Assembly (NCBI GenBank): GCA_003564185.1 | Contig: PXFS01000035.1 | Coordinates: 1-32,760, forward strand | DNA: 32,760 nucleotides | Source of the DNA: Flavobacteriaceae bacterium | GTDB lineage: Bacteria > Bacteroidota > Bacteroidia > Flavobacteriales > Flavobacteriaceae | Direction: 5' to 3' | In this document: piece by piece, positions 1 through 32,760 of the stretch | Numbering within the stretch: the stretch's first letter is position 1 | Layout of the letters: each line of letters begins with the position of its first letter | Translations under genes and position numbers: made by a program | The notes under the pieces: model-generated | Database searches by the model: none | Told to the model about the DNA's origin: nothing | What the model saw: only the letters and a program-made list of their open reading frames with translations

Positions 1-3000
1 CGTTAGCATCAGCTAAATCTTCAAAATAAGAAATACTGTAATTTTGAGAAAGTTGATTTTCACCTAATACTAGAGAATTTTGCTGTGCAAGGTTAAAAGT
101 AGCATTTCCTTCGCCGTCTTCACTACACTCTTCTATATTTGGAAGTGGATTAGTGCCAATTTCAACATTAACCAAGTTAATAGAAAACTCACCTATCTCA
201 CTACAAAAGCCATTTTCTTCATCATTGGTTATTTTGATGTATATATTTTGTTGCTCAATTCCAAAAGGTAGTTGGTATTCTTCTGGATTTTCTATAGGAT
301 TCTCGTCATCTATAGCTTCCTGCTCAGTTGCAAAATATTCAATTGTTTCAATTATATCTGGATCCTCTGTTCCTATGGTCTCAAGATTGTTAATGGTAAG
401 GTCAAAGTTTTGTGTGTAAGTAAAATCACCACACTGTGATAAATCCTCTAAGACGTCAAGAGTTGGTTGAATAAAAGTTATTATTCTAAAGTATCTAACA
501 ATTTCACATGATTCATCGTTGCGTTGAATAATAGCTGCAATAATTTGCTCTTGCTCGGTAGCTACAAAATTATCAACTTCTTCAATAGGATTATTTAATT
601 CTAAATGAACATTGGTGAGGTCTTCTTCTTCAAAATCTTCATCAACAAAAACAGTAAAAAATGAAATATTATAATCCTCAATATTATAGAATTCTTCATT
701 TTCATTCATCAAAGAAAAAGCTAGTTCATTGTTTTCAGTTAAATCAAAAGTGGCAAAATCTTCTTCAGATTCTTCATCAACACAACTAAAAAGGTCTTCT
801 AATTCAGGCGCTACAGTAGGAATGTATGAAATTTCAAAGCTAGTAATGTCATCTATACCGCAATCAATATCATCTCTTAAGTCTTGCCTCACTCTTACGT
901 ATATGGTTCTAATGAATGCTGGAGTATCCTCTGCAATTACCAAGTCACCATCTTCATTACTGATTAAAAATTCTTCTGGGAAATAACTTTCACTATCTTC
1001 TATGGCATTGACTAAGTCTAGAGCTTCAGTTTCAGTTTCGTAAAAAGTTAATGCCAATCCTAAGTCCTCAAAACTTGGAACTTCATAGCCTAAACCAGGT
1101 ATTGTGCCATCTTCTACACTATCTCCTAATTCAAAAATATTTCCTCCTACACCATCATTAATAAGTTGAGTAACATCTATAGATTCAGTTAAATCAAAAA
1201 ACTCTTCACACTCTTCAAGTTCTGGTAAATCATCTTCAAATTCGGCTACAGGTATAAATTCAACAGTTATCTCATCTGAACTGATGCAACTTTCATCTTC
1301 ACCTACTAAAATTTCATATAAACCAGGCTCAGTTACAATTAGTATTGGGTCATTTTCACCTTCAATTAAGGCACCGTCTTTATACCATTCAATCTGTAGT
1401 TCACAATTTTCATCAATTTCTCCACCAAACACTTCTAAAATCTTTTCTTCTCCATAACACACAACTTCTTCAGATTCAACTAATATATCATCACCTAAAT
1501 CAGCTGCAATATTAAATGACCCTCCTTCAATAAACACAAATGAGTTTAGTTGGGTATCCAGCCAATCGGCCACCATAAGTTTCATTTTATAGTTGGCACA
1601 AGGAATGACTTCAGTTTGTGCAGTAAGGCTTCTTGTTTCACCTGAAACAGTATGATATGGAGGGTTTAAGCTTCCAAAGAATTGAGGTAAACTAAAACCT
1701 CCAAGTGTTGTTGGCCCACAGCTTTCATCGTGAATATTGGTGGGAGTGGTTGGAACCATATTACCGTTTTGATCTGGAACTGTAGCAATATTTAAACCTC
1801 CTAAATCTAGCGAAAGCAAATCATTATTAGGGTTAGCATCATGATTATATAGATATTCATCTTCAAAAACTCCCGGTGTACCGGCGGGAAATTCATCGCC
1901 AATAAATTCACCATTTTCATCAAAAGGTCCACTAATCACGAAGGCAAAAACATCTGCGAAAGTGCACACAAATGCTGGATATTCATAAGAAGCAAATATG
2001 TAATTAAAGCTAATTTCATTTTCAAATGAACTAAAATCAAACTCAATAACAGTTGCATTGTTGGTATTGTTTGGGTTTCCTCCTAGAGCACCAAGGATAG
2101 GATCACCAGGCCAATTTCCACCTCCTGATGAAACTAGTCCATCTTCAATCCCTTCTTTTACAAACCCAGAACCTATGACAAGACCGTCTTCAAATGGGAA
2201 ATCTGTACATCCTCTTGAAAAATAACCAATACTTTGACTGCCTCCATGTAATGCTGCATTATTAGGTGAACTGATGTTTTGAACGTTAGCACAGCCACTG
2301 CCTCCAACCATAACATCTTCAATAAGATTATTAAGACTAAAGACTTCGTCTTTTGGGGATACCAATATATTGTCATCGCCGATAACAAAAAATTGAGATA
2401 TTTCCTCTTCGCAGAAAAAGCTATCGGTAACTGTTAGTGTAACTTCATAAGTTCCTGGAACAAAAAAGCTAAGGTTTTGTAAACCACCTTCTGCTTGAGG
2501 GCCATTTGAAAAATTCCACTGGTAAGTATAGTTGGCTGGATTATTAGCTGCATTTACATTTCCTTGGAAAGTGATTTCTTCTCCAATTGGAAAAATAGGT
2601 ATTTCTGCATTTGGTTCTGAGCAAATTTCATCAGCAGTTATTTTTGAAATAAAAGGATCAAATTCTTCACATGGAGGTCTACATTCATAATCAAAGCTAA
2701 ATTCAAATAAAGGAAAGGGAAATCCTGGCACACCATAAGAACCAGTTTCAAAAAAAATAGTTAAACACCCACTTGCATTAGAAGGTGTAGAAAAAATAGT
2801 ATTAGCTAAATTGTTATTTGGAGGCGTAGAAGAAGCAATTTGAGGAGCATTAGTAGAATCTCCATCATAGATTATAATATTAAAATTTGAATTTTGACCT
2901 AATCCAGATGGCCAAGTAATTGATAAATTATTTAAAAAAGTACTTAATTGTTCTTCTGATTCATCTGGACATATGGTGATTTGATAATTTATACCTTGTA

Positions 3001-5017
3001 GATCAAAATCACCTTGATTAGTGGCTATAAAACTACCACCACAAGAGTTAATTTGATCGTTTTCTGTTAATTCACCTTGATCAATAGCTTCTGCCCAATC
3101 AATACAATTTTCTCGAAGTTGGATTTGCATACTGCCTATGTCTACACAGTCAGTATTTCCAATGCTTTCAAGTCTTACCCAAATTGTTTCTTGGTTTTGA
3201 GATGCGTCATTTTGATAATTTGTTGGGTTATTAATCGGGTTGAAATTATTTTCAGCATCAGCCTGAGAGTTAAAATAACTAACCTGATGCGAGTTTTGAT
3301 TTTGAAAAATACCAAAGATAGCTGATTCATTTTCTGTTAAGTCAAAATTAGCTACACCTGTATCTTCAATCTCACAGGCATCGATTGTTGGTAAGCTGTC
3401 TAATGCAATTTCTACTCTGTCAACTTCTAGACTTATTATGCGATTAGAGCTACAATCTTCAAACTCCTGATTTGTTGCAGTAGCTAGAACTAACCTTGGA
3501 GGATTTGAAACTTCAATATTTTCTAAATCATCAATAGGTAAAGAAGAGCCGTCATTAGGGTCTAATAATACAAAGGACAACTCAAATAAATCTTCTGAAT
3601 TGTTTTCAAAAAATTGATTAAAATATTCGCCTAGACTAAATGTGTAGGTTGAAGATTCTTCAAAAGAGGAACATATACTTATTGTTGATGGTTGTTGAAA
3701 ACTTGCTAGTTGAAAACTATTCATTTCAAAACTTGAAGTAAAAAAGAAATCATCACTTACAGTACTTACAAGATTAACCCAAATAGTCTGTGGATTATTT
3801 ATACTTTGATAAGCTTCTGGTGTTTCAATAGCTCCTTCATTATTTAGAGCACTCTCTTCGTCTTCAAAGTAAAGAATAAAAAAGTCTTCATCCAGATCAA
3901 AGTTTTCAGGATCAATTTCAGATAGCATATTTTCATTGTTTTCTGTCAAGTCAAATACGGCCAAACCCTCTTCATCAATTTCAATTCGGCAGCCTGTAAG
4001 ATCCTCTGGTTCTCCAATGTCAAATACTAATACTTCTAGTTCAAAATTAAAAATAATCACACATGAACCTTCAATTTCATTCTCTATTCGTACAAAAATT
4101 TCTTGAGTTTCATTATCAGGAATAAATTGTTCTGGGTTTTCAATGGGATTATCATTATCTAAAGCATCAATTTCGGTCAAGTAATAACTTAGGGATAAAT
4201 CTTCTTGACTAGCTTCTAAAAATTCTCCATTGATTGTAGTTAAGTCAAATTCAAAATTTTCAAAATCATTGGTGAAATCAAACACTGTTTCTGGAGTGTT
4301 TTCAATGAAGAACTTGAAAACATTAAGACTTATAACTTCATTACAACTATTATTATTTTGATTAAATAGATTAACAAATAATTCAGTTTGATTTTCAACT
4401 ACTTGGTAGTTTGCTACGTCATCTATTGGATTTTCAAGGTTGATGGCGTCTTCGTTACTTGTAAAGATTTGATAACTAAATTCATCTTGATCATTATTTA
4501 AAAAAAGTTGTTCTTCTATACTGGTTAAGTTAGCAATTCCCTCATCTTCTTCCAAGATACATAGATGTAATTCTTCAATAGCTGAGGTGTCTGGTATAGA
4601 AAAAACTAGTACTTCAAACGAAAAAATAGTAATCAAATCGGTGGTTGGTTCATGAATTAAAGAAGCATATAACTCTTCTTGCTCCATGGTGATAGCATAT
4701 TCATTTGGTACTTCTATTTCATTTTCATTATTTTCTGCATCCTCTAGAGTAGCGAAAAATTTTATCTCGTATTCTCCCTCTGGAAATGGAAGGTCGTCTT
4801 CTATCTCAAAAATTTCGTCTAACTTTTCATTTAAATCTACTACAAATTGATTGTTGCAAATGGTTATTGGGTTAATTTCATTTGGTTCAGCATCAAATAC
4901 AAAAACATTTTCTAATGCTATATCTTTTTTATCAATATTAGATGTGGCTTTCAAACTATTGAAAAATATACAAGAAAAAGTGCTTAAAGTAATCAGAATT
5001 AGTAGTTTTTTCATCAT
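1..5017 (-). CDS. Giant secreted choice-of-anchor L domain protein, 3' end outside window
   Basis: One open frame of about 1,670 codons runs from ATG ATG at 5017 off the left edge; the second ATG (5014) is an equally possible start. The N-terminus (MMKKLLILITLSTFSCIFF) is a signal peptide. Residues about 50-620 hold repeated modules of roughly 100 residues with recurring FDLT, 'YFxxxxDAxxxxNPI' and 'xIWVRLE' signatures. A CUB-like segment follows (about 630-760, with IIYDGD and SGCLTIFF), then a PKD-like domain (about 830-880). The choice-of-anchor L region spans about 900-1175 (GGSGCANV, YIFASYEYPAFVC, TPTNIH), and more 100-residue repeats lie after it. The part from about residue 620 onward is paralogous to the whole gene at 8479-11634, so a T9SS sorting tail is expected just beyond the edge. 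It is probably a cell-surface or released protein; its ligand is unknown. It is strongly acidic. Confidence 0.9.
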   Translation of the reverse strand, partial: MMKKLLILITLSTFSCIFFNSLKATSNIDKKDIALENVFVFDAEPNEINPITICNNQFVVDLNEKLDEIFEIEDDLPFPEGEYEIKFFATLEDAENNENEIEVPNEYAITMEQEELYASLIHEPTTDLITIFSFEVLVFSIPDTSAIEELHLCILEEDEGIANLTSIEEQLFLNNDQDEFSYQIFTSNEDAINLENPIDDVANYQVVENQTELFVNLFNQNNNSCNEVISLNVFKFFIENTPETVFDFTNDFENFEFDLTTINGEFLEASQEDLSLSYYLTEIDALDNDNPIENPEQFIPDNETQEIFVRIENEIEGSCVIIFNFELEVLVFDIGEPEDLTGCRIEIDEEGLAVFDLTENNENMLSEIDPENFDLDEDFFILYFEDEESALNNEGAIETPEAYQSINNPQTIWVNLVSTVSDDFFFTSSFEMNSFQLASFQQPSTISICSSFEESSTYTFSLGEYFNQFFENNSEDLFELSFVLLDPNDGSSLPIDDLENIEVSNPPRLVLATATNQEFEDCSSNRIISLEVDRVEIALDSLPTIDACEIEDTGVANFDLTENESAIFGIFQNQNSHQVSYFNSQADAENNFNPINNPTNYQNDASQNQETIWVRLESIGNTDCVDIGSMQIQLRENCIDWAEAIDQGELTENDQINSCGGSFIATNQGDFDLQGINYQITICPDESEEQLSTFLNNLSITWPSGLGQNSNFNIIIYDGDSTNAPQIASSTPPNNNLANTIFSTPSNASGCLTIFFETGSYGVPGFPFPLFEFSFDYECRPPCEEFDPFISKITADEICSEPNAEIPIFPIGEEITFQGNVNAANNPANYTYQWNFSNGPQAEGGLQNLSFFVPGTYEVTLTVTDSFFCEEEISQFFVIGDDNILVSPKDEVFSLNNLIEDVMVGGSGCANVQNISSPNNAALHGGSQSIGYFSRGCTDFPFEDGLVIGSGFVKEGIEDGLVSSGGGNWPGDPILGALGGNPNNTNNATVIEFDFSSFENEISFNYIFASYEYPAFVCTFADVFAFVISGPFDENGEFIGDEFPAGTPGVFEDEYLYNHDANPNNDLLSLDLGGLNIATVPDQNGNMVPTTPTNIHDESCGPTTLGGFSLPQFFGSLNPPYHTVSGETRSLTAQTEVIPCANYKMKLMVADWLDTQLNSFVFIEGGSFNIAADLGDDILVESEEVVCYGEEKILEVFGGEIDENCELQIEWYKDGALIEGENDPILIVTEPGLYEILVGEDESCISSDEITVEFIPVAEFEDDLPELEECEEFFDLTESIDVTQLINDGVGGNIFELGDSVEDGTIPGLGYEVPSFEDLGLALTFYETETEALDLVNAIEDSESYFPEEFLISNEDGDLVIAEDTPAFIRTIYVRVRQDLRDDIDCGIDDITSFEISYIPTVAPELEDLFSCVDEESEEDFATFDLTENNELAFSLMNENEEFYNIEDYNISFFTVFVDEDFEEEDLTNVHLELNNPIEEVDNFVATEQEQIIAAIIQRNDESCEIVRYFRIITFIQPTLDVLEDLSQCGDFTYTQNFDLTINNLETIGTEDPDIIETIEYFATEQEAIDDENPIENPEEYQLPFGIEQQNIYIKITNDEENGFCSEIGEFSINLVNVEIGTNPLPNIEECSEDGEGNATFNLAQQNSLVLGENQLSQNYSISYFEDLADAN

Positions 5018-5110
5018 AATCAAAAGTTTTGAATAAATTTACAATAAAAAATGATGTAAATTCAATTGAAATTATTAAAGTGTTGTTCTTTAAAGTAAAA
5101 GTTTTTTATG

Positions 5111-5145
5111 AAAAAAATTTTAAAGCTACTTATTTAGGGCTTTAA
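5111..5145 (-). terminator. Probable terminator of the nucleotidase/DUF3810 operon
   Basis: On the minus strand a 7-bp stem TTAAAGC/GCTTTAA (5145-5139 and 5126-5120, 12-base loop) is followed by AATTTTTTT. It lies 50 bases after the DUF3810 stop codon. An AT-only inverted repeat (TTAAATAAA/TTTATTTAA, 5163-5183) sits between them. The stem is only moderately stable. Confidence 0.4.
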
Positions 5146-5194
5146 TAGGGTTAAAAGATAGATTAAATAAATATTTTATTTAACTAAAATTTAA

Positions 5195-6286
5195 CTATAT
5201 GTTTTTAAAAATCTTTTGGTCTTGATTATAATTGATCAATAAATCAGTTACATAAGAATAACTTTCTATGCCTTCTGGTTGATTATTGATATTTAAAAAA
5301 GAGGAGTAAAATTGTTTTATGAAGGGTTCAAATGGGTTAGCGTACGCATCCCAAAATTCTTGAGACTCCCTAAAATTTTCACGTACTCCAAAATTAATAC
5401 AGTCTTTATACTCTTCAAATACAGCTTTATCTAAGTAATATACCTCTCCCAGTAAATGTCGTAAAATGGAAGTACTAGCACTGTACTGTTCTAGTTTGTT
5501 TCCATGTTTAAGTAGTACCCAGTAAGCTATGAAATTTGCTTCGTTTTCTTTTGCATATCCCATCTGGTGCGCTATTTCATGAACAATGGTTACCGGTTTT
5601 TTAAAATCTATAATCTGACTGTTGTACTGCGATTCATTGGTAAATGGGTTGATGTAGCCTGAAAACCCAGAATAAGTAAGTGGCACTGAAAAAAGTGATT
5701 TTTTAATTTTTGGCTGAATTCCCTTAATAAAGAGGGATTGTTTAGATGCGAGAAGTATTTTTTGATTCAAATTCTCTTTCAACACTTTTTCATTGAAATT
5801 GAATTCAACTGGTAGGGAATCATTGGCAGTAATTTTTTTATGTAATCCATTTGTAAACACTAGGGTTTCATCTAAAAAATCAAAAAGTTCTTCTTGGGTG
5901 TATTCTTTATCAAGTTCAAGTTTTTCATTTAGAGGAATTCGGTAGTAATTCATTCCCCAAAGCAAATGAAAGGAAAAATATATTTTGGATGCTATAGCTA
6001 ATAGATATACCAAGTAAAAACTGAATTTTCTATTTTGCTTTACAAAACTAATTAGCTTATAAATAAGGAAAATAGAAAGGGCTATGTAGAAGAGATCACC
6101 AATGGATATAGCAGTCCAATTTGTAAGTAATAAACACGTATTTCTTATCCAAATAAATAGAGCATTGCTGTACCAATTTTCAATATGCTCAGGAAATAGT
6201 GATAAAACTTTTACACCAACAATCCAAAATGGAAATAGTATTGCCCAAAGTTTTGTTGATGTGAATGTCTGCAATCGACTTTTCAT
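5195..6286 (-). CDS. DUF3810 family membrane protein with HExxH motif
   Basis: The 363-residue protein starts at ATG 6286. Three hydrophobic segments in the first 125 residues (about 12-35, 62-82, 90-112) indicate an inner-membrane anchor, and the remainder is soluble. H236-E-I-A-H240 followed by KENEANF is a zinc-metallopeptidase-like HExxH with a nearby glutamate. The arrangement and length fit the DUF3810 family, which is common in Bacteroidota and has no established substrate. It is the last gene of an operon, 17 bases after the metallophosphatase. Peptidase activity is inferred from the motif only. Confidence 0.85.
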   Translation of the reverse strand: MKSRLQTFTSTKLWAILFPFWIVGVKVLSLFPEHIENWYSNALFIWIRNTCLLLTNWTAISIGDLFYIALSIFLIYKLISFVKQNRKFSFYLVYLLAIASKIYFSFHLLWGMNYYRIPLNEKLELDKEYTQEELFDFLDETLVFTNGLHKKITANDSLPVEFNFNEKVLKENLNQKILLASKQSLFIKGIQPKIKKSLFSVPLTYSGFSGYINPFTNESQYNSQIIDFKKPVTIVHEIAHQMGYAKENEANFIAYWVLLKHGNKLEQYSASTSILRHLLGEVYYLDKAVFEEYKDCINFGVRENFRESQEFWDAYANPFEPFIKQFYSSFLNINNQPEGIESYSYVTDLLINYNQDQKIFKNI

Positions 6287-6303
6287 TGACTATCAAAGAT
6301 ATT

Positions 6304-7221
6304 TTAAACTCTAATTAGGTTGGCCTCAGAGTTATTCTCTTTACTTTGATTCAAGAAAAAATCGATTCTTCCAACATTTACACCAGCCCAACCAACTTGA
6401 TTAACCAAAACATTTTTGTCTTCAACATTTTTTACTATGGTAGGTTTTTCTAAAAAGGTATGTGTATGACCTCCTACAATTAAATCAATTCCTGAAGTCT
6501 TTTCTGCTAACTTCAAATCGTCAATTTTTTCATTTTTGTAGCTATACCCTAAATGCGATAAACATATTACAAGGTCACATTCTTCTTGCTTTTTTAGGAA
6601 TTTCACTTGGTCTTGAGCTATTTCAACAGGGTCTAAGTATTCAGTTTCTTTATATAAACCTTTACTTACTAAACCTTCTAGCTGAATGCCAAGACCAAAA
6701 ACTCCAATTTTAACATTATCAATCTCAAATATTTGATGGGGTTTCACCAATCCATCTAACAAGGTATTTTTGAAATTGTAATTTGCACTTAGCATGTCAA
6801 AATTTGCATGTTCAAGTTGAGCGGCAATATTATCAATTCCGTTATCAAACTCATGATTTCCAACTGTTGAAGCATGATAACCAAGCTTACTCATGACTTT
6901 GAATTCCAATTCACCTCCATAAAAATTAAAGAATGGAGTTCCTTGAAATGAATCGCCAGCGTCTAAGATGAGTGTGTTTTGATTTTCAGCTTTCACTTGA
7001 TCAAAATAATACTTTCTTCTTGCAGCTCCACCACGGTTAGCAAATTTGGAATGATTTGAGGGAAATGATTCCAAATGGCTGTGTACATCATTAGTATGTA
7101 GTATAGTGATGTGTTTATCAAAATTTTTATCTGAGTTCATGGCTTTGACAAGCCCCAAACTTCCTAATCCAATTACACTACTTGCAATGCTTGTTTGCTG
7201 AATAAATCTTCTTCTTTTCAT
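6304..7221 (-). CDS. Tat-exported metallophosphatase (5'-nucleotidase catalytic domain)
   Basis: The 305-residue protein starts at ATG 7221. The N-terminus MKRRRFIQQTSIASSVIGLG carries a basic run ahead of a hydrophobic stretch; the RRRFIQ pattern is a Tat-type signal, suggesting folded, metal-loaded export to the periplasm. The calcineurin-like metal-binding motifs are complete and in order: HTNDVHSH (about 42), DAGDSFQG (about 87), GNHEFDNG (about 121) and GGHTHTF (about 250). This is the catalytic half of UshA-type 5'-nucleotidases, and the substrate-binding C-terminal domain is missing from this polypeptide. That domain is encoded by the gene immediately upstream (4-base gap), so the two probably work together in nucleotide or sugar-phosphate ester hydrolysis. 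Confidence 0.9.
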   Translation of the reverse strand: MKRRRFIQQTSIASSVIGLGSLGLVKAMNSDKNFDKHITILHTNDVHSHLESFPSNHSKFANRGGAARRKYYFDQVKAENQNTLILDAGDSFQGTPFFNFYGGELEFKVMSKLGYHASTVGNHEFDNGIDNIAAQLEHANFDMLSANYNFKNTLLDGLVKPHQIFEIDNVKIGVFGLGIQLEGLVSKGLYKETEYLDPVEIAQDQVKFLKKQEECDLVICLSHLGYSYKNEKIDDLKLAEKTSGIDLIVGGHTHTFLEKPTIVKNVEDKNVLVNQVGWAGVNVGRIDFFLNQSKENNSEANLIRV

Positions 7222-7225
7222 AAAA

Positions 7226-7999
7226 TTAGTTTTTTATAAATCGATGATCTTTTTTGGGATCAATTTGGTCTTTTGATTTAAAATAATCAATAAAGAGGTT
7301 TCTAAGTTTGTAATCAGTAGTATATACTTTTTTATGGTCAAGGAAGAAATTCATTTGGTCACCTCCTTTTAACAGATAATCTGAAGTGGCTATATGATAG
7401 GTTTTTCCTTTCTCTAAGTCTTTTGAATTTATTTTTTTATTTATAATCTCTGCTAATGAATCAATTTCTAACTCTATTCCTGAAATTGGGTGAGCTACTT
7501 GAGCTTTAGCAAGGTAATCAAAAAGCGCTTCCATTTTTTCATAGGTAAGTTCCACAATAACCACTTCATTTTCAAAAGGCATTATATCGTAGGCAGTCTT
7601 TACCGTAATATTTCCTTCACTTATCCCAGAGCGAATACCTCCATAATTAAGTAATACGCCGTCTAGTTCTACTGAAAACTTTTTTTGAGCAATAGGAGAG
7701 ATTCGCTCAAAAACGGCATCAGCCATCATATTTCCAATAGGGGTGTTGAGTTTAGAATCAGTTTTAAACATAGATTTTTCAGTATATGATATGACTTCGT
7801 TCATTTCTTGATCTATTTTTTGGGCGTATGGTAAAATAAAGTTTTTAATGTCTTCATCCTCTTTAAGTTCTTTATCTATTGGTTGAACACTAGAAGAAGC
7901 TTCAATGAGACTTAGATTTTTACTATCCTCTTTGTTTTTACATCCTGTTAAAGTTGAAAAAACAAGTAAGAAAAAGATAGAATTTTTAAAATTTATCAT
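7226..7999 (-). CDS. 5'-nucleotidase C-terminal domain lipoprotein
   Basis: I place the start at ATG 7999, giving 257 residues. The frame stays open further upstream, but only to a TTG at 8041. The ATG start gives a clean lipoprotein signal, MINFKNSIFFLLVFSTLTGC, with the lipobox cysteine at residue 20. Diagnostic stretches of the 5'-nucleotidase C-terminal (substrate-binding) domain include TPIGNMMADAVFERI, NYGGIRSGI, DIMPFENEVVIVELT and a GKTYHIATSDYLLKGGD region. It lacks the metallophosphatase domain, which is supplied by the next gene 4 bases downstream. The domain order on the chromosome is therefore the reverse of fused enzymes such as UshA. It is the first gene of a three-gene operon. 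Confidence 0.88.
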   Translation of the reverse strand: MINFKNSIFFLLVFSTLTGCKNKEDSKNLSLIEASSSVQPIDKELKEDEDIKNFILPYAQKIDQEMNEVISYTEKSMFKTDSKLNTPIGNMMADAVFERISPIAQKKFSVELDGVLLNYGGIRSGISEGNITVKTAYDIMPFENEVVIVELTYEKMEALFDYLAKAQVAHPISGIELEIDSLAEIINKKINSKDLEKGKTYHIATSDYLLKGGDQMNFFLDHKKVYTTDYKLRNLFIDYFKSKDQIDPKKDHRFIKN

Positions 8000-8297
8000 T
8001 TCTATAATTTTAGTGCAATATACTTGATTTAGTTTTTTCAAAAGTTACTAAAAATTAAAATTTGTTGTTGTTATGATTGAAAATAATAGAGTAATCAATT
8101 TAAAATAGCGATTTACTTTAGTTTTTTATTCCACAATATATAGATGTTTCGTCTTAAAAAGTTCGTATCTTATTATTTAAAACAGTTTTGACAAAGTGAG
8201 ATTAATTGAACTGATGTTATTAATTATTTGGGAAACAGTATTTTAAAATTTAATCCAATAAATACTGTAAATTTTTCTATAGGAAAGTGAAAAAAAA
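8000..8297. other. Intergenic stretch without a gene; contains a 9-bp inverted repeat
   Basis: No convincing coding region is seen in this AT-rich gap. A perfect inverted repeat, ACAGTATTT/AAATACTGT (8235-8243 and 8260-8268, 16-base loop), lies 30 bases upstream of the -33 box of the first small-RNA unit. It could be an operator or a weak hairpin. On the minus strand, TTTTG-N16-TATATTGC just upstream of ATG 7999 is a weak promoter candidate for the nucleotidase operon. Confidence 0.35.
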
Positions 8298-8328
8298 TTT
8301 GTCAGAATGTATTTCTATCTTATATTTG
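8298..8328 (+). promoter_or_regulatory. Bacteroidota promoter of small-RNA unit 1
   Basis: A -33 TTTG (8298-8301) is followed after 19 bases by TATATTTG (8321-8328), a perfect match to the Bacteroidota housekeeping -7 consensus TAnnTTTG. The predicted start lies a few bases downstream, at the conserved block beginning 8331. Confidence 0.8.
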
Positions 8329-8330
8329 CA

Positions 8331-8403
8331 GTGGATGAAGTTTTTCATAATAGATTGGTTAATTAGCAAAACCCTTACCGCCTGGTAAGGGTTTTGTGTT
8401 TTT
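8331..8403 (+). ncRNA. Repeated small RNA candidate, copy 1
   Basis: The predicted transcript is about 73 nt. It starts with a 31-base block (8331-8361, beginning GTGGATGAAG and ending GATTGGTTA) that is identical in two further copies at 11723 and 15545. The block can fold as ATGAA-GTTT-TTCAT. It is followed by a short variable linker and a 12-bp terminator stem AAAACCCTTACC/GGTAAGGGTTTT (8368-8379, 8384-8395), then a T-run. Compared with the other copies, the A-U pair next to CCC is replaced there by G-C on both arms, a compensatory change supporting RNA structure. An alternative or additional reading is a 17-codon peptide from ATG 8335 to TAA 8388, MKFFIIDWLISKTLTAW. I do not recognise the family; it should be compared with known flavobacterial RNA motifs such as flavo-1. 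Confidence 0.75.
8368..8403 (+). terminator. Intrinsic terminator of small-RNA unit 1
   Basis: A 12-bp perfect stem (8368-8379 with 8384-8395) closed by a GCCT tetraloop is followed by TGTTTTT. It faces the minus-strand terminator at 8417-8454, so the two transcripts converge and both end here. Confidence 0.85.
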
Positions 8404-8416
8404 AATAGCTTATACT

Positions 8417-8454
8417 AAAAACAAAACTTGCTGGTTATTAAACCAACAAGTTTT
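8417..8454 (-). terminator. Intrinsic terminator of the 8479-11634 gene
   Basis: On the minus strand, AAAACTTGTTGGTT pairs with AACCAGCAAGTTTT (14 bp, one G-U, TAAT loop) and is followed by GTTTTT. It lies 25 bases after the stop codon of the choice-of-anchor L gene. Confidence 0.85.
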
Positions 8455-8478
8455 GACTATATAATTCTCAATTTCTAA

Positions 8479-11400
8479 TTATTTTTTTATCACTTTTTTA
8501 GTCACCCAATTGTTATTGACCAAAAGCTTCACAAAATACACTCCTGTTGTATAGTTAGTAAGGTCGATTTGCTTCAGCTGTTGGTTGGATTGAAATAATT
8601 TTTTTCCTTGTATGGAATATATTTCAATTTTTTGAATTTCAAATTGAGTTACTTGCTCTATGATCAATTTTCCAGAAGTTGGGTTAGGGTAGAGGCTAAA
8701 ACTATTTTCAAAATCAACTATAGAGAAAGTTTCACAATTAGGATCACCAAATTCGGTTACCTTAAGTTCAAAATTATCAATTGCAAAACATTCATTTAAA
8801 TCATCATTACGGCTAATTCTTGCCCATATAGTTTCTCCATCACTTAAATATTGGGTTGGTTTGATAATTGGATTAGTAAAGTTAAGCGCTCTACTTTCTG
8901 ATGTGAAATAATTGATTTGATAATCAGAAGCATTTTGGTCTTCACCAAGCACAATCTCATCATAATCACTCAAGTTAAAAGTGACTATATTAGACGTTTG
9001 CCCTTCTTCCTTGCAAACGTAAAAATCAACTAGAGGAAAAGTGCCTATCTTTACATTTTTTACATGAACATTAAAACTCACTAAATTAAAACACAATTCA
9101 CTTTGACTACTTTCTAAACGCACAAAGATTTTTGATTGATCAACGCCGTCCGGTAAACTGAAATTTTCTGGGTTTTGAATAGCGTTGGTTTTTGTTAACG
9201 CATCATTTCTTTCTTCATAATAGGTAGCTATGACTTCCGTTGGGTTTGCTGTACCTAAAGAGATGGCGTCATTAATGGTTAGATCAATATTTTCCTCTTC
9301 AGTGAATAAATTACATTCATCTAAGTGTTGTATATTTTCTTCTATTGCATCAGGACGTTGCGCAAAAGCTAATAGTACATCCATGCCAACAATAGTTGGA
9401 CATTTTGCTTCTCCAGATAAGGATTCATTAACCCTAACCCAAATAGTGGTAGGCTGCGTAACTTCATATTCTTCTGGGTTTCCAAGGGGGTTATTAAAGT
9501 CAATTGCATCTTCTTCACTTGTAAAGAAGTTTATTTCTAGACCTAAATCTTCAAGAGAATTCTGGTTTGAAGCAATTTCTCCACCTTGACCGTTATCATT
9601 TAAAAACGCAAAAGGATCAAGTTCTTCCATCAAGTTAATTTCAAAATTTCCATTTGGGTCACAGGCACAAATATTTTCAAAGGGATATTCAAATGAAGCA
9701 GTTGGTAAAAATTGAACTTGAATTTGATCACTTCCAACGCAAGCTTCACCGCCTTCAATGAAAACATCGTATAGTCCAGGCTCAAAAACATCAATAGATA
9801 ATTCATCGTTGAACTCGCTCAGTAATTCACCATCTTTTAACCATTCAACTTCTAAGTTGCAATTTTCACTTATTTCATTTTCGTAAATTGATAAATTTTG
9901 TGATTCCCCATAGCAGACTAAATTTTCATTACCTGGCACTAAATCATCACCTAGGTCAGCTCCAATGCCAAAAGATCCTCCTTCAATAAAGACAAAAGAA
10001 TCCATTATGGTGTCGTTCCAATCGCCTATAAGAAGCTTCATTTTGTAAGTTGTACAGGGGATAACTTCCGCATGTGCTGTTAAGGCTACTGTCTCACCTC
10101 CCATGTTATGGTAATCCGATGGTTGGTTACTGTAAAATTCAGGTAAGTAGAATTCTCCTAATCCTCCAATACCACAACTTGGATTATTATGAATATTTGT
10201 AGGAGTTGTTGGTACTGGATTACCGATTTCGTCGGGCACTGTGGCGATATTCAACCCGCCTAAGTTAGAGGCCAATAGGTCATCGTTAGGATTGGCATTA
10301 TGGTTGTATAAATACTCGTCTTGGTATACTCCTGGTGTACCGTCTTCAAAATCACCACCAATAAAATTGCCTTCTTCATCATAGGGTCCACTTATAATAA
10401 AGGCAAATACATCTGCAAAAGAACATACAAAGGAGGGATATTCATATGAAGCAAATATATAATTAAATGCTACTTCAGGTTCAAAAGAGCTAAATTCAAA
10501 GTCAATTGCACTTACGTCATTTACAGAGTTTGTTGGATTATTACCTGTTGCAATAGTAGCCAATAATTGTTCATTTGGACCACTACCAGATACAGATGCT
10601 TCTGACCATGCGTTCTCTGAAAATTGACCTAGAATATTTGGAATTCCACCACTACCAAGAACTACTCCTTCTTCAAACGGAAAATCACTACAGCCTTTAT
10701 TGAAATATCCTATACTAGTGCCTTCTGGCGACTGTATAGGAGAATTTACGTTATTTACATTAGCGCATGCTCCGCCACCAATCATAACTTCTGCAATTAG
10801 CTCCTCTAAGTTATAATGTGTGTTTTGGGTAGACAAACTCAATTGACCTTCATTTACTATAATATTAAATTCTAAGATTTCACTTGTACAAAAGCTATTG
10901 TTGGTGGCTATTATGCTTGCAGGCACATTTCCTAATTGATTAAGATTTAAATCTACAGTATTACCTTCAAATGAAGTGTTGCCAACTGTCCATTTATAAT
11001 TGAGTTCAGTATCAGAAGTCAAAAAACCATCAATCATTGAATTAGCTTGGAGTGTAAAATCTTCATCTTGTACAACTACAACATTATTGGCAAACTGACT
11101 TCCACAGGAGTCGTCATCTGCCAATGCTACAATTGGCATTATATTCGGACAGGCTTCATCACAGGTTATGTCCAAAGAAAAGCCAAATTCAGGAATCGGG
11201 AAACCAGGTACTGAATTAGCGTCTCCTGTCTTCAAGAGAATAGTTAAGCAGCCTTCTTCATTAGTTGCTGCAAGCCCTTCTGCAATTGAAGGTTCAGCAG
11301 GTGTAGAAAAGTCAAGTAATAGGTTTTCATCAACCTGTTCACCGTTATAAATTTCTAATGAAAATTCATTTGTTTGATCACTTATGGAAACCCAATTTAC

Positions 11401-11634
11401 ATTTATGTTTGAAAAATAAATCACTTCATTCTCATTTGAAGGGCAAATGGTAAGAATGAATTCTTTATTTTCAATATTTGTTATAGTGCTATTAAAAGCA
11501 CTTAGGTTACCAGTACACAATTCAATTTCATCATTTTCATCTAGCAAATTATCCTCTATAGCAAGTGGCCAGTCAATATTTTGTGCATGTAATTTTAGAC
11601 TTAAAATACAAAGTAGGAGTAATATCTTTTTCAT
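8479..11634 (-). CDS. Secreted choice-of-anchor L protein with T9SS type A sorting domain
   Basis: The 1,051-residue protein starts at ATG 11634 with a clear signal peptide (MKKILLLLCILSLKLHAQ). Residues about 20-160 are CUB-like (LEIYNGE, GCLTILLKTG) and about 165-265 Ig/PKD-like. The choice-of-anchor L region is about 280-560, with MIGGGACANV, YIFASYEYPSFVC, TPTNIHNN and IEGGSF. About 565-970 contains Ig-like and 100-residue repeats (NPENF, YFTSESRAL, IWARISR). The last 75 residues are a T9SS type A sorting domain beginning SLYPNPTSGKL, with IYSIQGK and TTGVYFVKL. It is predicted to be exported by Sec, secreted by T9SS and retained on the cell surface. It is a paralogue of the second half of the gene at 1-5017. 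Its binding target is unknown. Confidence 0.93.
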   Translation of the reverse strand: MKKILLLLCILSLKLHAQNIDWPLAIEDNLLDENDEIELCTGNLSAFNSTITNIENKEFILTICPSNENEVIYFSNINVNWVSISDQTNEFSLEIYNGEQVDENLLLDFSTPAEPSIAEGLAATNEEGCLTILLKTGDANSVPGFPIPEFGFSLDITCDEACPNIMPIVALADDDSCGSQFANNVVVVQDEDFTLQANSMIDGFLTSDTELNYKWTVGNTSFEGNTVDLNLNQLGNVPASIIATNNSFCTSEILEFNIIVNEGQLSLSTQNTHYNLEELIAEVMIGGGACANVNNVNSPIQSPEGTSIGYFNKGCSDFPFEEGVVLGSGGIPNILGQFSENAWSEASVSGSGPNEQLLATIATGNNPTNSVNDVSAIDFEFSSFEPEVAFNYIFASYEYPSFVCSFADVFAFIISGPYDEEGNFIGGDFEDGTPGVYQDEYLYNHNANPNDDLLASNLGGLNIATVPDEIGNPVPTTPTNIHNNPSCGIGGLGEFYLPEFYSNQPSDYHNMGGETVALTAHAEVIPCTTYKMKLLIGDWNDTIMDSFVFIEGGSFGIGADLGDDLVPGNENLVCYGESQNLSIYENEISENCNLEVEWLKDGELLSEFNDELSIDVFEPGLYDVFIEGGEACVGSDQIQVQFLPTASFEYPFENICACDPNGNFEINLMEELDPFAFLNDNGQGGEIASNQNSLEDLGLEINFFTSEEDAIDFNNPLGNPEEYEVTQPTTIWVRVNESLSGEAKCPTIVGMDVLLAFAQRPDAIEENIQHLDECNLFTEEENIDLTINDAISLGTANPTEVIATYYEERNDALTKTNAIQNPENFSLPDGVDQSKIFVRLESSQSELCFNLVSFNVHVKNVKIGTFPLVDFYVCKEEGQTSNIVTFNLSDYDEIVLGEDQNASDYQINYFTSESRALNFTNPIIKPTQYLSDGETIWARISRNDDLNECFAIDNFELKVTEFGDPNCETFSIVDFENSFSLYPNPTSGKLIIEQVTQFEIQKIEIYSIQGKKLFQSNQQLKQIDLTNYTTGVYFVKLLVNNNWVTKKVIKK

Positions 11635-11651
11635 AAGTATCTAATTTTCAG

Positions 11652-11659
11652 TAAATATA
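11652..11659 (-). promoter_or_regulatory. Possible -7 box for the 8479-11634 gene
   Basis: The minus strand reads TATATTTA, one mismatch from TAnnTTTG, with a predicted leader of about 14 bases before ATG 11634. No convincing -33 TTTG is present at the usual spacing. It is divergent from small-RNA unit 2. Confidence 0.3.
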
Positions 11660-11688
11660 ATTTATTTTTCTTTAAAACAGCTACTTTT

Positions 11689-11720
11689 TTTGGTCACAAT
11701 CTTATTTAATCTTATATTTA
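11689..11720 (+). promoter_or_regulatory. Promoter of small-RNA unit 2
   Basis: TTTG (11689-11692), 20 bases, then TATATTTA (11713-11720). The sequence TTTTTTTGGTCAC around the -33 box is shared with unit 3, so the promoter and not just the RNA body is repeated. Confidence 0.7.
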
Positions 11721-11722
11721 CA

Positions 11723-11794
11723 GTGGATGAAGTTTTTCATAATAGATTGGTTAGTTTGTAAAGCTCTTACCGCCTGGTAAGGGCTTTACTTTTT
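11723..11794 (+). ncRNA. Repeated small RNA candidate, copy 2
   Basis: The predicted transcript is about 72 nt. It begins with the same invariant 31-base block as copies 1 and 3 (11723-11753). The terminator stem is AAAGCTCTTACC/GGTAAGGGCTTT (11760-11771, 11776-11787): relative to copy 1 an A-U pair has become G-C on both arms, and one C-G pair has become a U-G wobble, so pairing is kept. An ATG at 11727 opens a 17-residue peptide, MKFFIIDWLVCKALTAW, whose TAA (11778-11780) falls inside the right arm of the hairpin. The unit lies immediately upstream of, and divergent from, the choice-of-anchor L gene starting at 11634. Confidence 0.75.
11760..11794 (+). terminator. Intrinsic terminator of small-RNA unit 2
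   Basis: A 12-bp stem with one U-G pair and a GCCT loop, then ACTTTTT (T-run 11790-11794). Confidence 0.8.
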
Positions 11795-12023
11795 AATGTA
11801 TTTAAGTTGACTCTAATAAATTGATTTCTGTAAAATTTTTTAATCAAATCGATTAATAATTTATAATTACAAATAGATATTTCTTAATTTTAGTATCATA
11901 TTTTATTCTAATTTAATGTAAGTTATTTAAATAAATGTGGAGTAATTTTACTTGTAAATTTAAAAAATACATACTTTTAAATTTTGGATTGAAACTAATC
12001 ACATAGATCCAATAATTTTATTA
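11795..12023. other. AT-rich gap with nothing recognisable
   Basis: Between small-RNA unit 2 and the 3' end of the BspA-like gene I see no open frame with a plausible start, no strong hairpin and no further copy of the repeated unit. Confidence 0.4.
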
Positions 12024-15000
12024 TCAGTCCATTTTTATTAGTTTATCTCTTACAACCTGACCACTACTTAGTGTAATGTTTAACCAATAAACACCTGATT
12101 TTAAATCTGTTAAATTTAGTCTTGTAGAGCTACTATTGATTTGACTATTTTTACTAAGTAACTTACCTTGTACATTATAAATGATAACATTTTCAATGAT
12201 ATCATAGCCCTTCAATGCACTTATAAATAAATAATTTTGACAAGGGTTTGGATACATTGAAATTATTTTTTTGGATTCAAAATCCTCAATAGAATAGGTT
12301 TCACAATCAGATCTTTGTGAATCACCAGCAATAGTCCAATTTTTTTGATTAATTAAAAAATCCCTAGATTCAACATTGCAAAACAATAAAGTAGCAGCAC
12401 CTAAATTTCTATTAGTCAAATTCACTTCGGAAAATGAAGATAACAAATTGTCATAATTTGTTGTCTGATATCCAGAAAAATTCAAAAAACCACCCAGGTT
12501 TACATTTGAATTGAAATTCCAATTGTCTAGCGGTTGATTAAAATTATTTGCTAATCTAAACATTTGACTCATATTTATTACTCCCTCAACATTCCAACTA
12601 TTTATATTTTGATTAAAATTTGATGCACCAGAGAACATTCTAAACATAGAATTTACTTGGCTAACATCCCAATTATTCAAAGGCTGATTAAAATTTGTAG
12701 CATTACGGAAAGAATCTTCCATAGTTATTACATTACTAACATCCCATTCATTTATTGGTTGATTAAAGCTGGTGGTGTTCTTAAACATTGATTTCATATT
12801 TACCAAGTTTGACAGATTAAAATTGTTCAACTGACCATTAAAATTAGTTGCATCTTCAAACATTGACTCCATTGTTGTTACCTGCTCTGTATTCCAATCG
12901 TTTAAGTCCTGATTAAAACTTGTAGCACCTTTGAACATGAAAAACATGTTTTCTGCACTATTAGTGTTCCAGTTTCAAATAGGATGATTAAAGCTAATAG
13001 CATCTTCAAATGCACTTTGGAAGTTTTTAACCTGAGAAACCACCCAACCTGACATATCAAAATTTACAAGTGGGGCATTTTTGAAAATTTCTCTCATACT
13101 TTCAACTTGTTGTAGATTTGGAATATCTGTTGCATTAATTATTAGTTGGTTAGCGTTTTCAAAGCTTTTTCTAAAACTTTTCCATTGTATATTTCCCCAT
13201 TGTTCAACTGATAGAAGTTTTTGAATATTATTACTTTGTTGATTAGTTTCAGGTAAAATGGCAAAATGCGAATATTCAGAAAATATACGCACTTCATATA
13301 TTCCAGCTTCTTCGTAGGTGTGTAAAGTATCATCTTGCTGACTTAAATTTGAGCTAATATTACCATCTCCCCAATCTACAATAAAATCATACGTAAAGGA
13401 ATTAGAAGTTGGAATAGTAATGCTTAAATCAGAGCCCTCTACTTGCCAAGTAGTAATAAACGCATTTTCTGTACATTCAATTAGTCCTAAAGAATCGTTT
13501 AGAATTTCAACATTATTTTCATTGATTAGAATATCTCGGTTTGTACTGTCACAGTAAATTAAGCCATTGTTATTTAAAGTAACATCAGAGATGCCTTGTT
13601 CAACAAAAGTTGATAATAACAGTTCATAATTATCTACATCTAATCCAGAATTTCTAAAAAGATTTGTTGGATTTAAAACTGATTCAAAGTTCCATTGATC
13701 TAAAGGCTGGTTAAAACTTGATGCATTATGAAAGAAATTATTCATATTTTCCAGACTAAGTTGCCAACTATTTATTGGCTGATTAAAAGAAGTAGCATTA
13801 AAAAACATAAGAGAAGCTGAAACTGCATTTTCTAAGTTCCAATTATTTATGTTTTGATTAAATGAAATAGCCCCATAGAACATACTATTTAAACCAATTA
13901 CGCTAGATACGTCCCAATTGTTTAGTGGTTGATTAAAAGATTCTGCTAAACGAAATGTAGAATTCATTATCAAAATATTAGATACATCCCAATTTTCTAT
14001 GCTTTGGTTAAAAGCTAAAGCTCCATCAAAAGCAGATCCTAAGCTAGTTGTATTGCTAATATCCCAGTTACTAATCTGCCCATTAAAGTTTTCTGCATCT
14101 TTAAAAATGCTACTTATTTGAGTAGCATTAGAAGTGTTCCAATCATTAAGGTCTTGGTTAAAGTTAGTTGCACCTTCAAACATTCGTCTAAAATCTGTAA
14201 CATTAGATACATCCCATCCATTCAATTCTTGATTAAAACTTGATGCATTTCTAAAAATACTTGCCAAATTGTTGACCCCAGAAACATCCCAGTTATTTAA
14301 AGGTTGGTTAAAGTTTTCTGCGTCTGTAAACATCTCATTCATGTTAGTGACATTTGATACATCCCAGTTATGGATGTTTTGATTAAAGCTACTTGCATTT
14401 CTGAAGGCTCTTGATAATGAATTAACATTGGAAACGTCCCATTGGTCTAATGGTTGATTAAAGTTAGTTGCACCATCAAAAATACCCGACATTGAAGTCA
14501 CATTACTAACATCCCAATGATTAATGTTTGCATTCATTTGCGAACCCCTAAAAAGATCAAAAAAACTTGTAACACTTTCTAAATTTGGAGCTTCATTTTC
14601 AGGTAAAGTAATATCCTGTGTAAATTGAAAATTTCCTAAAACCGAATTCCACTCAATATCTCCCCATTGTTTTACTTCTAGAATTTTTTGATTTTGACCT
14701 TGTACACCAGGAAGGTAAGCGCTAAATTGTCCCCAAATTTTAATGTCATAAGTTCCGCCATTTTCATAAGTATGTGTGCTAGTTGAAGTAAGTGCTGGCG
14801 AAAATGTATCATCACCCCAGTCAACAGTGTACATGTCATTAGATTGATAGGTGTTTGAAACATTGAAACCAATTTCGTCACCAGCATCTACTTCAAAAGT
14901 CAATATAAACGGCTCCATATCAGGTGTTAAAATTCCATTCTTATAAAATTTCATGTCAGAATTAAAAGGGCCGCCGCAACTTAAATTAACGTCTTCGAAA

Positions 15001-15413
15001 TAATTTAAAACCAATATATCATCTTCAAAATTAATATAAGGTTCGTTCTCAATTGCTGTATCTATAACTACATCAATATCAAAATTTTGGCAAGAAATTT
15101 CATAATTAAATTCATCATTGAGTTTGAGTTCATTATCACTTAAATCAATAATAATGTCTTTTGCTTCCCAGCTTACAAAATCAGCTCCATTAATACTGAT
15201 TTTTCTTAAATTAGGTTGGTCTGGAACATTTTCAACCTCAACTATTTGACTAGGTATTACTGATTCACCACTTGTACCTAAAGTAAAATTTTCATGTTCT
15301 AAATAATACACACCAGTAAAAAAGCTTGAATGGATAGATTCATCTTGAGCAGATAAAAATAAAGTGTTAAAAAATAACACAGCTAAAAGGCAGAATCTCA
15401 TAATCGAATTCAT
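12024..15413 (-). pseudogene. BspA-like (DUF285) T9SS surface protein interrupted by an in-frame TGA
   Basis: A single frame from ATG 15413 to the stop at 12024 would encode about 1,129 residues but contains one TGA (12975-12977) after residue 812. The layout is two super-modules. Each has a PKD-like domain (VDWGDD about 200-225; VDWGDG about 680-700), an array of 25-residue repeats (FNQPLxxWDVSNVxxMxxxFxxAxx) and a cap with an 'NYxxLLSxFxE' segment. A signal peptide opens the protein (LLAVLFFNTLFLSAQ), and a T9SS type A sorting domain (SMYPNPCQNYL, LKSGVYWLN) closes it, beyond the stop. Around the stop the repeat reads FNHPI-stop-NWNT, where sister repeats have N, D, E, H or S. A Ser TCA to TGA change would explain it. 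The truncated product lacks the sorting tail and could not be anchored. Sequencing error is possible. Confidence 0.85.
12975..15413 (-). CDS. N-terminal fragment (812 aa) of the interrupted BspA-like protein
   Basis: This is the part translated before the TGA: the signal peptide, first PKD-like domain, twelve 25-residue repeats, the cap, the second PKD-like domain and the first repeats of the second array. Repeats of this type (bacterial surface protein 25/26-residue repeat, DUF285) are leucine-rich-repeat-like and are usually found in adhesive surface proteins. Without the C-terminal sorting domain, T9SS export is not expected. The remaining 3' part stays open in the same frame; its first internal ATG is at 12947. 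Confidence 0.7.
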   Translation of the reverse strand: MNSIMRFCLLAVLFFNTLFLSAQDESIHSSFFTGVYYLEHENFTLGTSGESVIPSQIVEVENVPDQPNLRKISINGADFVSWEAKDIIIDLSDNELKLNDEFNYEISCQNFDIDVVIDTAIENEPYINFEDDILVLNYFEDVNLSCGGPFNSDMKFYKNGILTPDMEPFILTFEVDAGDEIGFNVSNTYQSNDMYTVDWGDDTFSPALTSTSTHTYENGGTYDIKIWGQFSAYLPGVQGQNQKILEVKQWGDIEWNSVLGNFQFTQDITLPENEAPNLESVTSFFDLFRGSQMNANINHWDVSNVTSMSGIFDGATNFNQPLDQWDVSNVNSLSRAFRNASSFNQNIHNWDVSNVTNMNEMFTDAENFNQPLNNWDVSGVNNLASIFRNASSFNQELNGWDVSNVTDFRRMFEGATNFNQDLNDWNTSNATQISSIFKDAENFNGQISNWDISNTTSLGSAFDGALAFNQSIENWDVSNILIMNSTFRLAESFNQPLNNWDVSSVIGLNSMFYGAISFNQNINNWNLENAVSASLMFFNATSFNQPINSWQLSLENMNNFFHNASSFNQPLDQWNFESVLNPTNLFRNSGLDVDNYELLLSTFVEQGISDVTLNNNGLIYCDSTNRDILINENNVEILNDSLGLIECTENAFITTWQVEGSDLSITIPTSNSFTYDFIVDWGDGNISSNLSQQDDTLHTYEEAGIYEVRIFSEYSHFAILPETNQQSNNIQKLLSVEQWGNIQWKSFRKSFENANQLIINATDIPNLQQVESMREIFKNAPLVNFDMSGWVVSQVKNFQSAFEDAISFNHPI

Positions 15414-15444
15414 TTTTATGAATAAATAATGTCAATTAATGTAT

Positions 15445-15476
15445 GAAATATATTTGAAACAGAATTTTAAGTCAAA
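15445..15476 (-). promoter_or_regulatory. Promoter of the BspA-like gene
   Basis: The minus strand has TTTG (15476-15473), 20 bases, then TATATTTC (15452-15445), one mismatch from TAnnTTTG. The predicted leader is about 28 bases before ATG 15413. The spacing equals that of small-RNA units 2 and 3. Confidence 0.55.
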
Positions 15477-15510
15477 GGAAGTTTAATTTTATAAAAATTA
15501 TTGTTTTTTT

Positions 15511-15542
15511 TTTGGTCACTATCTAAATCTGTCTTACATTTA
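15511..15542 (+). promoter_or_regulatory. Promoter of small-RNA unit 3
   Basis: TTTG (15511-15514), 20 bases, then TACATTTA (15535-15542). It shares the poly-T plus TTTGGTCAC context with unit 2. Confidence 0.65.
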
Positions 15543-15544
15543 TA

Positions 15545-15615
15545 GTGGATGAAGTTTTTCATAATAGATTGGTTAGTTGTAAAGCCCTTACCGCCTGGTA
15601 AGGGCTTTGCTTTTT
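15545..15615 (+). ncRNA. Repeated small RNA candidate, copy 3
   Basis: The predicted transcript is about 71 nt with the invariant 31-base block (15545-15575) and the terminator stem AAAGCCCTTACC/GGTAAGGGCTTT (15581-15592, 15597-15608), fully paired. The linker is one base shorter than in copy 2. That base loss shifts the small open frame starting at ATG 15549, so the peptide end seen in copies 1 and 2 (LTAW) is lost while the RNA structure is intact. This favours RNA over peptide as the conserved product. The unit is divergent from the BspA-like gene starting at 15413. Confidence 0.75.
15581..15615 (+). terminator. Intrinsic terminator of small-RNA unit 3
   Basis: A perfect 12-bp stem with GCCT loop followed by GCTTTTT (T-run 15611-15615). 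Confidence 0.85.
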
Positions 15616-15719
15616 AATATGAGTTAAACTCTTATAGTTAATCATTTTTATTTCAGCTAAAATTTTGTAAAGCGTACTAAAAAATTCTCTTTATATTTTT
15701 AACTTTTCAAAAAAAAAGT

Positions 15720-16367
15720 ATGATACCTAAAGCGATTTTTATATTCGTATTTTTCTTTTCGCTAAAGGTTAGTGCTTTGCAGAACTTTGAAGAAATGAAT
15801 CAAGATACCGTACATTACAAAAATAAAGTAATCCCTAAAATCATAGAAGACGAAGCCAAAATAGCTTTTGATCATTTCCCAGAATTAGATGATGTAGCTA
15901 TAGAAGTTAGATTCAAAGGACTTAAAAAATCCTTTATGAATGCGCAACCTCGATTTACAGACTTCTTTAAATCCAAAAAAAATCGTTCTTACATCATTTC
16001 TATAAGCTCTAAATTCATCATTGAAAACGAAAAATTCTCCATTGATGAAATTCCTTCTCAAGTTATGATTGGTTGGATTGGGCACGAATTGGGGCATATC
16101 ATGGATTACCAAGACAGAAGTGCCTTTAATCTCATTGGATTTGGTATTGGCTATTCCTTCTCAAAAAGTTACATCCGAAAAGCAGAAAAAACAGCAGATA
16201 CTTATGCCGTTGAAAAAGGTTTAGGAGAATACATTATAGCTACAAAAAACTTTATTTTAAACCACACAGAATTTCCCGATAAATACAAAGAAAACATCAA
16301 AAAGCTCTATCTATCTCCCGATGAAATTTTAATGCTTATTGATGAAGATAACGAGATTAAGCCCTAA
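15720..16367 (+). CDS. Exported M48-like HExxH protein of unknown function
   Basis: The 215-residue protein starts at ATG 15720, preceded by an A9 run and a weak promoter-like TATATTTT at 15692. An N-terminal hydrophobic stretch (AIFIFVFFFSLKVSALQ) indicates export. The motif H122-E-L-G-H126 in the context WIGHELGHIMDYQ, with E156-KTA-D160 (ExxxD) about 30 residues later, is the zinc-ligand pattern of M48-type metallopeptidases. The protein lacks the extra transmembrane segments of HtpX and has no recognised additional domain. It converges with miaE, with only 7 bases between the two stops. Peptidase activity is inferred. Confidence 0.75.
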   Translation: MIPKAIFIFVFFFSLKVSALQNFEEMNQDTVHYKNKVIPKIIEDEAKIAFDHFPELDDVAIEVRFKGLKKSFMNAQPRFTDFFKSKKNRSYIISISSKFIIENEKFSIDEIPSQVMIGWIGHELGHIMDYQDRSAFNLIGFGIGYSFSKSYIRKAEKTADTYAVEKGLGEYIIATKNFILNHTEFPDKYKENIKKLYLSPDEILMLIDEDNEIKP

Positions 16368-16374
16368 GTTGAGC

Positions 16375-16956
16375 TTAACCGTGAACAGTTTCTTTTTTGC
16401 TTAGATTTTTCATAATTTCAGCTTCATAAGCTAATAAGGCATCCCACTTTTCGTTAACAATCTTTTCGTCCCCATACTTTCTTGCAAACTTCAAAAAAAG
16501 CGTATAATGTCCCGCTTCAGAAATCATCAATTTTCTATAAAAACGCGCTAACCTCTTGTCTTCTAAATTTTCAGAAAGCAAACGGAATCGCTCACAACTT
16601 CTGGCTTCAATAAGTGCCGCATACATCAAACGGTGAGTAAGTTGGTCAATTCTACTTCCGCCTTTTGGAAAAAATTTCATTAATTCAACCACATATAAAT
16701 CCTTGCGGTCTCTTCCTAATTTTATTCCTCTTTCTTTCAACAATTCATGCACCATCTTAAAATGACTCATTTCCTCCTGAACCAAATCGTGCATTTCTTC
16801 AACTAATTCATCAAACTCGGGAAAGCTCACAATCAGCGAAATAGCAGTAGAAGCAGCTTTTTGCTCACACCAGGCATGGTCAATTAAAATTTCTTCAATG
16901 TTTTTGTTGGCAATATCTGCCCATCTTGGGTCGGTAGGTAATTTTAGTCCTAACAT
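16375..16956 (-). CDS. miaE: tRNA 2-methylthio-N6-isopentenyladenosine hydroxylase MiaE
   Basis: The 193-residue protein starts at ATG 16956. It matches the MiaE ferritin-like diiron family, with two carboxylate/His sets: WCEQ (E31) and EEMSHF (E62, H65) in the first half, EARSCERF and SEAGHYTLF in the second. The enzyme hydroxylates the isopentenyl group of ms2i6A37 in tRNAs reading UNN codons, using oxygen. The ATG overlaps the dnaX stop by one base (TAATG), so translation is probably coupled to dnaX. The length is that of the shorter Bacteroidota form. Confidence 0.92.
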   Translation of the reverse strand: MLGLKLPTDPRWADIANKNIEEILIDHAWCEQKAASTAISLIVSFPEFDELVEEMHDLVQEEMSHFKMVHELLKERGIKLGRDRKDLYVVELMKFFPKGGSRIDQLTHRLMYAALIEARSCERFRLLSENLEDKRLARFYRKLMISEAGHYTLFLKFARKYGDEKIVNEKWDALLAYEAEIMKNLSKKETVHG

Positions 16957-18788
16957 TATATATCTAATTCAAAGGTTTTTCTTAAGGTTTCAATAGCTGG
17001 ATTAACTTCTGCTAATTTTTGGTACTTTTCTCTTGGCGTAAAAGCATATTTTTTTTCTTGCACATGATTGACTTCAATTTCCAGAGAAATTTCGGTATTG
17101 TCCAACTGCTCTTTCAAATACTTCATCAAACTGGACTGGTCTTGCATTACCGAAATCTTCATCGTTTCATTAGGCAATTCAATGCAAATTTTCTTCCCCT
17201 TCAATTTTGGGATATCGCTATTATAAACGGAAGCTAAAATCTTATTTCCTCGCTTTTCAATTTTCTTGGCATAGGCACTCCAAGCCTTCTGCATATCCTC
17301 TTCGGTAAATGCTGAAAATCGCTCAATTTCCTGCGGCTTATTTTTCTCTTTTTCAGCCATCAACTCTTTTTTCTTCTTAATGGCTTTCAGCGAAAACCCT
17401 GAGGTCTTCTGAATAGCTTTGCCTACTGAATTTTCCTCTTTTTCTGCTGAAGCTGAAGTAGAATTTTTGTCTCCGGCTGAAACCTCTGAAGTAGCATTCG
17501 TATTCCGATTTTCTTCAGTAGCCTTAGCTATAGCTGCGTTTTCAGCTGAAGAATTTTCCTCTTTTTTCTCGGTATCTTTAGTTTGTTGAACTTCTTTCTT
17601 CACCTTTAAATCTCGCTCTTGTGAAGGCTCTTCAACTGAAGGAGAAGGAGTAGTGCTTAACGTTGTTGCTTTTTTCTTGACTTCGGAAGCCGGTTGAATG
17701 CTTACGTCAAGATTTTTTTTTTCAGAAAGATTTCCGTTAGAAAGCGAAGCTAATTTCATCAAACATAATTCGACTAACAAACGTTGGTTTTGCGAATTTT
17801 TGTACTTAAAATCACATTCACTGGCTAAATCAATTCCTGTAAGTAACTGCTTATATTCAATGGCCTGAGATTGCTCTAAGTAGCGTTTCTTGGTTTGCTC
17901 ACCTACTTCCAAAAGCGCTACGGTAGCCGGGTTCTTGCATACCAATAAGTCTCTAAAATGAGAAGCCAATCCTGCAATAAAATGTTGACCATCAAATCCT
18001 TTAGCTAAAATCTGATTAAAATAAACCAGTAAATTAGGAATGTCCCCAGCTAAGATATAGTTGGTGGTATCAAAAAAACTATCGTAATCTAAGACATTGA
18101 GGTTTTCAGCAACCGATTTACGCGTTAAGTGATTCCCGCAATAACTCACCACACGATCGTAGGTAGATAAGGCATCACGCATAGCACCGTCAGCTTTTTG
18201 GGCAATAATATGCAAGGCATCATCTTCTGCAGTAATGCCTTCCTTTTGTGCAATGTCCGCCAAATGTTCCTTGATATCAAAAACGGTAATTCGCTTGAAA
18301 TCAAAAATCTGACAACGCGACAAAATTGTAGGTATAATTTTGTGTTTTTCTGTTGTTGCTAAAATGAAAACAGCATGTTTAGGCGGTTCTTCTAAGGTCT
18401 TCAAAAACGCATTAAAAGCCGATTGAGACAACATGTGTACCTCATCAATAATATATACCTTGTACTTTCCTGTTTGTGGAGGAATTCTAACTTGGTCCGT
18501 GAGGTTCCTGATATCATCAACCGAATTATTAGAAGCTGCATCTAATTCAAAAATATTGAAGGAAAAGTCTTGTTGGTCTGTTGTATTCTCATCTTGATTG
18601 ATTTTTTTTGCTAAAATCCGAGCACAAGAAGTTTTTCCAACACCTCGTGGCCCCGTAAAAAGTAGAGCTTGAGCCAAATGATTGCTATCAATAGCCTTGA
18701 GTAAGGTATTAGTAATCGCTTTTTGCCCAACTACATCCTCAAAATTCTCGGGTCTGTATTTTCTGGCGGATACTACAAAATGTTCCAT
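16956..18788 (-). CDS. dnaX: DNA polymerase III subunit gamma/tau
   Basis: The 610-residue protein starts at ATG 18788. It is the clamp-loader AAA+ ATPase of the replisome. Visible are the N-terminal ARKYRPENFEDVVGQ signature, Walker A GPRGVGKTSCA (about 45), Walker B YIIDEVHMLS (about 117), sensor 1 LATTEKH and the SRC arginine-finger motif ILSRCQIF. Domain III ends near residue 352 (LLVELCLMKLASL). A low-complexity charged linker (about 360-480) and a tau-type C-terminal domain (about 495-610) follow. The cysteine zinc module between Walker A and B of E. coli DnaX is absent (no Cys in that loop). An A10 run just after domain III may drive slippage (see separate entry). It is operonic with miaE. 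Confidence 0.95.
   Translation of the reverse strand: MEHFVVSARKYRPENFEDVVGQKAITNTLLKAIDSNHLAQALLFTGPRGVGKTSCARILAKKINQDENTTDQQDFSFNIFELDAASNNSVDDIRNLTDQVRIPPQTGKYKVYIIDEVHMLSQSAFNAFLKTLEEPPKHAVFILATTEKHKIIPTILSRCQIFDFKRITVFDIKEHLADIAQKEGITAEDDALHIIAQKADGAMRDALSTYDRVVSYCGNHLTRKSVAENLNVLDYDSFFDTTNYILAGDIPNLLVYFNQILAKGFDGQHFIAGLASHFRDLLVCKNPATVALLEVGEQTKKRYLEQSQAIEYKQLLTGIDLASECDFKYKNSQNQRLLVELCLMKLASLSNGNLSEKKNLDVSIQPASEVKKKATTLSTTPSPSVEEPSQERDLKVKKEVQQTKDTEKKEENSSAENAAIAKATEENRNTNATSEVSAGDKNSTSASAEKEENSVGKAIQKTSGFSLKAIKKKKELMAEKEKNKPQEIERFSAFTEEDMQKAWSAYAKKIEKRGNKILASVYNSDIPKLKGKKICIELPNETMKISVMQDQSSLMKYLKEQLDNTEISLEIEVNHVQEKKYAFTPREKYQKLAEVNPAIETLRKTFELDI
17713..17723 (-). other. Candidate slippage site (A10) in dnaX
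   Basis: The coding strand has G followed by ten A at codons E356-K-K-N359, immediately after the clamp-loader domains. Adding one A, or a -1 ribosomal shift, gives K-K-K-S then TGA, a product of 360 residues. Losing one A gives K-K-I-L-T then TAA, 361 residues. Thermus thermophilus dnaX uses an A9 run for transcriptional slippage, and E. coli uses a ribosomal frameshift at an A-rich site, both to make the short gamma form. Confidence 0.6.
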
Positions 18789-18806
18789 TCAATCAAATTT
18801 GAATTA

Positions 18807-18814
18807 CAAAATTA
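18807..18814 (-). promoter_or_regulatory. Possible -7 box for dnaX
   Basis: The minus strand reads TAATTTTG, an exact TAnnTTTG match, 18 bases before ATG 18788. A good TTTG at -33 is not evident. Confidence 0.4.
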
Positions 18815-18872
18815 CACAATAATACCAATTTTGTTGAGAAATGAAGCATAAATAAATTCACTTCTGTAAGCA

Positions 18873-19823
18873 CTATGAAGTAGACACATAAACACCAGTT
18901 TTAGCTAAGATTTTTTGAATTTGCTTTAAAGCACGAAGTGCAAATGCCGGCAAATTGAATAATCTTTTTTGTTTCTTCGTTAAATACCTGAAATCAATTT
19001 CTTTTTTAGCTATTTCAAAAGCTTTATTTCCTGCTAATTTAGCTCTTATTCCAATGTGAAATAGGTTGAGGTGGAGGTACTGTTGTAGAGTTTCGTGTTC
19101 AACTTCAGCATAGGTTCTTAATACCTCTAATCGATCTTCAAAATATGGCATTTTAGAAAGGTTGTTTTCACTTTGAAGATTATATTTAGCCGCTATTTCG
19201 GTATGAAAAGCAATGGAGTATTCTAAGCCCAAGCGAATAAATAAATCGGTGTCTTCGCCAGCTTTTAAGTCTTCATTAAAATAGCCTTCAAATTCAAAAG
19301 CCTTTTTTTTGATTACCGTTGCAATGGTAAGTAAAATTGCATCTTTTCTACTGGCCTCAAAAAAATCTCCTATAATATGAATTTTCTTTTGTGATAGAGG
19401 GAAGCTAAATTGGGTGTTTCTAAATCTATTGGGAGCAATTTCAACTTCGTAATTTGTTGCAAAAACCAAATGATTAGGATAGGTTTTAATCATTTCAAAA
19501 ATATTGGCTAAGAAGTTAGGATACCATTCATCATCGGCATCTAAAAAGGCAATAAACTTACCATTAGCTTTCTTAATCCCTTCATTTCTTGCTGTTGAAA
19601 CCCCTTGATTTTTCTGCTGAAGTAAACAAATTCTATCGTCTTCAATTTGCTTTAATTTAGTTACGCTACTATCTGTACTTCCATCATCAATAATTAAGAT
19701 TTCAAAATCTTCAAAAGTTTGATTGAGCACACTTTTTATACAAGATTGAATAAAATTTTCCTTGTTATACAAAGGAATAACCACAGAAAATAATGGGATG
19801 TTATGCGTTTCCTTTGCTTTCAA
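18873..19823 (-). CDS. Glycosyltransferase family 2
   Basis: The 316-residue protein is a GT-A fold transferase. It has FSVVIPLYNKENFIQSC at the N-terminus, IIDDGSTDSS (about 45), GVSTARNEGI and the nucleotide-sugar/metal DXD-like motif LDADDEW (about 94), then a probable acceptor-side GEDTDLFIRL (about 185). The substrate cannot be predicted; such enzymes usually build cell-surface polysaccharide. The start is TTG at 19823. An in-frame TAA lies shortly upstream and no ATG precedes the conserved core, so TTG, or less likely GTG at residue 14, must initiate. A terminator hairpin ends only 20 bases upstream of this start. Confidence 0.9.
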   Translation of the reverse strand: MKAKETHNIPLFSVVIPLYNKENFIQSCIKSVLNQTFEDFEILIIDDGSTDSSVTKLKQIEDDRICLLQQKNQGVSTARNEGIKKANGKFIAFLDADDEWYPNFLANIFEMIKTYPNHLVFATNYEVEIAPNRFRNTQFSFPLSQKKIHIIGDFFEASRKDAILLTIATVIKKKAFEFEGYFNEDLKAGEDTDLFIRLGLEYSIAFHTEIAAKYNLQSENNLSKMPYFEDRLEVLRTYAEVEHETLQQYLHLNLFHIGIRAKLAGNKAFEIAKKEIDFRYLTKKQKRLFNLPAFALRALKQIQKILAKTGVYVSTS

Positions 19824-19843
19824 CTGAAATGGTTTTGGATTTT

Positions 19844-19870
19844 AAAAAGGCTCAATTAAAGAATTGAGGC
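19844..19870 (-). terminator. Terminator or attenuator between the M28 peptidase and glycosyltransferase genes
   Basis: The minus strand has GCCTCAATT-CTTT-AATTGAGCC (one internal mismatch) followed by TTTTT. On the plus strand the same hairpin is followed by TTGTTTTTT. It follows the M28 stop codon by 11 bases and leaves only 20 bases before the glycosyltransferase TTG start. Confidence 0.7.
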
Positions 19871-19881
19871 TTGTTTTTTAT

Positions 19882-20928
19882 TTATTCTTCATTTTCACTT
19901 TCTTCATCTTCATCAATGCTCAAACAATTTTCTTTATTGGCTACTTCCCAAGCAATGTAAAATACCAATTGGGCGCGCTTAGTTAACAAATCGTATTCAA
20001 TTTTATCAGCCGTATCGGTTGGCTGGTGGTAATCGTCATGTAAACCAGAAAAGAAAAAGATAGAAGGAATACCATGTTTAGCAAAATTATAATGGTCACT
20101 TCTATAATATAAATTCATAGGATCATCTTCTTCATTGTACTTGAAATCAAGATGCAAATCAATGTATTTGTCGTTTTGTTCAACACAAATATCATGCAGC
20201 TCCTGACTAATTCTATCGGCACCAATTAAGTAAAGATAGTCTTGGTCTTCTTGATTTTCGTAGGTTTTATCAACCCTTCCAATCATGTCAATGTTAAGGT
20301 TGGTTACGGTTTTTTCAAGCGGATAAACGGGATTTTTAGAATAAAATTTAGAGCCTAACAATCCAATTTCTTCAGCTGTAACCAAAAGAAAAAGGACGCT
20401 TCTTTTTGGTCCCATACCTTCGTCTTTTGCTTTTTTGAATGCTTTAGCCATTTGCATCACGGCAACTGTACCTGAGCCATCATCATCCGCACCATTTATT
20501 ATGTTGCCCTCATCATCCATTCCTACATGGTCATAATGCGCAGAAATTACAATAACTTCCTCGGGCTTCTCTGTACCTTCAATAAAGGCTAAAATATTTT
20601 CTGAATCACCATATTTATTGTTGAAGTAGGAGGAAGGGATAGGCTGAAAGTATTCGCCATTATTTCCTGCTGGAATTTCATTTTTTTTGTAGAAATCAAC
20701 AATGTATTCCGCTGCTAATTTTTGTCCTTCTTCACCTGTCATTCTACCTTCGTACTTATCTGAAGCAATTTCATGGAGTAAATTGCTCAAGGCATCTTCA
20801 GAAATCACCTCAGCTATTTCTTCAAGGGTAATTTTTTCTTCAGCTGAGGTACTCGAGTTTTGTGCATTATTAACACAACCAAACAGTAAAAAGGTAAGTA
20901 TAAAACTAAATGGTACTATTTTTTTCAT
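19882..20928 (-). CDS. M28 family metallopeptidase lipoprotein
   Basis: The 348-residue protein starts at ATG 20928. The signal MKKIVPFSFILTFLLFGC ends in a lipobox cysteine at residue 18. Co-catalytic zinc motifs of the M28 family are present in order: SAHYDHVG (about 130), GADDDGSGT, TAEEIGLLGS (catalytic/ligand glutamates), NIDMIGR, and a terminal DDYHQPTDT histidine. It is predicted to be an aminopeptidase acting in the periplasm or at the outer membrane on peptides. The family also includes glutaminyl cyclases, but the dinuclear aminopeptidase motif set fits better. It is preceded by its own -7 box and separated from the SDR gene by a terminator. The C-terminal tail is very acidic (DEDEESENEE). 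Confidence 0.92.
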   Translation of the reverse strand: MKKIVPFSFILTFLLFGCVNNAQNSSTSAEEKITLEEIAEVISEDALSNLLHEIASDKYEGRMTGEEGQKLAAEYIVDFYKKNEIPAGNNGEYFQPIPSSYFNNKYGDSENILAFIEGTEKPEEVIVISAHYDHVGMDDEGNIINGADDDGSGTVAVMQMAKAFKKAKDEGMGPKRSVLFLLVTAEEIGLLGSKFYSKNPVYPLEKTVTNLNIDMIGRVDKTYENQEDQDYLYLIGADRISQELHDICVEQNDKYIDLHLDFKYNEEDDPMNLYYRSDHYNFAKHGIPSIFFFSGLHDDYHQPTDTADKIEYDLLTKRAQLVFYIAWEVANKENCLSIDEDEESENEE

Positions 20929-20950
20929 GAGTTTATATTTATGAATTCAA

Positions 20951-20958
20951 CAAAAATA
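20951..20958 (-). promoter_or_regulatory. -7 box for the M28 peptidase gene
   Basis: The minus strand reads TATTTTTG, an exact TAnnTTTG match, about 22 bases before ATG 20928 and downstream of the SDR terminator. The -33 region is poor. Confidence 0.45.
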
Positions 20959-21003
20959 AATCAATTTTTCTCTTCAGGAATCTATATTTCAATTTTTTGA
21001 TTT

Positions 21004-21038
21004 AAAAAAAGGAGTTGATGACTTTCAACTCCTTTTTT
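21004..21038 (-). terminator. Bidirectional terminator after the SDR gene
   Basis: GGAGTTGA (21011-21018) pairs perfectly with TCAACTCC (21025-21032), flanked by A7 on the left and T6 on the right, so it can terminate transcription on either strand. It starts 2 bases after the SDR stop codon. Confidence 0.88.
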
Positions 21039-21040
21039 AA

Positions 21041-21763
21041 TTATTTTTTATCAGGTCTTGAAGGCCTGATTTCAACTTTACTTGGTAATGATCTTTTATT
21101 CATTTGAAACATGTCTACCACAAGTTTTCCTAAATCTTCAGGTTGAATTTTCCATGCATCAGATTCATCAGGTACATTACCATTAAAATGTGAAGTTACA
21201 GAACCAGGCATAACTGTAGCCACACTAACTCCATGTTCTCTTAAATCTAACATTACTGCTTGAGTAAAGCCTGTAACACCAAACTTACTCGCATTGTAGG
21301 CACTTCCTTTAGCAAAAAAGTTAGTCCCAGCTAAACTTGAAATACTAATAAAATAACCTTGTGATTTAATAAGTTCATCAACAGCAGCTTTAATAGAATA
21401 AAATACTCCGGTTAAGTTGGTATCAATCACTTCTTTCCATTGATTATCGGTTAAGTCGATAATACTTTCATAATGACCAAGACCTGCGTTGGCAATCAGG
21501 TAATCTAATTTTCCAAATTCATCAACTGTAGTTTTTACAGATTCTTGTTGGTCAACCAAGTTGCGTACATCAGATTTAACACCAATGGCTTTTGCATTAG
21601 CATAACTCGTTTTGAGCTGCTCAGCGGCTTTGTCTGCAGCAGACTTTGATCGGCTAGTCACAGCAACATTAACTCCTGCTTGAATAAGCGATGCTGCAAT
21701 CCCGTATCCAATTCCTTTACTACCGCCAGTTATTAAAGCTACTTTTCCTTTTATATCTTGCAT
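21041..21763 (-). CDS. SDR family oxidoreductase
   Basis: The 240-residue protein starts at ATG 21763. It is a classical short-chain dehydrogenase: cofactor motif TGGSKGIGYGIA (about 12), SDVR, NAG (about 92), catalytic Ser in ISISSLAG, YNASK (Tyr and Lys, about 155) and a VMPGSV motif. R38 in the VTSRSK stretch suggests NADPH preference. It is similar in size to FabG-type 3-ketoacyl reductases, but its genomic isolation gives no substrate. It is monocistronic, with an exact TAATTTTG box upstream (21787-21780) and a terminator downstream. Confidence 0.9.
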   Translation of the reverse strand: MQDIKGKVALITGGSKGIGYGIAASLIQAGVNVAVTSRSKSAADKAAEQLKTSYANAKAIGVKSDVRNLVDQQESVKTTVDEFGKLDYLIANAGLGHYESIIDLTDNQWKEVIDTNLTGVFYSIKAAVDELIKSQGYFISISSLAGTNFFAKGSAYNASKFGVTGFTQAVMLDLREHGVSVATVMPGSVTSHFNGNVPDESDAWKIQPEDLGKLVVDMFQMNKRSLPSKVEIRPSRPDKK

Positions 21764-21779
21764 AATTTAATTTTTATCC

Positions 21780-21787
21780 CAAAATTA
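21780..21787 (-). promoter_or_regulatory. -7 box for the SDR gene
   Basis: The minus strand reads TAATTTTG, an exact TAnnTTTG, 16 bases before ATG 21763. The -33 element is uncertain. Confidence 0.4.
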
Positions 21788-21903
21788 TAGGGAAGGCTTG
21801 AGAGATAACAGCCAATTGATAAAGTTTTAACTCCTCAATAGCTATTTACACATCAACTATGTAACAAAATGGACTATTAAACGTCTTACCTTAAAACTTT
21901 ACT

Positions 21904-22803
21904 TTGGAAACTATACTTAAGGTTCAACAATTAACCAAAAGATTTGGGCCTCTACATGCGGTAAATCAACTTACTTTTGAAATTCAAAAAGGAAATGTTT
22001 ATGGATTATTAGGCCCTAATGGTAGTGGGAAGTCAACCACTTTGGGCATGCTCTTAAATGTGGTAAACCCAACTTCTGGAGGTTATTCATGGTTTTCAAA
22101 TCAATTAAGCACTATTGAAGCTTTAAAACGAATTGGAGCCATAATTGAAAGCCCAAATTTTTATCCTGCTATGTCTGCTCTAGATAATTTAAAATTGGTA
22201 GCAAAAATTAAAGAAATTCCTTTGCCTGATTACGAAGCTAAACTTCGTTTGGTGGAACTTTGGGATAGAAAAGATGAAGCTTTTAAGAATTTTTCTTTGG
22301 GGATGAAACAGCGCTTAGCCATTGCTTCTGCACTGCTTAATGATCCAGAAATTTTAATTTTAGACGAACCAACTAACGGATTAGACCCTAAAGGAATTCG
22401 ACAAATTAGGGATATGATTTTGCAAATTGCTGAATCAGGTACAACAATTTTATTGGCCTCTCATTTATTAGATGAAGTCGAAAAAATCTGTTCTCATGTC
22501 ATTGTACTTCAAAAGGGAAAGATGCTCTACAATGGAAAGGTAGACGAGATGGTAGCTAGCTTTGGCTATGTAGAATTAGCTTGTGAGAGTAATGACAAAT
22601 TGCTTCCAGTGCTTCATCAAATTCCACAAGTTAAAGAAGTAAAATCAATTGCTTCAGGAAAATTGAAAGCCATTTTGGAAAGTGAATTGCTTCCAGAGGA
22701 AATCAATAAAATATGCTTTGAACAAGGAATTGTTTTAAGTCATCTGGAATGGAAAAAAGAAACCTTAGAAGATAACTTCTTAGCCTTAACAAAATCTGAA
22801 TAA
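21904..22803 (+). CDS. ABC transporter ATP-binding protein
   Basis: The 299-residue protein has Walker A GPNGSGKST (about 38), signature SLGMKQRLAIA (the LGMKQ variant typical of CcmA/BcrA-type exporters), Walker B ILILDEPTNGLDP and the H-loop LLASHLLDEV. It powers export of an unknown substrate together with the permease encoded one base downstream. The start is TTG at 21904. The only in-frame ATG upstream is followed at once by TAA, and no internal ATG precedes the Walker A region. It is the first gene of a likely three-gene operon. Confidence 0.92.
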   Translation: METILKVQQLTKRFGPLHAVNQLTFEIQKGNVYGLLGPNGSGKSTTLGMLLNVVNPTSGGYSWFSNQLSTIEALKRIGAIIESPNFYPAMSALDNLKLVAKIKEIPLPDYEAKLRLVELWDRKDEAFKNFSLGMKQRLAIASALLNDPEILILDEPTNGLDPKGIRQIRDMILQIAESGTTILLASHLLDEVEKICSHVIVLQKGKMLYNGKVDEMVASFGYVELACESNDKLLPVLHQIPQVKEVKSIASGKLKAILESELLPEEINKICFEQGIVLSHLEWKKETLEDNFLALTKSE

Positions 22804-22804
22804 A

Positions 22805-23620
22805 ATGCGTAGATTATTATCCATAGAACTTTTCAAATTAAAATTTAGCAAATCGGCTAAAGTATTATGCATCATTTATTTTTTACTGTTTTTTGGTACA
22901 GCCTTATTTTCTATGATTAGGTTTAAATTTGGTGATTTTGAATTTCGTTTAGCTGATCAAGGAATTTTTAATTTTCCTTATATATGGCATTTTAACACCT
23001 ATATGGTAGCTATTATCAAATTATTTTTAGCTGTTGTAATTGTTTCAATGGTTTCATCCGAATATACAAATCGTACGCTCAAACAAAACTTTATTGACGG
23101 TTTGTCAAAAAAGGAATTTGTACTTTCTAAGTTTTATACACTTTTACTTTTTTCTTTTATTTCAAGTGTATTAGTGTTTTCCGTAAGTATTGTATTAGGA
23201 TTATTGTTTTCAGATTACAATGAACCTAGTATCATTTTTTCAGATTTACATTTTATACTAGCTTATTTTATAAAACTTACAGCCTTCTTTAGTTTATGTA
23301 TGTTTTTAGCTATTTTAGTTCGGAAATCTGCCTTTGCTCTTGGCTTTTTATTTCTTCTACTTATTTTTGAAGCTATTGTGATAGTTAGCTTGAAAGATAA
23401 CTTTCCATGGTTTAGTAAATTTTTACCTTTAGAATCTATGGCTAATTTAATCAAAGAACCTTTTACTAAGTTTAATGTTGTGAAATCTGCTTCAACTGCC
23501 ATGGGTACAGATTTATCTAGAGATGTAAATACGTATTGGTATGAATATCTTATAGCTATTGGTTGGACAGTGATTTTTATTTTTGGCTCGTTAAATGTTC
23601 TTAAAAGCAGAGATTTATAA
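22805..23620 (+). CDS. ABC-2 type transporter permease
   Basis: The 271-residue protein starts at ATG 22805, one base after the ATPase stop. It has about six hydrophobic segments (about 18-38, 72-92, 106-128, 146-170, 174-196, 246-266), a short cytoplasmic N-terminus and a loop with SSEYTNRTLKQNFIDGLSKKEF typical of ABC-2 permeases. With the upstream ATPase it forms the transporter. No substrate can be inferred. Confidence 0.9.
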   Translation: MRRLLSIELFKLKFSKSAKVLCIIYFLLFFGTALFSMIRFKFGDFEFRLADQGIFNFPYIWHFNTYMVAIIKLFLAVVIVSMVSSEYTNRTLKQNFIDGLSKKEFVLSKFYTLLLFSFISSVLVFSVSIVLGLLFSDYNEPSIIFSDLHFILAYFIKLTAFFSLCMFLAILVRKSAFALGFLFLLLIFEAIVIVSLKDNFPWFSKFLPLESMANLIKEPFTKFNVVKSASTAMGTDLSRDVNTYWYEYLIAIGWTVIFIFGSLNVLKSRDL

Positions 23621-23635
23621 CGCAATTTTATATTT

Positions 23636-26500
23636 TTGAAAAAAAACAAATTGCGCCTAGTACTACCTATTATATTTTTTTTAATTTCATTCTCCATCAA
23701 TGCTCAAGGAGAGGCTAATATATGGTATTTTGGGAACAATGCTGGTTTAGACTTCAATTCTTCACCGCCAACACCTTTAAGTGATGGGCAAATAAATACA
23801 CCAGAGGGTTGCTCTACATTAAGTGATGCTAACGGAAATTTGTTATTGTATACAGACGGTAGAACAGTTTGGGACAGAGAACACAACATTATGCCTAATG
23901 GAGATTATTTTGGAGGTACAGGTCTACTTGGAGACCCTTCAAGTACACAAAGTGGACTTATTGTCCCACATCCGTTGGAAGAACATCTGTTTTATGTTTT
24001 TACTGTAGACGAACCTCATCATGAAAATGCTTATGCCTTTCCAAATCAAGGACCAGCACTACCAGATGGCACCCCAGTAGATAACTATCAAGATGTTCCA
24101 AGCCATACCGTACCCGAAGATGATGATGGATTTAACAACGGTATGAACTACTCAATAGTTGATATGAACCTTAGAAACGGTTTAGGAGATATTGTGCAAG
24201 GGGAACGTAATAATCACTTAGTTACTTACAATGAAGAAGACACTGAAGAAATTAAATACCAATGTTCAGAGAAAATAACCGCTGTAGCTGGAGCCGATTG
24301 TGAATCGGTTTGGGTAATTACTCATTTTATAGACAAATTTTACGCCTTTAAAATTGATGAGAATGGCTTGGATGAAAACCCAGTTGTCTCTACAGTAGCT
24401 CCACCGGTAACCTTAGAAAATTACAGAAGGGCTTCAATTGGTTATTTAAAAGCTTCGCCAGATGGTACTAAGTTAGTCAGTGCCACATTAACTAGCACCT
24501 ACAATCAAGTAGGTACTTCAGATGCGGGTGATGGACATGTGTATTTATACGATTTTGATGATGAAACTGGCGAAGTTTCTAATTCATTGCTCTTAATTGC
24601 TGATGTAGCTGCTTATGGTGTAGAATTTTCAAGCAATTCAAAACTAGTTTATGCAAGTTTTGATCAACCAGTCGGTACTTCAATTATGCAATGGGATTTA
24701 GAGGCAGACAACATCCAAGATTCTTCATATTCCTTTCCTGGAGTGAATTTACCCTCAGCAGCAGCGCTTCAATTAGCCCCCGACGGAAAAATCTACATAA
24801 GCGTGCTTGGTCAGAGTAGGTTAAATGTGATTAACCAACCCAATGAAGTAGGATTTGCTGCCAATTATACAGAAAATGTTTCTAACGGAGCAATCAACTT
24901 AGGCGGCCAAACAGCAACTTTTGGACTGCCTCCTTTTATTCAGTCATTTTTTACAACTATAGTGAATATCCTTCCAGAAGAATCACAGGGCTTAGATGCT
25001 ACTGGAGGTAATAATTATACCTTATGCGAAGGTGAAAGCGTGATCTTTGGACATGAATCTGAAGTTGATGCTGACTATTTTTGGTACCAAAATGATGAAT
25101 TGATGCAAGACCAAGATCAGCCATTTTTAACTATAGATTTTGAAACATATCAAAATTTAGATGAAGTTTCATTTCGCTTAGAAATTTTTCCAGCTTCGGG
25201 AGAATGTAAAATTTCTGGTTTGGTAAATGTCGATTTCTTTCAAATTCCAAGTTTTAATTCGGTTGATTTAGTTAATTGTTTTTCAGATGAAGAACAGTCA
25301 AATTTTATTTTTAATCTTACAAATGTAGATTCAATTTTATTTGAAGAGGGAGTTAATAGCGAAAATTATGAGCTTTTATTCTTTGAAGACGAAGACTTTT
25401 CAGTAGAAATTACCAATCCAGAAAATTATGAGGCAGATAATAATGAAAATGAAGTTTTTGTTCTCATTGAAGAAATCAATAGTCTATGTACAACAAAAAG
25501 TAAAATTCAACTCATTGCTGGAATTGCAGAAAATTCTTTTGCTGAACTAGAAGCTTGTGATGATTTTGAAGATGGTGTCAATATGTTCAACTTATTGGAA
25601 TTAGAAAATCAATTTGAAAATCTGATTCCCGAATTTTACTCTACTGAAAGCGATGCACTATCAGAAATAAATCCGATTAATAACCCAGAAGAATTTCTGA
25701 CTTCATCAACTACAGTTTATGCTAGATTAGAAAATTCTGACCTGTGTAATGAATTATTAACTGTAGACTTACGCTTATTAGATTTACCTATTTCAACTGA
25801 TATTGAAACCCTGTATTACTGTCAAGAAGATTTTCCAGATCCTATAATTTTGGGTACTGAAATCGATGAAAATTTAAGTAGATACGAATTCTTCTGGTTT
25901 CCAGATGGTCAGACCACTCCAACTATTGAAGTAAATGAGTCTGGAGAATATGAAGTTGTAGTTCAAGATATTGAAACAGGCTGTGAGACTTCAAAGATTA
26001 TTGAAGTCAAAGAATCTGGATTAACCAATTTTGAATTAAGAACTTCACTTTCAAGCACGAATAACAGTATCGAGGTGATTATACCTCCAAACGCACTAGG
26101 AGCATATGAATTTGCTTTACACAACGCCTCCTCTTTTCAAGATTCACCAATTTTTGAAGGACTTGACCCGGGAGATTACCGTGTTTACGTACGAGACAAA
26201 AACGGTTGTGGGATTACAGCAAGATCAACTACTATTATTGGCATAATGAAATTTTTTACGCCTAACGCAGACGGGCAGAATGACTTTTGGGGGCTGAGAG
26301 GAAATAGACCTGGCGTTCAAGACCGTGCGCAAATCTCTGTTTTTGATCGCTATGGTAAATTACTATTTCAATTTTCTGGAGCCGATCAAGGATGGGACGG
26401 CACTTATAATGGTAAACCAATGCCTTCAAATGACTACTGGTATCAAGTTACCCTTGAAGATGGCCAAGTTTTTAAAGGGAATTTTACACTCAAGCGTTAG
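23636..26500 (+). CDS. Secreted beta-propeller protein with T9SS type B sorting domain
   Basis: The 954-residue protein has a signal peptide (LVLPIIFFLISFSINAQ). Residues about 25-440 are a beta-propeller-like region beginning NIWYFGNNAGLDF, with repeated 'ASPDGTKLVSA', 'VYLYDFD' and 'LAPDGKIYIS' blades. About 455-860 holds Ig-like and 100-residue modules resembling those of the choice-of-anchor L proteins (ADNNENEVFVLIEE, NPEEFLTSSTTVYARLE). The last 85 residues form the gliding-motility-type (CHU_C) sorting domain, FFTPNADGQNDFWGL through YWYQVTLEDG. The start is TTG 23636 (MKKNK); an alternative TTG is at 23651. TATTTTTG (23631-23638), a perfect -7 box, overlaps the first TTG, so an internal promoter with initiation at 23651 is possible. 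It lies 15 bases after the permease. Confidence 0.9.
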   Translation: MKKNKLRLVLPIIFFLISFSINAQGEANIWYFGNNAGLDFNSSPPTPLSDGQINTPEGCSTLSDANGNLLLYTDGRTVWDREHNIMPNGDYFGGTGLLGDPSSTQSGLIVPHPLEEHLFYVFTVDEPHHENAYAFPNQGPALPDGTPVDNYQDVPSHTVPEDDDGFNNGMNYSIVDMNLRNGLGDIVQGERNNHLVTYNEEDTEEIKYQCSEKITAVAGADCESVWVITHFIDKFYAFKIDENGLDENPVVSTVAPPVTLENYRRASIGYLKASPDGTKLVSATLTSTYNQVGTSDAGDGHVYLYDFDDETGEVSNSLLLIADVAAYGVEFSSNSKLVYASFDQPVGTSIMQWDLEADNIQDSSYSFPGVNLPSAAALQLAPDGKIYISVLGQSRLNVINQPNEVGFAANYTENVSNGAINLGGQTATFGLPPFIQSFFTTIVNILPEESQGLDATGGNNYTLCEGESVIFGHESEVDADYFWYQNDELMQDQDQPFLTIDFETYQNLDEVSFRLEIFPASGECKISGLVNVDFFQIPSFNSVDLVNCFSDEEQSNFIFNLTNVDSILFEEGVNSENYELLFFEDEDFSVEITNPENYEADNNENEVFVLIEEINSLCTTKSKIQLIAGIAENSFAELEACDDFEDGVNMFNLLELENQFENLIPEFYSTESDALSEINPINNPEEFLTSSTTVYARLENSDLCNELLTVDLRLLDLPISTDIETLYYCQEDFPDPIILGTEIDENLSRYEFFWFPDGQTTPTIEVNESGEYEVVVQDIETGCETSKIIEVKESGLTNFELRTSLSSTNNSIEVIIPPNALGAYEFALHNASSFQDSPIFEGLDPGDYRVYVRDKNGCGITARSTTIIGIMKFFTPNADGQNDFWGLRGNRPGVQDRAQISVFDRYGKLLFQFSGADQGWDGTYNGKPMPSNDYWYQVTLEDGQVFKGNFTLKR

Positions 26501-26535
26501 CTAATTCATGTTTTCCTTGCATTAATTTTAGAGAA

Positions 26536-27117
26536 TCAATTTTTTAAAAAATCAAGAAATTGCTTAAATGCAAGTGCTCTATGACTAATTTTGTTTTTAG
26601 TTTCAGGATTCATTTCTGCAAAACTTTCGGTATAAAAATCAGGTTGAAAAATAGGATCATAACCAAAGCCTTTCAATCCTTTTTTTTGATGGAGGATTTC
26701 ACCCTTACAAATACCTGTAAAAGCTTTTCCTATTTCCTTATTTTTGAAATAAATAACTGTTTTAAATCGGGCTTTTCTTGAGCTCTTATTCGCTAATTCA
26801 TTTAAAAGCTTATTCATGTTGTCCTGGGCATTTTTTCCTTCACCAGCATAGCGCGCTGTATGTACACCAGGTGCTCCATTTAGTGCCTCAACCTCTAATC
26901 CTGTATCATCAGCAAAACATGCTAATCCATATTTTGAAAACACAAACTCAGCTTTAATTTTTGCATTACCTTCAATGCTTGGAGCATTTTCAATAATTTC
27001 ATCATAACAACCAATGTCATTCAAACTTTTTAATTGAATATCCTCAGGCATCATTTGCTGAACCTCTTTAAGTTTATTTTGGTTATGGGTGGCAAATACA
27101 ATTTCTTTAATTTTCAT
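26536..27117 (-). CDS. rdgB: Non-canonical purine NTP pyrophosphatase (RdgB/HAM1)
   Basis: The 193-residue protein starts at ATG 27117. It has the family signatures ATHNQNKLKEV (about 9, nucleotide binding), ADDTGLEVEALNGAPGVHTARYAG (about 68, catalytic Asp and metal ligands), KGFGYDPIF (about 150) and SHRALAF near the C-terminus. It hydrolyses ITP, dITP and XTP to monophosphates, keeping deaminated purines out of DNA and RNA. It is convergent with the T9SS gene and divergent from uvrD. Its length is normal. Confidence 0.94.
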   Translation of the reverse strand: MKIKEIVFATHNQNKLKEVQQMMPEDIQLKSLNDIGCYDEIIENAPSIEGNAKIKAEFVFSKYGLACFADDTGLEVEALNGAPGVHTARYAGEGKNAQDNMNKLLNELANKSSRKARFKTVIYFKNKEIGKAFTGICKGEILHQKKGLKGFGYDPIFQPDFYTESFAEMNPETKNKISHRALAFKQFLDFLKN

Positions 27118-27244
27118 TACTCTTTTTTTTACAAATGAAAAACAAAACTTTCAATAAATCAATTTTAATCAATAGCATTTAAATAGAAAATCAGTTCTTT
27201 AAATGATATCAAGTAGCCTATATTATTTAGTCCAAAAAAAGCTG

Positions 27245-27252
27245 TATTTTTG
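27245..27252 (+). promoter_or_regulatory. -7 box for uvrD
   Basis: TATTTTTG is an exact TAnnTTTG match, giving a leader of about 22-25 bases to the TTG start at 27281. The -33 region is weak (TTTAG at 27226). Confidence 0.45.
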
Positions 27253-27280
27253 AACTTCATTTCAATTAAAAAACAAAAAA

Positions 27281-29608
27281 TTGCAAGAATATTTAGCTCA
27301 ATTAAACGAAGCCCAACGCGAAGCTGTACTTCAAAAAGACGGTCCTATGATTGTTATTGCTGGCGCTGGTTCAGGAAAAACACGTGTACTCACCTACCGC
27401 ATAGCTTATTTGATGAGTCAAGGTATTGATGCGTTTAATATTTTATCACTCACCTTCACTAATAAGGCTGCAAGGGAAATGAAAAGTAGAATTGCTGAAA
27501 TTGTGGGTAATTCTGAAGCTAAAAACTTATGGATGGGAACTTTTCATTCTGTATTTGCTAGAATTCTAAGGGCAGAATCCGATAAATTAGGCTATCCTTC
27601 AAATTTTAGTATTTATGATACCCAAGACTCTCAGCGCCTTATTCGAGGAATTATTAAGGACTTTAATCTAGATAAAGATGTTTACAAATACAAACAGGTG
27701 TTATCCAGAATATCCTCTTATAAAAATTCATTAATTACAGTAAAAGCTTACAAAAGGGATATAGAGTTGCAAGAGGCAGATGCCATGGCTAAAAGACCTC
27801 GTATGGGCGAAATATATGAGGAATATGTTGAGCGTTGTTTTAAAGCTGGAGCAATGGATTTTGATGATTTACTACTCCGTACAAATGAACTTTTAGCGAG
27901 ATTTCCAGAAGTTTTAGCCAAGTATCAAAATCGATTTAAATACATCATGGTAGATGAATATCAAGATACCAACCATTCACAGTACCTCATTGTTAAAGCC
28001 TTAAGTGATCGTTTTCAAAATATTTGTGTAGTGGGTGATGATGCGCAAAGTATATATGCTTTTAGGGGAGCTAACATCAATAATATTCTCAACTTTCAAA
28101 AAGATTATGATCAGGTTAAAACCTTTCGATTAGAGCAAAACTATCGCTCTACAAAAAATATTGTTGAAGCAGCTAATTCAGTAATTGAAAAAAATAAAAC
28201 CAGATTAGAAAAAGTAGTTTGGACAGCTAATGATGAAGGCCCCAGAATTCGTGTCAATCGTTTGATTAATGATGCAGAAGAGGGTAGGTTTGTAGCCAGT
28301 TCCATTTTTGAAAACCGAATGGAAAACCAACTTCGCAATAGTGACTTTGCTATACTTTACAGGACTAATGCACAAAGTAGAGCAATGGAAGATGCACTCC
28401 GTAAAAAGGATATTCCTTACCGAATTTATGGAGGTCTGTCTTTCTATCAACGAAAAGAAATTAAAGATGTGCTCTCTTACCTTAGATTAATTGCTAATCC
28501 AAAGGATGAAGAGGCTTTAATAAGAATCATTAATTTTCCTGCACGCGGAATTGGTCAAACCACTATGGATAAGCTCAATTTAGCAGCCAATCACTATAAA
28601 CGTTCTATCTTTGAAATTATTGAGCATTTAGATAAGCTAAATTTAGATATTGGTAGAGGTATCCAAACCAAGTTGAAAAATTTTAATAACATGATTAAAA
28701 GTTTCAGCGTAATGGCTGATAAGATGGATGCTTTTCAACTAGCTGACCTAGTAGTTAAAAAAACAGGCTTAATTCAGGAAATGAAAAAAGATGGAACTCC
28801 TGAAGGTATAGCCAGAATTGAAAATATTGAAGAATTACTTAATGGTATTCAAGATTTTGTAGAAGGACAAAAAGAATTAGCAGATGCTAATGGCAGCTTG
28901 AGCGAGTTTTTAGAAGATGTAGCATTAGCCACCGACTTAGATAAAGAAACCGACGATGTAGACCGTGTAGCATTAATGACAATACACTTAGCAAAAGGAC
29001 TTGAATTCCCTTTTGTGTATGTGGTTGGAATGGAAGAAGATTTATTTCCATCAGCTATGAGTATGAATTCAAGATCTGAATTAGAAGAAGAAAGAAGATT
29101 GTTTTATGTGGCTTTAACTCGTGCAGAAAAACAAGCTTATCTAACTTATGTTATCTCAAGATACCGTTGGGGAAAACTTATTGATGCTGAACCCAGTAGG
29201 TTCATTGAAGAAATTGACGATCAATACCTTGACTTTATGATACCCAAGGATAATTATCAATTTAGAACCTTTGTAAATCCTGATATTTTTGACGATGAAG
29301 TTGACAAATCAAATTTAAGGACAAAAAAACCTAAAAACGGAATACCACCTTCTCAAAATGAAGATGAGGAAAAGAGAATAAGACGTCTTAGAAAAGTGAA
29401 ACCTGAAAATCGTACCAAATCTGTCAACAGAAAACCCATCATTCAATTGGAAGAAGGGCAGCTAGTTGAACATCAGCGTTTTGGCAAAGGTAAAGTACTT
29501 GAAGTGCAAGGCGTAGGTCAAGATAAAAAGGCAAATATTGATTTCCAAGTGGGCGGGGTGAAGAGTTTATTGCTCAAATTTGCAAAACTGAAACTGATTG
29601 ATGCTTGA
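27281..29608 (+). CDS. uvrD: UvrD/PcrA family ATP-dependent DNA helicase
   Basis: The 775-residue superfamily 1A helicase has Q-motif LNEAQREAV, Walker A GAGSGKT (about 28), motif Ia TFTNKAAREM, motif II VDEYQDTN (about 225), motif III GDDAQSIYAFRGA, motif IV EQNYRST, motif V TIHLAKGLEFPFVYVVG (about 568) and motif VI RRLFYVALTRAEK. The C-terminal tail (about 722-775, GQLVEHQRFGKGKVLEV) is the Tudor-like domain that in PcrA/UvrD contacts RNA polymerase. The protein unwinds DNA in nucleotide-excision repair and clears transcription and replication conflicts. The start is TTG 27281, which matches the usual N-terminus of flavobacterial homologues. Confidence 0.95.
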   Translation: MQEYLAQLNEAQREAVLQKDGPMIVIAGAGSGKTRVLTYRIAYLMSQGIDAFNILSLTFTNKAAREMKSRIAEIVGNSEAKNLWMGTFHSVFARILRAESDKLGYPSNFSIYDTQDSQRLIRGIIKDFNLDKDVYKYKQVLSRISSYKNSLITVKAYKRDIELQEADAMAKRPRMGEIYEEYVERCFKAGAMDFDDLLLRTNELLARFPEVLAKYQNRFKYIMVDEYQDTNHSQYLIVKALSDRFQNICVVGDDAQSIYAFRGANINNILNFQKDYDQVKTFRLEQNYRSTKNIVEAANSVIEKNKTRLEKVVWTANDEGPRIRVNRLINDAEEGRFVASSIFENRMENQLRNSDFAILYRTNAQSRAMEDALRKKDIPYRIYGGLSFYQRKEIKDVLSYLRLIANPKDEEALIRIINFPARGIGQTTMDKLNLAANHYKRSIFEIIEHLDKLNLDIGRGIQTKLKNFNNMIKSFSVMADKMDAFQLADLVVKKTGLIQEMKKDGTPEGIARIENIEELLNGIQDFVEGQKELADANGSLSEFLEDVALATDLDKETDDVDRVALMTIHLAKGLEFPFVYVVGMEEDLFPSAMSMNSRSELEEERRLFYVALTRAEKQAYLTYVISRYRWGKLIDAEPSRFIEEIDDQYLDFMIPKDNYQFRTFVNPDIFDDEVDKSNLRTKKPKNGIPPSQNEDEEKRIRRLRKVKPENRTKSVNRKPIIQLEEGQLVEHQRFGKGKVLEVQGVGQDKKANIDFQVGGVKSLLLKFAKLKLIDA

Positions 29609-29697
29609 TAACTTTATTTTTTACTTAATTATTTAATTGATTCTATTTTTTCATAATCATAATTTTTAAACTTAAAAATTTTAGACTGTTTAGTATT

Positions 29698-29724
29698 ATT
29701 GCAAAATATTTTCTATTTTGCAAT
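29698..29724. promoter_or_regulatory. 27-bp palindromic operator candidate upstream of the acyl-CoA synthetase gene
   Basis: ATTGCAAAATA (29698-29708) and TATTTTGCAAT (29714-29724) are a perfect 11-bp inverted repeat around TTTTC. The right arm contains a near -7 element (TATTTTG), with TTTAG 20 bases upstream (29689-29693), so a dimeric regulator here would cover the promoter. It ends 29 bases before ATG 29754. A simple hairpin is the alternative, but no T-run follows. Confidence 0.6.
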
Positions 29725-29753
29725 ACAAACTTAACAAACAAATACTTTTAAAG

Positions 29754-31532
29754 ATGACCTCAATCAAACGATTATTTGATTTTCCATACTACCAATTAGA
29801 AAAATTCAAACTTAATGATGCCTTAGTCACTAAATACGATGGTAAGTGGGTGTCTTTAACCACTAAAGAATATGTTGAGCAAGCCAATCAATTAAGTAGA
29901 GGGCTTTTAAAATTAGGGGTTAAGCCAAACGATAAAGTAGCTATTATTTCAACTAATAATAGAACAGAATGGAATGTAGTAGACATTGGCGTAATGCAGT
30001 TAGGAGCTCAAGATGTGCCTATTTACCCAACCATCTCAAAAGAAGATTATCAGTATGTACTTAGTCATAGTGAGTCAACTTATTGTTTTGCTTCAGATGA
30101 GGAAGTATATGAAAAAGTAATGGCCATAAAAGACCAAGTTCCTACATTAAAAGAGGTATATACCTTTGATGTGGTAAAAGGAGCTAAAAATTGGAAAGAA
30201 GTTTTAGAACTTGGTAATGATGAAAGCTTACAAGAAAACGTAGAGAAGCTGAAAGAACAAGTAAAAGAAGAAGATTTAGCTACTTTGATTTATACTTCTG
30301 GAACCACAGGTAGACCAAAAGGAGTAATGCTTACCCATAAAAATATTGTAAGTAATGTACTAAATAGTTATACCAGATTGCCTCTAGTTGAAGGCCAAGC
30401 AAAAGCTTTAAGTTTTCTTCCCGTATGTCACGTATATGAAAGGATGCTATTATATTTATACCAATATAGCGGTGTAAGTATTTATTTCGCTGAGTCTATA
30501 GAGAAAATAAGCGATAATCTAAAAGAAGTTAAACCCCAGGTAATGACTGCTGTACCTCGTTTGTTAGAGAAAGTCTACGATAAAATTATAGCTAAAGGAA
30601 CCGATTTAACAGGTATTAAAAAAGCACTGTTTTTCTGGGCTGTAGATTTAGGTTTAAAATATGAGCCTTATGAAGCCAATGGAGGTTGGTATGAGTTTAA
30701 ATTAAAAATTGCAAAAAAGTTAATTTTTAGTAAGTGGCAAGAAGCATTAGGTGGTAATCTTGAGGTTATTGCCTCAGGAAGTGCAGCCTTGCAACCACGA
30801 TTGGCGCGTGTTTTTAATGCTGCTGGGATTCGTGTTATGGAAGGCTATGGACTTACTGAAACTTCTCCTGTTGTTGCTGTTAATGACTATCGAGAAGGAG
30901 GTTTTAGAATTGGAACCGTTGGTAGGCCTATACCTGAAACAGAAATTAAAATTGCAGAAGACGGTGAAATCTTAGTGAAAGGCCCTCAAGTCATGATAGG
31001 CTATTATAAAAACCAAGAAAAAACAGATGAGGTTTTAGAAAATGGATATTTTCATACGGGCGATATTGGAGAAGTAGATAGTGATGGGTTTTTAAAAATT
31101 ACAGATAGAAAGAAAGAAATGTTTAAGACCTCTGGTGGTAAATATATTGCGCCTCAGGTTATTGAAAACAAAATGAAACAATCGCGATTTATTGAACAAA
31201 TTATGGTTATTGGTGATGGAGAAAAAATGACAGCTGCATTGATTCAACCTAACTTCGAATTTGTTGAAGAATGGGCTAAAAGAAAAGAAATTGATTTTGG
31301 AGGAGACGTAACAAATTTAGCCAAGACAAAGGAAGTGATTGATAGAATTCAAGAAGAAGTTGATTATTTTAATGAAAGTTTTGGAAAATGGGAACAAATT
31401 AAAAAGTTTGAACTTACTCCCGAAATTTGGAGTATTGAGGATGGTCACCTTACACCAACTATGAAAATGAAAAGGAGAGAGGTGAAGGCAAGATATATAG
31501 ACCTCTACAATAAAATTTATGACAAAAATTAA
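29754..31532 (+). CDS. Long-chain acyl-CoA synthetase (AMP-dependent synthetase/ligase)
   Basis: I place the start at ATG 29754 (592 residues, MTSIKRLFDF). The frame extends to a TTG at 29718, but that lies inside the palindrome and probable promoter. ANL superfamily motifs are TLIYTSGTTGRPKGVMLTHKN (about 180), EGYGLTETSPV (about 365), HTGDIGEVDSDGFLKITDRKKE (about 445) and KTSGGKYIAP. It activates fatty acids to acyl-AMP and then acyl-CoA for beta-oxidation or lipid synthesis, and resembles the FadD15/COG1022 group. It is followed after 9 bases by the DUF1599 gene. Confidence 0.92.
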   Translation: MTSIKRLFDFPYYQLEKFKLNDALVTKYDGKWVSLTTKEYVEQANQLSRGLLKLGVKPNDKVAIISTNNRTEWNVVDIGVMQLGAQDVPIYPTISKEDYQYVLSHSESTYCFASDEEVYEKVMAIKDQVPTLKEVYTFDVVKGAKNWKEVLELGNDESLQENVEKLKEQVKEEDLATLIYTSGTTGRPKGVMLTHKNIVSNVLNSYTRLPLVEGQAKALSFLPVCHVYERMLLYLYQYSGVSIYFAESIEKISDNLKEVKPQVMTAVPRLLEKVYDKIIAKGTDLTGIKKALFFWAVDLGLKYEPYEANGGWYEFKLKIAKKLIFSKWQEALGGNLEVIASGSAALQPRLARVFNAAGIRVMEGYGLTETSPVVAVNDYREGGFRIGTVGRPIPETEIKIAEDGEILVKGPQVMIGYYKNQEKTDEVLENGYFHTGDIGEVDSDGFLKITDRKKEMFKTSGGKYIAPQVIENKMKQSRFIEQIMVIGDGEKMTAALIQPNFEFVEEWAKRKEIDFGGDVTNLAKTKEVIDRIQEEVDYFNESFGKWEQIKKFELTPEIWSIEDGHLTPTMKMKRREVKARYIDLYNKIYDKN

Positions 31533-31541
31533 TTTAGATTA

Positions 31542-32091
31542 ATGGACAAAACATTAAAACAGTACAATTTAATCACCCAAAATTGTAATAATCTCTATAA
31601 AAAAAAAATTAAAAGATTATGGCTGCGCTTGGAGAATATTGAGACTTCCATCCTTAACCGACCAAATTTTTATTAAAGCTCAGCGCTTAAGAAGTATTCA
31701 AGATAAAAAAGTTCAAAAAGTAGCAGATGAACCGCACCTAGAGTTTATAGGAATTATTAATTATAGTGCTATGGCACTCATTCAGTGTGAAAAAGGAGTA
31801 GCGGAACAGCCAGATTTAAATTACGAACAAGCAGTGGAAGCTTTCGAAAAACAAATTGAAAGAGCTAGAAAACTTATGTTAGACAAGAATCATGATTATG
31901 GCGAAGCTTGGAGAGATATGCGCATTAGCTCACTTACCGATTTAATTTTGCAGAAATTACTTCGTGTAAAACAAATAGAAGATAATCAAGGAGTAACTAT
32001 TGCTAGCGAAGGAGTCGAAGCGAATTATCTAGACATGATTAATTATGCTATTTTTGCATTAATTCTAAAAAACGAATTTGTAGATGAATAA
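31542..32091 (+). CDS. DUF1599 protein, frameshifted at an A10 run
   Basis: The conserved part is open from 31639 (TTG) to 32091, but family members start about 30 residues earlier. ATG 31542 opens MDKTLKQYNLITQNCNNLYK in another frame, which leads into A10 (31599-31608). With nine A the frames join to give an intact 182-residue protein reading YKKKLKDYGCAWRILRLPS. The correct frame is confirmed by an internal repeat: KDYGCAWRILRLPSLTD near the N-terminus mirrors HDYGEAWRDMRISSLTD in the second half. The function is unknown; DUF1599 is a nucleotide modification associated domain. Causes could be an assembly error, a real frameshift, or a site where RNA polymerase slippage restores the frame. 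Confidence 0.85.
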
Positions 32092-32760
32092 CTTTTTGGT
32101 TCAAATAGCTAGGTTGATTGTTGGAGGACTTTTTATTTTTAGTGGCTTTGTAAAGCTAAACGATCCATTAGGATTTTCATATAAGTTAGAAGAATACTTT
32201 GGAGCAGATGTCCTCAACCTAGAATTTCTTATCCCTTTAGCATTACCAATGGCAGTTTTTATTGTAATTTATGAGCTGCTATTAGGGGTAACACTTCTAA
32301 TAGGATTTTTGCCTAAATTTACCAAGTGGAGTTTGCTCCTCATGATTGTATTTTTTACATTTCTAACGTTCTACTCTGCTTATTTCAATAAAGTAACAGA
32401 CTGCGGATGTTTTGGGGATGCTATACCATTAACCCCATGGCAATCATTTTATAAAGATATTATTTTACTAATTCTAATTACCTATCTTTTCTTTAATGAG
32501 CAATTGATTAAACCACTCTTTAAAACTAAAATTCTGCGCTTAATATTTGCTATATCACTAACACTATGTGGAGTATTTGCTTATTTTGTGCTTAACCATC
32601 TTCCTTTAATTGACTTTAGGCCATACAAAATAGGGGTAAATATTAAAAAATCTATGGAAGTACCAGAAGATGCACCTCAAGCAATTTATGAATACCAATG
32701 GAAATTTTTAATTGACGGAGAAGAGGAAATTATAACCACTTCTGGAAGTTATCCTGAAAC
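32084..32760 (+). CDS. DoxX/BT_3928-like membrane protein, 3' end outside window
   Basis: ATG 32084 overlaps the DUF1599 stop by 8 bases (ATGAATAA), indicating coupled translation. The visible 225 residues have an N-terminal segment typical of DoxX-like proteins (IARLIVGGLFIFSGFVKLNDP), further membrane helices (about 48-75, 82-100, 124-138, 150-170) and a C-G-C motif at about 107-109 (DCGCFGD), as in MauE/DoxX redox-linked membrane proteins. A soluble periplasmic part begins at about 180. The family is widespread in Bacteroidota and of unknown function; homologues continue into a further soluble domain beyond the window. The frame is open to the right edge. Confidence 0.82.
   Translation, partial: MNNFLVQIARLIVGGLFIFSGFVKLNDPLGFSYKLEEYFGADVLNLEFLIPLALPMAVFIVIYELLLGVTLLIGFLPKFTKWSLLLMIVFFTFLTFYSAYFNKVTDCGCFGDAIPLTPWQSFYKDIILLILITYLFFNEQLIKPLFKTKILRLIFAISLTLCGVFAYFVLNHLPLIDFRPYKIGVNIKKSMEVPEDAPQAIYEYQWKFLIDGEEEIITTSGSYPE

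Follow-up and report, generated by a model that had tools for sequence, protein, structure and literature searches.

A multicopy candidate small RNA in the Psychroflexus group, related to a putative RNA gene with an ECF-like promoter at the luxE-tyrS site of other Flavobacteriaceae

What is encoded by three short plus-strand units that recur among surface-protein genes on a flavobacterial contig? The units lie in a 32,760-nt stretch of DNA (the window; GenBank assembly GCA_003564185.1, contig PXFS01000035.1, positions 1 to 32,760) from a member of the Flavobacteriaceae. This is a large environmental family that exports surface proteins through the type IX system; to our knowledge, its small RNAs have been little studied.

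Each of the three units in the window combines a promoter-like sequence, a constant block and an intrinsic terminator. Re-reading the coordinates by script confirmed the TTTG-N19/20-TAnnTTTG/A promoter proposed in an earlier note, with spacers of 19, 20 and 20 nt. The promoter of copy 1 (8298..8328, +) places TTTG (8298-8301) 19 nt ahead of the -7 box TATATTTG (8321-8328); the block, a candidate seed, follows at 8331..8361 (+), and the terminator at 8366..8403 (+), with stem 8366-8379/8384-8397, GCCT loop 8380-8383 and a T tail. Copy 2 has its promoter at 11689..11720 (+; TTTG 11689-11692, spacer 20 nt, -7 box TATATTTA at 11713-11720), its block at 11723..11753 (+) and its terminator at 11758..11794 (+; stem 11758-11771/11776-11789, GCCT loop, T tail). 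For copy 3 the corresponding positions are 15511..15542 (+; TTTG 15511-15514, spacer 20 nt, -7 box TACATTTA at 15535-15542), 15545..15575 (+) and 15579..15615 (+; stem 15579-15592/15597-15610, GCCT loop, T tail). The 31-nt block, GTGGATGAAGTTTTTCATAATAGATTGGTTA, is the same in all three copies, as the earlier note had it, and the A preceding it is also shared, which extends the identity to 32 nt. In every terminator a stem of 14 bp is closed by a GCCT loop and followed by a T run. The earlier note was right about the A-U pair that becomes G-C between copies and about the U-G wobble that copy 2 contains. The folding energy of each copy was better than that of 200 of 200 shuffles (z of -4.25, -3.79 and -4.63).

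The family extends well beyond the window. The host genome, which belongs to the Psychroflexus group, carries six copies; the earlier description of a three-copy family therefore holds for the window and not for the genome. In a search with a covariance model, 26 of 27 genus-group genomes had the unit, including 23/23 of those at least 90% complete, with one to six copies in each of the 26 genomes matched. Placement upstream of a gene for an exported protein, with the unit directed away from it, was likewise true of the window and not general: other copies, in the host and its relatives, adjoin tyrS, luxE/M42 peptidase, ychF-gpx and ogt/1134-aa protein genes, so a link to surface-protein genes is not a general feature.

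Dispersed, multicopy, intergenic units could have spread by transposition as a mobile, MITE-like repeat. Some copies also coincide with breaks in the assemblies, at the ends of contigs (L004, L021, L035), as such a repeat might. When the window was searched for repeats without bias, the 105-nt three-copy family ranked first among three families. Beyond the unit, however, the flanks of the three window copies are dissimilar, and homology is confined to promoter, block and terminator; we rejected a mobile element on these boundaries. A copy number of one to six, the strong divergence of terminators beside a constant block, and the sharing of one site by several genera also argue against transposition, which we regard as extremely improbable. 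A longer mobile repeat lacking promoter and terminator conservation had been named as an outcome that would count against a small RNA, and what we found favoured the small RNA.

The most constrained part of the unit in Psychroflexus is an invariant stretch of 28 nt, mostly unpaired in folds of the window copies. The exact core, in a form with five or six Ts, is present in 53 of the 64 genus units collected. One explanation for such constancy is coding: the unit would be a tiny mRNA and the block a very small peptide (MKFFIIDWL...). All 33 exact five-T copies read ATG AAG TTT TTC ATA ATA GAT TGG TTA. Of 22 units from other genera, five have a start codon from which this frame runs open into the block, and two of the five (L070, L077) read (M/V)KFFILDWLVSC. 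The other 17 have no start codon in frame within 45 nt. Within the genus, an extra T in 20 of the 64 units gives MKFFHNRLVS-stop instead, and this breaking of the frame between copies makes a peptide unlikely. Residues beyond the block differ in almost every copy, one copy has a TGA within the block, three (L016, L237, L238) lack the block ATG, and third codon positions in exact cores are no less fixed than the others. We therefore give the peptide very little credence.

The terminator behaves differently from the core. Its stems vary in sequence across the genus and stay 97.1% paired, with 240 double-sided changes; the covariation score was 0.770, whereas shuffling gave 0.240 and sliding no more than 0.181. 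A hairpin follows each of the 36 complete units examined (in L009 and L024 the script chose a poorer stem, the G+C-rich one being visible by eye). Together with the convergent genes that flank several copies, this regularity would suit units that act only in cis, as terminators or insulators, with the block as part of that role. A terminator, though, needs neither a promoter nor a fixed 28-nt block, and here the promoter is retained or swapped for one of another type. The minus-strand gene beside copy 1 already has a separate hairpin of its own (about 8423-8455, by eye). A purely cis-acting role thus seems improbable to us, if less so than a peptide.

The promoters fall into two types. Of the 63 testable genus units, 50 have an exact TAnnTTTG box shortly ahead of the core, compared with 2.1 expected from shuffles, and 55 have a looser box of this type (7.7 expected); seven genus units have an ECF-like promoter alone. 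Among the 27 loci matched outside the genus, 18 contain tyrS, a LuxE-family gene or both inside the 3-kb locus, and this luxE-tyrS site is common to several genera. An ECF-sigma-like pattern, TGTA[AC]-N16-18-CG[TA]C, lies upstream at 15 of these 18 loci and at none of the other nine; the pattern was fixed after inspecting upstream sequences, so that these and the following counts are descriptive. The 27 are all the non-genus loci matched in one search; the 12 without the pattern are L069, L070, L073, L074, L076, L080, L086, L087 and L090-L093. By appearance, L073 resembles a chance match.

In a set of 22 non-genus units selected for a LuxE or TyrS neighbour, 18 have the pattern, with 0.03 expected from shuffles. 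This set comprised 17 units from that search for matched loci and five from a later search with another model, R3; L068 (a near copy of L067), L099, L100, L115 and L127 (at the same places as used units or L068), and L103 and L135 (where TyrS is also present) were dropped. In random windows the pattern occurred in 10 of 2200 draws, draws near the unit not being scored as hits, and in 1 of 2453 in a second control. Several of the non-genus units show signs of a 5' hairpin (12/22 have z below -1.5), which was not suggested in any of the six genus units tested.

We consider it likely that the unit is the gene for a trans-acting small RNA, ancestrally controlled by an ECF sigma factor at luxE-tyrS, which in Psychroflexus multiplied and passed mostly to housekeeping promoters. 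The product of each unit would be a noncoding RNA some 70-75 nt long, made from the unit's own promoter, with a 5' end a few bases ahead of the block and a 3' end at the terminator. Such an RNA, the earlier proposal, best fits the comparison of copies and genomes, with its near-fixed core, covarying terminator, own promoter and related units at one conserved site in other genera. Unit boundaries, core conservation, terminator covariation, promoter types, synteny and paralogy emerge from the comparison itself, while transcription, RNA length, the pairing mechanism, the type of target and a part for an ECF sigma factor are inferred. The Psychroflexus copies are dispersed paralogues of the putative RNA gene between the LuxE-family gene and tyrS elsewhere in the family, where the promoter is mostly of ECF-sigma type. 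In the Psychroflexus group the promoter would have become mostly sigma-A-like while the gene was amplified to at most six copies per genome, its core nearly unchanged, and one seed would thus be fed by several promoters. A likely ancestral site, a recognisable ECF promoter, a natural promoter change and as many as six copies offer a concrete entry point. They raise the questions of how the RNA functions during envelope stress where it has a single site, and of why it was multiplied and moved to housekeeping promoters in one genus.

How might the RNA act? Most likely in trans, its accessible core (...UUUUUCAUAAUAGAUUGGUUAGUU) pairing with mRNAs, probably across start codons of the AUUAUGAAAAA type, which would lower translation. 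Among 556 sampled genes, core pairing with start regions showed no overall enrichment (52% at or below -10 kcal/mol, the same as for shuffled cores). Start regions paired more weakly than internal windows, a contrast matched by 9 of 60 shuffles. Signal-peptide-like starts made up 30% of both the top 30 and the top 60 pairs and 27% of all genes, so envelope targets are not favoured. Three start regions lay at or below -21.5 kcal/mol, a number equalled by 9 of 300 shuffled cores; with less strict cut-offs, the observed number was reached by 29 to 102 of the 300. This extreme tail of predicted pairing is alone suggestive of targets. A lipoprotein-like gene is the best candidate; it is present in 6 of 27 genomes, and pairing is predicted at -21.4, -19.4, -16.3 and -10.4 in four of its orthologues. 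The second candidate was not found in any other genus genome. The G010 orthologue of the lipoprotein-like gene has an apparent TTG start and no clear site by eye.

The flat overall pairing would also be expected if the noncoding RNA acted through a bound protein rather than by pairing, with extra copies serving as a higher decoy dose. The most widely conserved piece of the unit is UUGGUUAGUU, adjoining the terminator, and variants of it precede terminators in at least two further sRNA-like classes whose 5' parts differ, an arrangement that a docking element for a protein might show. A mostly unpaired, invariant 28 nt nevertheless exceeds a typical protein site, and the search for proteins gave no candidate: Hfq was not found in 13 genomes, nor RRM_1 (PF00076) in nine Psychroflexus-group genomes, two of them incomplete, although the RRM_1 search was positive in Bacteroides ihuae. 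The tested genomes therefore offer no known chaperone partner. We judge action through a protein unlikely, if the least so of the alternatives to pairing in trans.

Is a small RNA of this kind already known? The nearest published architecture is that of FopS in Bacteroides thetaiotaomicron, a repressor of translation initiation for outer-membrane proteins (PMC11697453). Its multicopy paralogous RNAs, about 65-70 nt long and intergenic in 9 of 14 cases, likewise have a conserved single-stranded 5' stretch followed by an intrinsic terminator, and canonical housekeeping-type promoters (PMC11697453). FopS differs in its Bacteroidaceae host, its 14 copies and its partner RbpB, an RRM-1 protein (PMC11697453) of a class that our search of nine Psychroflexus-group genomes did not find; the luxE-tyrS site and the ECF-type promoter found outside the genus belong to the flavobacterial family. 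The same paper names LhrC, Qrr and OmrA/B as sibling sRNA families (PMC11697453). As in our units, their copies can respond through different promoters; their hosts belong to other phyla.

These sibling families have several gene copies with a common core, and known RNA chaperones are associated with several of the families. In Flavobacterium psychrophilum, Rfp11 is described as an independent small RNA with strong predicted structure, conserved in other species, whose SM6 promoter, with a CGT box at -10, is attributed by the authors to a sigma factor of the ECF type (PMC9723704). The likeness is to the non-genus units only, the window's genus having mostly sigma-A-type boxes; that Rfp11 is orthologous to the luxE-tyrS RNA is a guess. 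Rfp18 of the same species, conserved beyond it and linked to secreted protease expression, differs in that its described pairing region is a third stem-loop (PMC9723704), whereas the Psychroflexus units have one strong hairpin. A check against Rfam, which the earlier note had proposed, gave no match at curated thresholds in the sequences scanned. The covariance model of flavo-1, a Flavobacteriaceae motif listed in Rfam (PMC9723704), matched nothing in the window at its curated threshold, nor around the units at E up to 5. The family appears to be undescribed.

There is a further possibility, which we put forward tentatively and hold to be doubtful: that several unrelated small RNAs of the Flavobacteriaceae end in a common module, consisting of UUGGUUGGUUAGUUAG or a near variant directly followed by the terminator, and that this 3' module serves as the docking site of a putative RNA chaperone that replaces Hfq. 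Among its carriers would be the luxE-tyrS RNA, a second RNA whose neighbours are tryptophan dioxygenase, HPPD-like and DUF3108 genes, and a third that adjoins genes for DUF819 and D-ala-D-ala dipeptidase; the window family would be a multicopy branch moved from ECF stress to constitutive control. The pattern GRTTGGTTAGTTAGT occurred in 76 of 199 genomes compared with 8/199 for a reversed control, and a terminator, by the criterion of this analysis, was present at 19 of 30 fetched sites as against 25 of 3000 random windows. The remaining 11 sites comprised three with a hairpin by eye (L132, L135, L148), four belonging to a different repeated element (L125, L133, L134, L139) and a last four that lack a terminator (L136, L137, L140, L146). 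The R3 model matched 337 of 395 flavobacterial genomes at E up to 0.001, a figure from which we draw no claim of distribution because R3 scores apparent other terminators in the host genome at 37-39 bits.

All three plus-strand units of the window lie where the earlier note had placed them (8298-8403, 11689-11794 and 15511-15615), as re-reading the coordinates from the sequence confirmed, and each has the build described there: a TTTG element, a spacer of 19 or 20 nt, a TAnnTTTG/A box and a terminator with a GCCT loop. The block identical in all copies spans 31 nt as claimed, or 32 nt counting the A just before it. A linker of 3-4 nt joins it to the terminator, which in every window copy is a 14-bp stem closed by the GCCT loop and followed by a T run. 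When the entire window was searched for repeats, this family came first (3 copies of 105 nt), and the flanks of the three copies did not align beyond the unit borders. Folding of each window copy was better than that of 200/200 shuffles. At curated thresholds Rfam matched nothing in the window; with E up to 5 around the units it gave only weak matches, all far under the family cut-offs.

The count of three copies holds for the window; the total for the host genome is six. The block occurs there five times at ≤3 mismatches (0 matches for the reversed control), and R2, a covariance model based on 13 units, added a sixth copy (L063) with a T run longer by one T; three more R2 matches (E 0.03 to 0.46) were left out of this count. 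A 28-nt core was found at ≤3 mismatches in 20 of 119 genomes, comprising 20 of the 27 in the Psychroflexus group (here, the genus) and 0 of 92 outside. Exact core matches in a named genome collection came from 22 stretches of Psychroflexus, Mesohalobacter and other Flavobacteriaceae or Bacteroidia isolates or MAGs. The search of flavobacterial genomes with a covariance model, proposed in the earlier note, recovered homologous units with conserved structure: R2 found at least one in 26/27 genus genomes, including all 23 that are ≥90% complete, and the sole genome without a match is 52% complete. Genus genomes carry 1 to 6 units. Several assemblies have contigs that end inside or beside a unit (at the start of L004, L021 and L035 and near the end of L056), so copy numbers may be underestimated where a genome is fragmented.

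We collected 64 genus units (66 matches minus two from outside the genus), of which 33 match the 5-T core exactly and 20 the 6-T core; the other 11 deviate. Their terminator stems, unlike the core, are highly diverse in sequence. Across 66 aligned rows (64 distinct), 97.1% of stem cells held standard pairs, with 240 double-sided changes and a covariation score of 0.770, against 0.240 for shuffled rows and at most 0.181 with one arm slid; a smaller set of 41 rows gave 97.1%, 144 and 0.728. These alignments were fitted to the model, which biases them towards structure, and kin copies were counted repeatedly; the effect size still far exceeds the controls. Thus, the block is kept nearly letter for letter and the terminator only structurally. 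Judged by sequence, the units are a small RNA family, an ordinary kind of thing with a putative transcript, for which the comparative evidence is unusually clear and the history traceable.

It is not likely that the block instead encodes a small peptide. The 5-T copies are readable as MKFFIIDWL..., but the 6-T form (20/64 genus units) gives MKFFHNRLVS-stop. Residues past the block vary from almost every copy to the next, a TGA falls inside the block of one copy, and the ATG is missing from three. Of 22 units from other genera, 5 keep the matching frame open back to a start codon, two of them reading (M/V)KFFILDWLVSC, and 17 do not.

In a search of 299 Flavobacteriaceae genomes with R2 (E up to 0.01), 29 matched, and all but two of these lie outside the genus. 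Of the resulting 27 non-genus loci, 18 have a LuxE-family gene and/or tyrS (names from Pfam) inside the 3-kb locus; in a comparison set of 30 loci from a short-motif search, TyrS was found in 2, one already among the 27. The nine other loci include the tandem array L076, members of a second sRNA-like class, and L073, which is likely a chance match. The array (1199-2011, minus strand), from another genus, holds four tandem short variants (ATTGGTTAGTT plus terminator) in ~800 bases. Since genus copies also occupy the luxE-tyrS neighbourhood (e.g., L010, L019, L023 and L215-L218), it is likely the ancestral site of the unit.

At other sites, many Psychroflexus species have a copy between ogt and the gene for a 1134-aa protein, the host genome and P. 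maritimus have one between ychF and gpx, and copies also adjoin an M42 peptidase gene. The setting among surface-protein genes is true of the window, where the copies lie amid genes for type IX-secreted surface proteins and a 5'-nucleotidase-domain gene, but not of these other sites or luxE-tyrS. The neighbours of copy 1 are shared with one MAG (L041) and those of copy 3 with P. maritimus (L056). Tandem unit pairs, 139-216 bp apart, occurred in five genomes of the 119-genome core search.

A TAnnTT[TC][GA] box stands close before the core in 55/64 genus units; seven of the rest have only an ECF-like box pair (resembling ECF-sigma-type promoters), one lies too near a contig end to be judged and one has neither. 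Shuffling of the same upstream regions gave 7.7 expected against 55/63 observed, and 2.1 against 50/63 for exact TAnnTTTG. A scan of 35 units found ≥5/6 box letters in 29, 22 of these with a suitably spaced TTG element.

Outside the genus, TGTA[AC]-N16-18-CG[TA]C, a pattern defined only after inspecting upstream sequences, precedes the unit in 15/18 loci with a LuxE/tyrS neighbour and 0/9 others, and occurs in 1/2453 random windows of the 27 loci. Among 22 units chosen for a LuxE/TyrS neighbour from the R2 family search and a second search, 18 carry it, with 0.03 expected by shuffling and 10/2200 in a random-draw control. According to PMC9723704, a CGT box at -10 marks the ECF-type SM6 promoters of Flavobacterium psychrophilum; the -35 part of the pattern is our own interpretation. 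A few genus units keep the ECF-like promoter (L019, L022, L034, L213), and most have sigma-A-type boxes. From this distribution, rather than from a tree, we infer that the promoter changed from ECF to sigma-A.

The core contains UUUUUCAUAAU, the complement of AUUAUGAAAAA; as AUUAUGAAAAA is a natural start-codon context, the core might pair there. The most widely conserved part of the core is UUGGUUAGUU. In stretches sampled from two genomes (556 genes, ~13% of each genome), pairing of the core with start regions was not enriched overall relative to shuffled cores and was weaker than at internal windows, and genes with signal-peptide-like starts were not more frequent in the best-pairing set (30% vs 27%). 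In the extreme tail, three start regions were at or below -21.5 kcal/mol (shuffle mean 0.61; 9/300 shuffles reach three), four reached -20 kcal/mol (29/300 shuffles reach four) and the single best value was reached in 17/300. The strongest predicted pair is with a putative lipoprotein gene of genome G009, present in 6/27 genus genomes. Predicted pairing was -21.4 in G013; the genes of G014, G000 and G018, which are only distantly related (25-29% identity), gave -19.4, -16.3 and -10.4. By eye only, the G010 gene apparently starts at TTG. For a second target candidate, none of the other 26 genus genomes gave a match. A search for Hfq that was positive in 5/14 control genomes, including E. coli, detected it in none of 13 genomes, and RRM_1 was found in 0/9 genus genomes (two incomplete) and 1/13 overall. 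Genomes G000-G008 (two incomplete) combine no detected Hfq or RRM_1 with an apparently seed-type small RNA that is strongly conserved.

The known system closest in architecture is FopS of Bacteroides, described in PMC11697453 as a single-stranded 5' stretch plus terminator of about 65-70 nt with 14 paralogues, which blocks translation of SusC-like proteins; the action would be alike if the units pair at all. Because the units matched no Rfam family and no RRM_1 partner was found for them, we do not place them within FopS. Rfp11 of F. psychrophilum (PMC9723704), which has an ECF promoter, may be the orthologue. Among the matches listed in the mainly non-subscription literature on Psychroflexus and flavobacterial sRNAs, we found no account of the unit family; queries for a Flavobacterium sRNA with tyrS and for the motif letters returned no matches. 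The family is apparently undescribed, as the earlier note suggested it may be.

At least two further sRNA-like classes, with different 5' parts, have variants of the 3' piece TTGGTTGGTTAGTTAG ahead of their terminators, which suggests a 3' module shared across classes, perhaps a protein-docking site. In the second class (L104, L105, L107, L108, L112, L114, L116, L117 and L092; match centre near 1500), a AAGGGGTGGTTCCCTT hairpin is followed by ...GGTTTTTCATAATTTAAAGTTTGGTTGGTTATTTAGG and a terminator. With one protein per neighbour cluster named by Pfam in both classes, it adjoins genes for DUF3108 (9/9 loci), an HPPD-like protein (7/9) and tryptophan 2,3-dioxygenase (7/9); L104 and L112, the two loci compared with Rfam, matched no family. 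The third class (including L120-L124, L128, L130, L131, L141, L143 and L144; match near 1500) carries GAGTGGTTACTTTAAAC... or close variants, ends in TTGGTTGGTTAGTTAGT plus terminator, and often adjoins genes for DUF819 (9/15 loci) and a D-ala-D-ala dipeptidase (peptidase M15, 9/15). GGTTGGTTAGTTAGT was also seen in four genomes from different genera (L125, L133, L134 and L139; match near 1500), where it lies inside the conserved stretch GACAGTTTGGAATAAAGTCCTGATATGGGAAG...AGCCCTTCCC. This stretch is possibly another structured RNA; Rfam scans of L125, L133 and L139 gave no match.

Within the window, minus-strand ORFs of 812 aa and 307 aa (12024-15413) look like one DUF285 (BspA-like) surface protein with a PKD domain and a type IX sorting tail, its reading frame broken by a TGA near 12975 that is in frame. 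The TGA may reflect mutation, recoding or a sequencing error.
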